The position numbers and the translations under genes were made by a program. A stretch of 64,000 bases of DNA. Source: an uncultured Clostridia bacterium. GTDB lineage: Bacteria > Bacillota > Clostridia > Oscillospirales > Ruminococcaceae. The notes below the pieces were generated by a model. The model had not been told where the DNA came from and made no database searches. It saw nothing but the letters and a program-made list of their open reading frames with translations. The stretch covers positions 62,001-126,000 of the forward strand of contig CALWZA010000031.1 in the NCBI GenBank assembly GCA_944385905.1, written 5' to 3'. Shown here one piece after another: positions 1-64,000 of this stretch (the stretch's first letter is position 1; each line of letters opens with the position of its first letter).

Positions 1-1
1 G

Positions 2-88
2 AGCATTGTTAAGTCAAACAAGACAGCGTGCTTCGGACTCAGCTATCAGCCGAAAGCTCCGAAGAACATTAAGAACTTCAGGAGATAA
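2..88 (+). CDS. C-terminal end of an unidentified protein (partial)
   Basis: An open frame enters from the window's left edge and ends at TAA. It is read as 28 residues containing ACFGLSYQPKAP and ending KNFRR. A strong rho-independent terminator begins about 40 bases downstream, which supports this frame being the true end of a gene. A competing frame runs straight through the terminator and is unlikely. The tail is too short for me to recognise the family. Its place just before rhamnose gene remnants hints at sugar metabolism, but that is only context. Confidence 0.45.
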   Translation, partial: SIVKSNKTACFGLSYQPKAPKNIKNFRR

Positions 89-123
89 TTTTAACTTTCT
101 TTCTTACAATTTTTCTGACAGTA

Positions 124-170
124 AAAGGCGGTACGCATTTAAAATGTGTACCGCTTTTTACGTTTTTTTA
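124..170 (+). terminator. Rho-independent terminator
   Basis: The arms GCGGTACGCATTTT and AAAATGTGTACCGC (128-154) pair almost perfectly and are followed by runs of T. It closes the gene that enters from the left edge and insulates the rhaA remnant. Confidence 0.85.
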
Positions 171-311
171 AATTATACTTGCGCTAAGCCATAATGAGTG
201 TATTATATTATTATTGCGTATTTGATGAAAATTGATATATTGCTGAAAGAAAAAGCGAATTTTAAACTTTCGGACGGCAAAGCGGCTTGATTTTGAAAGG
301 AAGGTATACAT

Positions 312-558
312 ATGACTTATGAAAGCAGATACGAGTACGCAAAGACAAAATATGCCGAAATCGGGGTTGATACAGACAAGGCAATAGAGGCTCTCAGCCG
401 GTTTCCGATATCTATTCACTGCTGCAGGGCGATGATGTTATAGGTTTTGACGGTGCGGAAAGCCTGAGCGGAGGAATTCAGACAACCGGAAACTATCCGG
501 GCAGAGCGAGGACTCCTGATGAACTTATGGCGGATATCGACAAGGCTCTGAGCTTTAT
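312..558 (+). pseudogene. rhaA: L-rhamnose isomerase remnant (5' end only, frameshifted)
   Basis: This is the beginning of an L-rhamnose isomerase gene, whose enzyme converts L-rhamnose to L-rhamnulose. A good ribosome binding site (GAAAGGAAGG) precedes the ATG. The first 37 residues ([18 protein letters not shown]) align with the RhaA N-terminus. One base is then missing at about 423-424: the family reads HC-W-QGDD, and here the Trp codon lacks its third base, so the frame runs into TAG at 441. The other frame continues the homology ([34 protein letters not shown]) to about 558. Homology to RhaA then stops abruptly and RhaD sequence begins. Roughly the last three quarters of the gene, including the metal-binding barrel, is gone, so it cannot be functional. 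Confidence 0.85.
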
Positions 559-957
559 AATATAATAGCGTTGACCTTTATTCTTCCTCTTGAGGACAAG
601 GTTTTCACAAGAGAGCTTTGGGAAATGGCGACGGAGTGTCCGGTTGTCTTCCCGAACGGAGTGGGAGTAGTGCCTTGGATGGTTCCGGGCGGCAGAGATA
701 TTGCCGTCGCAACAAGCGAGCTTATGAAAAAGTATGACGCCGCGATTTGGGCGCATCACGGAATTTTCTGCTCAGGAGAAACCTTTGACATAACTTTCGG
801 ACTTATGCACACAATTGAAAAAGCCGCCGAAATACTTATAAAGGTAATGTCGGTCACAGGAGGAGCAAAGAGACAGACAATTCTCCCCGATGAATTCAGG
901 TCGCTCGCAAAGGACTTCGGTGTTTCTCTTCCCGAAGAGTTTCTTTATGACAAATAA
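559..957 (+). pseudogene. rhaD: Rhamnulose-1-phosphate aldolase remnant (3' half)
   Basis: This is the C-terminal half of a class II rhamnulose-1-phosphate aldolase, which would split L-rhamnulose-1-phosphate into dihydroxyacetone phosphate and lactaldehyde. Homology starts in mid-protein at NIIALTF (family NLIALTY) and runs to the natural C-terminus. FTRELWE, VVFPNGVG, PWMVPGGRDI and the metal-ligand region WAHHGIF are all present. The N-terminal half is missing, including the two other zinc-ligand histidines expected just before the junction. A TTG at 571 could in principle start a 128-residue product, but it has no convincing ribosome binding site. The frame is intact, so the loss is probably a recent deletion or an assembly fault rather than long decay. 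Confidence 0.85.
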
Positions 958-991
958 AGTACAAATGGCTTATTGAAACACAGCTGATTAT

Positions 992-1048
992 CTCCCCGCG
1001 TTTTTGGAAATACTATTTGTAAATCCAAAAGCGGGGAGGTATTTTTTT
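992..1048 (+). terminator. Terminator whose stem contains the next gene's ribosome binding site
   Basis: Arms at 992-1008 (CTCCCCGC then GTTTTTGGA) and 1024-1038 (TCCAAAA then GCGGGGAG) form a long stem, followed by seven T residues at 1042-1048. This is a typical terminator for the rha remnant. The same 3' arm carries GGGGAGG (1033-1039), which is ideally spaced (7 nt) from the TTG at 1047 that starts the next gene. Confidence 0.8.
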
Positions 1049-2393
1049 GCAGGAAGCTATAAGAGGAAACAAAACAGCGGGAAAGGCATTTGCATATAAC
1101 AAGCCGAAAGTATCAAAAAGCTTTCGGGAAACTCTGCTTGCGGCTTTCAGATCGCTTGAGCCTGTTATTACCGTCGTTTCGTTTTATGTTGTCAGAAAAG
1201 CGGCTTATCCGTGCGGATACGGGATTAAGGGCAGCTTGCTGATAACCGCTGTGTATGCGCTGATTTATGTGCTTTTCAAATCTGCGCTCAATGTTCCTTA
1301 TCAGGAAACGTCGGTGTATGACGAGTGCTGCGCGTACAGTCTGACAGCTTTGCTTGCGGACACAACGGCGTATTTGCAGCTTTCACTTATCGAAAAGCAC
1401 TTGCTTAATCCTTATCCAATGCTTATTTTGGCGGCTTATCATATGATAACAGCTTTGATTTGGACCGCCGCCGCTAAAAGGGTTTATCCGTTTTTAGAAA
1501 AACCTAAACAAACTGCTTTTATAGCTAATATCACATACGCCGGGCTTCCTGACATGCCGGCAGGATATGAGGTTTGGGTTAAAGCTTCCGAGAAATCGGG
1601 ATTTGAAGCAGTCAAAAGGGTGGCTTGGGAATCCGACGCGTTGATTATAAGCGAAACGTCTCAGGATTTTTCAAGCAAGCTTCTTTCCTCAATTGCGGGA
1701 GATAGACAAAGGATATTGTTTGAGGGAAGCGTTGAAAGCGTGCTTATGTCTGCGGGCTCCGGGCTTGCGGCCGGAGCGACAGGCGTTTATATAGTTTCGG
1801 GCAAAGGAATGAGCGTCTTTTCGCAGGCGGTTAAAAGGACGTTTGATATTATTTGCTCTGCGCTCGGACTTATTGTGTTTTCCCCCGTAATAGCCGCCGC
1901 GGCAATCGGAATAAAGCTATGCGACGGAGGGAAGGTTTTTTATCTTCAAAAGCGGCTTACAAAGGGAGGAAAAGAGTTTAATATTATAAAGCTTCGGAGC
2001 ATGGTTGAAAATGCCGAAGAAAACGGGGCGGTTAATTCGCGAGGGCTTGACCGCAGAGTTACAAAGGTCGGTCTTTGGCTTCGGCGGCTAAGAATCGACG
2101 AGCTTCCTCAGTTTTACAATGTTTTGAGGGGAGATATGTCTTTAGTGGGACCAAGGCCCGAACGTCCCGAGTTTTTTAAAGATTACTGTACAGAGCACCC
2201 TGAATTCGCCTGCAGGCTTGCGGTAAAAGCAGGGCTCACGGGACTTGCGCAGATTTACGGAACTCACAGCACTGGAATAAAGGAAAAGGCTTTGCTTGAT
2301 TTATATTATATAAAAAGCATGAGTCCGGCGCTTGATTTAAAACTTCTGCTTAAGACGGTCAGAATATTTTTCACACTCAGCGGTTCGGAATAA
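1047..2393 (+). CDS. Polyprenyl-phosphate sugar-1-phosphate transferase (exopolysaccharide initiation)
   Basis: This 448-residue membrane protein of the bacterial sugar transferase family moves a sugar-1-phosphate onto undecaprenyl phosphate, the first step of exopolysaccharide or capsule building. The N-terminal third holds hydrophobic segments. The middle resembles the CoA-binding-like region of WcaJ/EpsL-type enzymes. The C-terminal catalytic domain (about 265-445) begins with the amphipathic segment KRTFDIICSALGL and carries KLRSMVENAE, the signature LRIDELPQFYNVLRGDMS, GPRPERPEF and GLTGLAQ. The start is TTG at 1047 because no other in-frame start with a ribosome binding site exists. That site lies inside a terminator stem. 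Other polysaccharide genes are not adjacent, so the sugar cannot be named. A terminator follows at 2395-2428. Confidence 0.85.
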   Translation: MQEAIRGNKTAGKAFAYNKPKVSKSFRETLLAAFRSLEPVITVVSFYVVRKAAYPCGYGIKGSLLITAVYALIYVLFKSALNVPYQETSVYDECCAYSLTALLADTTAYLQLSLIEKHLLNPYPMLILAAYHMITALIWTAAAKRVYPFLEKPKQTAFIANITYAGLPDMPAGYEVWVKASEKSGFEAVKRVAWESDALIISETSQDFSSKLLSSIAGDRQRILFEGSVESVLMSAGSGLAAGATGVYIVSGKGMSVFSQAVKRTFDIICSALGLIVFSPVIAAAAIGIKLCDGGKVFYLQKRLTKGGKEFNIIKLRSMVENAEENGAVNSRGLDRRVTKVGLWLRRLRIDELPQFYNVLRGDMSLVGPRPERPEFFKDYCTEHPEFACRLAVKAGLTGLAQIYGTHSTGIKEKALLDLYYIKSMSPALDLKLLLKTVRIFFTLSGSE

Positions 2394-2394
2394 T

Positions 2395-2428
2395 AAAAAA
2401 GCACAAACCTCAAAGGTCTGTGCTTTTA
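2395..2428. terminator. Bidirectional terminator between convergent genes
   Basis: Arms GCACAAACCT (2401-2410) and AGGTCTGTGC are separated by CAA, with A residues before and T residues after. It can stop both the sugar transferase transcript and the converging LtaS-like transcript. Confidence 0.85.
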
Positions 2429-2445
2429 AAAGCTTTTCGGATTTA

Positions 2446-4425
2446 TTAATTCTCATCCTCAAGCAAATAGTACTGCACGTAGTTATAGTCTTCGAGCAAG
2501 CCTACAGCCTCTTTATTCGTTCTTGAGTGCCAGATTCCGAGGCTGTCGTAGTATCCGAAAGCGTCTATTGCCGGATATTCGTTTTTAACATCCGAGAGAA
2601 ACTGCTGCTGCTGTGAAAGAGGAATACCGGCAGTTTCACAGAGTATTGTCGAAAGGTAGTTAGGACTTGTAAGTCCCATATCTCCTTCCTCAATATCGTA
2701 GTTTGCCCAAATTATATAAGGGGTTATGTATCTTGTTAGCGATTGTTTGGTGGTGAGGCTTTCAAGAGGAGAACCGATAATTTTTTCGTAAAATGAATCT
2801 TCGATTTTAGGCTGATGATCGCCGAACATCAGGATAACGGTAGGTTCGTCAACGGTTTTAAAATACTCGATAAGCTCTCCGAAAGCGGTATCGGACTCTT
2901 TAATTAGAGAAAGGTACTGGTTTGTTTTAGGATAAATCCATTTGCCGTCATTAACCCATGTCGTGGTTTCAAAGTCGTCTCCCTTGTATGTATATCCGCT
3001 GTGATTCTGAATTGTGACGTTGAAAAGGAAAAGTTTTTCGTCCTCTCCCTTGTTTTCATAAAGCTCTATAAGCTTTCTGTAGTCTTCACGGTCGCTGATA
3101 AGCTTTCTGACATATTCGACATTATCTCCGAAGGATTTTTCCCATTTAAACTGACTTGTGTATTTGTCGTGGTCGTCGGAAAAATCCTCGCCGCTGATGA
3201 AGTCTGAGAAACCAAGCAAAGGATAGTTTACATCACGCTTCCAGCAGACCTCCCAGAACGGATGAACAGCAATTGAGGTATATCCGAGAGAGTTGAGGTG
3301 AGAAGCAAACGATTCTGTAGTTTTTGATATTCTCTGCATATAGGGGTAGCTTCCCTCCGGCTGGAAGAACATTGAAAGACCGGTTATGAACTCAAATTCG
3401 GTGTTGCAGGTTCCTCCGCCGAAAACAGAGGTGAGAATCTGTCCTTTTATGGTGTTTTCGGACATGCTGTTTATATAAGGCATATAGTCCTGATTGGTTT
3501 CAAAATCCCCGTTTACTTTTAAATCAGAAAAAGTTTCGTTCATTATTACAATTACATTCGGGAGCTCTTCACTGCCAGCCGATTCGGGAGTTTCATATCT
3601 GTCGAGGATTTCCTGAGCCTTGCTTGGGGAGTACCCCATCGGCTCTTCTACCTGCATTTTAATTACATTTATATAAAAGGAAAGAGCGATTCCGTTTACC
3701 TGGTTTGTCTGATACTGGTCAAATGTACTTGTGGGATAGCTGTAAACATTGAGTGAGCTTATGAAAGCAACACATGCCGCCGCAGCCGCAAGAGAAGCTC
3801 CTCCGGTAACAACTCTCTGCCATTTGTGAGAATATTTAACGGTAAATTTAACTGTTACAGTAATAATGAGCAGAAAAATCAAAGCACCGTAAACCATTCT
3901 TGAAGAAAGAATAAAAGGTTCGTGTTTTGAAACGCTTAATGCGGTTTTGATAGCGAAAAAGTCGCTCGGAACAAGCGGTGTTCCGCGAAGAATGAGAACG
4001 ACCTCGTTTATAAGGTGGAGAATAAAAATGACGCTTGAGGAAAAAATAACCGAAACCCTCACGCTTTGAGTAATAGCAAAAGCGATTACCTGAGGAACTA
4101 TGTAAAATACAAGGTTTGTAAAATATATGTTGGTCGCAAACGGAGGATTGTCGGCTATCACATCGACCATTAAAGAGTTTATAAAAGGCGCAGAAACAAA
4201 GATAGCCATTGAAATCAAGTTAATCAGCTTTGAAGAGAATTTTATAGGCACTAAAATAAAAAAAGCAGAAGCAGCCGCAAGAGAATATGAGGATAAAATA
4301 AATCTCAGGCCGGCAGAACCCGTGTCTAATCCGACCTTGATTACAGACAGCGTAACCAAGATAAATAAAATTGCCGTTACGGCGATACGTTTTTTGCCCG
4401 AAGGTGAGTCCATTAAAAATTTCAT
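2446..4425 (-). CDS. LTA synthase family membrane phosphoglycerol transferase (sulfatase fold)
   Basis: The protein has about five N-terminal membrane segments followed by an extracellular alkaline-phosphatase/sulfatase-type domain. Family members use phosphatidylglycerol to add glycerol-phosphate units to lipoteichoic acid or other glycans. Visible motifs are VIVIMNETFSDL, holding the likely nucleophile Thr, GGGTCNTEFEFITG, and the metal-site motif FGDHQPK. A more upstream ATG at 4518 cannot be the start, because a consensus promoter lies at 4498-4526 and transcription would begin near 4491. I use the ATG at 4425, giving 659 residues. An AGGAAG lies 18 nt upstream, which is rather far, so the start is not certain. 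The gene is divergent from yitT. Distinguishing LTA synthase from a related phosphoglycerol transferase needs phylogeny. Confidence 0.8.
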   Translation of the reverse strand: MKFLMDSPSGKKRIAVTAILFILVTLSVIKVGLDTGSAGLRFILSSYSLAAASAFFILVPIKFSSKLINLISMAIFVSAPFINSLMVDVIADNPPFATNIYFTNLVFYIVPQVIAFAITQSVRVSVIFSSSVIFILHLINEVVLILRGTPLVPSDFFAIKTALSVSKHEPFILSSRMVYGALIFLLIITVTVKFTVKYSHKWQRVVTGGASLAAAAACVAFISSLNVYSYPTSTFDQYQTNQVNGIALSFYINVIKMQVEEPMGYSPSKAQEILDRYETPESAGSEELPNVIVIMNETFSDLKVNGDFETNQDYMPYINSMSENTIKGQILTSVFGGGTCNTEFEFITGLSMFFQPEGSYPYMQRISKTTESFASHLNSLGYTSIAVHPFWEVCWKRDVNYPLLGFSDFISGEDFSDDHDKYTSQFKWEKSFGDNVEYVRKLISDREDYRKLIELYENKGEDEKLFLFNVTIQNHSGYTYKGDDFETTTWVNDGKWIYPKTNQYLSLIKESDTAFGELIEYFKTVDEPTVILMFGDHQPKIEDSFYEKIIGSPLESLTTKQSLTRYITPYIIWANYDIEEGDMGLTSPNYLSTILCETAGIPLSQQQQFLSDVKNEYPAIDAFGYYDSLGIWHSRTNKEAVGLLEDYNYVQYYLLEDEN

Positions 4426-4497
4426 TGCGAAAATTACACCATACTTCCTATAATTTTTTATAATGACAAATTTGTTTAAAGCTTTTGTTAAGAATGT

Positions 4498-4526
4498 ATT
4501 ATATGCTATTTCACACAAAAAGTCAA
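4498..4526 (-). promoter_or_regulatory. Sigma-A promoter for the LtaS-like gene
   Basis: On the minus strand TTGACT (4521-4526) and TATAAT (4498-4503) are separated by exactly 17 bp. This decides the start of the LtaS-like gene. On the plus strand a TATAAT at 4540-4545 could serve yitT, but its -35 is poor. Confidence 0.85.
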
Positions 4527-4577
4527 GCGGCCGTTAGTGTATAATGCTTAAAAGTATCTTAAGAAAGGAGTTATACA

Positions 4578-5450
4578 TTGAAATTATGCAGATTAATCCC
4601 AAAAAACGTGCTGGATTTTATAACGATTACTGTCGGAGCAGTGATATATTCCGCGTCGATAAGCATGATAATAACGCCTGCCGAGCTTGTTCCCGGAGGG
4701 GTGACGGGTGTTTCGGTTATCGCTAACAGGCTGACGTCTATTCCGGTCGGACTTTTTACCCTTATGCTCAACATTCCTCTGCTGATAATCGGTGTCAAAA
4801 AGCTTGGTGTGCGGTTTTTGGCCGCGACCATATATACAGTGGTGCTGACTTCGGTTCTTATAGATGTCTTTACATTGTCCGAACCTTTGCTTGACGATTT
4901 GTTTACATCGGCTGCGGCGGGAGGCGCATTGCTTGCGGTAGGTTTAGGACTTGTTTTTAAAGGGGGAGCCACAACAGGAGGAGCGGATATAGTTGTAAGG
5001 CTTATCAGAATAAAACACCGCCATCTGCGGACAGGTCAGATTTACATGATTGCCGACGGAGTAGTTGTCGCATTGTACGCTATGGTGTGCGGAGGATTTA
5101 CCGCGGCGGTTTATTCCGCTGTTTCTCTGTATATTTCAGCCCACGTTCTCGACAGGGTGCTTTATGGTTCTGACGGCGCAAAGCTTATATATGTGATAAG
5201 CGCCGAGCAGGAGAAAATCGCAAAGCGCTTTTTATCGGAGGTCGGCGTCGGGGTGACATACCTTTCGGGCAAAGGCGCGTATACAGGCAATGAAAAGCAA
5301 ATTGTTTTCTGCGCTGTGCGAAAACAGCTTCTTCCGAAAGCTCAGCAGATAGTAAGCGAGGAGGACGCTTTGGCTTTTATGATAGTCACAACCGCGAACG
5401 ATGTTTTCGGCGAGGGTTATAAACGCCACGATGAAAAAAGCGAGCTGTGA
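4578..5450 (+). CDS. YitT family membrane protein
   Basis: This 290-residue protein has five or six membrane helices in the first 190 residues (YitT domain: SISMIITPAELVPGGVTGVS, FKGGATTGGADIVVRL) and a soluble C-terminal DUF2179-type domain (about 200-285, with GKGAYTG and ending NDVFGEGY). The family is widespread in Firmicutes and its molecular function is not settled. The start is TTG at 4578, preceded by AAAGGAG at 7 nt; no ATG start fits. It is divergent from the LtaS-like gene and probably monocistronic, since the ArgR-controlled region follows. Confidence 0.85.
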   Translation: MKLCRLIPKNVLDFITITVGAVIYSASISMIITPAELVPGGVTGVSVIANRLTSIPVGLFTLMLNIPLLIIGVKKLGVRFLAATIYTVVLTSVLIDVFTLSEPLLDDLFTSAAAGGALLAVGLGLVFKGGATTGGADIVVRLIRIKHRHLRTGQIYMIADGVVVALYAMVCGGFTAAVYSAVSLYISAHVLDRVLYGSDGAKLIYVISAEQEKIAKRFLSEVGVGVTYLSGKGAYTGNEKQIVFCAVRKQLLPKAQQIVSEEDALAFMIVTTANDVFGEGYKRHDEKSEL

Positions 5451-5467
5451 AAAGTCATGCATAAAAA

Positions 5468-5491
5468 TGAATATAAATTAATAAATATTCA
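5468..5491 (+). promoter_or_regulatory. Pair of overlapping ArgR boxes upstream of the arg promoter
   Basis: TGAATATAAATTAA (5468-5481) and TTAATAAATATTCA (5478-5491) each differ at one arm position from the Bacillus-type ARG box TGAAT-N4-ATKCA. They lie about 100 bp upstream of a third box at the promoter, a spacing compatible with looping by an ArgR hexamer. Confidence 0.6.
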
Positions 5492-5591
5492 AAAAAAGAA
5501 CAAATCGCTGTTGCTATTTCACAATTTATAGGTTAATTCAAGGCAAAACAATGTTTAATGATATGAAATAATGTATATTTATAAAAACTAC

Positions 5592-5620
5592 TTGAATATT
5601 TATGCAACGTGTAGTATACT
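5592..5620 (+). promoter_or_regulatory. argG operon promoter overlapped by an ArgR box
   Basis: TTGAAT (5592-5597), a 17-bp spacer and TATACT (5615-5620) form a sigma-A promoter. The ARG box TGAATATTTATGCA (5593-5606) overlaps its -35 region and matches TGAAT-N4-ATKCA exactly. Arginine-bound ArgR would block polymerase here. Confidence 0.75.
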
Positions 5621-5673
5621 GTAATCAACGAAAGCCGAAAGGTTTGAAATTCACAAAGAAAGGTAGTTTTAAA

Positions 5674-6900
5674 ATGGATAAATCAAAAATCAAAAAGGTA
5701 GTTTTGGCATACTCGGGCGGACTCGACACATCTATTATTATTCCGTGGCTCAAGGAAAATTACAACAACTGCGAGGTTATCGCCGTTTCGGGAGACGTCG
5801 GACAGGGAACAGAGCTTGACGGACTTGAGGAAAAGGCTATCAAAACCGGAGCCTCTAAGCTTTATATCGAAGACCTCACCGATGAGTTTGTAGACGATTT
5901 CGTTATTCCGACTGTCAAAGCCGGCGCACTCTATGAGGAGTATATGCTCGGAACATCGTTCGCGAGACCTATTATCGCTAAAAGGATTGTTGAAATCGCT
6001 CTTGCCGAGGGCGCTGACGCTATCTGCCACGGCTGTACCGGAAAGGGCAACGACCAGGTAAGATTTGAGCTTACAATCAAGCACTTCGCCCCTGAGATGG
6101 CTATAATCGCTCCCTGGAGAGAGTGGGACATCAAGTCGCGCGATGAGGAAATCGACTATGCCGAGGCTCACAATATTCCTCTTAAAATCAACCGTGAAAC
6201 AAACTATTCAAAGGATAAGAATCTTTGGCATCTGAGCCACGAGGGACTTGACCTTGAGGATACCGGCAACGAGCCTATGTATGAAAAGGAAGGCTTCCTT
6301 GAAATGGGAGTTTCTCCTATTCAGGCGCCCGACAAGCCTACATATATAACTCTTGACTTTGAAAAGGGAGTGCCTGTTGCGTTTAACGACAAGAAGATGT
6401 CCGCAAAGGATATTATCCTTGCGCTCAACGAGGTCGGCGGAGCAAACGGTATAGGACTTCTCGACATTGTTGAAAACCGCCTTGTCGGAATGAAGTGCAG
6501 AGGCGTTTACGAGACTCCGGGCGGAGCTATCCTTTATTTTGCTCACAATTACCTTGAGACAATTACTCTTGACAAGATGACTGCTCACAAGAAGCAGGAG
6601 CTTGCTATTACCTTCGCTGATTTGGTTTACAACGGTCAGTGGTATACTCCTTTGCGTGAAGCGCTTTCCGCTTTTGTTGACAAGACTCAGGAAAAGGTAA
6701 ACGGAAAGGTAAGAATCAAGCTCTATAAGGGCAACATGATTAAGGCGGGAGTATGGAGCCCGAACTCGCTTTACTCCGAGGAAATCGCGACATTCGGCGA
6801 GAGCGACTACAATCAGAAGGATTCGGAGGGCTTTATCAACCTCTTCGGTCTGCCTATCAAGGTTCAGGCGATGGTTGACCAGAAAAAGCTCAACAAGTAA
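5674..6900 (+). CDS. argG: Argininosuccinate synthase
   Basis: This enzyme joins citrulline and aspartate, using ATP, to make argininosuccinate, the seventh step of arginine synthesis in the cytoplasm. The 408-residue length is normal. The ATP pyrophosphatase loop AYSGGLDTS lies near residues 11-19; [15 protein letters not shown], the citrulline-site segment and [13 protein letters not shown] near the C-terminus are all present. I start it at the ATG at 5674, after GAAAGG, rather than at an upstream ATG that falls inside the operator. It is the first gene of the arg operon, behind an ArgR-overlapped promoter. The next gene follows after 113 bases containing two hairpins but no T run. Confidence 0.97.
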
Positions 6901-7013
6901 TTTTAAAGCTGACTGCGGGCGGTTTGATTTACCGCCCCATGTTGTTTATGAGACTCAAAGCAGCTTTGATATCTGAAAGTATAACCTCAAGCTGCAAAGG
7001 TATGGTGAATTTT

Positions 7014-8387
7014 ATGGACAAAATGTGGGCAGGGCGCTTTCAGAAGGCGCTTGACAAGGAAGCTGACGATTTCAACTCGTCTATACATTTCGACTGCCGG
7101 ATGTACAGGCAGGATATAAAAGGCTCTATGGCTCATGCGGCGATGCTGGGCGCAAAGGGAATAATTTCAAAGGAGGATTCCGAGAAGATTATCGACGGGC
7201 TTTCGGGTATTCTTGAGGACCTTGACAGCGGCAGGCTTTCGTTTGATTACGGCTGCGAGGATATTCATATGTTTGTTGAGCAGGTTTTGACCGAAAGGCT
7301 CGGAGATGTCGGCAAAAAGCTTCACACGGCAAGAAGCCGCAACGACCAGGTCGCTCTTGATATAAGGATGTACCTCAGGGACGAGACAAATGAGCTTATA
7401 GCGCTTATTAAGGATTTGCTTGGTGCGATAACAGAGCAGGCCAAGGCGCACAAGTCAACCATTATGCCGGGATACACTCATCTTCAAAGAGCACAGCCCA
7501 TAACCTTCGGGCATCACATCATGGCTTACGCAATGATGCTTTCAAGGGATATCGGCAGGCTTGAGGACGCAATGAAGAGAATGAATTATTCTCCCCTTGG
7601 CTCATGCGCCCTTGCAGGTACAACATACGATACCGACAGGGAAATGACAGCGAAGGCTTTAGGCTTTGACGGAATTACTCTCAACAGCATAGACGGCGTT
7701 TCGGACAGGGATTTCTGCGCGGAGCTGATGAGCGCGTACGCAGTAATAATGATGCACCTTTCGAGATTTTCCGAGGAGATTATTCTCTGGTCGTCATGGG
7801 AGTTTAAATTCATCGAGCTTGACGACAGCTATACTACAGGCTCAAGCATTATGCCGCAGAAGAAAAATTCTGATATGGCTGAGCTTGTAAGAGGCAAAAC
7901 CGGCCGTGTATACGGCGACCTTTTCGCTATGCTGACTGTTCTCAAAGGCTTGCCGCTTGCGTATAACAAGGATATGCAGGAGGACAAGGAGGCTGTTTTC
8001 GACAGCATAGACACCGTTAAAAAGTGCGTTTCTATTTTCTCGCCGATGATAAGAACAATGAAGGTATTCCCCGAAAATATGTATAAGGCGGCTCAGGGCG
8101 GCTTTATTAACGCTACCGATATCGCCGATTACCTCGTTAAAAAAGGTATGCCTTTCAGAAGCGCATATAAGATAGTCGGACAGATAGTCGCGCTTTGCAT
8201 TGAGAAAAAAACCGTTTTGGATGAACTGCCGCTTGATGAATACCGCAAATTTTCCGAGTTGTTTGGCGAGGATCTTTACGATGAAATAAGCCTTGAGGCA
8301 TGTGTCGCGAAGCGTATTTCGGCAGGCGGAACGGGGCTTGCCTCAGTTGAAAAACAAATTGACTATATAAACGGACTGATAAAATAA
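7014..8387 (+). CDS. argH: Argininosuccinate lyase
   Basis: ArgH splits argininosuccinate to arginine and fumarate. The 457 residues carry the N-terminal WAGRF, the fumarase-superfamily signature GSSIMPQKKNSD with its catalytic serine loop, and TARSRNDQVA. I choose the ATG at 7014 (MDKMWAGRF). A GTG at 7005 (VNFMDKM) is possible because AAAGG lies at 6996-7000. A hairpin with arms GCAGCTTTGA (6960-6969) and TCAAGCTGC (6987-6995) abuts that ribosome binding site and could tune translation. An earlier hairpin at 6917-6937 (GGGCGGT/ACCGCCC) lacks a T run, so it is more likely a processing or stability element than a terminator. Confidence 0.96.
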   Translation: MDKMWAGRFQKALDKEADDFNSSIHFDCRMYRQDIKGSMAHAAMLGAKGIISKEDSEKIIDGLSGILEDLDSGRLSFDYGCEDIHMFVEQVLTERLGDVGKKLHTARSRNDQVALDIRMYLRDETNELIALIKDLLGAITEQAKAHKSTIMPGYTHLQRAQPITFGHHIMAYAMMLSRDIGRLEDAMKRMNYSPLGSCALAGTTYDTDREMTAKALGFDGITLNSIDGVSDRDFCAELMSAYAVIMMHLSRFSEEIILWSSWEFKFIELDDSYTTGSSIMPQKKNSDMAELVRGKTGRVYGDLFAMLTVLKGLPLAYNKDMQEDKEAVFDSIDTVKKCVSIFSPMIRTMKVFPENMYKAAQGGFINATDIADYLVKKGMPFRSAYKIVGQIVALCIEKKTVLDELPLDEYRKFSELFGEDLYDEISLEACVAKRISAGGTGLASVEKQIDYINGLIK

Positions 8388-8388
8388 T

Positions 8389-9321
8389 ATGAAAAAGATT
8401 TTTATTGACGGAAGCGCCGGAACAACCGGACTTAGAATTTACGAGCGTTTGGGAAACAGAAAAGACGTTGAGCTTATAACCCTTCCCGACGAGCTAAGAA
8501 AAGATACCGAGGCGAGAAAAAAAGCACTGAACTCGTGCGATGTGGCTTTTCTTTGCCTGCCCGACGCCGCCGCAGTCGAGGCGGTATCGCTTATAGATAA
8601 TCCGGACGTTACGGTTATCGACACCTCGACCGCTCACCGCACCGACGAGGGCTGGGCATACGGTTTTCCCGAGCTTTCTCAGGAGTTAAAGAAAAAGATA
8701 CTTAACTCAAAGAGGATAGCGGTTCCGGGCTGTCACGCAAGCGGATTTATAGGACTTGTAAAGCCGCTGATTGACGAGGACCTGCTGCCTGCCGACGCTC
8801 TGCTCACCTGTCACTCGATTACGGGATACAGCGGAGGCGGCAAAAAAATGATTGCCGAATATGAGAACCCAGACCGCTCAGAGCTGTTTGACGCACCCCG
8901 TCAGTACGGGCTTACGCAGCAGCACAAGCACCTTAAGGAAATGCAGAAAATCACGGGACTTGATCATGCGCCGGTTTTCTGTCCTATTGTTTCCGACTTT
9001 TACAGCGGCATGGTTGTTACCGTGCCTTTGTTCAAGGAGCAGCTTTGCGGCGGATTTACGATTGAAGACATAAGAAATGTTTACAAAAACAAGTACACAG
9101 GACCTGTTGTTACATATTCCGAAAGCATATCCGAGGACGGACTGATTTCCGCAAAGGCGCTTTCCGACAAGGACTCCATGCAGATAACCGTTGAGGGAAA
9201 CGGCGACAGGATTTTGCTTATCGCAAGATATGACAATCTCGGAAAAGGCGCGTCGGGAGCGGCGGTTGAGTGTCTCAATCTCATTATCGGGTCAGACCCG
9301 ACAAGCGGCCTTGAGCTTTGA
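8389..9321 (+). CDS. argC: N-acetyl-gamma-glutamyl-phosphate reductase, short (type 2) form
   Basis: ArgC reduces N-acetylglutamyl phosphate to the semialdehyde using NADPH. At 310 residues with an N-terminus FIDGSAGTTGLRIYERL and active-site segment PGCHASGF, it is the shorter type 2 enzyme rather than the roughly 345-residue form. An aspartate-semialdehyde-dehydrogenase-like catalytic domain follows. The ATG lies one base after the argH stop with no obvious ribosome binding site, so it is probably translationally coupled. The gap to argJ is 63 bases. Confidence 0.94.
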   Translation: MKKIFIDGSAGTTGLRIYERLGNRKDVELITLPDELRKDTEARKKALNSCDVAFLCLPDAAAVEAVSLIDNPDVTVIDTSTAHRTDEGWAYGFPELSQELKKKILNSKRIAVPGCHASGFIGLVKPLIDEDLLPADALLTCHSITGYSGGGKKMIAEYENPDRSELFDAPRQYGLTQQHKHLKEMQKITGLDHAPVFCPIVSDFYSGMVVTVPLFKEQLCGGFTIEDIRNVYKNKYTGPVVTYSESISEDGLISAKALSDKDSMQITVEGNGDRILLIARYDNLGKGASGAAVECLNLIIGSDPTSGLEL

Positions 9322-9384
9322 TAATTAAAAGCTAACCTACTGTTAAATATCGAAGGGAGGTATGCTTCCTTTAGGGAGCATGGT

Positions 9385-10602
9385 ATGAATATGAGAATTA
9401 TTGAAGGCGGCGTATGCGCGGCAAAAGGATTTTTGGCAAACGGTGTTCACTGCGGAATAAGAAAAAATAAGGCTAAGCGTGATTTGGCGCTTATTTTCAG
9501 CGAAAAGAAATGCGCCTGCGCGGCGGTTTATACCACAAACCTTGTCAAGGGCGCTCCTCTGACGGTTACAAAAAACCATATATCCGACGGCTTCGCTCAG
9601 GCGGTTATCTGCAACAGCGGAAACGCCAACACCTGCAACGCAAACGGAATTGAAATCGCGCAGCAGATGAGCGAGCTTCTTGCTGGAAAGCTGAACATTT
9701 CGGCAGAAGATGTCGTTGTCGCTTCAACCGGAGTTATCGGTCAGCCGCTTGACATTACCCCGATAAAAAACGGTATACCCGAGCTTGTTTCGGGACTCGG
9801 CAAAAACTCAAACCTTGCCGCTGAGGGAATCATGACGACTGATACGGTTATGAAAGAGGCAGCCGTTGAGTTTGAGGCGGGAGGAAAAACCTGCAGAATC
9901 GGCGGAATTGCCAAGGGTTCGGGTATGATTCATCCAAACATGGCTACAATGCTTGTGTTTATAACTACCGACTGCGCAGTTTCTCCTAAAATGCTTCAAA
10001 AGGCTCTCTCAAGCGATATTGCCGACACATTTAACATGGTCAGCGTTGACGGCGATACGTCGACAAACGATATGGTGACTGTTTTGGCAAACGGCGAGGC
10101 GCAAAACCCGATTATTGACGCTGACAATGATGATTTCAAGGCGTTTATGAAAGCTCTTAACACAGTCACGGTAGCTCTTTGCAGAATGATTGCCGGAGAC
10201 GGCGAGGGCGCTACTAAGCTTCTTGAATGTAAGGTTACGGGAGCGAAGACCAAGGGAATTGCGAAGGTTGTCGCAAAATCGGTTATATGCTCGTCGCTTG
10301 TCAAGGCGGCAATGTTCGGGTCTGACGCAAACTGGGGACGTGTGCTTTGCGCTATCGGTTACAGCGGAGCCGACGTTGACGTCAATAAAATCGACGTTTC
10401 GTTTAAGTCAAAGGCAGGCGAAACGGTTGTATGCAAAAACGGAGCGGGAGTTGAGTTTTCGGAGGAAGAGGCAAAGAAAGTGCTTCTTGAAAAGGAAATT
10501 GAGATTCTCTGCGATTTAAACGACGGGGACGGGGAATCCTGCGCATGGGGCTGTGATTTGACATATGATTACGTTAAAATCAACGGCGATTACAGAACCT
10601 GA
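9385..10602 (+). CDS. argJ: Bifunctional glutamate N-acetyltransferase/ornithine acetyltransferase
   Basis: ArgJ moves the acetyl group from N-acetylornithine to glutamate, releasing ornithine and recycling the acetyl group. Many ArgJ enzymes also use acetyl-CoA for the first step. The 405-residue precursor cleaves itself at the conserved KGSGMIHPNMATML segment, where Thr becomes the nucleophile of the beta chain. GNANTCNA and SDANWGRVLCAIGYSG are also conserved. The start is ATG 9385 after TAGGGAG. A small hairpin (GCTTCC at 9364-9369 with GGGAGC at 9374-9379) can cover that ribosome binding site. An argA gene is not present, consistent with the cyclic pathway. Whether it is bifunctional cannot be read from sequence alone. 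Confidence 0.95.
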   Translation: MNMRIIEGGVCAAKGFLANGVHCGIRKNKAKRDLALIFSEKKCACAAVYTTNLVKGAPLTVTKNHISDGFAQAVICNSGNANTCNANGIEIAQQMSELLAGKLNISAEDVVVASTGVIGQPLDITPIKNGIPELVSGLGKNSNLAAEGIMTTDTVMKEAAVEFEAGGKTCRIGGIAKGSGMIHPNMATMLVFITTDCAVSPKMLQKALSSDIADTFNMVSVDGDTSTNDMVTVLANGEAQNPIIDADNDDFKAFMKALNTVTVALCRMIAGDGEGATKLLECKVTGAKTKGIAKVVAKSVICSSLVKAAMFGSDANWGRVLCAIGYSGADVDVNKIDVSFKSKAGETVVCKNGAGVEFSEEEAKKVLLEKEIEILCDLNDGDGESCAWGCDLTYDYVKINGDYRT

Positions 10603-10637
10603 TTGACACTGACATGAGGAAAGGATTTGTAATTATT

Positions 10638-11495
10638 ATGGAGCTTTCAAACGCGCAGCGCGCGGAAGTGCTTATTCACGCGCTTCCTTACATTCAGAAT
10701 TACTACAATAAAATCATCGTTATAAAATACGGCGGAAACGCTATGATTAACGATGAGCTTAAAGAGGCGGTAATGGGCGATATCGTTTTGCTGTCTTTAA
10801 TCGGAATAAAGGTCGTTCTTGTTCACGGAGGAGGTCCGGAAATAACCGAAATGCTCGGAAAAATCGGTAAAAAAAGCGAGTTTGTAGACGGGCTGAGAGT
10901 TACCGACAAGGAGACCGTTGACATAGTTCAGATGGTTTTAGCGGGAAAAATAAATAAAAACCTCGTAAATCTGCTTCAGATAAAGGGCGGAAAGGCGATT
11001 GGACTTTGCGGAATGGACGGCCACCTGATTGAGGCAAAGCAGCTTGATTCAAGGCTCGGCTTTGTCGGGGAGATTACAAATATAAACGTCGAGCCGATTT
11101 TGGACGTTCTGGAAAAAGGATATATCCCGGTGGTTTCAACCGTCGGCTGTGACAGCGAGGGAAATTCCTACAACATAAACGCCGACACCGCGGCCTCAAA
11201 AATCGCGAGCGCACTTTCGGCTGAAAGCCTTATTTCAATGACCGATATCGCCGGTATTCTCAGGGACAAGGACGACCCATCGACCCTTATTCCGAAAATT
11301 TACGTCAGCGAGACCCCTCAGCTTATTAACGAGGGAATAATTTCGGGCGGCATGATTCCGAAGATAAAGTGCTGTACCGAAGCTATCAGACGGGGAGTCA
11401 AAAAGGTGTTTATTATCGACGGAAGAATACCTCACTCAATACTTATCGAAACGCTTACCGACGAAGGTATCGGCACGATGTTCGTTTCAAGGTAG
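10638..11495 (+). CDS. argB: N-acetylglutamate kinase
   Basis: ArgB phosphorylates N-acetylglutamate, the step often inhibited by arginine in organisms with the cyclic pathway. The 285-residue amino-acid-kinase fold shows IKYGGNAM, LVHGGGPEITEML and, near the C-terminus, GGMIPKIKCC. The ATG at 10638 is used because AGGAAAGGA lies 11 bases upstream. The ATG at 10614 has no such site. It sits between argJ and argD with short gaps, as expected for one transcript. Confidence 0.96.
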   Translation: MELSNAQRAEVLIHALPYIQNYYNKIIVIKYGGNAMINDELKEAVMGDIVLLSLIGIKVVLVHGGGPEITEMLGKIGKKSEFVDGLRVTDKETVDIVQMVLAGKINKNLVNLLQIKGGKAIGLCGMDGHLIEAKQLDSRLGFVGEITNINVEPILDVLEKGYIPVVSTVGCDSEGNSYNINADTAASKIASALSAESLISMTDIAGILRDKDDPSTLIPKIYVSETPQLINEGIISGGMIPKIKCCTEAIRRGVKKVFIIDGRIPHSILIETLTDEGIGTMFVSR

Positions 11496-11519
11496 TCCGT
11501 CTTAGGAAAGGGAGATTTC

Positions 11520-12683
11520 ATGAACACATTTGAACTTGATAAAAAATTTATCGCCCCGACATATGCAAGGTTTCCTCTTGAAATAGTCGGAGGAAAGGGC
11601 TCGGTGCTTTTGGGCGGCGACGGCAGGGAATACATTGACCTCGGAAGCGGAATCGCGGTAAATATATTCGGCGCTGTCGATGACGAATGGGTAAAGGCTT
11701 GCACCGAGCAGATGAACCGTTTTCAGCACACCTCGAATTTGTTTTACTCAGAGCCGTGCGCCAAGCTTGCGCAGATGCTTTGCGAGAGAACGGGAATGAA
11801 CAACGTGTTTTTCTCAAATTCAGGCGCTGAGGCAAACGAGTGCGCTATAAAAGCCGCGCGCCGCTGGGGAGCTTTGAACAAGGGCGAGGAATACACAACT
11901 ATAATTACGCTCAAAAACTCTTTTCACGGAAGAACGCTTACAACCCTTGCCGCAACCGGTCAGGACGCTTTTCACAAGGACTTTCTGCCCTTGACAGAGG
12001 GGTTTGTTTATGCCGAGCCGAATGATATTGACGATGTAGAAAGGCTTTGCAAGGAGAACAAATGCGCCGCTGTAATGTTTGAGATTGTTCAGGGAGAGGG
12101 CGGAGTAAACGCTCTTTCAAAGGAGTTTGTGAGCGGACTTGTAAAGCTTGCCAAGGAAGAAAACCTTTTGCTTGTGTGTGACGAGGTTCAGATAGGAAAC
12201 GGAAGAAGCGGAATGCTCTACGGATTTATGAACTACGGCTTTAAGCCCGACATTTTTTCAACAGCCAAGGGACTGGGCGGCGGACTGCCTCTCGGAGCGA
12301 CGGTGCTCGGCGAAAAGGTCAAGGATGTTTTCGCACCCGGGTTAAACGGCTCGACGTTCGGCGGAAATCCGGTTTGCTGCGCCGGAGCGATTTCGATATT
12401 GTCACGGCTTGATGAAAAGCTTCTTGCAGAGGTCAGGGAAAAGTCCGAATACATATTCAGCACGCTGAGAGGCTCAAGCGGCATTAAGAGCGTTTCGGGG
12501 CTCGGACTTATGATAGGCGTTGAAACCGAAAAGGACTCAAACGAGGTTTTGGCAAAGTGCAGGGAAAACGGGGTGCTGGTTCTTAAAGCGAAAACAAAAA
12601 TCAGACTTTTGCCTCCGCTCAACATCCCGTTTGACACTCTTAAAAAGGCAATAGACGTTTTAAAAGACGCCTGCAGGATTTAA
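11520..12683 (+). CDS. argD: Acetylornithine aminotransferase
   Basis: This PLP enzyme converts N-acetylglutamate semialdehyde to N-acetylornithine using glutamate. It is 387 residues long and class III. Features include the PLP-phosphate region SNSGAEANECAIKAAR, DEVQIGNGRSG with the ring-stacking aspartate, and the Schiff-base lysine in FSTAKGLGGGLPLGA. AGGAAAGGGAG precedes the ATG. Some ArgD enzymes also act in lysine synthesis; nothing here shows that. Confidence 0.95.
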   Translation: MNTFELDKKFIAPTYARFPLEIVGGKGSVLLGGDGREYIDLGSGIAVNIFGAVDDEWVKACTEQMNRFQHTSNLFYSEPCAKLAQMLCERTGMNNVFFSNSGAEANECAIKAARRWGALNKGEEYTTIITLKNSFHGRTLTTLAATGQDAFHKDFLPLTEGFVYAEPNDIDDVERLCKENKCAAVMFEIVQGEGGVNALSKEFVSGLVKLAKEENLLLVCDEVQIGNGRSGMLYGFMNYGFKPDIFSTAKGLGGGLPLGATVLGEKVKDVFAPGLNGSTFGGNPVCCAGAISILSRLDEKLLAEVREKSEYIFSTLRGSSGIKSVSGLGLMIGVETEKDSNEVLAKCRENGVLVLKAKTKIRLLPPLNIPFDTLKKAIDVLKDACRI

Positions 12684-12704
12684 TCACACGAAAGGAATGA
12701 TTTG

Positions 12705-13607
12705 ATGAAACATTTATTAAAGCTCAGCGACTGGTCGGCAGAGGAAATAAACGAGTGCTTAAACCTTGCGGATCAGCTTAAATATGAGAAAAAAGCCGGA
12801 ATAGAGCATCACCTTTTAAAGGGCAAAACGCTCGGCATGATTTTTGAAAAGGCGTCGACAAGGACGAGGGTTTCGTTTGAAGTCGGAATGTACGATTTGG
12901 GCGGCTCAGCGCTGTTTTTGTCCTCAAGGGATTTGCAGATAGGCAGGGGCGAGCCTGTTCAGGACACGGCAAGGGTGCTTTCACGCTTTCTTGACGGAAT
13001 AATGATAAGAACATTTGCTCAGAGCGAGGTTGAGGCGCTTGCCGAATACGGATCGATACCGATAATAAACGGACTTACCGACTACTGCCACCCGTGTCAG
13101 GTACTTGCCGACCTTATGACTATAAGAGAGCACAAGGGTTCGCTTAAAGGCAAAAAGCTCTGTTATATAGGCGACGGAAACAACATGACAAACTCACTTA
13201 TAGTCGGAGGAATAAAAACCGGCATGGAGGTTTCGGTTGCCTGCCCCAAGGGATATACTCCTGACGCCGAGCTTATGAAATGGGCAGACGAAAACGGAAA
13301 ATTCAGCCGGCATGAGGACGTTTTAGAGGCTGCAAAGGGCGCAGACGTTCTCTATACGGACGTTTGGGCGTCAATGGGGCAAGAGTCTGAGGCTGAGGAA
13401 CGCAAAAACATTTTCAAGGGTTATCAGATTAACGACTCTGTTATAGCTGTAGCAAACGAAGGCGCTATGGTTTTGCATTGTCTCCCCGCACACAGAGAAG
13501 AGGAAATTACGGCAAAGGTTTTTGAAGAACACGCAAACGAGATTTTTGACGAGGCTGAAAACAGGCTTCACGCTCAGAAAGCAGTTCTCGTGCTTTGTAT
13601 GAAATAA
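12705..13607 (+). CDS. argF: Ornithine carbamoyltransferase
   Basis: ArgF makes citrulline from ornithine and carbamoyl phosphate. The 300 residues contain the carbamoyl-phosphate loop ASTRTRVSFE, DYCHPCQVLAD (HPxQ) and the ornithine-site HCLPAHR. The ATG at 12705 is preferred over a TTG three bases upstream; GAAAGGA lies upstream of both. It is the last gene of the arg operon and is followed by a strong terminator. No carAB genes are in the window. Confidence 0.96.
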   Translation: MKHLLKLSDWSAEEINECLNLADQLKYEKKAGIEHHLLKGKTLGMIFEKASTRTRVSFEVGMYDLGGSALFLSSRDLQIGRGEPVQDTARVLSRFLDGIMIRTFAQSEVEALAEYGSIPIINGLTDYCHPCQVLADLMTIREHKGSLKGKKLCYIGDGNNMTNSLIVGGIKTGMEVSVACPKGYTPDAELMKWADENGKFSRHEDVLEAAKGADVLYTDVWASMGQESEAEERKNIFKGYQINDSVIAVANEGAMVLHCLPAHREEEITAKVFEEHANEIFDEAENRLHAQKAVLVLCMK

Positions 13608-13623
13608 ACAAAAACAAATGATT

Positions 13624-13670
13624 TCAGCAGGATAAAACCCCGTTGTTTGGGTCTGTTCCTGCTGATTTTT
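13624..13670 (+). terminator. Terminator of the arg operon
   Basis: Arms TCAGCAGGA (13624-13632) and TCCTGCTGA (13657-13665) are followed by TTTTT. Confidence 0.85.
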
Positions 13671-13720
13671 CGTCATTTTGAATAAATATGCACTTTAATT
13701 TTTAAAAAATAGTATTGCCA

Positions 13721-13749
13721 TTGATTTTTTCTGCTGAATAAGTTAAAAT
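13721..13749 (+). promoter_or_regulatory. Sigma-A promoter for the GH74 lipoprotein gene
   Basis: TTGATT (13721-13726), 17 bp, then TAAAAT (13744-13749). No obvious operator is seen between it and the start codon. Confidence 0.65.
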
Positions 13750-13804
13750 ACAGTATGTATTTTATAATCATATTATATATTAATGTGACAAAAGGAGCTT
13801 ATAA

Positions 13805-15973
13805 ATGAAAAGACTTTCAGGAAGAATATTATCCTTGTTCGCCACTGCTGCATTTTCCGCGGTTATGCTTGGCGGATGCGGTGAAAGCGGAGACAGAGGA
13901 GATTCTAATTCGGGAAACGCTAATGACAATCTGACGACAGAAAAAAGAGACCCAACAGTTACCGCTACCGGCTGGACATGCGGTCAGGTCGCTATGGGCG
14001 GCGGAGGATTTGTTACAGGAGTTTTCTCAACTTGTGAACAGGATGTTTATTACGCAAGAACAGACGTAGGAGGAGCTTACCGCTGGGATAAGAGTAAAGG
14101 CAAGTGGGTAACTCTCTCTAACATTGCCGGAGTAAGCTGGGGAGTAGACGGACTTGCGGTTGACCCGAATAATGCCGCCCGAGTTTTTCTGCTCACAGGA
14201 ATGGGTTCGGACGCGACTATACTTGTTTCTGACGACTATGGCGATACTTTTACAAAAGTTCCTACCGATTTGATTATTGTTCACGGTAACGGCGGCGGAC
14301 GCCAAAACGGTGAGAAAATCGCTGTTGACCCAAACGACCCTGACGTTCTTTTTGCCGGAGGACGCACGGGCGGCGTTATTAAATCCACAGACGGAGGAAT
14401 GACATGGAGCAAGGTTGAGGGATTTAAGGAGGAGTTTTATCTGGGAAGCAACGCAGGAATTGCTTCAATTGTGTTTGATGAAACAACAGGAACTGACGGC
14501 AAAGCAACCCAGCGTATTTTTATAGCGGTTTCTCGCAGCGGAAAGGCAAATATATTTGTATCGGAAAACGGCGGTAAGGATTGGTCTGCGGTTTCAGAAC
14601 TTCCGAACGAATATAACCCTCAGAGAATGAGATTCGATTCAAACGGCAGACTTGTAATAGCGTTTGCGGCAGGAGAAGGTCCCGGAACAACCGGCGAGGG
14701 CGGAGGGATTATCAGGTATGACCCGAACACAAAACAAGTTGAGGACATTTCACCGAAGGAATCAATCAGAATAGGCGACGTTGTCATGGACCCGACAAAC
14801 CCTGACAGAATGGTTGCCTGCACACAGGGCGTTTGGACCTATCAGAGCGGAACGAACAATTACGGCGATGAGATTTACACGACAGAGGACGGCGGAAAAA
14901 CATGGCGAAATATTACCGAAAACTTCACTGTTGATAATATGGGAACATGGATAAGCGGATCTTCTATTCATTGGGCGGGATGTCTTTCAATCGACCCGTT
15001 TAACACAGGCAAAATTATGATTGTTTCGGGAAACGGGATTTTTGCCTGCGATGATATTTTTGCTGAAACACCCGCATTCTATTTCAATGTTAAAGGTCTT
15101 GAGGAAACGGTAACTCTCGACGCGACTATGGGAAAGGGCTCTCCTTTTCTTTCGGCAGTCGGAGACTACGACGGATTTATAAACACTTCGCCTACAGAGT
15201 ACGGAACAAGATATAATCCCGGAATAGGAAACAATTCCGGAATAGCTGTTGCAGGCTCAGACCCAAGTGTTATGTTCAGATCCGGAAAAGATGCGTACTA
15301 TTCAGAGGACGGAGGCCAGACATGGACTGTAACCGCAAAGCCAACCGATGCCTCTTCACAGGGGAATGTAACGGTTTCCGCTGACGGAAGTAGAATTTTT
15401 TGGTCGCCGAGTAACGGAGGAGTTTACTATTCGACCGATAAGGGCGCTACATGGACCAAATGCGCCGGAATTGCCGCTCAAAGCTATATAAGAGGTGATT
15501 CGATAAATCCGAACTATATTTATGCTATGACCGCTTCCGCGTTCTATGTTTCATCTGACGGCGGAGCTAATTTTAAGCAGACATTGAGTAATTTTACCGG
15601 AACAAAAAGATTTGCTGTTTCGCCCGATAAAGAGGGAGTGATTTATAATCTCGCGGCAGGACTTCAGATTTCCGAGGATTACGGTCAGACTTTCACAAGA
15701 ATTAACAATCTCACGTCTGTATCTTCAGTAAGCGCGGGAGCCGGAAAGGATGAAAATTCTCCCAACGCAGTTTATATTTACGGCGAGCCTGAAGGTCAGC
15801 CGGAGGGACTTTACTGGTCAACCGACGGATGTGAGACATGGGAGAGAATCGATGACGATCTTCACTACTACGGAACAGCGGAAATACTTGTCGGCGACGC
15901 AAATAAGTTCGGAAGATGCTATCTCGGAACAGGCGGTTTGGGCGTTGCTTATTTTGAGAAGAATTTTGATTAA
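13805..15973 (+). CDS. GH74 family lipoprotein (xyloglucanase-like endo-beta-glucanase)
   Basis: This 722-residue secreted lipoprotein has a signal peptide ending in the lipobox LGGC (Cys25) and a Ser/Asn/Gly linker to about residue 45. The rest is a tandem beta-propeller of the glycoside hydrolase 74 type. YARTDVGGAYRWD near residue 87 holds the family's first catalytic aspartate region, and VGDYDGF in the second half matches the second. BNR/Asp-box repeats recur (STDGGMTWS, SEDGGQTWT, STDKGATWT, SSDGGANFK). GH74 enzymes cut xyloglucan and sometimes other beta-1,4-glucans. No carbohydrate-binding module or dockerin is attached, so it probably acts at the cell surface. AAAAGGAG precedes the ATG. 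The gene appears to be monocistronic. Confidence 0.88.
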   Translation: MKRLSGRILSLFATAAFSAVMLGGCGESGDRGDSNSGNANDNLTTEKRDPTVTATGWTCGQVAMGGGGFVTGVFSTCEQDVYYARTDVGGAYRWDKSKGKWVTLSNIAGVSWGVDGLAVDPNNAARVFLLTGMGSDATILVSDDYGDTFTKVPTDLIIVHGNGGGRQNGEKIAVDPNDPDVLFAGGRTGGVIKSTDGGMTWSKVEGFKEEFYLGSNAGIASIVFDETTGTDGKATQRIFIAVSRSGKANIFVSENGGKDWSAVSELPNEYNPQRMRFDSNGRLVIAFAAGEGPGTTGEGGGIIRYDPNTKQVEDISPKESIRIGDVVMDPTNPDRMVACTQGVWTYQSGTNNYGDEIYTTEDGGKTWRNITENFTVDNMGTWISGSSIHWAGCLSIDPFNTGKIMIVSGNGIFACDDIFAETPAFYFNVKGLEETVTLDATMGKGSPFLSAVGDYDGFINTSPTEYGTRYNPGIGNNSGIAVAGSDPSVMFRSGKDAYYSEDGGQTWTVTAKPTDASSQGNVTVSADGSRIFWSPSNGGVYYSTDKGATWTKCAGIAAQSYIRGDSINPNYIYAMTASAFYVSSDGGANFKQTLSNFTGTKRFAVSPDKEGVIYNLAAGLQISEDYGQTFTRINNLTSVSSVSAGAGKDENSPNAVYIYGEPEGQPEGLYWSTDGCETWERIDDDLHYYGTAEILVGDANKFGRCYLGTGGLGVAYFEKNFD

Positions 15974-15986
15974 TATTCAAATTAAA

Positions 15987-16026
15987 ACGGACCTCTGCAG
16001 TATTTCGCAGTGGTCCGTAATTTTTT
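15987..16026 (+). terminator. Terminator of the GH74 gene
   Basis: Arms ACGGACC and GGTCCGT, with an inner CTGC/GCAG pair, are followed by TAATTTTTT. It separates the convergent CPBP gene. Confidence 0.85.
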
Positions 16027-16038
16027 ATCTGGTTACAA

Positions 16039-17013
16039 TCACCTAAACAGCATTGACAAAATAACAGTCAGTGCCGTACATACGCATAGTATCGTCACAG
16101 AAATATAAAAAATAGTTTTTGAGTGATTTGAAGATACATGTTTTTTTATAACAATAGAACCGTTTTCATTGATGACTTCATCATTAGGGAAGCTTTGCCC
16201 GGGGTTGGTTTCGTAAATAATAGGCACGACTTTTGAGCGCCGCAGCAGCACGCAGGTTACTATTATGTAAGGAATTATTCCTACCAGAATTTCATATGAG
16301 TAAGAGGTTATTTGCTGAGACATTGTTCCTTCTCCGAAAATCCCCTCCGCAAACAAAGCGCAGAAGTTGTTGAAAGCATGCAGAAAAGCGACGACGTAAA
16401 GGTTTCTTGTTCGGTAATATATCGCTCCGAAGGCTATTCCCATAAACGAAGCGGCGACAGCCTGAAATGCGACTCCGGTGAAATTTTGCAGAGTCACGGC
16501 ATTTGTCAGGTGCATCAGCCCGAAAATCATTCCCGACACTATAACCGAAAACCATACTCCGGCGTAATCCTTTGCGTAGCGGTCAAACAGCAGCGTGCAG
16601 TTAATGCCTCTGAAAAAAATCTCCTCGGCAAAGCCTATTGAAATCATGCACAAAGTAAAGGAAATAACATTTTTTAAGGGAAGCGGCGAAAAAAACGCTC
16701 GCCCCGCTAAAACAGACGAGAGCTGAACGAGGCACACATAAATAAAATATCCGCCGGAAAAAAGTCCTCTAAAAAAGCCCGAGCGCCTTTTTGTAAGAAT
16801 TTTAAAAAGCCCCAGAAAGGCAATGATAAGAATTGCAGCCGCTATATCGACGATTTCAACAAAAGTTTGAATGTCCCATTCTCCGAGATAGTAAAAAGCC
16901 GGCGTTTTTGAGATGACGTATACTATCGGCACTATTGAGATAAAGAAAAGCAGGGAGACCGCAATAACAGTAAAAATCGCGTGTTGCTTCAGTATATGTC
17001 TGATTCTGTTCAT
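16039..17013 (-). CDS. CPBP family intramembrane metalloprotease
   Basis: This 324-residue protein has about eight hydrophobic helices and the Abi/CAAX-type core: EEIFFRG (EExxxR), FGLMHLTN and FLHAFNNF, which supply the glutamate and histidine metal ligands. Family members cut membrane peptides or act in bacteriocin self-immunity; no peptide gene is adjacent, so the substrate is unknown. GAGGG precedes the ATG. An extended -10 element (TGGTATAAT, minus strand, 17051-17059) lies upstream. A second, distinct member of the family is encoded at 59.2 kb. Confidence 0.85.
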   Translation of the reverse strand: MNRIRHILKQHAIFTVIAVSLLFFISIVPIVYVISKTPAFYYLGEWDIQTFVEIVDIAAAILIIAFLGLFKILTKRRSGFFRGLFSGGYFIYVCLVQLSSVLAGRAFFSPLPLKNVISFTLCMISIGFAEEIFFRGINCTLLFDRYAKDYAGVWFSVIVSGMIFGLMHLTNAVTLQNFTGVAFQAVAASFMGIAFGAIYYRTRNLYVVAFLHAFNNFCALFAEGIFGEGTMSQQITSYSYEILVGIIPYIIVTCVLLRRSKVVPIIYETNPGQSFPNDEVINENGSIVIKKHVSSNHSKTIFYISVTILCVCTALTVILSMLFR

Positions 17014-17050
17014 ATTTAAGCCCTCTATTCATATTATTTAGGTTAAACAG

Positions 17051-17059
17051 ATTATACCA
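17051..17059 (-). promoter_or_regulatory. Extended -10 promoter for the CPBP gene
   Basis: The minus strand reads TGGTATAAT, an extended -10. A TTGACT lies 22 bp upstream, too far for a normal -35, so the extended motif probably carries activity. Confidence 0.5.
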
Positions 17060-17111
17060 CAATAAATTGAAAAAGGAAAGTCAAACATGCAAACAAGTCA
17101 ACAATGTTTTG

Positions 17112-18317
17112 TTAATAAACTGTGTTTTTCAGAAGAGAAGCAAGCGATTTTCCGACAAGTTCTCCTGTATACAGCGCTTCATCCAGCGAGTTTCCGTGAC
17201 CTCCGATTTCGATTAAAAGAGAGCCTGTCGTAAGATTCTGGTTATAGCTTCGATAGTCAAACAATATTGGGCGGGTAAGTCCCGGAAAGTCGTTTTCTAT
17301 TTGGCTTTGAAGGGTGCATGCAAAGTTGAAATTTTTCATATAGTTCGGCATATTCATAGTTCCGTCGTCGCATCCGGATATTATCATGATCTGAGCGGCG
17401 TTTTTGCCGTTTATTTCAGCGACGGGCGCAAGCCACATCCCGTCAGAGGTGATCAGAGCGTCTCTGTGAATATCGAGAACAATTTTTATTGAGGGATACT
17501 TTTTTAATATTTCCTCAACTGTTACACGGCTTCTTTCATACGCGCCGTTATACTGCGGGTAGTCATGCACCGTAATGTCGTGTATAACTCCGATTCCGGC
17601 GGCTTCAAGCTCTGCCGTAATTTTATCCCCGACAGCAACAATGTTTTTTGTATTGTCCGTTGTGCGGGATGAGAAAGAGCTGTCGTAATAGTCTCTCGCA
17701 AACGGCTCATAGCTTTCGGTTGTATGGGTGTGCATTATTAAAACAAGAGGCTCAGAGGTCTTTTCGTCAAGGAAATCCGGACGCACGGTGCTTTCCGCGG
17801 CAAGGGTTTCAAGAGAAACCGAAGTGCAGTTTCTCACCTGACCTCCAGCCAAGAGGTCTAAAATAAGGCCCGACGACGTGTCATAGCGTGAATATGTAAG
17901 ACGTTTGATAATACCGTCGTTCGAATTGATATCAGTCGGATAGGGCAGAGGGTTTTCATCGCTTTGAGGAGCAGGCTCGGCAGTTTCGGAGAAATTGTAA
18001 GGAAGCTCTTTTTCCTCCGGGGCAAGCTCTATATCTATTACCGAGCCGTCGGACAGAAAAATAGTGTCAGACGGATAGGTGATTTCATCAGCCGCGGATG
18101 CGTTTGATATTACCGACGGCTTAAAAATGCCTCCCGAAACGCTTGCTGTAGCCATTGACAGCTTAGCCGAAGCGGATGCGGTATAGCTTATGATTTTTGA
18201 TAAATACGGAGCGATGTTTATCCATGCCGAAAGCATAAACGGTGCTGATGTTGCTATTGCGGTTATGATTGCCGAACGCCGCAGTATTTTAGAAAGCCTT
18301 TTTCTGTCTCCTGTCAT
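17112..18317 (-). CDS. spoIIP: Stage II sporulation protein P
   Basis: SpoIIP is a membrane-anchored peptidoglycan amidase/endopeptidase that works with SpoIID and SpoIIM during engulfment of the forespore. The 401-residue protein has an N-terminal membrane segment (about 15-50), a low-complexity linker, and the amidase-3-like domain with HTHTTESY, DIHRDAL and EIGGHGNS. The ATG at 18317 is chosen because GAAAGGA is 8 bases upstream; an ATG nine bases earlier overlaps that site. The gpr gene that often precedes spoIIP in Bacillus is absent here. A possible sigma-E promoter lies upstream. Confidence 0.93.
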   Translation of the reverse strand: MTGDRKRLSKILRRSAIITAIATSAPFMLSAWINIAPYLSKIISYTASASAKLSMATASVSGGIFKPSVISNASAADEITYPSDTIFLSDGSVIDIELAPEEKELPYNFSETAEPAPQSDENPLPYPTDINSNDGIIKRLTYSRYDTSSGLILDLLAGGQVRNCTSVSLETLAAESTVRPDFLDEKTSEPLVLIMHTHTTESYEPFARDYYDSSFSSRTTDNTKNIVAVGDKITAELEAAGIGVIHDITVHDYPQYNGAYERSRVTVEEILKKYPSIKIVLDIHRDALITSDGMWLAPVAEINGKNAAQIMIISGCDDGTMNMPNYMKNFNFACTLQSQIENDFPGLTRPILFDYRSYNQNLTTGSLLIEIGGHGNSLDEALYTGELVGKSLASLLKNTVY

Positions 18318-18355
18318 ATTAAGCATCCTTTCTTTTCAGATAGTATCTTAATACA

Positions 18356-18383
18356 ACATTATGCCGTATGGTGAAAATATAGA
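18356..18383 (-). promoter_or_regulatory. Possible sigma-E (mother-cell) promoter for spoIIP
   Basis: The minus strand reads TCTATATT, about 12 bases, then CATAATGT. This resembles the sigma-E pattern kmATATT-N13-15-CATACAMT, but the spacing is short and the -10 imperfect. Confidence 0.35.
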
Positions 18384-18385
18384 AT

Positions 18386-18424
18386 AAAAAATCTCCCCGA
18401 GCTTTTTGCTTGGAGAGATTTTTT
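18386..18424 (-). terminator. Terminator downstream of the small surface protein
   Basis: Arms AATCTCC and GGAGAGATT (18390-18420), with T runs on both strands, lie directly after the stop of the small acidic protein. They separate it from spoIIP. Confidence 0.8.
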
Positions 18425-18438
18425 ATAAATCTGAAAAA

Positions 18439-18765
18439 TTATTTTTTCTTGGAAAGAACGGCAGTGACAGCCGCAAGAACAACAGGTGTGATTGCAAGAG
18501 CTGCTCCTGTCGCAGGGTTTGTTTCATCAACAGAAACGTCAGTGTCTGAATCTGCTGAATCATCAACGGAAACTTCTTCCTCGTCATCATCCTTAGGCTC
18601 TTCAGGCTCTTCAACCTCTGCCTCTTCGCCCTCTTGAGCCTGACCGTCTTCTCCGAGATCAGTTACGATGTTGAGAAGTACCCAATCGTTAACCTGAGCG
18701 GATGCGCTTACTGCTGCTGAGCACAAAACGGCAAGGCTCATCATAAATGCTAAAACCTTTTTCAT
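18439..18765 (-). CDS. Small acidic cell-wall-anchored-type protein with an NPATG motif
   Basis: This 108-residue protein has no recognised domain. Residues 1-24 form a signal peptide (MKKVLAFMM to SAQ). Residues 45-80 are dominated by Glu, Asp and Pro. The C-terminus is NPATG, then a hydrophobic stretch (AALAITPVVLAAVTAVL) and SKKK. That layout is a sortase sorting signal of the NPxTG type. The mature product would be a very short acidic wall-attached peptide, or a membrane-retained one if not sorted. The start at 18765 follows GAAAGGA by 9 bases. It has its own promoter and terminator. No sortase gene is in the window. Confidence 0.65.
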   Translation of the reverse strand: MKKVLAFMMSLAVLCSAAVSASAQVNDWVLLNIVTDLGEDGQAQEGEEAEVEEPEEPKDDDEEEVSVDDSADSDTDVSVDETNPATGAALAITPVVLAAVTAVLSKKK

Positions 18766-18824
18766 AAATGTCATTCCTTTCATTGTTCGCCGATATAAAT
18801 GCAATTAACTGCATTAGCGTAATT

Positions 18825-18853
18825 AGTATAGCTCGATTTACCTGTTTTGTCAA
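18825..18853 (-). promoter_or_regulatory. Sigma-A promoter for the small acidic protein
   Basis: On the minus strand TTGACA (18848-18853), 17 bp, TATACT (18825-18830). This near-consensus promoter suggests strong vegetative expression. Confidence 0.8.
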
Positions 18854-18885
18854 TAGAAGATTTCACCATAATGTAAAAAGGCGAA

Positions 18886-20481
18886 TCAGAGTTTTTCAAA
18901 CATTTTTACACCTTTTTTTACAACAAACAGTCTTGTTAAAATGGTTAAAGCAATATAGAACAGTCCCGCGAAAAGATATACAAACACTGTGCCGTAGGAT
19001 TTTGCTATGAAAAATCCGCATATTCCCGGGATAAACGCGATTGCCATGCTCCCGAACATCGCTATTACTACAGACATTGACTGCTTGGCACATGCTGCTT
19101 CGCTTATCCAATCGAATTTAGGAAACAGCAGGTTGGCGGCGACGCCGAAATAGGCGGTAAAAGCTGTTGCGGCGAGAGATATTACGATTACCGATATTGA
19201 GCTTATAGGGTCAAGCCCGAAAATGACCGCTGAGGCGACTGCGGAGACAAGTACAAACGGAACGCAGACGGCAATGTGAAAATAAGCCTTGACCTCAAGA
19301 ATTTCTTTTGAGTTTACGGGAAGAGAGCGAAGTATCCATAAGCTTTTTCCTTCCATATTGATTGACGGGGCGGAAATACAGGTCATTGCCGTTAACAGAA
19401 CGATTACGGCGCATAGGATTAGACCTGTAAGGCCGGAAATCTCCGGCATCTGCGCGGACAATTGAACTAATATATCACGCTTGATTCCGAGATATACTAC
19501 CCCCAATATCATAAATACCAATCCGATCGCGGAGTTGAGCATGTACATGGGACTGTGCCAAAAGTGGGAAAGCTCTCTCTTAATAAGCGCTGAGCGTGTG
19601 CCTGAAGTTTTGAGAGCCTTTTTGCGGTATACTATTTTTTTCGCTCCTTTATTGGCTGTGCATATTCTGATAAAGCTTACCGACAATGCGGCATATACCA
19701 AAGCAAACGGAATAATGCAGGATGCGGCGAAAATCAAAAGGCTGAGAATATTTCCGTCAGCGCAGGCAAGTCCGAAATGATACGCGGGGAAAACCGCTTT
19801 TTTAAACGCGGAGGCAATGGATTCGCCGTTTTCCAAAAGCATGTTCAGGTAGTACTGAGCCTTGCTGTAAATGTACAGGTACGCCACTAAAAATAAGAGA
19901 GAAGCAACGGCGGTAATTATGTTTTTATTGCGAAGTCTCGACGCTATAGCCGCAAGAAGCCATCCGAAAAGACAGCTCAAAGCCAATACAAGCACGGGGA
20001 GAAGCACACACGCAACTATCCAGCAGATAATCTGCGCGGCGCTCATTGCTCCGAATTTATACACATAAACCGCAATTGCCGGGATAACGACCAAAGCTTC
20101 ATAAAGATAGTTTATGAGAAGAAGAGAGACCATTCTGCTTGCGAGAATATAGGACGGAGGAACAGGCATTGACAAAAGCAGTTCGTTGTCCTTTGCGTCA
20201 AAAAGCTGGCTTTGAGTCATAAATACGCTTCCGATAAAGCAAAGCGCGGAAGCGACAGTCCATGCTACCGCGAAATACAGCCATGAAAGACCGATTTCCG
20301 CAAACGCGGTAAGCGAATAAAACATCATTCCGAACACAAAAAACATACAGGCGATTACGTAAACGGCAAAAAAGCCTATCAGTACCTTAAACCCAATGCC
20401 ACGTTTCTTTTTATTTTTTGATGTCCTAAACATTGCGGAAAACATAGCCTGAAAACGGGATTTAAGCAGTGCAGAAAACAT
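18886..20481 (-). CDS. ABC exporter permease (ABC-2 type)
   Basis: This 531-residue protein has about twelve hydrophobic helices and partners with the ATPase encoded just upstream. The segment FDAKDNELLLSMPVPPSYILASR is typical of large ABC-2-like permeases in Clostridia. Substrate unknown. The ATG at 20481 follows AGAGGAGA. The ATG six codons earlier overlaps the end of the ATPase gene and that ribosome binding site, so it is less likely. The close spacing shows an operon. Confidence 0.8.
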   Translation of the reverse strand: MFSALLKSRFQAMFSAMFRTSKNKKKRGIGFKVLIGFFAVYVIACMFFVFGMMFYSLTAFAEIGLSWLYFAVAWTVASALCFIGSVFMTQSQLFDAKDNELLLSMPVPPSYILASRMVSLLLINYLYEALVVIPAIAVYVYKFGAMSAAQIICWIVACVLLPVLVLALSCLFGWLLAAIASRLRNKNIITAVASLLFLVAYLYIYSKAQYYLNMLLENGESIASAFKKAVFPAYHFGLACADGNILSLLIFAASCIIPFALVYAALSVSFIRICTANKGAKKIVYRKKALKTSGTRSALIKRELSHFWHSPMYMLNSAIGLVFMILGVVYLGIKRDILVQLSAQMPEISGLTGLILCAVIVLLTAMTCISAPSINMEGKSLWILRSLPVNSKEILEVKAYFHIAVCVPFVLVSAVASAVIFGLDPISSISVIVISLAATAFTAYFGVAANLLFPKFDWISEAACAKQSMSVVIAMFGSMAIAFIPGICGFFIAKSYGTVFVYLFAGLFYIALTILTRLFVVKKGVKMFEKL

Positions 20482-20499
20482 AGATAAATCTCCTCTCAT

Positions 20500-21204
20500 T
20501 TATTCGACAAGTTCAAGGAAAACGTCCTCAAGAGACTCGTTGCCCTTGACCTCGGCAGTCGGACCGCTTACAATGAGTTTTCCCGATTTGATAATAGCTA
20601 TTGAGTCGCACAGCTTTTCAGCGACCTCCAAAACGTGAGTTGAAAAGAAAATCGCTCCGCCGTTTGAACAAAGCTCTCTCATAAGCTCTTTTACGGTAAA
20701 AGCGGCTTTTGGGTCGAGTCCGACAAACGGCTCGTCCATTATCAAAAGCTTAGGCTCGTGAATAAACGCGGAAATCAAAGCGAGCTTTTGCTTCATTCCG
20801 TGAGAATACGAGGAAACAGGCTGAGCGAGATCGGAGGTAAGCTCAAATAAATCCGAATACTTTCCGATTCTTTCCTCACGCTTGCTTTTTTCGGTTTTAT
20901 AAATATCAGCGATAAAATTAAGATACTGAATACCCGACATGAATTCGTAAATATCGGGGTTGTCGGGAATATAGGCAATATCTTTTTTACAGCCGAGAGG
21001 GTCCTGCTTTATTGATTTTCCGTTTATGTAAATCTCTCCGGAATCAAACTGAAGAATTCCGGCGCAGGATTTTAAAGTGGTCGTTTTTCCGGCTCCGTTG
21101 TGACCTATAAAGCCGTATATTTCACCGGGGCGGATATGAAGTGAGAGGTCGTCTACGGCTTTCTTGTTTCCGAATGATTTTGTGAGATGTTCGATTTTAA
21201 GCAT
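20500..21204 (-). CDS. ABC transporter ATP-binding protein
   Basis: This 234-residue ATPase has Walker A GHNGAGKTTT (about 36-45), a signature segment SYSHGMKQK, Walker B LLIMDEPF and the switch histidine in FFSTHVLE. It resembles the exporter group that includes CcmA/NatA-like ATPases. AAAAGGAG precedes the ATG. It is cotranscribed with the permease from a strong promoter. Substrate not predictable. Confidence 0.9.
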   Translation of the reverse strand: MLKIEHLTKSFGNKKAVDDLSLHIRPGEIYGFIGHNGAGKTTTLKSCAGILQFDSGEIYINGKSIKQDPLGCKKDIAYIPDNPDIYEFMSGIQYLNFIADIYKTEKSKREERIGKYSDLFELTSDLAQPVSSYSHGMKQKLALISAFIHEPKLLIMDEPFVGLDPKAAFTVKELMRELCSNGGAIFFSTHVLEVAEKLCDSIAIIKSGKLIVSGPTAEVKGNESLEDVFLELVE

Positions 21205-21239
21205 TTTTGTTTCTCCTTTTCAAAGAAAACTTTTATTAC

Positions 21240-21268
21240 ATTGTATTTCAAAAAGTCATTGGTGTCAA
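21240..21268 (-). promoter_or_regulatory. Sigma-A promoter for the ABC exporter operon
   Basis: On the minus strand TTGACA (21263-21268), 17 bp, TACAAT (21240-21245). Confidence 0.85.
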
Positions 21269-21334
21269 TACGGGCTGATGATAATTTAATGTAAAATATC
21301 CGACATTAGGTTTGTATGTTTTAACCGTTTACAC

Positions 21335-21363
21335 TTGACATAATGGCTTTTTTATTGTACAAT
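21335..21363 (+). promoter_or_regulatory. Sigma-A promoter for rny
   Basis: TTGACA (21335-21340), 17 bp, TACAAT (21358-21363). Its predicted start near 21370 leaves an untranslated leader of about 300 nt before rny. Confidence 0.85.
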
Positions 21364-21369
21364 ACATAT

Positions 21370-21673
21370 GTATATTGGATTGTTGTCACTATATATAGAT
21401 TTCAGTTGTCTGCTTTTTATATGACGGATTGATAAAGCGAGTAATTTTTATATATGAAACGCTTTACTATTTTTCATCTGCGGAGCATTGGGATTTATTC
21501 CACGCCGGCATTAGGCTTGGATGAACAAACGGGGAATTTGCTCGGCTTATACTTATATACTTATTATTTTAAAAATTAAATATTAATGTAACTATAGCTG
21601 TGTGAAGACCCGCTGTTTGTTTAATATAGTATATATACAAATTATACTATTTATTAGGAGGATAGCAGGCTGT
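21370..21673 (+). other. Long 5' leader of rny, possible structured RNA
   Basis: No gene is evident here. The promoter at 21335 implies that this stretch is transcribed. It contains several short inverted repeats, for example AAAGCG with CGCTTT near 21435-21466 and GCCG with CGGC around 21500-21545. It ends in an AT-rich run and AGGAGGA. I could not match it to a known riboswitch, T-box or 6S RNA. Confidence 0.4.
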
Positions 21674-23239
21674 ATGAACACACCAACGGTCATATTGCTG
21701 TGCGTTGTTGCACTTATCGCAGGTGCGGCAGTCGCAGGCTTAATCTTCTTTAAGCTCGGAATCGATTACAGAAAAAAGAATGCCGAAAGAGCTATCGGTT
21801 CAGCTGAGGAAGAAGCTAAAAGAATTATTGAGGAATCAAGAAAGAGCGCTGAGGCTCTGAAAAAGGAAAAGCTGGTTGAGGCAAAGGACGAAATTTATAA
21901 AAATCGAACAGAGGCGGAAAGGGAAATAAAGGAACGCCGAGTCGAGGTATCAAAACAGGAAAGACGAAACCAGCAGAAAGAGGAAACGCTTGACAAGAAA
22001 CTTGATGCGATTGAGAAAAAAGAAGAAAATTTAAATGAGAAAATCAGGCAGGCTGAGGATAAGCTCAGTGAGGCGGAGGTTATCAAAAGAAGTCAGCTGG
22101 AGATGCTTGAGAGAATTTCGGAATTTACCAAAGATCAGGCAAAAGAATATCTTTTGAAAAATCTGGAGGACGAGCTTGTTCATGAAAAGGCTTTGAAGAT
22201 TTCAAACTATGAGCAGCAGCTTAAAGAAGAGTGTGAGGACAAGGCCCGCCAGTATATAAGTCTTGCTATCGCAAGGTGCGCCGCAGATCAGGTTTCTGAA
22301 TCGGCTGTATCTGTCGTAACGCTACCCAACGATGAAATGAAAGGACGCATTATCGGCAGGGAAGGAAGAAATATAAGAACTCTTGAAACGCTTACGGGTG
22401 TTGACCTTATCATAGACGACACGCCTGAGACGATTACTCTCTCCTGTTTTGATCAGGTCAGAAGAGAAATCGCAAGAATTGCGCTTGAAAAGCTTATACA
22501 GGACGGCCGTATTCATCCGACGAGAATTGAGGAAATGGTTGATAAGGCTCGTCATGAGGTGGAGCAGACAATTAAGCAGGAGGGCGAGAGAGCTGTTCTT
22601 GAGACAAACGTACACGGCTTGAACTACGAACTTGTTAAGCTTATCGGCAGACTTCGTTACAGAACCAGTTATCGTCAGAACGTTCTTAACCACTCTATTG
22701 AGGTTGCTTTCCTTGCGGGAGTTATGGCGTCTGAGCTCGGGGTTGACGCAAATCTTGCCCGCAGAGCAGGACTTTTACATGATATCGGCAAGGCTCTCAG
22801 CTATGAGATTGAAGGATCTCATGTTCAGATAGGCGTTGATGTATGTAAAAAATATAAGGAAAGCGCCGAGGTTATCCATGCTATCGAGGCGCATCACGGA
22901 GACGTTGAGACAAAGACTGTAGTAGCCGCTCTTGTTCAGGCGGCGGATGCAATTTCAGCGGCACGACCGGCGGCAAGAAGTGAAAACTACGAAAATTACA
23001 TCAAGCGTCTTGAAAAGCTTGAGGAGATATGCACATCATACGAGGGCGTTGAAAAATCGTTTGCGATTCAGGCAGGCCGTGAAGTCAGAATCATGGTTAT
23101 TCCTGAGCAGGTCAACGATGAAAAAATGGTTATCGTCGCAAGGGAGATCGCTCAGCGCATTGAGGATGAAATGGACTATCCCGGTCAAATCAAGGTCAAT
23201 ATCATTCGAGAAAGCAGAGCGGTTGATTACGCAAAGTAA
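21674..23239 (+). CDS. rny: Ribonuclease Y
   Basis: RNase Y is the membrane-anchored endoribonuclease that starts mRNA decay and processing in many Firmicutes. The 521-residue product has one N-terminal membrane helix (about 5-28), a long coiled coil rich in Lys/Glu (about 35-170), a KH domain ([13 protein letters not shown]), and an HD domain with GLLHDIGKA that holds the metal pair. The ATG at 21674 gives the family's usual length. AGGAGG is 12 bases upstream, slightly distant. A longer reading from 21602 would add an unusual extension. A terminator follows. Confidence 0.95.
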
Positions 23240-23256
23240 GCATGACAGAATATCAG

Positions 23257-23294
23257 AAAACGGCTGCCGCACCTTAATGCGCAGCCGCTTTTTG
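23257..23294 (+). terminator. Terminator of rny
   Basis: Arms CGGCTGCCGCA and TGCGCAGCCG (23261-23287) are followed by TTTTT. Confidence 0.85.
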
Positions 23295-23310
23295 TGCCGC
23301 GTGATAATAA

Positions 23311-23346
23311 AAAGACTGCCGTGTTTTAAACGGCAGTCTTAATTTT
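23311..23346 (-). terminator. Terminator of the MsmK-like ATPase gene
   Basis: Arms AAGACTGCCGT and ACGGCAGTCTT flank a short AT loop. The minus strand continues with TTTTTATT. Confidence 0.85.
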
Positions 23347-23358
23347 ATAATTCTCAAA

Positions 23359-24501
23359 TCAGTTGACAATTGTCTTTTCTGTGTCCTTATCAAACAGATG
23401 GATTCTGTTAGCGTCGATAGCGCACTTGATAACATCCTGAGGTCTTGCAGTTGAACGCGGTGAAACCCTGGCTGTGAGGTTAATGCCCTCGCAGTTGAGG
23501 TAAAGATATGTTTCAGCACCCATAAGCTCTGTAACGTCGACAGTTGTCTCAATGATACCTGTCTTGGCAGTTGAAAGGAACATTTCCTCGTCATGGATAC
23601 TTTCAGGACGAACTCCCATGATGATTTCCTGATTGAGGTAAGGTGCGAGAACCTGCTCGTCAACCTTAGATTCGGGAAGCTCAACATAGAATTTGCGCCC
23701 TCTCGATTCTTTGGTGTCCTCAGAACCGAACTCGACTGTGTACTTTCCGTCAATCTTAACAAGCTTCGACTCGATGAAGTTCATCTGCGGAGAACCGATA
23801 AATCCGGCAACGAAAAGGTTGCAAGGATAGAGGTAAAGCTGCTGAGGAGAGTCAACCTGCTGAATAAATCCGTCTTTCATAACAACGATTCTGTCAGCCA
23901 TTGTCATAGCCTCTGTCTGGTCGTGTGTAACGTAGATAAATGTAGTTCCGAGTCTCTTATGAAGTTTTGCGATTTCTGTTCTCATCTGAGCACGGAGCTT
24001 AGCGTCGAGGTTTGAAAGAGGCTCGTCAAGAAGGAATACCTGAGGCTCACGAACAAGAGCACGTCCGAGAGCGACACGCTGTTTCTGACCTCCGGAAAGA
24101 GCCTTAGGCTTTCTGTCGAGAAGGTGAGCAATGTCAAGGATTCTTGCGGCTTCTTCAACCTTTCTCGCGATTTCGTCCTTAGGAGTTTTTCTGAGCTTAA
24201 GACCGAAAGCCATATTCTCAAAAACAGTCATGTGAGGATAAAGAGCGTAGTTCTGGAAAACCATCGCGATATCTCTGTCCTTAGGAGCGATATCGTTTAC
24301 AAGTCTGTTTCCGATATAAAGCTCACCGTCTGTAATTTCCTCAAGACCTGCGATCATTCTCAATGTTGTAGATTTTCCGCATCCTGAAGGCCCAACGAAA
24401 ATTATAAACTCTTTGTCCTTGATTTCAAGAGAAAAATCCGAAACAGCGACAACGCCGCCCGGGTACTTCTTATAAATGTGTTTCAATGATAAGCTTGCCA
24501 A
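23359..24501 (-). CDS. Sugar ABC importer ATPase (MsmK/UgpC/MalK type)
   Basis: This 380-residue ATPase has Walker [11 protein letters not shown] (about 37-46), Q-loop [12 protein letters not shown], signature LSGGQKQR, Walker [14 protein letters not shown] and the switch HDQTEAMT. An OB-fold regulatory domain follows (about 240-380). In Gram-positives one such ATPase commonly serves many carbohydrate importers. No permease or binding protein is adjacent here, which fits that shared role. The start is TTG at 24501 with AAGGAGG 8 bases upstream. It is monocistronic with its own terminator. Sugars taken up would likely include oligosaccharides released by enzymes such as the GH74 protein, but that is inference. 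Confidence 0.9.
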
Positions 24502-24665
24502 TTGAAACGCCTCCTTAATTACATGATTTTTAAAAGCCCAACATTACTACTCTGTTATTGTATCAATTTTCTGGCTATTATACAAGAGACAAATAGACCA
24601 AACATTGAAAAAGCTCTTTATTGATATTGACGAAAAAATAACGAATAATTGTTGGCAAATGTCGT

Positions 24666-25391
24666 TTATACTAAATTTGAGAATAATTTATTAATATTTT
24701 TATCTATTATTTCCACACAGCCTCCGAGCGGCAAATTTTCATCCAAAAACAGGTTCCCTATCTTTATTCGCTTTAGATAAACCACCTTATTGCCAAGCGC
24801 CTCAAACATGCGTTTTACCTGATGAAACATACCTTCGTGCAGAACTACCTCGCACTCGTTGGGCGCAGAAAGAGGGGAAAACTGAGCGGGAAGACACTTT
24901 GTCCCGTCAGAAAGTATAATCCCATTTGAAAATTGCTCTTTATAGCTGGTATTCCACTCTTTTGCAAGCCTGACAAAATAGGTTTTCGGAACATGGTTTT
25001 TCGGCGACAGGATTTTGTGAGCAAGCGCTCCGTCGTCGGTAATCAGAACAAAGCCCTCGGTATCCTTGTCAAGCCTTCCGGCGGGAAAAAGACCTTTGCG
25101 GCGCAGATTTTCGGGAATAAGAGACAAAACCGTAGGGGAGAGGCCGTCCCTTGTGGAACAGACCACTCCCTGCGGCTTATTGAGCATAATATATATGTGC
25201 TTTTTATAGCTGACTAAAGCTCCCTCAACCTCAACGATGTCGGTATCGGGGAAAACTTTCATGTCGGGCGATTTCGCAGCAGTATTGTTTACGGTGACTT
25301 TTCCTTTGCGGACAAGCTCCTTAACCATGCTTCGGGACAAGTCGGAGCGCTGGGAAGAGATAAACTTGTCGAGCCTTTGAACTTCCGGCAT
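24666..25391 (-). CDS. rRNA pseudouridine synthase (RsuA/RluB family)
   Basis: This enzyme converts a specific uridine in ribosomal RNA to pseudouridine. The 241 residues comprise an N-terminal S4 RNA-binding domain (LDKFISSQRSDLSRSMVKEL) and a catalytic domain. GRLDKDTEGFVLITDDG contains the catalytic aspartate, and KTYFVRL and EGMFHQVKRMFEALG follow. The length and EGMFHQVKRM are closer to RsuA than to RluB, but this does not settle the target site. AAAGGG precedes the ATG. It lies just downstream of a DUF4830-like gene, probably in the same transcript. Confidence 0.88.
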   Translation of the reverse strand: MPEVQRLDKFISSQRSDLSRSMVKELVRKGKVTVNNTAAKSPDMKVFPDTDIVEVEGALVSYKKHIYIMLNKPQGVVCSTRDGLSPTVLSLIPENLRRKGLFPAGRLDKDTEGFVLITDDGALAHKILSPKNHVPKTYFVRLAKEWNTSYKEQFSNGIILSDGTKCLPAQFSPLSAPNECEVVLHEGMFHQVKRMFEALGNKVVYLKRIKIGNLFLDENLPLGGCVEIIDKNINKLFSNLV

Positions 25392-25428
25392 TAAAACACC
25401 CTTTCAGCGATTTATCTCATTAAGCTTA

Positions 25429-25935
25429 TCAGCTTTCCGCAGACTGTTCGGAAGCTGACGTTGAAACAGTTACCTGTTCCGGCGGAGTTTCAGGCATAAG
25501 TCCCTGCATAAATCCGTCCAGCTCAGTACAGGTTATATCTCCGCCTATCAGTTTACCCTCAAATATAATCAAATTAGCAATGATATTTTCAGGCTTTCCC
25601 GGATAATTATACACCTCGTAGGAATAAATTTCAACAGTTTTTCCCCGATATTTCAAAAGGTTAAAACCCTGCTCGCGCTGAAGATTGTTATACGATTTGT
25701 AAATATCGCTGAAATTTTCGGGGATTGTGACGATTCGGCAGTCGAGATATTCCTCCGAAACCTGCCATCCGAGAGAATTCAGAAATTCTCTGCGTGCTTC
25801 TTCATTTTCCATGACGTAATTTAAACCTGAGCGGTTTGATGCCCAAACGGCAACTGCCAATGCCGCGGCAAGCACAGCTATACACAGTATCCACATGGGA
25901 AGTCCTTTATTTACCTTTACAGTCTTTACAAACAT
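25429..25935 (-). CDS. DUF4830-like single-pass membrane protein
   Basis: This 168-residue protein of unknown function has one hydrophobic segment at about 14-33, then an extracytoplasmic domain with FLNSLGWQVSEEYLD, IPENFSDIYKSYNNLQ and YNYPG, a pattern I associate with DUF4830. The C-terminal 20 residues are rich in Ser, Thr and Glu. It stands upstream of the pseudouridine synthase gene, with a 37-base gap. No catalytic motif is visible. Confidence 0.6.
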   Translation of the reverse strand: MFVKTVKVNKGLPMWILCIAVLAAALAVAVWASNRSGLNYVMENEEARREFLNSLGWQVSEEYLDCRIVTIPENFSDIYKSYNNLQREQGFNLLKYRGKTVEIYSYEVYNYPGKPENIIANLIIFEGKLIGGDITCTELDGFMQGLMPETPPEQVTVSTSASEQSAES

Positions 25936-26009
25936 TGCCGTCCCTGCTTTCTTTGTTAGTTTGCTAATTTATATGAAGTACAAGCAGAAATAATGCTCGT
26001 ATTTTTTTA

Positions 26010-26038
26010 TTGACAGGGATTTAAGATATAATTATAAT
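26010..26038 (+). promoter_or_regulatory. Consensus sigma-A promoter for the LysR gene
   Basis: TTGACA (26010-26015), 17 bp, TATAAT (26033-26038): a perfect hexamer pair. It is unusually strong for a LysR regulator gene. Confidence 0.85.
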
Positions 26039-26104
26039 AAATATATAAACAATTTAATATAAGAAATTCTGATAAAGCTTTAATAATTATAAGGAGAATA
26101 AACC

Positions 26105-27013
26105 ATGCTCAATAATCTTCCGAATCTTGAGCACTGCCGTGTTTTTTATTTTGTCGCAAAGCATTCGAGCATAACTGCAGCCGCTTCGGAGCTTTTTATT
26201 TCTCAGCCGGCTGTAAGTCAGGCGATGCGTCAGCTCGAGTCGGAGCTTGGGTGCAGGCTTTTTTTCAGAACGGCAAAAGGGGTTAAGCTCACTCCAGAGG
26301 GAGAGGTTTTGTATTCAAAGGTCAAGCCTGCGGTTGAGCTTTTGGCTGAGGGAAGAAGAGAAATTGACAGGATGCTCGGAATGGAGAGCGGTGAGGTAAG
26401 GGTCGGAGCTTCTGACATGACTCTGAAGTTTTATCTTTTACCCTACCTTGAAAAGTACCACAAGCTTTTTCCGAAAATAAAAATCATTGTCACGAACGGA
26501 CCGACTCCCGAAACCTTAAAGGCTTTGTTTGACGGTAAAATAGATTTCGGAGTCATAACCTCGCCTTTTTCGGAAGCGGACGGACTTGATTATACCGAAG
26601 TAGGGGAGGTCAGGGATATATTTGTCGCCTCAGACAGATTTGATTTTCTCAAAGGAAAAACCGTTAAGCTCAGCGAGCTTGCGCAGTTTCCGATAATAAG
26701 CCTTGAAGCCAACACCTCAACGAGAAAGGGAGTAGACAAATTTCTTGCCGAAAACGGGGTGAAGCTGTCGCCGGAATTTGAGCTTGCTCAAAGCGATTTA
26801 ATAGTAAATTTCGCGAAAAGGAACCTCGGCATAGGATCGGTTGTGGAGAACTTCGCGCAGGAGGAAATTAAAAAAGGCGGAGTTTTTGAGCTTATGCTTG
26901 ACAAGCCGCTTCCGCCTAGAAAAATATGCGTTGTTACCGCGAAAAAGTCCTATATTTCAGTTGCGGGCAAAAAGCTTTTTGATTTGCTTATGCTTGAAAA
27001 AGACAAACAATAA
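26105..27013 (+). CDS. LysR family transcriptional regulator
   Basis: This 302-residue DNA-binding regulator has a winged helix-turn-helix at residues 5-65 (SITAAASELFISQPAVSQAM) and a periplasmic-binding-protein-like effector domain from about 90 to 295. It resembles the CysL/CbbR branch in layout, but the ligand and targets are not deducible. LysR genes often sit divergently from their target. Here the divergent neighbour is the DUF4830-pseudouridine synthase pair, which does not suggest an obvious metabolic target. AAGGAG precedes the ATG. Confidence 0.9.
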   Translation: MLNNLPNLEHCRVFYFVAKHSSITAAASELFISQPAVSQAMRQLESELGCRLFFRTAKGVKLTPEGEVLYSKVKPAVELLAEGRREIDRMLGMESGEVRVGASDMTLKFYLLPYLEKYHKLFPKIKIIVTNGPTPETLKALFDGKIDFGVITSPFSEADGLDYTEVGEVRDIFVASDRFDFLKGKTVKLSELAQFPIISLEANTSTRKGVDKFLAENGVKLSPEFELAQSDLIVNFAKRNLGIGSVVENFAQEEIKKGGVFELMLDKPLPPRKICVVTAKKSYISVAGKKLFDLLMLEKDKQ

Positions 27014-27057
27014 CAAAAAAATCGCAGAGCTGTGTATCAGCCCTGCGATAATTTTTA
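27014..27057. terminator. Bidirectional terminator between lysR and GH94
   Basis: Arms ATCGCAGAGCTG and CAGCCCTGCGAT (27021-27049) have A-rich sequence before and ATTTTTATAT after, so they can serve both converging genes. Confidence 0.85.
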
Positions 27058-27083
27058 TATTTTTATATCTATATTTAATTTGC

Positions 27084-29480
27084 TTATCCGAGAACAACGG
27101 TAACAGTATTGTTATCCTTGAGCATATCAGCCTTGATAAGAATACCGTCAAGCCTTTCGCCGTTGAGGATTACTTCCTTAACGCCGCTTTCAACATGGTT
27201 CGGGTTTTGAATGTCGATTGAAAGGTGCTTGCCTCTGAAGTTCTTTTCGATTGAGAATCCGTCCCACTCTGAAGGAATTGAAGGATTAACGACAAGTCCG
27301 TCGGGAGTCGGTCTCATTCCGCAGATACCCTCAACGCATCCTACCATAACGGTTGAGCCTGTACCTGTAAGCCAGTGAACGTGAGCTCTGCCCTCGAAAG
27401 GAGAGCGCTTTGACTCAACAAACTGTCCGTGTACATACGGCTCAAGAACACGGATTTCAGCTTTGTCGTTCATTGCGGCAGGAGAGCTTTCCATAAAGTA
27501 TTCAAACGCTCTGTTGCCGTGGCCCATAAGCGACTCGGCAAGGATTATCCAGCCCTGTGTCTGTGAGAAAATACCGCCGTTTTCCTTTGTGTCGGGGTTG
27601 AAAATCATCATGATAGCGCCGTCGAAAGCGTGGTCGGCGTAAGGCGGTTCGAGAAGCTTAACGCCGTATTTTGTGTTGAGGATTCTGTGAACGCTTTCAA
27701 GGGAAATTTCAGCCTGCTCCTTTGAAGCAAAGCCCGAAATAACAGCCCAGCTCTGAGGATTGAGCCACATGCTTGCTTCGGGGTCGTTTTTAGCTCCGAC
27801 GGGAACGCCCTTTTCGGTAATTCCGCGGATAAATCTGTCCTCATCCCAGCAGTCGGAGAGAGACTTTGAAAGCTTAGCCTGAACGTCCTGAAGATACTTG
27901 ACATAGTCGGTGTCGTTCTTTTCAACAGCCATATCCTTCAAAACTGTGAGAGCGTAGTAGAGCTGGAACGCGACGAATGTTGACTCGCCCTTAGCGCCGA
28001 GTCTCAGGCAGTCGTTCCAGTCAGCGTGGAGTCCGGCAGGCATATCGTGAGCTCCGAGTCTGTCCATAGAGAATTTGATTGCTCTCTTGAGGTGGTTGTA
28101 AACCGAATCCTCGCCGCCGTTAGCGTAAGGGATAACCTCGTCAAGGAAAGCCTTGTTTCCGCTTTCGCTGATATACTTGAGAACAGTTGGGAAGAGCCAG
28201 AGAGCGTCGTCGGCACGGTATGAGGGATGTCCTGTAGCCTGAACATAAGACGGCTGGTCGGGAGTGTCCTCGTGGCCTGCGTTGTGGTTGAACTTAACGA
28301 GCGGCAAGCCTCCGCCGTTGTCAACCTGAGCTGAAATCATGAAGCGGATTTTATCAGCCGCAAGCTCGGGGTTGAGGTGGATGATACCTTGAATATCCTG
28401 AACGGTGTCTCTGTATCCGTAGCCGTTTCTGAGACCGCAGTAGATAAGAGAAGCGGCTCTTGACCAGATAAAGGTTATGAAGCACTGATAAGCGTTCCAT
28501 ACGTTGACCATGTTGTTAAATTCCTCGGACGGGGTTTTAACCTTGAAGTTGTCAAGCTGAGAATGCCAGTAGGTTATAAGCTCGTTTACTTCCTCGTCAA
28601 CCTTTCCTGCCTTTTCGTATTCAGCAATGATTTCGGTTGCGACGGAGTTAGGCTTTTGTCCGAGAAGATATGTTACTTCGATTGTTTTGCCCGGCTCGAG
28701 AACAACGTCTGACTGCAAAGCTCCGCAGGCGTTTCCGTTGAAATTCAAAGTGTTGTCGCACTTGCCTCTTTCAACCGCAACAGGGTTTGAATATGTTCTG
28801 TAAGAGCCGATAAAGCTGTCAAGATTTCCGTTATAAGCCGAAACAGGGAGCCCCGCCACTCCGAAAAATCTTTCCTTCCAGTTTTCGCCCTTTTCGTTCT
28901 TTCCTGCGTTTTCGTTTATGTGCTGAACGATTTTGTTGCCCTCAAAAGATGTTCTTGTGATAAAGAGGGTGTACTGAAGGTTTACCTGGTCCTGCTCATA
29001 GTTGTTGTCGTTAGTAAACTCGATGAAGCCGAAAAGAGAGAGGTTTCTGGGCTTGTCTGAGTTGTTTGTGATCTTAGCTCTCCAAACCTCGTGGGTTTTG
29101 TTAAGCGGAACATAGTATGTAACCTCGGACTTGATATCAGCGTATTCAGCGGAGATTACTGTGTAAGCGGTTCCGTGGCGGCATTCGCTCTTATACTTGT
29201 CCAAGGGCTTTCCGACAGGCTGCCATGAAGCAGACCAGTAGTCGGCGGTGTCGTTATCCCTGATATAGATATATCTTCCGGGAAGAGCCATGTTGGAATT
29301 GAAGCGGTAGCGTGCGATTCTTCCGTTTGCGCCGCTCTTAACGAAGCTGTAACCGCCTGCGTTGTTTGAAATGATAGCGCCGTATTCGGGGGAACCGAGG
29401 TAGTTGCACCATGGAGCCGGGGTGTCCGGTTTGGTGATGACATATTCTTTGTTTTCAAGGTCAAAATAGCCGTATTGCAT
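27084..29480 (-). CDS. Cellobiose phosphorylase (GH94)
   Basis: This cytoplasmic enzyme splits cellobiose with phosphate into glucose-1-phosphate and glucose, saving ATP. The 798-residue length matches cellobiose phosphorylase and is shorter than most cellodextrin phosphorylases. The N-terminal beta-sandwich begins with YGYFDLENKEYVI and PWCNYLGSPEYGAIISN. The (alpha/alpha)6 barrel carries GYGYRDTVQD and the general-acid region HADWNDCLRLGAKGES. The C-terminal part has PYVHGQFV and GTGSTVM. AAAGGAG precedes the ATG. Phosphoglucomutase is encoded immediately upstream on the same strand and would use the product. Exact substrate length should be tested. Confidence 0.93.
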   Translation of the reverse strand: MQYGYFDLENKEYVITKPDTPAPWCNYLGSPEYGAIISNNAGGYSFVKSGANGRIARYRFNSNMALPGRYIYIRDNDTADYWSASWQPVGKPLDKYKSECRHGTAYTVISAEYADIKSEVTYYVPLNKTHEVWRAKITNNSDKPRNLSLFGFIEFTNDNNYEQDQVNLQYTLFITRTSFEGNKIVQHINENAGKNEKGENWKERFFGVAGLPVSAYNGNLDSFIGSYRTYSNPVAVERGKCDNTLNFNGNACGALQSDVVLEPGKTIEVTYLLGQKPNSVATEIIAEYEKAGKVDEEVNELITYWHSQLDNFKVKTPSEEFNNMVNVWNAYQCFITFIWSRAASLIYCGLRNGYGYRDTVQDIQGIIHLNPELAADKIRFMISAQVDNGGGLPLVKFNHNAGHEDTPDQPSYVQATGHPSYRADDALWLFPTVLKYISESGNKAFLDEVIPYANGGEDSVYNHLKRAIKFSMDRLGAHDMPAGLHADWNDCLRLGAKGESTFVAFQLYYALTVLKDMAVEKNDTDYVKYLQDVQAKLSKSLSDCWDEDRFIRGITEKGVPVGAKNDPEASMWLNPQSWAVISGFASKEQAEISLESVHRILNTKYGVKLLEPPYADHAFDGAIMMIFNPDTKENGGIFSQTQGWIILAESLMGHGNRAFEYFMESSPAAMNDKAEIRVLEPYVHGQFVESKRSPFEGRAHVHWLTGTGSTVMVGCVEGICGMRPTPDGLVVNPSIPSEWDGFSIEKNFRGKHLSIDIQNPNHVESGVKEVILNGERLDGILIKADMLKDNNTVTVVLG

Positions 29481-29539
29481 ATTTTACGCTCCTTTACAAT
29501 TTGTGTAACTGCCATTGGTTCACAACGGCTGTTAAAAGT

Positions 29540-29568
29540 ATAATAACATTTTACAATAACATTTTCAA
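29540..29568 (-). promoter_or_regulatory. Promoter for the GH94 gene
   Basis: On the minus strand TTGAAA (29563-29568), 17 bp, TATTAT (29540-29545). AACATTTT occurs twice within and beside the spacer and could be a regulator site. Confidence 0.55.
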
Positions 29569-29620
29569 GGGTTATTTATATTGAATTTTTATAATTTTCC
29601 GATTCATTTTAAAACAGGTA

Positions 29621-29659
29621 TAAAAACGGCTTAAAGGACCTGCTGAGTCTTTTAAGCCG
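29621..29659 (-). terminator. Terminator of the phosphoglucomutase gene
   Basis: Arms CGGCTTAAAGGAC and GTCTTTTAAGCCG pair. On the minus strand the stem is followed by TTTTTA. It lies between the mutase gene and the GH94 promoter. Confidence 0.8.
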
Positions 29660-29687
29660 CATTGTTTTAAATATGTAAAATTCGGTA

Positions 29688-31406
29688 TCAGAAGCCGAGA
29701 TAAGCCTTGAAATCGTCGGAAACGGTTTTGTTAAGAGCCGCCGATTCTTCATGAGAAGAGGCTATTGTTGTGTAGTATGCTTTGATTTTAGGCTCTGTTC
29801 CGGAAGGACGGATTATAACCGAAGCGCCGCTTTCAAGCTTAAATACCAAAACGTCGGATTTAGGAAGAGTCAGAACGGTTTTTGCGCCTGTCTGCGTGTC
29901 TGTTTCCTCGCTTGAAGCGTAGTCGGCAATGGCTTTGACCTTAAGTCCGCCGATAGCTTTCGGTGGATTGGTTCTGAGCATTTTCATAAGCTCAGCCATT
30001 TTAGCCATTCCGGTCGCGCCCTCGCAGGTGAAGCTTGAAAGGGTGTGAACATAGTTGCCGTACTTTGCATACATATTTTCTCTCGCCTGAAGCAGGGAGA
30101 TACCCTTTGTGCGGTAAAACGCCGCCATTTCGCATATAAGCATTGAGGCTACAACAGCGTCCTTGTCTCTGACATATGAGCCGGCAAGATAGCCGTAGCT
30201 TTCCTCAAATCCGAAAATAAATCTGTCATCCTCTCCGGCAGCCTCCAAAAGTCCTATCTGCTCGCCGATAAATTTAAATCCGGTGAGAACTTCTCTGAGC
30301 TCAACGCCGTATTTCTCAGCGATAGCTTTCGCGATGTCGGTTGAAACGATGGTCTTGACAGCGACAGGGTTTTTAGGCATTGTGCCAAGCGCTGTTCTTT
30401 CCTCGCAGATATATTCTAAAAGCAAGGCGCCGACTTCGTTTCCCGAGAACAAAACGTAGTCGCCCTTTCCGTCCGGTACAGCTATGCCGACACGGTCGCA
30501 GTCGGGGTCTGTCGCGAGAAGAAGGTCGGGCTTAACGGTTTTACAGAGCTTGAGTCCGCATGCGAGAGCCTCCTTGATTTCGGGGTTCGGGAAAGGACAG
30601 GTGGGGAAGTTTCCGTCGGGGTTTTCCTGCTCGGAAACGACAGTGACGTCGCTTATTCCGATTTTTTTAAGAATAGCTCTTACAGGCTTGTTTCCTGTTC
30701 CGTTGAGAGGTGTGTAAACAACCTTGAGTCCGCTTGACGCAACCATATCGGTATGTATTCCCTGACGGGAAACCATTTCAAGATAATCGTCGAAAACTTT
30801 CTTTGAGATAAGCTCAATGTCGCCGGATTTGATTCCGTCGTCAAAGCTAATGGTCTTTGCGCCGCCGAACATTTCGACCTTATCAATTTCGGCAAGAACT
30901 TTGTTTGCCGCATCGATTGTCATCTGACAGCCGTCCGAGCCGTAAACCTTATAGCCGTTGTATTTGGCAGGGTTGTGAGATGCTGTTATTACTATTCCCG
31001 CCGAGCATTTAAGCTCTCTTACAGCCCATGAAAGCATAGGTGTGGGCATAAGCTCGGGATAAATATAAACCTTTATTCCGTTAGCGGCAAGAACACGGGC
31101 GGCTTCCCTTGCAAAAACGTCTGATTTAATTCTCGAGTCGTAAGCGATAGCGACAGAGGGCTTTTCAAACGCGCTGTTTACGTAGTTGGCAAGTCCCTGG
31201 GTAGCGCGTCTTATTGTGTATATGTTAAGTCTGTAACAGCCCGCGCCGATAACTCCTCTCATTCCGCCCGTTCCGAATTCAAGGTTTCTGTAAAAGCGGT
31301 CGGTGATGGCGTCGTCATCACCTTCGATAGCTTTGAGCTCAGCGATAAGGTCAGGGTCTTCGGAAGCGTTTTCGCACCAAATCTTGTAGTTTTCCATTTT
31401 GTCCAT
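29688..31406 (-). CDS. Phosphoglucomutase/phosphomannomutase (alpha-D-phosphohexomutase)
   Basis: The enzyme interconverts glucose-1-phosphate and glucose-6-phosphate (possibly also mannose phosphates). The 572-residue PgcA-like form shows the phosphoserine loop TASHNPAKYNGYK, the Mg site DPDCDRVGIAV, the sugar-specificity loop GFEESYGYLAG and a C-terminal phosphate-binding segment RPSGTEPK. GFEESYGYL is usual for glucose-type mutases. The ATG at 31406 is used because AAAGGAAGG lies 6 bases upstream. It probably feeds glucose-1-phosphate from the downstream GH94 enzyme into glycolysis. Confidence 0.94.
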   Translation of the reverse strand: MDKMENYKIWCENASEDPDLIAELKAIEGDDDAITDRFYRNLEFGTGGMRGVIGAGCYRLNIYTIRRATQGLANYVNSAFEKPSVAIAYDSRIKSDVFAREAARVLAANGIKVYIYPELMPTPMLSWAVRELKCSAGIVITASHNPAKYNGYKVYGSDGCQMTIDAANKVLAEIDKVEMFGGAKTISFDDGIKSGDIELISKKVFDDYLEMVSRQGIHTDMVASSGLKVVYTPLNGTGNKPVRAILKKIGISDVTVVSEQENPDGNFPTCPFPNPEIKEALACGLKLCKTVKPDLLLATDPDCDRVGIAVPDGKGDYVLFSGNEVGALLLEYICEERTALGTMPKNPVAVKTIVSTDIAKAIAEKYGVELREVLTGFKFIGEQIGLLEAAGEDDRFIFGFEESYGYLAGSYVRDKDAVVASMLICEMAAFYRTKGISLLQARENMYAKYGNYVHTLSSFTCEGATGMAKMAELMKMLRTNPPKAIGGLKVKAIADYASSEETDTQTGAKTVLTLPKSDVLVFKLESGASVIIRPSGTEPKIKAYYTTIASSHEESAALNKTVSDDFKAYLGF

Positions 31407-31484
31407 AAAAGTCCTTCCTTTCGAGCAAGTGCGCGGTTTCTGCACACAACGGTAAAAGCAATAAAAAAATACTGTTTAAACTTA

Positions 31485-31513
31485 AGTATAACATATTGCC
31501 GCTTTTTTTTAAA
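31485..31513 (-). promoter_or_regulatory. Likely promoter for the phosphoglucomutase gene
   Basis: On the minus strand TTTAAA (31508-31513), 17 bp, TATACT (31485-31490). The -35 is weak. The remaining bases between the divergent genes (31514-31644) are AT-rich with no other clear signal. Confidence 0.45.
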
Positions 31514-31644
31514 CGTACATTTAAAACAAATTTTAATTAAACTTTAGAGGCTTTTATAGATTTTTTAACGGCAAAAAAGGAACATCGCTAAAATAGAGGT
31601 TGAAAGAAGGTGCAATATGTGGTAATATATTCTCAGTTATTTAT

Positions 31645-33192
31645 ATGTATACGGGGGCGGGGAAGATTTTTGTAAAAATAAACAGTCTGGGACTTATGGG
31701 ACTCAACGCTTTTTCGGTTGACGTTGAGCTTGAGATTAGCAAAGGACTTGAAAAATTTGAGATTGTCGGTCTTGCCGACACAGCCGTCAAGGAAAGCAGG
31801 GAAAGAATTCACGCGGCTTTTCGTTCAACGGGAATACGTTTTCCGGCGGCAAACGTGGTAGTGAATCTCGCTCCGGCTGACGTAAAAAAAGCGGGTTCAA
31901 TACACGATTTAGCTATAACCGCGGCGGTTTTGTGTGCGGTAAATGTTATTGAGCCAAGTCAAACCGAGCAAGCCGCTTTTATCGGGGAGGTCTCGCTCGG
32001 AGGGGATATACGTTCGGTAAACGGTGTTTTGCCGATGACGATACTTGCCCATAAAAAAGGGCTTAAAGAAATATATGTTCCGAAAGACAATGCTTATGAG
32101 GCGTCTGTTGTCGAGGGGATAACCGTTTACGGAGTTTCCAGCCTTTCGGAGCTTATTGATCACTTTCGGAGCGGCAGAAAAATCGCCCCGATGGGCAGGT
32201 ATGTGCCTTTAAAAAGCAAAAGAGACGGAGAACTTGACTTTGCCGACGTCAAGGGACAGCATGCGGCTAAAAAAGCTCTTGAAATTGCGGCGGCAGGCGG
32301 TCATAACGCTCTTATGATAGGCGCACCGGGTTCGGGAAAAAGCATGCTTGCCAAGCGAATGCCGTCGATTCTTCCCGAAATGACTTTTGAGGAGTCGATT
32401 GAAACCACCAATATTTACTCAATATCTGGTATGTGCGACAAGGAGCATCCGCTTGTAACCTCACGTCCTTTCCGAGCGCCTCATCACACCGTTTCGGCGG
32501 CAGGACTTTCGGGCGGCGGAGGAATACCCAAGCCCGGCGAAATATCGCTTGCGCACAACGGACTGCTGTTTCTTGACGAGCTACCCGAATTTTCGAGAAC
32601 AACGCTCGAGATACTCAGACAGCCTCTTGAAGACCAAAAGGTGACAATATCAAGAGCGTCCGCAACGGTTACATATCCCTGCTCGTTTATGCTCATAGCG
32701 GCGATGAACCCTTGTCCGTGCGGATATTACGGGCACCCTTCACGAAAATGCATTTGCTCTTCAAAGCAGATTCAAAGCTATCTGTCAAAAATATCGGGAC
32801 CGATGCTCGACAGGTTTGACCTGCATATTGAGGTAGCGCCTGTTGAGTATGAGAACATATCCTCAAAGCAAAAGGAAGAGCCGTCGGAGGCTATCAGGGA
32901 AAGAGTTCAGGCGGCGAGGGAGATTCAAAACCGCAGATTTAAGGGAACATCTGTTACCTGCAACGCGCGGATAACCTCGGATATACTTCATGAGGTCTGC
33001 CCTGTTGCGGATGACGCAAACGAAATGCTCAAAACTGTTTTTGACAAGCTCGGACTTTCCGCAAGAGCGTATGACAGGATTTTAAAAGTCGCGAGGACAA
33101 TCGCAGATATGGACGGCTCCGAGATGATTTTAAAAAGGCATATTTCTCAGGCGGTTTCATACCGAACCTTAGACAGAAAGTACTGGGCATAG
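31645..33192 (+). CDS. YifB/ComM family Mg-chelatase-like AAA ATPase
   Basis: ComM-type proteins are hexameric helicases that help branch migration during natural transformation. YifB homologues occur widely, also in non-competent bacteria. Order: N-terminal ChlI domain (KINSLGLMGLNAFSVDVE, FEIVGLADTAVKESRERI), AAA core with Walker A GAPGSGKSM and Walker B LLFLDELPEF, MNPCPCGYYG, and a C-terminal domain ending in SYRTLDRKYW. The start is uncertain: ATG 31645 gives 515 residues but has no ribosome binding site, while TTG 31600 abuts AGAGG. Family members normally begin close to the KINSLGL segment. Confidence 0.9.
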   Translation: MYTGAGKIFVKINSLGLMGLNAFSVDVELEISKGLEKFEIVGLADTAVKESRERIHAAFRSTGIRFPAANVVVNLAPADVKKAGSIHDLAITAAVLCAVNVIEPSQTEQAAFIGEVSLGGDIRSVNGVLPMTILAHKKGLKEIYVPKDNAYEASVVEGITVYGVSSLSELIDHFRSGRKIAPMGRYVPLKSKRDGELDFADVKGQHAAKKALEIAAAGGHNALMIGAPGSGKSMLAKRMPSILPEMTFEESIETTNIYSISGMCDKEHPLVTSRPFRAPHHTVSAAGLSGGGGIPKPGEISLAHNGLLFLDELPEFSRTTLEILRQPLEDQKVTISRASATVTYPCSFMLIAAMNPCPCGYYGHPSRKCICSSKQIQSYLSKISGPMLDRFDLHIEVAPVEYENISSKQKEEPSEAIRERVQAAREIQNRRFKGTSVTCNARITSDILHEVCPVADDANEMLKTVFDKLGLSARAYDRILKVARTIADMDGSEMILKRHISQAVSYRTLDRKYWA

Positions 33193-33291
33193 CCTAAAAA
33201 ACCCGAAGCAGAAACAGAATATTTTTCGCGGAAGCGGATTTTAAAACTTATATCATTATGCAAAATTATGCAAATTTCGCGGAGGTAAAAA

Positions 33292-34170
33292 ATGTTTGAA
33301 TTAATTTCGGTGACTGACCGCACCTTTTATATACAAAGCCCGGCAAAAATAGGACTTGTCAGGCTGAATGACAAAGACGTATGCTTAATTGACAGCGGCA
33401 ACGACAAAGACGCCGGACGCAAAATCCGTCAAATATTAGACGCAAACAAGTGGAATCTGACCGCAATTTACAATACTCATTCAAACGCTGACCATATCGG
33501 CGGAAATAAATATCTGCAAGGGCAGACAAACTGCAAAATATACGCTCCGGGTATAGAGCGCGATTTCACAAATCACCCCGTTTTGGAGCCGTCGTTTCTG
33601 TACGGAGGCTATCCCTGCGAAGAGCTTAGGCATAAGTTTCTTTTGGCTCAGGAAAGCAATGCGGAACCGCTTACAAATCATGTTTTGCCCGAAGGCTTTG
33701 AAATTATTGATTTGCCCGGTCATTTCTTTGACATGGCAGGCTTCAGGACGCCCGATGACGTTGTATTTCTTGCTGATTGCCTGTCAAGCAGGGAGACTTT
33801 AGAAAAATATCAGATAGGTTTTATTTATGACGTCGCGGCTTATTTAAACACTCTTGAAAAGGTTAAAACGCTCCGGGCAAAAATGTTTATCCCGTCTCAT
33901 GCTGATGCGACAAAGGATATTTCCGATTTGGCGCAATTTAACATTAATAAGGTGTATGAGATTGCCGGGAAAATTTTAGAGCTGTGTGCCGAGCCGATTT
34001 GCTTTGAGCGGATTTTGCAAAAGCTGTTTTCCGATTATGGGCTCATGATGAACTTTCAGCAGTATGTGCTTGTTGGAAGCACGGTCCGCTCTTATCTTTC
34101 ATGGCTTAAGGATACGGATAAATTAACGGCGAGCTTTGAAAATAACATGCTGGTTTGGAAAAGAATTTAG
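33292..34170 (+). CDS. Metallo-beta-lactamase-fold hydrolase
   Basis: This 292-residue MBL-fold protein has THSNADHIGG as its metal motif (the usual HxHxDH with Asn in place of the second His), a further ligand in DLPGHFFDM, FLADCLSS and PSHAD. A C-terminal helical part (about 215-290) resembles the winged-helix extension of some cytoplasmic MBL hydrolases. The substrate is unknown. GCGGAGG precedes the ATG. The preceding 99 bases contain ATTATGCAAA twice in tandem. It stands directly upstream of rpoB, but a separate promoter separates them. Confidence 0.8.
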   Translation: MFELISVTDRTFYIQSPAKIGLVRLNDKDVCLIDSGNDKDAGRKIRQILDANKWNLTAIYNTHSNADHIGGNKYLQGQTNCKIYAPGIERDFTNHPVLEPSFLYGGYPCEELRHKFLLAQESNAEPLTNHVLPEGFEIIDLPGHFFDMAGFRTPDDVVFLADCLSSRETLEKYQIGFIYDVAAYLNTLEKVKTLRAKMFIPSHADATKDISDLAQFNINKVYEIAGKILELCAEPICFERILQKLFSDYGLMMNFQQYVLVGSTVRSYLSWLKDTDKLTASFENNMLVWKRI

Positions 34171-34246
34171 TGAAAAGTATATGTTCAGCCGAAGTGACTT
34201 TTCAGGCACAGCTTAAATAATGCCTTTTAATTTAATAGTTTGTGCA

Positions 34247-34293
34247 GAATACACAACAGCCATGCCCGACGGAGAGCCGGACATGGCTGTGTG
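34247..34293 (+). terminator. Hairpin after the MBL hydrolase gene, weak terminator
   Basis: AGCCATG and CATGGCT, with further pairs on both sides (CCG/CGG inside, ACAC/GTGT outside), make a strong stem. The following sequence is only CTAAATTTTG, so termination may be partial. Confidence 0.45.
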
Positions 34294-34313
34294 TCTAAAT
34301 TTTGTAAAACTAC

Positions 34314-34342
34314 TTGACTTACACTTGAAAATAATATAGAAT
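34314..34342 (+). promoter_or_regulatory. Sigma-A promoter for rpoBC
   Basis: TTGACT (34314-34319), 17 bp, TAGAAT (34337-34342). A leader of about 175 nt follows. The rplJ-rplL genes that usually precede rpoB are not here. Confidence 0.7.
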
Positions 34343-34459
34343 AATATAATGTACCATAATGGCATTTTAGACCTTTTTTCTGATAATATTAAAGCACAAA
34401 AGACTGCGAAAAGTCAAGAGGAAATTAAAATTATTTGTATAAAGGGTTGAAAATGCCGT

Positions 34460-34493
34460 AGTTTTTCTGAGCTTTCGTGCTGGAAGAAAAACT
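34460..34493 (+). promoter_or_regulatory. Leader hairpin upstream of rpoB
   Basis: AGTTTTTCT (34460-34468) pairs perfectly with AGAAAAACT (34485-34493), shortly before the ribosome binding site AAGGAG. It could stabilise the message or control rpoB translation. No T run follows. Confidence 0.45.
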
Positions 34494-34523
34494 CGTTTAA
34501 AATAATTAAGGAGTGATAAGCCT

Positions 34524-37500
34524 ATGGTGAATGTCAAGGACGTAAAGCTGGGCAAAAATATTCGAAAAAGCTTCGCCAAGATAAACGAGGTTTTGGAGAT
34601 GCCGAACCTTATAGAGGTTCAGAAGAAGTCTTACCAGTGGTTCCTCGACGAAGGTCTTAAAGAGGTCTTTCGTGATGTGGCTACCATCACCGACTACAAC
34701 GGCAATCTTGAGCTGAATTTTGTTGATTTCAAGCTTGACGAAACGCCGAAGTATACCATTGCAGAGTGCAAGGAAAGGGATACCACCTATGCAACTGCGC
34801 TGAGGGTGACCGCAAGGCTGAATAACACCGAGACCGGTGAAATAAAGGAAAGCGAAGTATACATGGGCGATTTCCCGCTCATGACTCCGAGCGGAACTTT
34901 TGTTATAAACGGAGCGGAGAGAGTTATAGTATCTCAGCTTGTGCGTTCTCCGGGAGTATATTACGGATTTGATAAGGACAAGACCGGAAAAGACCTTTTC
35001 AAAGCTACCGTTATTCCGAACAGAGGCGCATGGCTTGAGTATGAAATGGACTCAAACGATGTTGTTTACGTCAGAATTGACAAGAACAGAAAAATACCTC
35101 TGACGACCTTTATCAGGGCGCTCGGAATCGGAACAAATGCAGAAATCGAAGAAAAATTCGGCTCTGACACCAGGCTTTCTGAGACGATTACTCAGAGAGA
35201 CCAGACTCAGAACACAGAAGAGGCACTCCTTGAAGTATATAAAAAGCTCCGTCCGGGCGAGCCGCCGACGGTTGATTCGGCAATCACTCATTTAAATAAT
35301 CTGTTTTTCGACGCCAAGAGATATGACCTTTGCAGATTCGGAAGATATAAGTACAACAAAAAGCTCGGAATAGGCTCACGTCTTGCTGGGCATATGCTTT
35401 CAAAACCTGTTGTCAACCCGCTTACCGGTGAAATCATGGCTGATGCGGGAGAGATTTTGAACTATGACAGAGCAATGGAAATTGAAGCCGCAGGCGTTTA
35501 TGAGGCTTTTGTAAAGGTTGAGCTCAGAGAAACAGTAACTTCACCTACCGGAGAGGTAACTCACAAGGTCGAGGAAAAGGAAGTCAAGATAATCGGCAAC
35601 GGAATGGTCGATATCTCAAATTATGTTAATTTTGATGCCGCGGCTTACGGAATCAATGAAAAGGTTTCGTTCAGAATCTTAAAGGAAATCCTGGAGGAGA
35701 GCGACAGCGAGGAGGAAATTATCGAAAACGTTAAGCTTCGCGCTGACGAGCTCATCCCGAAACATATCATTGTTGACGATATCTACGCTACAATCAGCTA
35801 TTTCTTAAATCTATGCGACGGAGTCGGAACAGTCGATGACATCGACCACCTCGGAAACAGACGTATCCGTTCTGTCGGCGAGCTTTTGCAGAACCAGTTC
35901 AGAATCGGCTTCTCAAGAATGGAAAGAGTCATAAGGGAGAGAATGAATATTCAATCTCAGGATATGGACATAGTCACTCCGACGGCTCTTATCAATATCA
36001 GACCGATTACAGCCGCTATAAAGGAATTTTTCGGTTCGTCTCCGCTTTCTCAGTTTATGGACCAGACAAACCCGCTTGCTGAGCTTACTCACAAGAGAAG
36101 ACTCTCGGCTTTGGGACCCGGAGGTCTTTCAAGAGACAGAGCAGGATTCGAGGTTCGTGACGTTCACTATTCACACTACGGAAGAATGTGTCCTATCGAA
36201 ACTCCTGAAGGTCCTAACATCGGACTTATTTCGTATCTTGCTTCCTATGCGAGAATCAATGAGTACGGCTTTATCGAGGCGCCTTACAGAAAAGTTGACA
36301 AAGCAACCGGCGTTGTTACCGACGAAGTAGTTTATATGACCGCCGACGTTGAGGACAACTATATGGTAGCTCAGGCAAACGAGCCTCTTACAGAAGACGG
36401 AAAGTTCGCGAGGGCTAAGGTAAACGGACGTTACCGTGATCAGATTATGGAAATCGACAGGGATAAAATCGATTTCATGGACGTTTCTCCTAAGATGGTC
36501 GTATCGGTAGCTACCGCCTGCATTCCGTTCCTTGAAAACGACGACGCTAACCGTGCGCTCATGGGTTCGAACATGCAGCGTCAGGCTGTTCCTCTGCTCT
36601 TAACCGAAAACCCTATTGTCGGAACGGGTATGGAGTACAAGGCATGCGTTGACTCTGGAGTCGCTGTCGTTTCGGAAGCTCCGGGAGTTGTTGAAAAGGT
36701 TTCGGCAGATGAAATCGTCGTCAGGGAGGACAACGGAGAGCTTCGCACATATCCTCTTATTAAGTTTAAGCGTTCAAACGCCGGTACCTGCACAAACCAG
36801 AGACCTATCGTTGACAAGGGCGAGAGAATCGAGGGACATCAGGTTATCGCCGACGGTCCCGCAACCTGCAACGGTGAGATTTCTCTCGGTAAAAACGCTC
36901 TCATCGGTTTCATGACATGGGAAGGTTATAACTACGAGGACGCTGTTTTGCTCAACGAAAAGCTCGTTAGAAACGACGTTTATACTTCTATCCACATTGA
37001 AGAATATGAAATTGAGTGCAGAGATACAAAACTCGGACCAGAGGAGATTACAAGAGATATTCCTAACGTCGGAGAGGACGCTTTGAAAGACCTTGACGAA
37101 AACGGAATTATCAGAATCGGCGCCGAGGTAAGATCAGGCGACATACTCGTCGGAAAGGTTACTCCTAAGGGCGAAACAGAGCTTACCGCCGAGGAAAGGC
37201 TTCTCAGAGCTATTTTCGGAGAAAAGGCGAGAGAGGTAAGAGACAATTCGCTTAAGGTTCCTCACGGAGAAGCCGGAATAATCATCGACGTTAAAATCTA
37301 TACGAGAGAAAACTGCGATGAGCTCAGCCCCGGAGTAAACAAGCTTGTACGCTGCTATATCGCTCAGAAGAGAAAGATTTCTGTCGGCGATAAAATGGCG
37401 GGCCGTCACGGAAACAAGGGTGTTGTTTCAAGAATTCTCCCTCAGGAGGACATGCCGTTCCTTGAAGACGGTACTCCTCTCGATATCGTTCTTAACCCGC

Positions 37501-38294
37501 TCGGCGTTCCTTCACGAATGAATATCGGTCAGGTGCTTGAGGTTCACCTCGGCATGGCTGCCAAAAAGCTCGGATGGAAGATTATGACTCCTGTATTTGA
37601 CGGCGCTCATGAGGACGATATACGTGAGTGCTTCAGAATGGCGGGTATGCCTGAAGACGGTAAGTTTACTCTTTATGACGGACGCACAGGCGAGCCGTTT
37701 GACAACAAGGTAACAGTCGGATACATGTACTACCTCAAGCTCCATCACCTTGTTGACGATAAGATTCACGCGCGTTCGGTCGGTCCGTATTCGCTCGTAA
37801 CTCAGCAGCCTCTCGGAGGAAAAGCTCAGTTCGGAGGACAGAGATTTGGAGAAATGGAAGTTTGGGCTTTGGAGGCGTACGGCGCTGCTTACACCCTTCA
37901 GGAAATCCTTACTGTCAAGTCTGACGACACTATCGGACGTGTTAAGACCTATGAGGCTATAGTTAAGGGACAGAACGTACCTAAGCCGGGCGTTCCTGAA
38001 TCCTTTAAGGTTTTGATCAAGGAGCTTCAGTCGCTCTGCCTTGATGTCAGAGTGCTTGACGCTAATAATCAGGAAATAGATCTCAAGCAAACCTTTGATG
38101 ATGATGATATAATTCCGCAGCCAGTATCTGATGAAGATATGTCCTTTGCGGTCGATGAGGGAAGTCTTGACGACGGATACACTCTCGACTCGGACGGCGA
38201 AGATGACCCTTACCTTGAAGACGACTCCGCCGATTCGGATGAGGACAGCCTTGACTTTATAGACGCGGTTGACGATGACGATGACATAATATAA
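34524..38294 (+). CDS. rpoB: DNA-directed RNA polymerase subunit beta
   Basis: The beta subunit of RNA polymerase has 1256 residues. The rifampicin region reads [20 protein letters not shown] followed by [10 protein letters not shown], with the usual drug-contact residues Asp516, His526 and Ser531 (E. coli numbering) unchanged. [12 protein letters not shown] and [20 protein letters not shown] are also present. The last about 65 residues are an Asp/Glu/Ser-rich tail (for example [13 protein letters not shown], ending VDDDDDII) beyond the conserved core. AAGGAG precedes the ATG. rpoC follows after 55 bases with no terminator. Confidence 0.98.
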
Positions 38295-38349
38295 ATCCGT
38301 CTTGGATTTTATCACATCGGGTTCAAAATAAAACGGGAGGGTTTGTATT

Positions 38350-41300
38350 TTGGAATTTAATGAATTTGCTTCAATAAAAATCGGACTTGCGTCGCCGGAA
38401 CAGATAAGAAGCTGGTCTCACGGCGTCGTTGAAAAGCCGGAAACTATAAATTACCGCACCCAGAAGCCTGAGAGAGACGGTCTTTTCTGCGAAAGGATTT
38501 TCGGTCCTACCAAGGACTGGGAGTGCCACTGCGGAAAGTATAAGAAAATCCGTTTTAAGGGCAAGGTGTGCGAACGCTGCGGAGTAGAGGTTACAAGAGC
38601 CAAAGTAAGACGTGAGAGAATGGGACATATAGAGCTTGCCGCTCCGGTTTCCCACATCTGGTATTTCAGAGGAACTCCTTCGAGAATCGGACAGATACTC
38701 GAGGTTTCGCAGAAGCGTCTTGAAGAGGTGCTTTACTTCACAAAGTATATAGTTACCGATCCGGGCGATACCGGACTGGTCAAAAAGCAGCTTTTGACCG
38801 AAAAGGAATATCAGGAAGCAAGAGAAAAGTACGAGGACGCTTTCAAGGCGGGTATGGGAGCTGAGGCTATCCAGACGCTTTTGAAGGAAGTCGATGTTGA
38901 AAAGCTTGCGGCCGAGCTTAAGGAAGAGCTTAAGGATTTGCCGCAGGGACAGAAAAAAATCAAGCTTCTCAAGAGGCTTGAAATTGTCGAGGCGTTCAGA
39001 CTTTCGGGAAACAAGCCCGAGTGGATGGTGCTTGACGTAATTCCGGTTATTCCGCCTGATTTGAGACCTATGGTTATGCTCGACGGCGGAAGATACGCCA
39101 CAAGCGACCTTAACGACCTATACAGACGTGTTATCAACAGAAATAACCGTCTCAAGAGAATGCTTGAGCTTGAAGCTCCGGATATCATCGTAAGAAACGA
39201 AAAGAGAATGCTTCAGGAGGCTGTTGACGCCCTTATCGACAACGGCAGACACGGCAGACCTGTCACAGGACCTAACAACAGAGCGTTCAAGTCACTTTCC
39301 GACATGCTTAAGGGTAAGCAGGGACGTTTCCGTCAGAACCTTCTCGGAAAGCGTGTTGACTATTCGGGACGTTCGGTTATCGTTGTAGGACCTGAGCTTA
39401 AAATGTATCAGTGCGGTTTGCCGAAGGAAATGGCGCTTGAGCTGTTTAAGCCTTTCGTTATGAAAAGGCTTGTTGACACAAATCCGCAGATAAATATAAA
39501 ATCAGCGAGAAAAATGGTTGAAAGAGCTAAGGACGAGGTCTGGGACGCTCTTGAAAACGTAATTCAGGGACACCCTGTTTTGCTCAACCGCGCGCCGACG
39601 CTTCACCGTCTCGGAATTCAGGCATTTGAGCCTGTTTTGGTTGAGGGAAGAGCTATAAAGCTTCATCCGCTCGTTTGCACGGCGTTTAACGCCGACTTCG
39701 ACGGAGACCAGATGGCTGTTCACGTTCCGCTTTCCGCGGAGGCTCAGGCTGAAGCTCGCTTCCTTATGCTTGCCGCAAATAACCTTCTCAAGCCGTCAGA
39801 CGGACGTCCTGTTGCTGTTCCTACTCAGGACATGGTTCTCGGATCTTACTATCTTACTCTTGAAAAAGACGGCGAAAAGGGCGAGGGAATGGTGTTCAGA
39901 GACACCAACGAAGCTCTTATGGCATATCAGGCGGGAGATGTTTCGCTTCAGGCAAAGGTAAGAGTCAGAATCAGCAAAACAATAGGCGACAGGCAGGTTT
40001 CAAAAATTATAAACACCACTGTCGGAAGGCTCATTTTTAATGAAAATATTCCTCAAGACCTCGGATATGTTGACAGAACCAACTCCGAAAATCAGTTTGA
40101 GCTTGAGGTTTCATTCCTTGTCAAGAGAGGTCAGCTTTCGGATATTATCGAAAGATGTATTAGAAAGCACGGAACAACCACCACTTCTGAGGTTCTTGAC
40201 AAAATCAAGTCCCTCGGTTATAAATACTCGACAAAAGCGGCTATCACCGTCGCTGTCTGCGACGCCGAGATTCCTCCGACGAAGAAGGAAATTCTCGATA
40301 ACGCAGACAGGCTTGTTGACAAGGTCGATATGCAGTACAAGAGAGGATTTATTTCCAGAGAGGAAAAATCAAAGAAGTTTATCGAAATCTGGAACAAGGC
40401 GACGGATCAGGTTACTGTCGACCTTAAAAACAACCTTGACAAATACAACCCGATATTCATGATGGCTGATTCGGGAGCCCGTGGTTCTATCAATCAGATT
40501 AGACAGCTCGCGGGCATGAGAGGACTTATCGCAAACACTTCGGGTTCAACTATCGAAATGCCGATCAGAGCTAACTACCGTGAAGGCCTTAACGTCCTCG
40601 AGTACTTCATTTCATCACGAGGCGCGAGAAAGGGACTTACCGATACGGCTCTCAGAACGGCTGACTCGGGATACCTTACAAGGCGTCTGGTCGATGTTTC
40701 TCAGGATGTTATCATTACAGAAGAGGACTGCGGCGCTGATCACGGAATTGACGTATTTGACATCAAAAACGGCAAGGAAATGATTGAACCGCTTGAGGAA
40801 AGACTTGTCGGACGTTATCTTGTTGAAGACTATGTAAATTCTTCAACCGGAGAAGTTATAGTTTCGCATGACAAGCTCATCTCTTCCGCTGATTCAAAGA
40901 AAATCGTCGAGGCGATGAACGCAGGGGGCAAGACCTCAATCGCTATCCGCTCAGTTCTCCACTGCAAAGCCAAGAGAGGCGTATGCGCTAAGTGCTACGG
41001 CGCGAACCTCGCAAACGGAAATCTTGTTTCTGTCGGTGAGGCTGTCGGTACAATTTCCGCTCAGTCAATCGGCGAGCCCGGTACACAGCTTACGATGAGA
41101 ACTTTCCATACGGGAGGTATCGCTTCGGCTGAGGATATCACTCAGGGTCTTCCACGTGTTGAAGAGCTCTTTGAAAGCAGAAGGCCTAAGGGCGCGGCAA
41201 TTCTTTCGAAAATTGACGGAGATGTACGCATAGAGGAAATCAAAAAGACGAGAACTATTATCGTTACAAACAATGAGACCAATGAGGCTGAAAATTACCC

Positions 41301-41931
41301 GGTGCCCTGGGATTACAAAATCAGGGTACATGACGGAGATACGGTCAAGGCGGGAGATCAGCTCACCGAAGGATCTAAAAACCCTGCCGATGTTTTGGCT
41401 ATTTTGGGCGTCGAAGCCGTTCAAAATTACCTTATTACCGAAGTACAGAAGGTATACAGACTTCAGAGCGTTGAGGTAAACGACAAGCACATTGAGGTTA
41501 TTGTCCGCCAGATGATGCGAAAGGTTAAAATCGAGGATTCGGGAAGCAGTTATCTGCTTCCGGGCGACCTTGTCGATAAAATCGAAGTCGCTGCGATCAA
41601 TGAGGAAATCCAAAAGCAAATCGACGCAGGCGATACATCAGCTCAGCTAGTTACGACAGTCCCTGTGCTTCAGGGTATCACCAAGGCTTCCTCAAGCTCA
41701 GACAGCTTCCTTTCTGCGGCTTCGTTCCAGGAGACCACAAAGGCTCTTACCGACGCCGCTATTAAGGGCAAGGTCGACAGGCTTCTCGGTCTTAAGGAAA
41801 ACGTTATCATCGGTAAGCTTGTTCCTGCCGGAACCGGTATGGATGTTTATAATGATGTCGAAATCTTTAAAAACGACAGTTACCTTGAACATGCTCAGGA
41901 AGCAGCAAGCGCGCCGAATCAGAATATCTGA
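38350..41931 (+). CDS. rpoC: DNA-directed RNA polymerase subunit beta'
   Basis: The beta' subunit has 1193 residues. The N-terminal zinc ribbon ([20 protein letters not shown]), the catalytic Mg loop [12 protein letters not shown], the trigger-loop region [10 protein letters not shown] and the second zinc site ([15 protein letters not shown]) are all present. The start is TTG at 38350, with GGGAGG 9 bases upstream. No nearby in-frame ATG fits, so an essential gene relies on a TTG start. A terminator separates it from rpsL. Confidence 0.98.
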
Positions 41932-41937
41932 CGGTTT

Positions 41938-41970
41938 GACGGGAACAGACAATAAATCTGTTCCCGTTTT
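41938..41970 (+). terminator. Terminator of rpoBC
   Basis: Arms ACGGGAACAG (41939-41948) and CTGTTCCCGT (41958-41967) are followed by TTT. Confidence 0.8.
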
Positions 41971-42047
41971 AGCTTAAAGTGTTTAAAGTGCGGTAAATAA
42001 TAGCGGTAAACATTAAAAAAAACGTCATTATGACGGAGACGGCGTCC

Positions 42048-42076
42048 TTGACAGCACCAAAAAAAGAGTGTATAAT
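42048..42076 (+). promoter_or_regulatory. Consensus promoter of the str operon
   Basis: TTGACA (42048-42053), 17 bp, TATAAT (42071-42076): a perfect pair driving rpsL-rpsG-fusA. Confidence 0.9.
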
Positions 42077-42141
42077 AATTGAGTATGCAAAACTTCGGAA
42101 AGCCTGAGGTTTGTGTAAATATTTGAGGAAGGAGAGAAAAC

Positions 42142-42570
42142 ATGCCAACATTTAACCAATTGGTTCGCAACGGAAGAGAAGTCCTTGATTACAAGTCCAC
42201 AGCGCCTGCTCTTCAGAAGGGCTACAACGCTAAGAAAAAGGTCGCAATCGACCAGAGCTGTCCGCAGAAGCGCGGAGTATGCACAGCTGTAAGAACAGCG
42301 ACACCTAAGAAGCCGAACTCTGCAATGAGAAAAATCGCGAGAGTTAAGCTTACAAACGGAACTGAAGTAACAGCTTACATTCCGGGAATCGGACACAATC
42401 TTCAGGAACACAGCGTTGTTCTTATCAGAGGCGGAAGAGTTAAGGATCTCCCCGGTGTACGTTACCACATCATCAGAGGAACGCTTGACGCACAGGGCGT
42501 TGCAAAGAGAATGCAGGCTCGTTCCAAGTACGGAGCTAAGAGACCTAAGGCAGGAGCAGCCGGCAAGTAA
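42142..42570 (+). CDS. rpsL: 30S ribosomal protein S12
   Basis: S12 sits at the decoding centre. The 142 residues include [11 protein letters not shown], with the streptomycin-related Lys (K42 equivalent), and [13 protein letters not shown], with K87 equivalent. Both are wild type. GGAAGGAGAG precedes the ATG. It is the first gene of the str operon. rpsG follows after a 151-base spacer with hairpins. Confidence 0.98.
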
Positions 42571-42605
42571 AGCTAAGCTCAAAAAATCAAGTCGAACTCT
42601 CAATA

Positions 42606-42677
42606 CCACAGTTTTTTGTGGAGTGTTTATATATAAACGCCTCTGCAATGGCTGACGGGAGCTTTCGGAAACGAAAG
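42606..42677 (+). promoter_or_regulatory. Structured rpsL-rpsG spacer (possible S7 binding site)
   Basis: Three small structures lie in the 151-base gap: CCACA/TGTGG (42606-42621), the perfect palindrome GTTTATATATAAAC (42625-42638), and a GNRA-type hairpin CTTTCG-GAAA-CGAAAG (42662-42677). In E. coli S7 represses its operon by binding the rpsL-rpsG intercistronic RNA. By analogy this could be the target, but the structure differs and this is inference. Confidence 0.4.
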
Positions 42678-42721
42678 ATAACGAGTACCGATGATATCAT
42701 TATGTGAAGGAGGGAAGAGAA

Positions 42722-43192
42722 GTGCCAAGAAGAGGTAAAGTTGCAAAACGCGACGTTTTGCTCGACCCGGTATACAATTCAAAGCTTGTAACAAGACTTG
42801 TCAACAACATCATGGTTGACGGCAAGAAGGGTGTTGCGCAGAAGATAGTATACGGTGCATTTCAAATCGTAGAAGAAAAGTCAGGAAAGCCTGCGCTTGA
42901 GGCTTTCGAGGCAGCAATGGAAAACATTATGCCTAATCTCGAAGTAAAAGCACGCCGAGTAGGCGGAGCTACCTATCAGGTTCCTATGGAGGTACGTCCT
43001 GAAAGACGCCAGACACTGGGACTCAGATGGATAACAAAGTATTCACGTGAGAGAAACGAGGATACAATGAAAGAAAGACTCGCCGGAGAAATTCTTGATG
43101 CGCTTAACGGCGTCGGCGGAGCTTGCAAAAAGCGCGACGATACACACAAGATGGCAGAGGCAAACAAGGCTTTTGCACATTTCCGCTGGTAA
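42722..43192 (+). CDS. rpsG: 30S ribosomal protein S7
   Basis: S7 starts assembly of the 30S head. The 156-residue protein begins [12 protein letters not shown] and carries [16 protein letters not shown]. The start is GTG at 42722, after GGAGGGAAG; an upstream in-frame start at 42704 overlaps that ribosome binding site and would add six residues not found in the family. fusA follows after 64 bases. Confidence 0.98.
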
Positions 43193-43256
43193 TCTTGAGT
43201 ATAGTCGGGCTGTTTGAGAAAATAATACTGAGAAATTGCGAAAGGATGGTCAATAA

Positions 43257-45338
43257 ATGGCAAGAGACGTATCATTGGCTATGACCCGTAATATTGGTAT
43301 TATGGCTCACATTGACGCAGGTAAAACCACCACGACCGAGCGTATTCTGTTTTATACAGGTATTAATCACAAAATCGGTGAAACACACGACGGTTCTGCA
43401 ACAATGGACTGGATGGAGCAGGAGCAGGAGAGAGGAATTACAATTACCTCCGCTGCGACTACTGCATACTGGAAGGGTCATAGAATCAATATCATCGACA
43501 CCCCGGGCCACGTTGACTTTACGGTAGAAGTTGAGCGTTCGCTTAGAGTACTCGACGGATCTGTAACAGTTTTGTGCGCAAAGGGCGGAGTTGAGCCTCA
43601 GACTGAAACCGTTTGGAGACAGGCTGATAAATACAAGGTGCCCAGAATGGTATATGTCAACAAGATGGATATTATGGGCGCCGATTTCTATCGTGTTGTA
43701 GACATGCTTCACGACAGACTCAAGACAAACGCCGTTCCGATTCAGCTTCCAATCGGTTCAGAATCGGATTTCAAGGGAATTATCGACCTTGTTGAAATGA
43801 AGGCGTATGTATATTATGACGACCTGGGAAAGGATATCCGCGAGGAACCGATCCCCGAGGATATGCTTGAAAAGGCAAAGAAGTATCGTAACGACCTCGT
43901 TGAGCACGTTGCCGAGCAGGATGAAGAACTTATGATGAAGTATCTTGACGGCGAAGAGCTCACAATAGAGGAAATTAAGAAGACAATCCGTGCTTCTACA
44001 ATCGCAAACAGCATGGTTCCTGTTGTTTGCGGAACATCATATAAGAACAAGGGAGTTCAGAAGCTCCTCGACGCTGTAATCGATTACATGCCCGCGCCTA
44101 CAGATATCGAAGATATCAAGGGTATTAATCCTGATACCGGCGAGGAAACATCAAGACCGTCATCTGACGACGCTCCGTTTGCGGCTCTTGCGTTTAAGAT
44201 TGCGACAGACCCGTTTGTGGGTAAGCTCTGCTTTTTCAGAGTTTATTCGGGAACGCTTGCAGCCGGCTCTACCGTTCTTAACGCAACAAAGGATACAACC
44301 GAGAGAATGGGACGTATCCTTCAGATGCACTCCAATCACAGAAAAGATATCGACATGTGCTACGCTGGAGATATCTATGCCGTAGTAGGACTTAAAAATA
44401 CTACAACAGGAGACACACTCTGTGATCCTAAGGCTCCGGTTATTCTTGAGTCTATGGAATTTCCGGATCCTGTTATTAACCTCGCTATCGAGCCTAAGAC
44501 CAAGGCCGGTCAGGAAAAGATGGGAATCGCTTTGGCAAAGCTTGCTGAAGAAGACCCGACTTTCAGAACATGGACTGATGAAGAAACCGGTCAGACAATT
44601 ATCGCCGGAATGGGTGAGCTTCACCTTGAGATTATAGTTGACCGAATGCTCAGAGAGTTTAAGGTTGAGGCAAATGTAGGCGCACCCCAGGTTGCTTATA
44701 AGGAAACTGTCAGAAAAATGGCTGACGTTGATCACAAGTACGCAAGACAGTCAGGCGGTAAGGGACAGTACGGTCACGTTAAGATTAAGCTCGAGCCTAA
44801 CGAGAGCGGTAAGGGATATGAGTTTATCAACGCTGTTGTCGGCGGAGCTATTCCTAAGGAATACATCCCCGCTGTTGACAAGGGTATTCAGGGCGCTATG
44901 AAGTCTGGCGTTTTGGCAGGCTATCCTGTTGTTGACGTTAAGGTTACCCTTTATGACGGTTCATATCATGAGGTTGACTCTTCGGAAATGGCGTTCAGCA
45001 TCGCAGGTTCAATGGCATTCAAGGAAGCTATGAAAAAGGCTGACCCTGTAATTCTTGAGCCTATCATGAAGGTTGTTGTTATCGTTCCCGAGGACTACAT
45101 GGGCGATGTTATCGGCGACCTTAACTCACGCCGCGGTCAGATCCTCGGTATGGAGGCAAGACCCGGAGCTCAGCAGATCAACGCGCTCGTTCCGCTTTCC
45201 GAAATGTTCGGATACTCAAACGACCTCCGTTCCAAAACCCAGGGACGCGGACAGTACGTTATGGAACCTCACAGCTATATCGAAGTTCCTAAGTCGATCG
45301 CTGAAAAGATTATGGCTGCAAGAGGCAAGAAGGACTAA
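43257..45338 (+). CDS. fusA: Elongation factor G
   Basis: EF-G is the GTPase that moves the ribosome along mRNA. The 693 residues contain the G motifs [23 protein letters not shown] and NKMD, followed by domains II-V ([15 protein letters not shown], and [11 protein letters not shown] in domain V). AAAGGATG precedes the ATG. It is the third gene of the str operon. tuf follows with its own promoter. Confidence 0.98.
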
Positions 45339-45356
45339 TATTTTTTGCATTAGTAC

Positions 45357-45385
45357 TTGCAATTTGTCCGTAAATCTGTTAAAAT
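45357..45385 (+). promoter_or_regulatory. Promoter of tuf
   Basis: TTGCAA (45357-45362), 17 bp, TAAAAT (45380-45385) lie in the 91-base gap after fusA. tuf can thus be made from its own start as well as by read-through. Confidence 0.6.
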
Positions 45386-45429
45386 AATGTTACTATCATT
45401 ATATTCAATTTTTAAAGGAGGAAAATCCA

Positions 45430-46629
45430 ATGGCAAAGGAAAAATTCGTCAGAAATAAGCCCCATGTCAACATTGGTACTATCGGCCACGTTGACCACGG
45501 CAAGACAACACTGACTGCTGCTATCACAAAAACACTCTCACTCAAGGGTATGGCTAAATACGAGGCATACGACATGATCGATAAGGCTCCTGAGGAGAGA
45601 GAAAGAGGAATTACAATTAACACCGCTCACGTTGAGTATGAGACAGATAAGCGTCATTATGCTCACGTTGACTGCCCGGGTCACGCTGACTACGTTAAGA
45701 ACATGATTACAGGTGCTGCTCAGATGGACGGCGCTATCCTCGTAGTTGCTGCTTCAGACGGACCTATGGCTCAGACAAGAGAGCACATCCTTCTTGCTCG
45801 TCAGGTTGGCGTTCCTGCAATCGTTGTTTTCATGAACAAGGCTGACCAGGTTGACGACCCTGAGCTTCTTGAACTCGTTGAAATGGATATCCGTGATCTT
45901 CTTTCAAAGTATGAGTTCCCCGGCGATGAGATCCCGATAATCAAGGGTTCTGCTCTTGCAGCTCTTAACGCTCCTAACGACCTCAGCGATCCTGCTTACG
46001 GTCCTATCCTTGAGCTCATGGATGCTGTTGACAACTATATTCCTACTCCTGACCGTAAGGCTGACCTTCCTTTCCTTATGCCTGTTGAGGACACAATGAC
46101 TATTACTGGTCGTGGTACTGTTGCAACAGGAAGAGTTGAAAGAGGTACTCTTAAGCTCGGCGATGAAGTTGAAATCATCGGTCTTACAACTGAGAGAGCT
46201 AAGACAGTTGTAACAGGTATCGAAATGTTCAGAAAGACTCTTGATGTAGCTGAGGCAGGAGACAACATCGGTGCTCTTCTCCGTGGTGTAACAAGAGCTG
46301 ACATTGAAAGAGGACAGGTTCTCTGCAAGCCCGGTTCGATTCACCCGCACACAAAGTTCGTAGGACAGGTTTACGTTCTTAAGAAGGAAGAGGGCGGACG
46401 TCATACTCCGTTCTTCAACAACTATCGTCCTCAGTTCTACTTCAGAACAACTGACGTTACAGGCGTTATCTCACTTCCTGCTGACAAGGAAATGTGCATG
46501 CCCGGCGATAACGTTCAGATGTCTGTTGAACTCATCACTCCGATCGCTATCGAAGAAGGTCTTCGTTTCGCTATCCGTGAGGGCGGAAGAACAGTTGGTT
46601 CAGGCGTTGTAGTTTCTTGCGGCGACTAA
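45430..46629 (+). CDS. tuf: Elongation factor Tu
   Basis: EF-Tu carries aminoacyl-tRNA to the ribosome. The 399 residues show [27 protein letters not shown] and NKAD, then domains II and III ([20 protein letters not shown]). AAAGGAGG precedes the ATG with near-ideal spacing. A strong terminator follows. Only one tuf copy is in this window. Confidence 0.98.
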
Positions 46630-46640
46630 TTTCAATAATC

Positions 46641-46672
46641 AAGACCTTGGGAATTTTCTCAAGGTCTTTTTT
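46641..46672 (+). terminator. Terminator of tuf
   Basis: Arms AAGACCTTG and CAAGGTCTT are followed by TTTTT. Confidence 0.9.
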
Positions 46673-46699
46673 ATAAATACATTGCAAGGGAGATTACCT

Positions 46700-47020
46700 A
46701 TGAATCCCGCAATATACGTAGCAATATTTGTATTACTGTTCGTGATACTGCCTCAGCAGCGCCGTATGGCAGTGAAGCGCGTAAGAAACAGAAGAAAGAG
46801 AGCTGATTACATGACTAATGAAATGCTTAAAAATCTAATCGGCAAGAAGTGTACGGTTTGTTCACAAAATTCATTCGGAGTAACAGGAGTTATAACTAAT
46901 ATTGAAGATAACTGGCTGGAGATTACAAATGATAAGGGTATAGCTAAATATCTGAATGCCGATTATGTTACAAACATAGACATTGTCGCGGAGAAGAAAA
47001 AGAAAAACGAAGAGATATAA
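46700..47020 (+). CDS. Small membrane-anchored protein, unknown (DUF6897-like)
   Basis: This 106-residue protein has one N-terminal hydrophobic segment (about 3-18, IYVAIFVLLFVIL), a basic stretch (RRMAVKRVRNRRKR) and a small C-terminal domain: KNLIGKKCTV, GVITNIEDNWLEIT and LNADYVTNIDI. That domain looks like a compact beta-barrel of the Sm/SH3 type and resembles DUF6897. It ends with a Lys/Glu tail. AAGGGAG precedes the ATG at 46700. It follows the tuf terminator and has a terminator after it. Function unknown. Confidence 0.65.
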   Translation: MNPAIYVAIFVLLFVILPQQRRMAVKRVRNRRKRADYMTNEMLKNLIGKKCTVCSQNSFGVTGVITNIEDNWLEITNDKGIAKYLNADYVTNIDIVAEKKKKNEEI

Positions 47021-47021
47021 A

Positions 47022-47060
47022 AAATGTGCCTGCCGAAATCCGACAGGCACCTATTTTTTT
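47022..47060. terminator. Bidirectional terminator
   Basis: Arms GTGCCTGCCG and CGACAGGCAC, with A residues before and seven T residues after, end both the small membrane protein gene and tadA. Confidence 0.85.
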
Positions 47061-47518
47061 GATTCTCGAAGCTGTTTAAAAAACGACGACAATATTTCAG
47101 AACACTGCTCTTTCAAAACATTCGCGGTAACTCCCGGCTTGTGATTATATGGCAGAGAAAAAAGATTTACAACAGACTCGCACGAGCCTGCCTTTTGGTC
47201 AAAGGCTCCGAATATAACCCGCTCAATCCTCGAATTGATGATAGCGCCGGCGCACATCGGACACGGCTCCAGCGTCACGAAAAGCTCACAGTCAATAAGC
47301 CGCCATCCGCCGAGACGGGCAGAAGCATCTGAAATTGCCAAAATTTCTGCGTGCGCAATAGGCGATTTGTCTGTTTCCCTGCGGTTATAGCCCTCCCCGA
47401 CGATTTCTCCCGTCGATTTTTTAACCACAACCGCGCCGATAGGAGCCTCGCCGATTTCATAAGCCTTTTTCGCAAGCTCAAGAGCCTTTTGCATATAAAA
47501 TTCGTCGGACATTTTCAT
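47051..47518 (-). CDS. tadA: tRNA adenosine(34) deaminase
   Basis: TadA converts adenosine 34 to inosine in tRNA-Arg(ACG). The 155 residues have the zinc site: HAEILA with the catalytic Glu, and EPCPMCAGAI. The ATG at 47518 lies three bases after the recR stop and lacks a clear ribosome binding site, so it is probably translated by coupling. It is the last gene of the dnaX-ybaB-recR-tadA run. Confidence 0.95.
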   Translation of the reverse strand: MKMSDEFYMQKALELAKKAYEIGEAPIGAVVVKKSTGEIVGEGYNRRETDKSPIAHAEILAISDASARLGGWRLIDCELFVTLEPCPMCAGAIINSRIERVIFGAFDQKAGSCESVVNLFSLPYNHKPGVTANVLKEQCSEILSSFFKQLRESKK

Positions 47519-47521
47519 GAT

Positions 47522-48121
47522 TTAAATCTCGTTTCTGTTCTGAAGAGCTTTGAACAAAGTGACCTCGTCGGCGAACTCAAGAGATCCTCCGACCGGCAGT
47601 CCGAACGCAAGCCTTGTGACTTTTATTCCCAACGGCTTGAGAAGCCTTGAAATATACATAGCCGTAGCCTCTCCCTCAACGGTCGGGTTCGTCGCCATAA
47701 TGACTTCCGAAACGCTGTCGTCAATCCTAGAAAGAAGCTCTTTAATTTTGAGCTTGTCCGGAGTAATTTTGTCGATAGGTGATATCAGCCCGTGCAAAAC
47801 GTGATAAACGCCGTTGTATTCGTTTGTGCGTTCAAATGCCGCGACGTCCTTGGGACTTTCGACAACGCAGATTATGGACTTATCACGTTTTAGACTGCCG
47901 CAAATCGGGCATATGTCTTTGTCGGTAAAGTTTTGGCATATTTTGCACATGTGTACCGATTTATGAGCATGAACTATCGCTTCGGCGAAATTCTGAGCTT
48001 CCTCATCCGACATCGACATAACAAAATATGCGAGCCTTTGAGCGGTTTTCATGCCGATACCCGGGAGCCTCGCGAACTGCTCGGCAAGAAGGGTTAGCGG
48101 CAAAGCGTTTGAATCAGCCAT
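47522..48121 (-). CDS. recR: Recombination protein RecR
   Basis: RecR loads RecA at gaps, together with RecO and RecF. The 199 residues have a helix-hairpin-helix (LPGIGMKTAQRLAYFV), a four-cysteine zinc finger (CKICQNFTDKDICPIC) and a Toprim domain (ICVVESPKDV, TNPTVEGEATA). Its ATG shares one base with the ybaB stop codon, so the two are translationally coupled. Confidence 0.96.
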   Translation of the reverse strand: MADSNALPLTLLAEQFARLPGIGMKTAQRLAYFVMSMSDEEAQNFAEAIVHAHKSVHMCKICQNFTDKDICPICGSLKRDKSIICVVESPKDVAAFERTNEYNGVYHVLHGLISPIDKITPDKLKIKELLSRIDDSVSEVIMATNPTVEGEATAMYISRLLKPLGIKVTRLAFGLPVGGSLEFADEVTLFKALQNRNEI

Positions 48122-48468
48122 CAGAAAAGCCCCGGAAGAGATACGCCGCCTGTAATTTTGGACATTCCCTCTTCGGAAGCCGCCTCGATGTTGTGGACAG
48201 CCTCGTTAAACGCGCTCATGATAAGATCCTGAAGCATCTCAACGTCGTCAGGGTCAACCGCCTCGGGCTTTATATTAAGAGAAATAACTTCTTTTTTGCC
48301 GTTCATTTTAAGCTCAACAACTCCGCCGCCGACCGACGCGGAAAATTCCTTAGCCTCAAGCTCTGTCTGAAACGCGGTGATATCCTCCTGCATTTTCTGA
48401 GCCTGCTTAATCATCTGGTTCATATTTGACGGACCTGAGCCCATTCCCTGTGGAAGTCTTGCTTTCAT
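48121..48468 (-). CDS. ybaB: YbaB/EbfC family nucleoid-associated protein
   Basis: This is a small DNA-binding protein, 115 residues, of the family almost always encoded between dnaX and recR. The first 18 residues are a Met/Gly/Pro-rich lead. The conserved core follows: [30 protein letters not shown] and [22 protein letters not shown] precedes the ATG. Confidence 0.95.
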
Positions 48469-48497
48469 TATTTACCTTTCCTTTCGATTTTACGCTT

Positions 48498-50120
48498 TTA
48501 TTTTTTTATTTCAACCTCGATATCCGAGTTTTTAGCTTTTTCAATCAGCCTGAAAACTGCGCTGTCATACTGCGCCGAACTGTTTTTGACGCACTTTGCA
48601 CGGATAGCAAAGGTTTTTCCTAAAAATTCCTTGGCGACTTTGCCGAGCGAAGCCGCATTGCCGTTTTCTTTAAAAAGCTTGAGGAAAAACTCGTTTTTGA
48701 CGAGCAGATAGAGAAGATTTTCATATACAAAGCACTGTGAGTCTTTTAAAGCCGCCGCACATCCGGGGTTTATTTCCGAAAGGCGCTCAAGCATCTCTGT
48801 CCAGCACGGCACGGGAGAGAGCATATCGTCGGTTACTTTTGAGGTATCGACCTTAGGCTCGTTTTCAAAGTGCTGATTTTGAGGAACAAGAGGCTCGGCG
48901 GGAGCGGATTTTTTACTGGTTTCTGAAACAGCCGCACCGTTTTTTAGGGCGTTTTCGAGATACTCTATTCTGTTTTTAAGCTCTGAAATCACCGAATCCG
49001 AGACCGCAAAACCACGGGCGGCGCTTTGCTGAGGCAATCCTGAAACTGAGCAAAGGCGAATAAAGCACATTTCAATTTCGGCTCGTTTTGAAACAGCCCT
49101 CGGAAGCCTTTCATTGCAGTCCTGCAAAACCGACATTTTTTGAAGAATATCGTCTAAGCTGAGCTTTGCGGCAATTGATTTAAGCCGCTCCATTTCGCTC
49201 GGAAGGCAGGCGATAAGCTCTGATGTGTCTGAAACTGTTTTAATGAGCATCAGGTTTCTAAACTGAGCCAAAAGCTCGTCGCAAAGCCTTTGCATGTCCT
49301 TGGACATACCGTAAAGTGTGTTTAAAATATTTATAGCGTCTGCCGTCCGGCCGGAAGACACGGCTTCAAGAATTTGAAAAAGATAATCTCTGCCCGCAAT
49401 TCCCGCCGCAGAGCTTACGGTGTCAAGCGTCACGTTATCGGAGTAGGCTATGCACTGGTCAAGCAGGGAGAGAGCGTCTCTCATTCCTCCGTCGGCGATT
49501 CTCGCGATAAGCCAAGCGGCGTCGTCGGACAGCTCTATTTTTTCTTCTCTTGATATAAATTTCAGCCTTTCAACGATATCCTCGGAGCGGATGCGCCTGA
49601 AATCAAACCGCTGGCACCTTGAAATGATTGTCGCCGGCACCTTGTGCACCTCGGTGGTGGCAAGAATAAACTTGACGTGTGCGGGAGGCTCCTCCATAAT
49701 TTTCAAAAGAGCGTTAAACGCGCTTGTTGAAAGCATGTGCACCTCGTCGATGATATACACTTTGTATCTGCAGAGTTCGGGAGTATAAACGGTTGAGTCT
49801 CTCAGCTCTCTCATATCGTCCACGCCTGTGTTTGATGCCGCGTCGATTTCAACAATGTCGGGCAGCATTCCGCTGTCCGCCGCTTTGCATATATCGCATT
49901 GAAGACACGGAGCTCCGTTTTGAGGATTTCTGCAGTTGACCGCCTTTGCGAGTATTCTCGCGCAGGTAGTTTTTCCCGTACCTCTTGAGCCTGTAAACAA
50001 ATAAGCGTGAGCTGTTTTTTGGTTAATTATCTGATTTTTGAGAGTGGTGGTAATATGCGGCTGTGAAATAACGTCGTCAAAAGATAGAGGCCGCCATTTT
50101 CTGTATAAAGCCTTGTACAT
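48498..50120 (-). CDS. dnaX: DNA polymerase III subunit gamma/tau
   Basis: This is the clamp-loader ATPase of the replicase. The 540 residues hold Walker A GSRGTGKTT, the zinc module CRNPQNGAPCLQCDIC, DEVHMLS and the sensor ATTEVHKVP. A variable C-terminal tau region follows from about residue 365. The ATG at 50120 follows AAAGGGCGG by 6 bases. The SRP RNA gene lies 24 bases upstream in the same orientation, the same arrangement as in Bacillus. Confidence 0.96.
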   Translation of the reverse strand: MYKALYRKWRPLSFDDVISQPHITTTLKNQIINQKTAHAYLFTGSRGTGKTTCARILAKAVNCRNPQNGAPCLQCDICKAADSGMLPDIVEIDAASNTGVDDMRELRDSTVYTPELCRYKVYIIDEVHMLSTSAFNALLKIMEEPPAHVKFILATTEVHKVPATIISRCQRFDFRRIRSEDIVERLKFISREEKIELSDDAAWLIARIADGGMRDALSLLDQCIAYSDNVTLDTVSSAAGIAGRDYLFQILEAVSSGRTADAINILNTLYGMSKDMQRLCDELLAQFRNLMLIKTVSDTSELIACLPSEMERLKSIAAKLSLDDILQKMSVLQDCNERLPRAVSKRAEIEMCFIRLCSVSGLPQQSAARGFAVSDSVISELKNRIEYLENALKNGAAVSETSKKSAPAEPLVPQNQHFENEPKVDTSKVTDDMLSPVPCWTEMLERLSEINPGCAAALKDSQCFVYENLLYLLVKNEFFLKLFKENGNAASLGKVAKEFLGKTFAIRAKCVKNSSAQYDSAVFRLIEKAKNSDIEVEIKK

Positions 50121-50143
50121 TTCAAACCGCCCTTTCATAACAA

Positions 50144-50279
50144 ATCAATCCGACATATAGGCGTGCAGGCAAAACTGTGTCACACAAAACGGACTGCTTA
50201 ATGCTGCTCGGTTCCCCGCCTGACATGGTTCACAGTGTTTTGTTGCACAGGACCCGCACACCTGTATCTCGGATTGATA
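50144..50279 (-). ncRNA. ffs: Signal recognition particle RNA
   Basis: The minus strand carries the hallmark domain IV: GTGAACCATGTCAGGC, then GGGGAACCGAGCAGCATTAAGC, the Ffh-binding asymmetric loop. The flanks pair into one long hairpin: ATCAATCCGA near 50269-50278 with TCGGATTGAT near 50144-50153, and AGGTGTGCGGG with CCTGCACGCCT inside. The length, about 136 nt, fits the small bacterial type without an Alu domain. A strong promoter lies upstream and dnaX downstream. Exact ends depend on processing. Confidence 0.93.
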
Positions 50280-50322
50280 AGCAAATCTCTAATATCTCAA
50301 CCTTTTAAATTTTACAAAACAC

Positions 50323-50351
50323 ATTATATCACACATGGGTGATATTTTCAA
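50323..50351 (-). promoter_or_regulatory. Sigma-A promoter for SRP RNA (and dnaX operon)
   Basis: On the minus strand TTGAAA (50346-50351), 17 bp, TATAAT (50323-50328). Transcription would start near 50316, about 35 nt before the mature RNA, implying 5' trimming. Confidence 0.85.
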
Positions 50352-50365
50352 GTGTTTTTTACAAA

Positions 50366-50404
50366 CGAAAAGCGCCCACGATTAAAAGCTCAGGCGCTTT
50401 GTTT
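50366..50404 (-). terminator. Terminator of the esterase gene
   Basis: Arms AAAGCGCC and GGCGCTTT flank a loop of about 17 bases. The minus strand ends in GCGCTTTTC, so the T run is short. Confidence 0.6.
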
Positions 50405-50411
50405 TAAAAAA

Positions 50412-51227
50412 TCAGAATCTGTTGAGCCACTCGGCGGCAAGCTCAGCCCAAGGCTGAACATTTGGGATAATCTGATCGTTATTCCACGCTGTCACTCTGT
50501 CCGCAAGAGAAAGCCCGTGACCTCCGAAAGGATAGATATGAGCTTCAAACGGGATATGGTTTTTTGAGAGCGCAAGGGTATAGAAAAGAGAGTTTTCCAC
50601 GGGTACACATCCGTCGTCTGAGGTATGCCATATAAAAGTGGGCGGAGTGTTGGGATTTACCCTGTTTTCAAGGCAGTTAAGCTCCTCAAGCTCCTTGTCT
50701 CCGAGGCATATGTTGTCTCTTGAGCCTTCGTGGGCATATTCGCCGAATGTTATAACAGGATAGCAGAGAACCGAGCAGTTTACTTTAATGTCCTCTTTTT
50801 TACATCCAAGAGCGGACGAGAGAAAATCCTCATGCCAGAAATTCGCGATTGAAGCCGCAAGGTGACCTCCGGCCGAAAATCCCATTACGGCGATTTTGTT
50901 CGGGTCAATGCCGTATTCATCTGCGTGAGAGCGAACAAATCTTACAGCTTCGGCAGCCTCAAGAAGAGCAGTCGGAAATTTCTTTTTGACGCATGAATAG
51001 TTCAGTATAAACGGCGCAAATCCAAGTGAAGCAAATTTAATTGCAATAGGTTCGGCTTCTCTCTCGCTGACATACTCGTATCCTCCGCCCGGACAAATTA
51101 TAACAGCGGTTTTTTTGTATCCCATAGTTGTCACAACCGGATAGCGCTCGAGTGTAGGGCATAAGCCGTCGCTGTTAAGCCCTGCTGCTGAGTAGTTTAC
51201 TTTTATGCTGATTGTTTCTGTTTTCAC
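50412..51227 (-). CDS. Alpha/beta hydrolase, acetyl-xylan-esterase-like
   Basis: This 271-residue cytoplasmic-type hydrolase has the oxyanion segment ICPGGGYEYVS, the nucleophile elbow GFSAGGH (Ser near 117), SDDGCVPVE with the acid, and the final histidine in FGGHGLSL. This set resembles the Axe/BD-FAE group that removes acetyl groups from sugars. There is no signal peptide, so it would act on imported oligosaccharides. The start is GTG at 51227, 9 bases after AAGGAGTG. The natural substrate is not proven by sequence. Confidence 0.8.
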   Translation of the reverse strand: MKTETISIKVNYSAAGLNSDGLCPTLERYPVVTTMGYKKTAVIICPGGGYEYVSEREAEPIAIKFASLGFAPFILNYSCVKKKFPTALLEAAEAVRFVRSHADEYGIDPNKIAVMGFSAGGHLAASIANFWHEDFLSSALGCKKEDIKVNCSVLCYPVITFGEYAHEGSRDNICLGDKELEELNCLENRVNPNTPPTFIWHTSDDGCVPVENSLFYTLALSKNHIPFEAHIYPFGGHGLSLADRVTAWNNDQIIPNVQPWAELAAEWLNRF

Positions 51228-51355
51228 AGCTTATCACTCCTTATATATTATTAACTTTATTTTAAAATATATTTTTATGTTTTGCAATAGCATTTTGTAT
51301 CGCAATCTTGATTTTTCACATATTATATAGAGATTTTAATTAAGGAGGAGCAATT

Positions 51356-52435
51356 ATGGCTGAAAATCAGTTTAAAACATCGTTCTATTTTCTTGGCTCG
51401 CAGACGCCGCAGGGGTTCAAAACTCATTTCGACAGGATTATAGCGGACAGAAAAATGTATTCATACATCATAAAAGGAGGACCGGGGACAGGAAAATCAT
51501 CGCTTATGAAAAAAATAGCGGAAGCTTTTAAAGATAAAAGCGATATCGACCTTTATTATTGCTCAAGCGATCCTGATTCTCTTGACGCGGTTGTAATCAA
51601 AGCTAAAAACGTTTTGATATGCGACGGAACAGCTCCGCATATATTTGACCCGGTTTACCCGGGCGCAAGACAAAAAATTATTAATATGGGCGATTATTGG
51701 GATGAGCAGTCGCTTAAAGAAAACGCGGAGGGAATAATTATTTCAACAGATGAAAATAAGCTCCTTCATATGAGAGTAAAAAGGTATATAGGCGCTCTTA
51801 CCGAGCTTTTTTCCGATACTTACCGTATAGGCGAGCAATGCTTAAACGCTCAGAAGCTTGACGGGTTTACAGCGAGATTTGCAAAAAAACTCTTTTCAAA
51901 AGTAAAAGGAGAAAAAAAGGCGGTCAGCTATTCCCAGTTGTCCGCATTGACTCAAAAGGGATATATAACGCAGACTGAAACTCTTAAAGACTATACCGTA
52001 TATGCGATAGAAGACAGCTATTTCTGTGCTTCGGACAGATTCTTAAAGTCGATAGTTTCGGCGGCGCTCTTAAAGGATCTTAGTGTTATAATCAGTGAAT
52101 GCAGATTGCTTCCAGAATGCTCATACGAACATATATTGCTGCCTGAACTTAAGCTTGCTTTCTGTTCATCAAATTCGATGAACGGGCTTGAAATTCAAAA
52201 CTCTGTTAAAATGAATTTTTCAAGATTTTATGATAAAACTATTGTCGCCGAAAAAAGAGCGCGTTTGAATTTTAATAAAAAAGCAGCGAATGATCTGATT
52301 GACGAAGCCGCAAAGACTCTTACTCACGCAAAGGCTGTGCATGATGATATTGAAAAGTACTATGTCGGCGCGATGAATTTTGATAAGGCAAAAGAGGTTG
52401 AAAAAGCTATCATAGACGAAATATCAAAAATATAG
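51356..52435 (+). CDS. P-loop ATPase of unknown function (PRK06851-like)
   Basis: This 359-residue protein has one clear Walker A, IKGGPGTGKSSLMKKI, near residue 45. The first part starts FLGSQTPQGFKTHFDRII. LYYCSSDPDSLDAVVI and VLICDGTAPHIFDPVYPGA are conserved-looking segments that I associate with the Firmicutes PRK06851 group. Typical Walker B acidic motifs are not obvious. The C-terminal half is helical and charged. There are no membrane segments. AAGGAGGAG precedes the ATG. It lies alone upstream of the PerR region and has no annotated partner. Confidence 0.65.
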   Translation: MAENQFKTSFYFLGSQTPQGFKTHFDRIIADRKMYSYIIKGGPGTGKSSLMKKIAEAFKDKSDIDLYYCSSDPDSLDAVVIKAKNVLICDGTAPHIFDPVYPGARQKIINMGDYWDEQSLKENAEGIIISTDENKLLHMRVKRYIGALTELFSDTYRIGEQCLNAQKLDGFTARFAKKLFSKVKGEKKAVSYSQLSALTQKGYITQTETLKDYTVYAIEDSYFCASDRFLKSIVSAALLKDLSVIISECRLLPECSYEHILLPELKLAFCSSNSMNGLEIQNSVKMNFSRFYDKTIVAEKRARLNFNKKAANDLIDEAAKTLTHAKAVHDDIEKYYVGAMNFDKAKEVEKAIIDEISKI

Positions 52436-52457
52436 GCATATTACACAAATCGTTTAA

Positions 52458-52472
52458 TTATAATTATTATAA
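52458..52472 (+). promoter_or_regulatory. PerR box
   Basis: TTATAATTATTATAA matches the Bacillus PerR operator TTATAATNATTATAA at every position. It ends 20 bp before the -35 of the perR-rubrerythrin promoter. Confidence 0.75.
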
Positions 52473-52491
52473 ATTGTGAGAAAAATTCTTC

Positions 52492-52520
52492 TTGACATTT
52501 TGTTTTAATTGATATATAAT
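52492..52520 (+). promoter_or_regulatory. Consensus promoter of perR-rbr
   Basis: TTGACA (52492-52497), 17 bp, TATAAT (52515-52520). Confidence 0.9.
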
Positions 52521-52564
52521 ATCGTTAAGACAATAAAAGGTAGATTGAAAAGGGGCAAGCGTGT

Positions 52565-52984
52565 GTGAAAGGAATGATGAATACAATGCAGAATCATGCT
52601 GTTCAGAGAAACACGCTCCAGAAAGAAATAGTCAAACGGACCGTAAAGGGTATGAGGAATCATCCTTCGGCGCAGGAGGTATATAACGAGGTCCTCAGGC
52701 ACTATCCGGGAATAAGCAAAGCCACCGTTTACAGAATTCTGAATATATTGTCTGAAAGCGGGGAAATACTAAGAGTAAAAAATCCCGACGGTGCTGATAT
52801 TTATGACTTCAATACCAGCCGCCATTATCATCTTCACTGTACAAAATGCGGAGGAATGTATGACTTAAGCGTACCTGAGATTGAGGGTATTGAAAGACAG
52901 GCTGAAATTCTCGACGAGGTAACGGTCACGGGAGTGACAGTTGTTTTTGAGGGGATTTGTAAAAATTGCAAGGAAAAAAATTAA
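52565..52984 (+). CDS. perR: Fur family peroxide-responsive repressor
   Basis: This PerR-like metalloregulator derepresses oxidative-stress genes when peroxide oxidises its metal-site histidines. The 139 residues contain the winged helix ([21 protein letters not shown]), the regulatory site [13 protein letters not shown], and the structural zinc pairs CTKC and CKNC. The start is uncertain: GTG at 52565 with AGGGG 9 bases upstream, or ATG at 52577 or 52586 near GAAAGGA. The gene lies 19 bases before rubrerythrin, as one transcript, with a perfect PerR box upstream, so autoregulation is likely. Confidence 0.9.
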
Positions 52985-53003
52985 TTTACAGGAGGAAAAA
53001 ATC

Positions 53004-53537
53004 ATGAACATCAAGGGAACAAGAACAGAGGCTAATCTTATGGCTGCTTTTGCAGGCGAATCACAGGCAAGAAACAAGTACACTTATTACGCGTCACAGG
53101 CAAGAAAAGAGGGCTATGTACAGATAGCCAACATTTTTGAGGAGACTGCCGCAAACGAGAAAGAACACGCGAAAATGTGGTTTAAGCTTCTCGGAGGAAT
53201 CGGAAACACAGCTGCAAATCTTGCTGACGCAGCAAGCGGTGAGAATTACGAGTGGACTGATATGTACGCACAGTTCGCGAAGGAAGCGAGAGAAGAGGGA
53301 TTCGAGGCTATCGCCAAGCTGTTCGAGGGCGTTGCTAAGATTGAAAAGGAGCATGAGGAAAGATACCGCAAGCTTCTTGCAAACGTTGAAGGCGGACTCG
53401 TATTTTCAAAGGACGGAGACGCAATCTGGCAGTGTTCAAACTGCGGCCACATTTATATCGGTAAGGAAGCTCCGAATGTATGTCCTGTGTGCGCTCATCC
53501 TCAGGCATATTTCCAGCTCAAAGCAGAAAACTATTAA
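53004..53537 (+). CDS. rbr: Rubrerythrin
   Basis: Rubrerythrin reduces hydrogen peroxide in anaerobes using a di-iron site and a rubredoxin-type iron. The 177-residue protein has [28 protein letters not shown] and [15 protein letters not shown] as di-iron ligand helices. The C-terminal CSNCGHIY and CPVC supply the Fe(Cys)4 site. AGGAGG precedes the ATG. It is cotranscribed with perR. A terminator follows. Confidence 0.96.
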
Positions 53538-53567
53538 TATCAGCTTCAACTTTTGAAGTGATATGTA

Positions 53568-53611
53568 TAAATCCGCTTCGATAAAAACTCGGAGCGGATT
53601 TAAATTTTTTT
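53568..53611 (+). terminator. Terminator of perR-rbr
   Basis: Arms AAATCCGCT and AGCGGATTT are followed by AAATTTTTTT. The next about 85 bases are A-rich with nothing recognisable. Confidence 0.85.
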
Positions 53612-53696
53612 AAAACGCTGCAATAAAATCATAATTTGGATTGTATTATTATCAGAACAAAAGAAAAAGACAAAGAAAAAGAAACATCCCCATCCA

Positions 53697-53740
53697 ATCA
53701 AAAAACCGCCTGACAGGAAATTTACTGTCAGGCGGTTTTT
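53697..53740 (-). terminator. Terminator of the MATE gene
   Basis: Arms AAAACCGCCTGACAG and CTGTCAGGCGGTTTT are perfect over 15 bp, with runs of T on both strands. Confidence 0.9.
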
Positions 53741-53749
53741 TGCTGTGTA

Positions 53750-55129
53750 TTACGCTGCTTCAAGGTTTTTAACTGAAAATTTCCTTTTAATTATTAGATA
53801 GCATACAGCGTGGACAAGAGCAGTGATAAGCCATGATACCGGATAAGACAGATAGAGAATTTTCGTTGTGGGATAGACTTGAAATACAGTGAAAATCCAG
53901 ACTATTCTAAGTCCGCACGCTCCAGTAAGAGATACGAGCATAGGCAAAACCGAGCTTCCCATTCCTCTGAGCATCCCGACAAAAACGTCCATTATTCCGC
54001 ATAAGAAATATGTTGTGCAGATAATTCCGAGACGAATTTTTCCCATTGCAATTACGTCGGCTTCGGGATAATAAATCGCAATTAGGAAATCTCCGGCTAA
54101 AAAAGCGGCAAATCCCAAAACAATACCTATTACTGTTACGGTCCCTAGACTTGTGAAAAGAATTCTGTTAATTCGATTGTATTTTTTGCTGCCTATATTT
54201 TGACCTGTAAATGTAAGCGCACCCTGATAAACAGCGTTCATAGCAGCATAAACAAAGCCTTCAATATTTTGGGCTGCGGAGTTTCCGGCTATAATCGTTG
54301 AACCGAATGAGTTAATACCTGATTGTATAAGTACGTTTGAAAGTGAAAAAATGCATCCTTGAAGTCCGGCCGGAAGACCGACTCGCATGATTTTAAACAG
54401 CTTGTCGCTGTAAATCCTAAGTTCTTTTAAATACAACTTGATAGCTCCGTCTGATTTCATAAGGCAGATAACTATAAAAACTGCTGAAACTATTTGAGAA
54501 ATTACCGTAGAGATTGCGACACCCGCCACATCAAGATTAAACACTATAACAAATACGAGATTGAAGATAATATTGATGACTCCTGAAATGCTCAAAAATA
54601 TTAAAGGCCTTTTAGTGTCGCCGATGGCTCTTAACACCGCAGCTCCGAAGTTGTATATCATTGACGCAGGCATACCTATAAAATATATTTTAACATATAA
54701 AGCGGCCTGGTCTATGACGTCAGTCGGGGAGCCCATTAGCTCTAAAAGCTGTCTTGCGGTGAAAAATCCGAAAATACCAACAGCTATACCTGCTACAATG
54801 CTTACCGCAATCGAAGTGTGAACAGTTTTAGACACGCTTTTAGCGTCCGCCGCTCCGTATTCGTGAGCCACTACAACGCTTGTGCCGATTGAAAGCCCGA
54901 GAAAGAGGTTTACTATCAGGTTAATCAAAGATCCGGTTGAGCCGACTGCGGCAAGAGCTGTTTTTCCCGCGAATCTTCCGACAACTATAATATCCGCTGC
55001 ATTATACAAAAGCTGAAGTATGCTTGAAAGTATAAGAGGAATACAAAATGTAAGAAGTTTCGGAAGAACTGCTCCGGTTGTCATGTCTATTTCAAATTTC
55101 CTGCTTTTTCCGAAGCTGAGAATTTTCAT
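53750..55129 (-). CDS. MATE family efflux transporter
   Basis: This 459-residue transporter has twelve predicted helices in two repeats. The segments LQLLYNAADIIVVGRFAG and GLSIGTSVVVAHEYGA match the MATE N-terminal half, and GNSAAQNIEGFVYAAMNA the second. Members export cationic drugs or metabolites using Na+ or H+ gradients; the substrate is unknown. The ATG at 55129 follows AAAGGATG by 8 bases. That ribosome binding site lies within the last codons of the truncated aldo/keto reductase directly upstream, so both are read from one promoter. Confidence 0.9.
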   Translation of the reverse strand: MKILSFGKSRKFEIDMTTGAVLPKLLTFCIPLILSSILQLLYNAADIIVVGRFAGKTALAAVGSTGSLINLIVNLFLGLSIGTSVVVAHEYGAADAKSVSKTVHTSIAVSIVAGIAVGIFGFFTARQLLELMGSPTDVIDQAALYVKIYFIGMPASMIYNFGAAVLRAIGDTKRPLIFLSISGVINIIFNLVFVIVFNLDVAGVAISTVISQIVSAVFIVICLMKSDGAIKLYLKELRIYSDKLFKIMRVGLPAGLQGCIFSLSNVLIQSGINSFGSTIIAGNSAAQNIEGFVYAAMNAVYQGALTFTGQNIGSKKYNRINRILFTSLGTVTVIGIVLGFAAFLAGDFLIAIYYPEADVIAMGKIRLGIICTTYFLCGIMDVFVGMLRGMGSSVLPMLVSLTGACGLRIVWIFTVFQVYPTTKILYLSYPVSWLITALVHAVCYLIIKRKFSVKNLEAA

Positions 55130-55136
55130 TTTTTTA

Positions 55137-55442
55137 TCATCCTTTAAGAATACATTCGATTTCATTGAGCTCGTCGCGGTATTCTCCGAGACCTCTTTTC
55201 AAAACGGCCCCGAAATTTTCCTCAGACGAGCCGTTATATGGATTTCCGTAATTATTCGCAATATCAAAATGAGTTATTCCGAGATTAAACGCTTCCCTGC
55301 ACATGTTTTCAATGTTTTCAAACTTAGCCTGAAATCCGAAGTTCTGCCAAAGTCCGAGAGAAACGGCGGGAAGTTTAAGTCCGCTTTTTCCGCAGCGGTT
55401 ATAAACCATTTTTTCGTATCTTTTGTCGTCAGCAACAAACAA
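55137..55442 (-). pseudogene. Aldo/keto reductase remnant (N-terminal third, YghZ-like)
   Basis: Only 101 codons remain of a roughly 330-residue NADPH-dependent aldo/keto reductase. It starts with TTG at 55442 and reads CGKSGLKLPAVSLGLWQNFG, LGITHFDIANNYG (with the catalytic-tetrad aspartate and tyrosine) and EENFGAVLKRGLGEYRDEL. Homology then stops and the frame ends NEIECILKG just before MATE. The rest of the barrel, including the lysine and histidine of the tetrad, is missing, so the product cannot be active. A deletion joining it to the MATE gene's leader is the simplest explanation. Confidence 0.8.
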
Positions 55443-55471
55443 TTTAAACGCCTCATTTCATATTAAGTCTG

Positions 55472-55508
55472 ATAGTACTATAATACTATTAAAATTTCAG
55501 AAAGTCAA
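55472..55508 (-). promoter_or_regulatory. Promoter with overlapping palindrome for the AKR remnant-MATE unit
   Basis: On the minus strand TTGACT (55503-55508), 17 bp, TATTAT (55480-55485). The inverted repeat ATAGTA-N6-TACTAT (55472-55489) covers the -10 and start region and looks like a repressor site. The cognate regulator is not adjacent. Confidence 0.6.
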
Positions 55509-55525
55509 TGTCATTAAAGTGTATA

Positions 55526-55555
55526 TGAATAAATCCCAAGGACATGATTATACTA
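55526..55555 (+). promoter_or_regulatory. Possible sigma-G/F (forespore) promoter for spoVAD-spoVAE
   Basis: TGAATA (55526-55531), 17 bp, TATACTA (55549-55555). The sigma-G -10 consensus is CATACTA-like, so one base differs. The position 40 bp before the start codon and the late sporulation genes downstream support it. Confidence 0.5.
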
Positions 55556-55594
55556 ATTAGCAAATAATTATAATCGGAGGCGGTGATAAATATT

Positions 55595-56611
55595 ATGTCG
55601 GAAACGCTTAACAGGTCGACTATAAAAATGACCGCGTCACCAAGCATTAAAGCATTCGCATGTATCGGAGGCAAAAAGGAAAAGCAAGGGCCTAAAGCCG
55701 ACTGCTTTGACCGGTTTGACGAAGACCCGTATTTCGGTCAAAAGACGTTTGAGCAGGGTGAAAGCGAGCTTCAGAAAAGAACCGTTGAGCTGGCTATTGC
55801 CAAAGCCGGGCTTAAGGCGGAGGATATTTCGTTTATGTTCGGCGGAGACCTTTTGAATCAGTGTATCGGAACGACTTTCGGGCTTAGGGATTTCAACATA
55901 CCATTTCTCGGAATTTACGGCGCGTGTTCGACAATGGCGGAAGGGCTTCTTTTAGCTTCGATTATGGCTGATAACGGGATAGGGGGTAATTTGGTTGCGG
56001 TTACATCTTCACATTTCTGCACCGCGGAGCGTCAGTACAGACTTCCGCTCAATTACGGCGGACAGCGTCCTCCCACAGCGCAGTGGACCGCGACGGCGAG
56101 CGGTTCCGTTGTTGTGTCCGCCAAGGACAAGCCTCCCTATGTTCGAGCTTGCACAATCGGAGCGGTTGCCGACATGGGAGTTTCAGACACAAACAACATG
56201 GGAGCGGCAATGGCTCCCGCCGCGCATTCAACAATAGCGAGATTTTTTCATGATACGGGAATGTCGCCGCAGGATTTTGACGCGGTTGTTACAGGAGACC
56301 TCGGAAAAGTAGGAAGCCGTGTTTTGTGCGAGCTTTTGCAAAAGGACGGGTATGATATAAGAAACAGGCATAACGACTGCGGTCTTATGCTTTACAGCTT
56401 TGACGAGGAGGACGTTCACGCGGGAGGCTCCGGATGCGGATGCGCGGCGAGTATGCTTTGCGGATATTTTCTGCCGAGGCTTCAAAACGGCACGTTGAAA
56501 AATATTCTTTTTACAGCCACGGGCGCGCTGTTATCTCCGATTTCGAGCCAGCAGGGGGAGACTATTCCTTCAATAGCCCACTTGGTTTGGCTGTCGTCAA
56601 GCGCTGATTAA
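55595..56611 (+). CDS. spoVAD: Stage V sporulation protein AD
   Basis: SpoVAD is a thiolase-fold protein that binds dipicolinic acid and helps move it into the forespore. The 338 residues carry IGGKKEKQGPKADCFD, FGGDLLNQCIGTTFGLR, YGACSTMAEGL, RQYRLPLNYGGQRPPTAQWT and GSGCGCAASML. The ATG at 55595 is chosen because GGTGAT lies 7 bases upstream and the length then equals the family's; a GTG at 55583 is too near GGAGG. spoVAE follows after 22 bases. spoVAC, normally just upstream, is not here. Confidence 0.95.
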   Translation: MSETLNRSTIKMTASPSIKAFACIGGKKEKQGPKADCFDRFDEDPYFGQKTFEQGESELQKRTVELAIAKAGLKAEDISFMFGGDLLNQCIGTTFGLRDFNIPFLGIYGACSTMAEGLLLASIMADNGIGGNLVAVTSSHFCTAERQYRLPLNYGGQRPPTAQWTATASGSVVVSAKDKPPYVRACTIGAVADMGVSDTNNMGAAMAPAAHSTIARFFHDTGMSPQDFDAVVTGDLGKVGSRVLCELLQKDGYDIRNRHNDCGLMLYSFDEEDVHAGGSGCGCAASMLCGYFLPRLQNGTLKNILFTATGALLSPISSQQGETIPSIAHLVWLSSSAD

Positions 56612-56633
56612 ATGCAGAAAAGGCAGGTGCTAT

Positions 56634-56987
56634 ATGAATTATCTATGGGCGTTTGTTGTGGGCGGACTGCTGTGCGCAGTCGGTCAGGTGCTTATCGACT
56701 ATACTAAGCTTACTCCGGCGAGAATACTTACCGCTTATGTTGTCACAGGTGTTATTCTCGGCGCGGTCGGATTATATAAACCTCTTGTTGAGATTGCCGG
56801 CGGCGGAGCGACAGTGCCTCTCACTGGGTTTGGCTATCTTCTTTCAGAAGGTGTAAAAAAGGCTGTTGAAGAAAAGGGCTTTATCGGAATTTTTACGGGG
56901 GGTCTCTCAGCTGCTGCGGGTGGAATATCAGCGGCGCTGTTTTTCGGACTTTTAATGGCGATATTTTTTAAGCCCGGGAATAAGTAA
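56634..56987 (+). CDS. spoVAE: Stage V sporulation protein AE (AEb type)
   Basis: This 117-residue membrane protein of the SpoVA dipicolinic-acid channel has about four helices and contains GQVLIDYTKLTPARILTAYV, GLYKPLVEIAGGGATVPLTG and FTGGLSAAAGGISAAL. AAAGGCAGG precedes the ATG. Its last codons are part of a 26-bp direct repeat that continues past the stop. With spoVAD it forms a two-gene unit ended by a terminator. Confidence 0.93.
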   Translation: MNYLWAFVVGGLLCAVGQVLIDYTKLTPARILTAYVVTGVILGAVGLYKPLVEIAGGGATVPLTGFGYLLSEGVKKAVEEKGFIGIFTGGLSAAAGGISAALFFGLLMAIFFKPGNK

Positions 56988-57017
56988 AGAATTTTAAGCC
57001 CGGGAATAAGTAAAGAA
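56966..57017 (+). repeat. Two tandem 26-bp direct repeats at the end of spoVAE
   Basis: Copy one (56966-56991) and copy two (56992-57017) are identical; both contain AGCCCGGGAATAAGTAAAG. The first includes the spoVAE stop codon. The second lies outside the gene and has no effect on the protein. Confidence 0.9.
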
Positions 57018-57054
57018 AAACTCCCAAAGGAGCGAAATCCTTTGAGAGTTTTTT
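57014..57054. terminator. Bidirectional terminator between spoVAE and htpG
   Basis: Arms AAACTCCCAAAGGA and TCCTTTGAGAGTTT, A-rich before and T-rich after. Confidence 0.85.
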
Positions 57055-57075
57055 GATTTATTTAATTAAAATCTA

Positions 57076-58962
57076 TTATACCATAAGCTCGCAAATCATA
57101 TTTGACAGCTCGACGGGATTTTCAACGGGCATACCCTCAATGAGCGTCGCCTGAGCATAAAGAATTTTTGTGTATTCAGCAAGTTTGTCCTTATCGGTTT
57201 CAAAAAGGCTTCTGAGTTTTTCAAAAATTGGGTGAGACGCGTTGATTTCAAGGGCCCTTTCGGCTTTAACCTTGTTTTCGGCGGCGTTAGGCATTGAATT
57301 TAATACCTTTTCCATTTCAAGCGAGATGTTTCCGACACTTGTCAGACATACAGGATGGGTTTTAAGTCTTGTTGAAAGCCTTACCTCCGATACCTTTCCG
57401 TCAAGAGTCTGCTTCATAAACTCAAAAAGCTCCTTGTTGTCGTCTGATTGCTTTTTGACAGCTTCCTTTTCCTCGTCGGTTTCAAGGTTGAGGTCGTTTG
57501 CCGACACGGATTTGAACTCCTTGTCATCATAGCTCATAAGCATTTTGACGGCAAATTCGTCGACATCGTCGGTGAAATATAAAATTTCATAGCCCTTGTC
57601 CTTGACAAGCTCGGTCTGAGGAAGCATATCTATTTTGTCAACGCTTTCTCCGCAGGCGTAGTAAATGTATTTCTGATCTTCTTTCATCCTTGAAACATAT
57701 TCTGCGAGAGTTACGTTTTTCTTTTCAAAAGAGGATTTAAACATCAAAAGGTCTTTTAAAACATCCTTGTTCATGCCGTAGTTCTGATAAACTCCGAATT
57801 TAAGCTGAAGTCCGAAAGTTGAGAAAAACTTTTCATATTTTTCACGGTCGTTTTTGAGCATTTTGGACAGCTCGTTCTTGATTGATTTTTCAAGGTTTTT
57901 GGCGATGATTTTAAGCTGCCTGTCATGCTGAAGCATCTCTCTTGAAATGTTCAGAGAAAGATCCTCCGAATCTACAAGACCTTTAACAAAGCTGAAGTAA
58001 TCAGGCAGAAGGTCCGGGCACTTTTCCATTATCATTACTCCGCTTGAGTAAAGCTGCAAGCCCTTTTCATATTCCTTTGTATAGAAGTCGAAAGGAACCC
58101 TCGCAGGAATGTACATAAGCGCGTTATAGGTCGCGGCGCCTTCGTTTTTAGCGTGAATATGGCAAAGAGGATCCTCGAAGTCGAAAAACTTGTCCTTGTA
58201 AAACTCGTTGTATTCCTCTTCGGTTATCTCCGACTTATTTTTCTTCCAAAGCGGAACCATGCTGTTTAAGGTAACTGTTTCTGTATACTTTTCGTACTCG
58301 TTTTCGCTGCCTTCCTTTAAGCGCTCACGCTCCATATCCATTTTTATCGGAAAGCGGATATAGTCGGAATATTTCTTTACAAGAGCCGAAAGCCTGTACT
58401 GCTCAAGATACTCGTCATACTTATCGTCGTCGGTGTTGTCCTTGAGCGTGAGAATAATATCTGTTCCGACACTGTCCTTTTCGCATTCGTCAACAGTATA
58501 GCCGTCAACACCCTCGGACGCCCACACATAAGCCTTATCAGCACCGTAAGCCTTTGAAATAACCTTTACTTCCTTTGCGACCATAAACGCCGAGTAAAAT
58601 CCGACTCCGAACTGACCGATGATATCGACATCCTCAGCTTTTTCGTTTTCGTTTTTAAACTGCAAAGAGCCGCTTTTCGCGATTGTTCCGAGATTAGCCT
58701 CAAGCTCGTCTTTCGTCATGCCTATCCCGTTATCGCTTATAGTAAGGGTTCTCGAAGCCTTGTCAGGAACAATCCTGATAGCGAAATCATCCCTGTTCAT
58801 TCCGACAGAGGAGTCTGTCAGCGACTTGAAATAAAGCTTGTCGATGGCGTCCGAGGCATTGGAAATAAGCTCACGGAGGAAAATCTCCCTGTGGGTATAT
58901 ATAGAGTTAATCATCATTTCCAAAAGCCTTTTGGATTCGGCTTTGAATTCTTTTGTTTCCAT
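57076..58962 (-). CDS. htpG: Chaperone HtpG (bacterial Hsp90)
   Basis: Hsp90 is an ATP-dependent homodimeric chaperone. The 628 residues hold the GHKL ATPase motifs [22 protein letters not shown] and [14 protein letters not shown], the middle domain with [14 protein letters not shown], and a C-terminal dimerisation domain. AAAGGATG precedes the ATG. A sigma-A promoter with a perfect CIRCE operator lies upstream, so HrcA repression and heat induction are likely. Confidence 0.97.
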
Positions 58963-59010
58963 ATCTTTAAAACATCCTTTCTTTTGCGGTGAGAATATTT
59001 ATAATCATTT

Positions 59011-59037
59011 TTAGCACTCTTTTTATTCGAGTGCTAA
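59011..59037 (-). promoter_or_regulatory. CIRCE operator (HrcA binding site) of htpG
   Basis: TTAGCACTC (59011-59019), a 9-bp spacer, GAGTGCTAA (59029-59037): a perfect match to the CIRCE consensus. It sits just downstream of the -10 and overlaps the expected transcription start. Confidence 0.95.
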
Positions 59038-59041
59038 ATAC

Positions 59042-59070
59042 AGTATAATGCAAATTTTTCCGAAAATCAA
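59042..59070 (-). promoter_or_regulatory. Sigma-A promoter of htpG
   Basis: On the minus strand TTGATT (59065-59070), 17 bp, TATACT (59042-59047), immediately before CIRCE. Confidence 0.8.
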
Positions 59071-59126
59071 GTTATAAACAGAATATTAAAACAAAGTTTA
59101 TATTTAGTTAATAATCTAAATTTACA

Positions 59127-59155
59127 TTGCAAAAAAACGTCGGGTGTGGTAAAAT
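59127..59155 (+). promoter_or_regulatory. Promoter of the second CPBP gene
   Basis: TTGCAA (59127-59132), 17 bp, TAAAAT (59150-59155), with TG at an extended -10 position. Confidence 0.6.
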
Positions 59156-59204
59156 TAAATAATAAGTTTTAACAATATACTCGTTATTGGCGGCGGAGAG
59201 ATTA

Positions 59205-60212
59205 ATGAAATATCAAACAACCGAAACGGACAAAAAGAAAGTAAAAAGCCTTGTCAGCGAGGCGGCTGTCAAGACAGCGGCGGCTTTGATAATATACAAT
59301 ATTTTTACTTATATTTTTTCACAGCTTTTTATTTTGCTGTTTTTTTTCGCCGCAAACGGATATTTCCCTTCGGACTATTCAGAGAGAGCGTCGGCTGCAA
59401 AACTTATAAACGGCTCGACCGCTTTGCTTATGCTTTTTCAGTCGGCGGTCACCTTGTGTTCGGCATTGACGCTGGCGGCGTCGGCAAGGGCGGTTTATAA
59501 AATTAAAATATCGGATATTTTTTCAAAAACCGAAAGACCCTTGGCAAAGGCGCTTACATATTATCCGATTGCGGGGGCTGTGAATTTTTCGTTTACATTG
59601 CTTGCTGTGCTTATATCCTCTTTTTTCATGAGCTTCGGAGTCGGACTGAAAACGGCGGATTTTTCGCTTGATGTGCTTGATGTTAAAACATCGGCGGCAA
59701 TGTTTGCGTACGTTTGTATTGTGGCGCCGCTTTGCGAGGAGTTTGTTTACAGAGGATTGGTTATTCGGCTTTTGGCGCCGTTCGGAGAGGGAGCGGCGGT
59801 TTTTGTGTCCGCATTGACGTTCGGGATGATGCACGCCAATATTCCTCAGTTTATATGCGCTTTCGGCGTGGGGCTTGTGCTTGGATATGTAACGGTTAAA
59901 TACCGCACTGTTGTTTTAAGTGTCATAATCCACAGCCTGAATAATTTTCTGCCGTTTCTTCAAAGCGTAATTAATTCGTGGGAGGACGCGCCAGGCGCAG
60001 TTATAATAATTTTTAACATTTTCCCGATTATAATAACCGTTTTGGGACTTTTAGCGGCGGCTTTAAGATACAAAAAGCACTTTTACCGGTTTGAGCGCAG
60101 AACGTCAGCTGTATCAAGTGCGGAGAAACTGGGGCTTATAGTTTTCAATCCTGTAATGCTTATGTATTTTGCGGTTTTGATATATGAAACCGCGGCTTCG
60201 GTCGTGATATAA
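59205..60212 (+). CDS. CPBP family intramembrane metalloprotease
   Basis: This 335-residue protein has seven to eight membrane helices. Metal-site motifs are EEFVYRGLVI, FGMMHANIPQF and HSLNNFLPF. It differs clearly in sequence from the CPBP protein at 16 kb, so the two are not a recent duplication. The ATG at 59205 follows GGAGAG; a TTG six codons upstream is possible. The substrate is unknown. A structured element separates it from pheA. Confidence 0.85.
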   Translation: MKYQTTETDKKKVKSLVSEAAVKTAAALIIYNIFTYIFSQLFILLFFFAANGYFPSDYSERASAAKLINGSTALLMLFQSAVTLCSALTLAASARAVYKIKISDIFSKTERPLAKALTYYPIAGAVNFSFTLLAVLISSFFMSFGVGLKTADFSLDVLDVKTSAAMFAYVCIVAPLCEEFVYRGLVIRLLAPFGEGAAVFVSALTFGMMHANIPQFICAFGVGLVLGYVTVKYRTVVLSVIIHSLNNFLPFLQSVINSWEDAPGAVIIIFNIFPIIITVLGLLAAALRYKKHFYRFERRTSAVSSAEKLGLIVFNPVMLMYFAVLIYETAASVVI

Positions 60213-60229
60213 ATTTTTATTGGAAATAA

Positions 60230-60322
60230 GTGTGAAAAATTCTTTTTCACACAGGCTATTTGAAACTTTGCGGCACTATACGATGGCTGCAATTTCGGCT
60301 TCGCCGAAACCGTTTCAAATAG
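60230..60322 (+). other. Compact three-way-junction element before pheA
   Basis: A hairpin GTGTGAAAAA/TTTTTCACAC (60230-60252) is followed by an 11-bp perfect outer stem, CTATTTGAAAC (60256-60266) with GTTTCAAATAG (60312-60322). It encloses two adjacent hairpins: TTGCGGC/GCTGCAA (60268-60292, one G-U pair) and TTTCGGC-TTC-GCCGAAA (60293-60309). Almost every base outside the first hairpin's loop is paired. It ends about 7 bases before the AAAGG of pheA. It could be an mRNA leader element or an intergenic mobile palindrome. No other copy was noticed in the window. Confidence 0.6.
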
Positions 60323-60346
60323 AATCTTAAAGGTATGGTGATAAGT

Positions 60347-61465
60347 ATGGGACTTGACGAGCTTAGAAAAAAAATTAACGGGATTGACGCTCAGTTAGCA
60401 AAGCTTTTTGACGAGAGAATGGAAATTTGCAGGGATGTCGCGAGATATAAGATTGAAAACGGACTTCCCGTTTTTCAAAAGGACAGGGAAAACGAAATAA
60501 TAAAAAAGGTGAGAGAATCCGCTCCCAAGGGAATGGAGGGCGCTCACGAGGTCTTGTTTTCGACTGTTATGGACATCAGCAAATCGCTTCAGTACGCGGA
60601 GGTTTTTGAAAAAGAAGAGGCAATGACCGCAAAGCAGTTTTCAAGAGACGCTTCTCCCACGGTAGCCTGTCCGGGAACTTTCGGCTCGTATTCGCACAAG
60701 GCTGTGAATATGATATTTAAAGACTGCAATATCAATTTTTTTGCTGATTTTGAGGATGTTTTCAAAGATGTTCTCAGCGGCAAAGCCGATTTCGGCATAC
60801 TGCCCGTTCAGAACTCAACGGCGGGTTCGGTGGCGTATACTTATGAGCTTATGAGAAAATACGATTTTCATATATGCGCTTCGGCAAGGGTTCAGGTTTC
60901 GCACTGCCTGTGCGTTAAAAGCGGAACATATATGCAGGACATTGAGGAGGTCTTTTCCCATGAGCAGGCTCTGGCGCAGTGCTCAAGATTTTTGGCTGAA
61001 AACGGGTTAAAGCACAGCGACTACGCAAATACTGCTCTTGCCGCCGAATTTGTCGCAAAAAGTCCTGAAAAATACGCGGCGATTTGCTCAAAAGACTGCG
61101 CGGAGAAGCTCGGTTTAAAGATTTTAAGCGACAACATAGCGAATGAAAAAGAAAACTATACTCGCTTTATACTCATTTCAAAAGATGTTTACACCTCGCC
61201 CGAAGCTGATACAGTTTCGGTTGCGCTTTCGCTTTCCCATACCCATGGCTCACTTTACAGGCTTTTGACCAAATTTTCGGTTGAGGGGCTTAACCTGACG
61301 AGAATTGAGAGCAGACCTATTGCGGGAACGGATTTTGAGGTTTTGTTTTATCTCGACTTCTGCGGCTCGCTGTCATCCAAAGCCGTGTCAAAGCTTGTGT
61401 CCGAGCTGAAAAGTGAGCTTGATTACTTTAAATTTCTCGGAAACTATTATGAAATAACGCCGTAA
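60347..61465 (+). CDS. pheA: Bifunctional chorismate mutase/prephenate dehydratase
   Basis: The P-protein makes phenylpyruvate from chorismate via prephenate. The 372 residues fall in order into an AroQ-type mutase (about 1-85: LDELRKKINGIDAQLAKLFD and RYKIENG), a dehydratase (about 105-285: CPGTFGSYSHKAVN, PVQNSTAGSVAYTYELM) and an ACT domain (about 290-370) with HGSLYRLLTKF and the phenylalanine-binding ESRPI. Feedback inhibition by phenylalanine is therefore expected. The ATG at 60347 is preferred because GGTGAT is 4-5 bases upstream; an ATG at 60335 abuts AAAGG. ispDF follows after 13 bases. Confidence 0.94.
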   Translation: MGLDELRKKINGIDAQLAKLFDERMEICRDVARYKIENGLPVFQKDRENEIIKKVRESAPKGMEGAHEVLFSTVMDISKSLQYAEVFEKEEAMTAKQFSRDASPTVACPGTFGSYSHKAVNMIFKDCNINFFADFEDVFKDVLSGKADFGILPVQNSTAGSVAYTYELMRKYDFHICASARVQVSHCLCVKSGTYMQDIEEVFSHEQALAQCSRFLAENGLKHSDYANTALAAEFVAKSPEKYAAICSKDCAEKLGLKILSDNIANEKENYTRFILISKDVYTSPEADTVSVALSLSHTHGSLYRLLTKFSVEGLNLTRIESRPIAGTDFEVLFYLDFCGSLSSKAVSKLVSELKSELDYFKFLGNYYEITP

Positions 61466-61478
61466 AGGGGGCTAATCT

Positions 61479-62645
61479 TTGGCTGTATCGTGTATTATTG
61501 CCTGCGGAGGAAACTCGTCGAGAATGAGGGGAACAGACAAGCTTTTGTATGAGCTTGGCTCGGAGCCTGTTATTGTACGCACGGTAAAGGCTTTTGATAA
61601 AATTTCCGAAATAGGCGAGATAATTGTCTGCACAAAAGAAGAAAAGATTGAAGAATATAAAGATATTCTCAAACGGTATGATATCAAAAAGCCGCTGAAG
61701 TTCGCCCAAAGCGGGGCAACCCGTCAGAAATCTGTCGCAAACGGATTAAAGGAGACTGACCCTGCTTTTGATTATATTTGCTTTCACGACGGCGCAAGAC
61801 CGTTTGTCTCGGAAAAAACAATAATAAATTGTATAGAGGCGGCTTACAGATATAAAGCGGCTGTGGTGTGCGTTCCGGTTAAGGACACGGTTAAAATCGC
61901 CGATGACGAGTTTATCAAATCGACTCCCGACAGGTCGTGCCTTTTCAGCGCTCAGACTCCTCAGATTTTTGAGAGAGGTGAATATCTGAACGCTTTAAAA
62001 AAAGCTCAGAAATCGGGGCTGAGCGTTACCGACGACAGTTCTATCCTTGAGGCGGCAGGGGTTAAGCCGTTTATAGTAATCGGAGAATATGAAAATATTA
62101 AACTGACCACTCCCGAGGACTTGATTACCGCTCAAACGATGCTTAATTTATCAAAAAACGAGGAGAAAGCTATGAGAATAGGTCACGGCTATGATGTTCA
62201 CAGGCTCGTAGAGGGCAGAAAGCTGATTTTAGGCGGAGTAAAGATACCTTTTGAAAAAGGGCTTTTGGGACATTCAGACGCCGACGTTTTGGTTCATGCC
62301 GTAATGGATTCAATGCTCGGAGCGCTTGCGCTTGGAGATATCGGAAAGCTTTTTCCCGACACTATGCCCGAATATAAGGGCGCTTGCAGTATTGAGCTTT
62401 TGAAAAAGGTAACAGAGGTTTCAAAGGAAAAAGGATATAGGATATCAAATCTCGACTGCACCGTATGCGCTCAGGCGCCGAAGCTTGCCCCGTTTATCGA
62501 AGAGATGAGAAAAAATATCGCCGATGCGGCTGATATTGATTTTGAAAAAGTGTCTGTTAAGGCGACAACCGAGGAAGGGCTCGGCTTCACAGGCGAGGGC
62601 TTAGGCATTTCGGCAACAGCGGTTGTTTTGATGGAAAAGGCTTAG
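61479..62645 (+). CDS. ispDF: Bifunctional IspD/IspF isoprenoid enzyme
   Basis: This fusion covers two nonadjacent steps of the MEP pathway: cytidylylation of methylerythritol 4-phosphate (IspD, residues about 1-225) and formation of the cyclic diphosphate (IspF, about 231-388). IspD motifs are [22 protein letters not shown] and HDGARPF. IspF motifs are [28 protein letters not shown] and [13 protein letters not shown]. The start is TTG at 61479, following AAAGGGGG. Fusion proteins of this type occur in several bacterial groups. It probably shares a transcript with pheA. Confidence 0.95.
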
Positions 62646-62724
62646 ATATAATCAACTCACATTTTGTTAATACCTGTCATAATATATATTGTTTCCATAA
62701 ATGCTGAAGGGATTGATATATACA

Positions 62725-62943
62725 ATGACAGGTATTATTGCTATGTCGTCGATAACATACGCCATGAAGGCAAAAAGGATTTTAAACGGAGCCGGATTTT
62801 ACTGCGAGGTTGAGAGAACCCCTAAAAATCTGTCCTCGGGATGCGGTTACAGCATAAGAGTTAAAGGAGATATTGACAAAATCATCGGGATTTTAAAAAA
62901 CAACGGAATAAATTATAAAGACTACATCACTCTTGCGTCATGA
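62725..62943 (+). CDS. DUF3343 family small protein (putative Se/S carrier-like)
   Basis: This 72-residue protein is recognised by IIAMSSITYAMKAKRIL, TPKNLSSGCGYSIRV and a C-terminal NNGINYKDY. The single Cys in SGCGYS is the candidate functional residue. DUF3343 proteins have been proposed as sulfur or selenium carriers. The ATG at 62725 is used because family members begin a few residues before IIAM; an ATG at 62701 is also open. The gene lies 27 bases before the cysteine-desulfurase-like gene, in one operon. Confidence 0.75.
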   Translation: MTGIIAMSSITYAMKAKRILNGAGFYCEVERTPKNLSSGCGYSIRVKGDIDKIIGILKNNGINYKDYITLAS

Positions 62944-62970
62944 TTAACCGCTTTCAAGGAGGGGAGAGGC

Positions 62971-64000
62971 TTGATATATTTTGACAACGCCGCCACAACC
63001 TATCCGAAGCCTTACAGCGTAGCGGCGGCGGTATCCTCGGCGGTGACGGGACTCGGAGGAAATCCCGGGCGAAGCGGTCACGCAATGTCGGTTAGAGCGG
63101 CAGAGCAGGTGTTTAAGGTCAGAAGCCTGTGCGCAAAAATGTTCGGAGCAGAACCTGAAAACGTGGTGTTCACACAAAACTGCACCCATGCTTTGAACTT
63201 GGCGATAAAGGGTATAATGTCGGAACCGGGGCATATTACCATATCGTCAATGGAACACAACTCGGTTTCAAGGCCTGTTTTCGCACTTAAAAAACGGGGA
63301 GTAAGCTTTTCTGTGGCTGAGGTTTCGGAAAGCGACGAACAGACAGTTGAAAACTTCGCAAGGCTTATAACACCCGAAACAAGGTGCGTAGCTTGTACGA
63401 TTGCAAGCAACGTGACGGGAAGAATTCTTCCCTATAAGCAGATAGCACAGCTTTGCCGAAAGCACGGAATTTGCTTTATCGCCGACGGCGCGCAGGCGTG
63501 CGGAGTTATTCCTCTTTCGATGGCTGACGGCTTTAATTTTCTATGCACCGCGGGGCATAAGGGACTTTACGGTCCGACGGGAACAGGACTTTTGATTTCC
63601 GACGGCAAATATAAGCTTCAGAGCATTATAGAAGGCGGAACGGGAACAACCTCAGACGAGCTTTTTCAGCCTGATTTTCTTCCCGAAAGGCTTGAGAGCG
63701 GAACTCTCAACACAGTCGGGATTATGGGGCTCGGAGAAGGGATAAAGCACGTTATGAGGCTTGGCGAGCAGAGAATTTATAAAAAAGAAACAATGCTTTG
63801 CGAGCTGTTTATAAAGCGTCTTGAAAATAACCCGATGATTGTAATTTACCGTCAAAAGGGCTGCTTGTATGTGCCTATTGTCTCATTTAACTGTAAGGGT
63901 ATGCCGTCTTCTCAGCTTTCGCAAAAATTAAACGACGCGGGCTTTGCCCTCAGAGGAGGGCTTCAGTGCGCCGCTCTCGCTCACAGACAGCTTCAAACTT
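62971..64000 (+). CDS. Class V aminotransferase / cysteine desulfurase-like protein (cut by window end)
   Basis: This PLP enzyme of the NifS/SufS superfamily would take sulfur (or selenium) from cysteine or selenocysteine. Visible are FDNAATTYPKP, TQNCTHALNLAIKG, DGAQACGV and the Schiff-base lysine in CTAGHKGLYGPTGTG. RGGLQCAALAH near the window end contains the likely persulfide cysteine. The start is TTG at 62971, directly after GGAGGGGAGAGGC. The reading frame is open to the window edge at about 343 codons, so only a short C-terminus is missing. Pairing with DUF3343 suggests a sulfur- or selenium-transfer role. Confidence 0.88.
   Translation, partial: MIYFDNAATTYPKPYSVAAAVSSAVTGLGGNPGRSGHAMSVRAAEQVFKVRSLCAKMFGAEPENVVFTQNCTHALNLAIKGIMSEPGHITISSMEHNSVSRPVFALKKRGVSFSVAEVSESDEQTVENFARLITPETRCVACTIASNVTGRILPYKQIAQLCRKHGICFIADGAQACGVIPLSMADGFNFLCTAGHKGLYGPTGTGLLISDGKYKLQSIIEGGTGTTSDELFQPDFLPERLESGTLNTVGIMGLGEGIKHVMRLGEQRIYKKETMLCELFIKRLENNPMIVIYRQKGCLYVPIVSFNCKGMPSSQLSQKLNDAGFALRGGLQCAALAHRQLQT

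Follow-up and report, generated by a model that had tools for sequence, protein, structure and literature searches.

The window, that is, the whole stretch of 64,000 nucleotides of Clostridia DNA that was analysed, carries a strongly folded element between two co-directional genes, the second of which is pheA. The locus comprises the following parts.

59187-60212, + strand: upstream co-directional gene for a CAAX-protease-like (Rce1-like) membrane protein, ending 17 nt before the element
60220-60229, + strand: left flank ttggaaataa, the position held by the native Shine-Dalgarno (SD) sequence in young copies elsewhere, here with a weak remnant, GGAA
60230-60252, + strand: left-end hairpin (HP1), 10 bp with a 3-nt loop, GTGTGAAAAA-TTC-TTTTTCACAC
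60256-60322, + strand: three-way junction, recognised by sequence reading, RNAfold and covariation
60256-60266 / 60312-60322, + strand: outer stem of the junction, 11 bp
60267 and 60310-60311, + strand: the three unpaired bases of the junction
60268-60274 / 60286-60292, + strand: second hairpin (HP2), 7 bp with an 11-nt loop
60293-60299 / 60303-60309, + strand: third hairpin (HP3), 7 bp with a TTC loop
60323-60346, + strand: SD-bearing tail AATCTTAAAGGTATGGTGATAAGT, with AAAGG at 60329-60333 and GGTGAT at 60337-60342, belonging to the repeat
60347-61465, + strand: pheA, chorismate mutase-prephenate dehydratase (CM_2, PDT), its ATG abutting the right end of the element

The fold described by the first-pass annotation was present base for base at 60230-60322, with every one of its parts recovered. 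Minimum-energy and centroid structures predicted by RNAfold were both identical to it, with -38.8 kcal/mol compared to a mean of -22.9 for shuffled sequences (z = -4.5; none of 200 shuffles was as stable), and a longer folded window still gave z = -3.5 against shuffles. The further claim that the element ends before the pheA ribosome binding site proved wrong, as the SD-bearing tail TTAAAGGTATGGTGATnAGT recurs before unrelated genes. Within the source genome the tail TTAAAGGTATGGTGAT recurs seven times exactly and once with a single mismatch, in each case as the tail of a copy, while control patterns yielded no match. Moreover, the unit repeated in tandem arrays spans AGTGTGAAAAA to GGTGATT; the SD-bearing tail is thus part of the repeat, and the full repeat extends from 60230 to approximately 60346, about 24 bases beyond the feature as first noted. 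The anti-SD at the 3′ end of 16S rRNA is AUCACCUCCUUUCU, and the tail consensus AGAAAGGAATGGTGAT resembles the complement of that end. Judged by its sequence, the tail at 60323-60346 is the predicted replacement ribosome-binding site of pheA.

Scans of the window copy and 23 other loci against Rfam gave no convincing match at E-values up to 1, and T-box, riboswitch and other known RNAs were rejected as identities; the earlier statement that the element is not a T-box therefore holds. The sole overlap, found on the opposite strand of one locus (L231), fell below the threshold (E = 0.65). A promoter was not found within the element; on its minus strand a T-rich stretch follows HP1 and scores as terminator-like. 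No convincing second copy was detected within the 64-kb window, and a minus-strand match at 60159-60252 was discarded since it represents HP1 read backwards. At 6996-7016 the tail-like sequence AAAGGTATGGTGAATTTTATG precedes an argininosuccinate-lyase-like ORF with no recognisable element upstream, which may be either a remnant of the element or merely the local SD style.

Copies in the source genome, its relatives and phages

Searching the source genome (40 contigs, 91% complete) by DNA similarity yielded 16 matches, corresponding to about a dozen copies when the loci were read. The copy before pheA is single, whereas three tandem copies precede a flavoprotein gene, which we read by eye from its sequence as dipicolinate synthase subunit B-like. 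Two tandem copies are located in front of feoB, two copies in front of cysK, and one in front of ridA; the gap between aspS (named by eye from its sequence) and pfkB contains one full copy and one fragment, and diverged copies lie before yajC and before groL. HP1 itself was found at ten places in this genome, besides mirror readings of the palindrome.

Scanning GTDB representative genomes with HP1 alone retrieved 26 stretches, among them loci in Massiliimalia timonensis (Clostridia; Oscillospiraceae in NCBI) and in several Clostridia MAGs. A covariance model (R1) built from 25 copies detected 12 matches in the source genome, 12 in M. timonensis, 35 in MAG CAMVYG and 16 in MAG JAFUQU; copy number between relatives ranged from 1 to 35. 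R1-bearing genomes made up 18 of 397 in the family, distributed over 14 of 126 genera, and an order sample added 13 bearing genomes across five other families, in which most of the copies that were read again have the order SD, element, start codon. A pattern consisting of hairpin 3 plus SD, applied to 295 genomes of the order, returned the source genome's own copies only and was too strict. The repeat, roughly 120 nt in size, varies between approximately 75 and 140 nt, most copies having about 115 nt. Most copies of MAG JAFUQU (L177-L188) contain an extra hairpin, CTTTCGCTACGCGAAAG or similar, between tail SD and start codon, and in two loci (L236, L237) the HP1 loop is larger by about 25-30 nt. 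At four loci (L063, L065, L068, L079) the MAG contig terminates inside the element, so that these repeats probably break assemblies and the copy numbers obtained from MAGs are probably underestimates.

DNA similarity to the window copy gave no match in plasmids and annotated phages, and viral contigs scanned with the window-type HP1 or with two further patterns gave none either. A variant HP1, GTTTGAAARATAAATYTTTCAAAC, was however found in seven viral contigs (L247-L253), all of which proved on inspection to carry copies. The genes behind these phage copies encode tail, connector or integrase proteins or are neighbours of head or sheath genes. In L252 the copy is located between the major head protein and the head-tail adaptor genes, and in L253 it precedes the integrase gene.

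Absence of covariation had been named beforehand as grounds for abandoning the structure; the stems were found to covary strongly. Changes of both partners were seen for 7 pairs in a MAFFT alignment of the 25 copies, amounting to 20 cells compared to 4.4 in shuffles. For 87 distinct copies, in a model-fitted alignment that leans towards the structure, 28 of 30 pairs were double-changed, with 347 cells against 79 in shuffled alignments, and slid controls on the same alignment reached 19-60 cells. Variants of HP1 recognised by eye include GTGTG/CACAC, GTCTG/CAGAC, GCGTG/CACGC and GTTTG/CAAAC. The slid controls and these variants independently support covariation. The asymmetry between G-U and A-C combinations, which bears on folding as RNA versus DNA, amounted to 69 versus 51 (p = 0.12).

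Placement and mobility

The element is situated behind the native SD and in front of the start codon, and with few exceptions it points the same way. A same-direction ORF starts at or near the end of the element in 84 of 91 copies, compared to 12 of 91 in the turned-round control. Four of the seven exceptions are internal to tandem arrays. Two others, from M. timonensis, are followed by ORFs that are short or broken, and for the last (L189) no long ORF was found. Since random positions in these loci have a nearby ORF start in 56% of cases, internal start codons being counted, the telling facts are the turned-round control and the exact offset between element end and start codon, which is mostly 0. 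On the left side, an SD-like 4-mer is present in the flank of 72 out of 90 copies, in most cases at 2-5 nt from the first base of the element; in control windows the frequency is 18%. Model R1 includes the tail and might thereby bias the placement; the HP1-only scan, which is blind to the tail, revealed the same placement in the phage contigs (7/7) and in 21 of the 22 copies for which the sequence extends far enough to the right. The genes behind about 100 copies are unrelated to each other. They include alaS, pnp, guaA, secA, tsf, clpB and groL, which argues that translation must survive the insertion.

In the source genome the left SD is kept in one of seven copies not situated behind a tandem neighbour, whereas the tail SD is kept in 10 of 12. 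The copies of this genome look older; the weak left SDs could also mean insertion away from an SD. In HP1 of nearly all copies (60232 in the window) the motif nTGAAA occurs, in which n is usually G, T or C; its spacing from the native SD is that of a start codon. This motif may serve the displaced native SD as a start codon, in which case the element may be translated in coupling with the gene.

For evidence of mobility, M. timonensis flanks were joined without the element and searched within the genus. At all four testable loci the sister species (G508) matched across the junction with the element absent and synteny conserved (scfA-scfB, rpmB-flavoredoxin-like, asnS-larE and prmA-like-gph-like), and in these empty sites SD and ATG are close together. 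At scfA-scfB, for instance, AAAGAAAGGATGTTA is followed by the element and then ATG in M. timonensis, whereas the sequence of the empty site is AGAGAGGATGTTTTGATG. Empty and filled sites share only 68-80% identity, which is too diverged for a base-exact junction or a target duplication to be read. Several copies within M. timonensis are 97-100% identical to each other. Two species of one genus (L191, L192) share the position of a copy in front of secA, although the tails differ, so that some insertions are old and inherited.

Mechanism and alternative explanations

Three identities had been offered at the outset, namely a leader RNA controlling pheA, a small RNA and a MITE-like repeat. The last was right in kind, given the scattered near-identical copies and the empty sites; for a small RNA we obtained no support. 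We consider it highly probable that the feature is a non-autonomous mobile folded element, which enters the gap behind an SD, ahead of the start codon, and provides a new SD in exchange. Such an element would insert at translation-initiation regions, and its tail SD would replace the native SD displaced by the insertion, so that insertion would be tolerated even before alaS, secA, groL or tsf. From the decayed left SD and the maintained tail SD in the source genome we infer that the element would take over initiation from the native SD. HP1 and the three-way junction may represent the recognition structures for a putative trans-acting enzyme acting on DNA or RNA. A Y1 transposase or a reverse transcriptase as mobiliser was rejected because of absence from key genomes: the Y1 transposase domain (PF01797) was absent in the source genome (G000), M. 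timonensis (G446) and MAG JAFUQU (G331), with one match in G330, and reverse transcriptase (PF00078) was present in only 2 of 17 bearing genomes and absent from G000, G446 and G331. Somewhat more tentatively, as a possibility that we would not favour outright, the element might embody a new target choice, recognising translation-initiation regions as DNA or mRNA, repairing the SD by itself and moving between chromosome and phage. An added regulatory effect, also on pheA expression, is possible; an effect on pheA, if any, would be a side effect.

A cis-regulatory leader RNA, riboswitch-like, protein-binding or acting as a thermometer, for pheA or for a regulon sharing the leader, would agree with the strong fold, the strong covariation and the location at the SD, and in some species TTCC/GGAA pairing could cover the tail SD (fold of L157). 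RNAfold however predicts no SD-masking pairing for the window copy, no Rfam family is matched, and copy number varies from 1 to 35 among relatives. Dozens of unrelated genes lacking a common function have the element in front of them, no other examined copy precedes pheA, and orthologous sites in the sister species are without it, all of which speaks against its having evolved as a pheA leader. We therefore regard a regulatory leader as unlikely. More unlikely still is an intron-like element whose excision from the mRNA would bring native SD and start codon together again. Its position between SD and ATG would suit this explanation, as excision would restore the site. Group II introns begin with GUGYG at the 5′ end, and many copies start with GTGTG. 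Yet these first bases vary with compensation (GTCTG, GCGTG, GTTTG), a reverse transcriptase is missing in G000, G446, G331 and most other genomes, and no Rfam intron was matched. An SD carried by the element itself would be needless upon excision, and in the source genome it is the native SDs that look decayed and the tail SDs that persist.

A small translated leader, in which the native SD initiates at nTG AAA in HP1 and a short ORF is coupled to the gene, draws on the near invariance of nTGAAA and its suitable spacing from the left SD; for the window copy the frame GTG(60232)...TAA stops at the tail SD. In many copies, however, this frame is broken or read through, it is open in 46% of cases compared to 51-54% for some antisense frames, and the base changes preserve the stems. 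As no small ORF within the element is conserved across copies, we give this explanation very little credence. Least probable of all, to the point of being scarcely credible, is an ordinary palindromic repeat without target specificity whose other insertions were lost. Selection would indeed remove insertions in coding sequence, but those after genes or upstream of the SD would be spared, and the HP1-only scan shows almost none of them; BOX, RUP and SPRITE of Streptococcus pneumoniae are, in contrast, enriched between convergent genes (PMC3049150).

We found no published description of such an element in the open literature that was searched, so that its novelty is provisional. No other mobile element that is restricted to the interval from SD to start codon is known to us. 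If the reading as a mobile element targeted to this interval is true, a parasite provides the very translation signal that its insertion displaces and so does no harm in front of essential genes, and it has colonised an order of Clostridia as well as structural operons of phages. For genome annotators, the element would then explain displaced start sites and account for a set of strongly folded 5′ leaders which might be taken for riboswitches.

Comparison with known introns and repeats

The c-di-GMP group I ribozyme is located upstream of a start codon. Like this ribozyme and group II introns, the element lies between SD and start codon, and many copies share the GUGYG 5′ end. It differs from these introns in being far too small, in showing no catalytic core in Rfam scans and in occurring mostly in genomes without the reverse transcriptase expected for a group II intron. 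Neither was a convincing match to a known structured RNA obtained from Rfam, nor did the roughly 100 copies reveal a link to pheA or aromatic amino-acid genes as expected for a cis-regulator of pheA. With REP/RAYT systems the element has in common that it is a palindromic extragenic repeat with a hairpin as the likely recognition unit; REPs are, however, 20-40 bp in length (PMC3733652). A resident Y1 transposase, which characterises REP/RAYT systems, is absent from G000, G446 and G331.

The TAACTGA direct repeats of marine Beggiatoaceae are likewise located directly upstream of the start codons of unrelated genes, mostly in one orientation, but they are short tandem heptamers, usually without an SD (PMC4679880), whereas the present element is a structured unit of 115 nt with an SD of its own. 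Like the BOX, RUP and SPRITE repeats, it is small, non-autonomous, dispersed, modular, strongly folded when transcribed and sometimes clustered. A location between SD and ATG is not described for those repeats, Rfam showed no relation to them, and BOX and RUP have terminal inverted repeats and target duplications (PMC3049150).

With the MITEs Correia/NEMIS, ERIC, RPE and YPAL the element shares a length below 200 bp, a folded structure, presumed mobilisation in trans and a potential to alter the expression of neighbouring genes (PMC2229807). Most MITEs end in inverted repeats, whose termini are often TA (PMC2229807). Here the two ends differ, being a hairpin on the left and an SD tail on the right; the left end GTGTGAAAAA and the right end ..GGTGATnnnn are non-complementary, and the inverted repeats are internal hairpins. 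Unlike MITEs, the element is bound to a single kind of functional site and to a single orientation. The element is nevertheless dispersed, shorter than 200 bp and devoid of an own transposase gene and a conserved ORF, and empty orthologous sites at four of four testable loci attest to its mobility. The nearest kind is a bacterial MITE or a BOX/RUP-like repeat (PMC2229807, PMC3049150).
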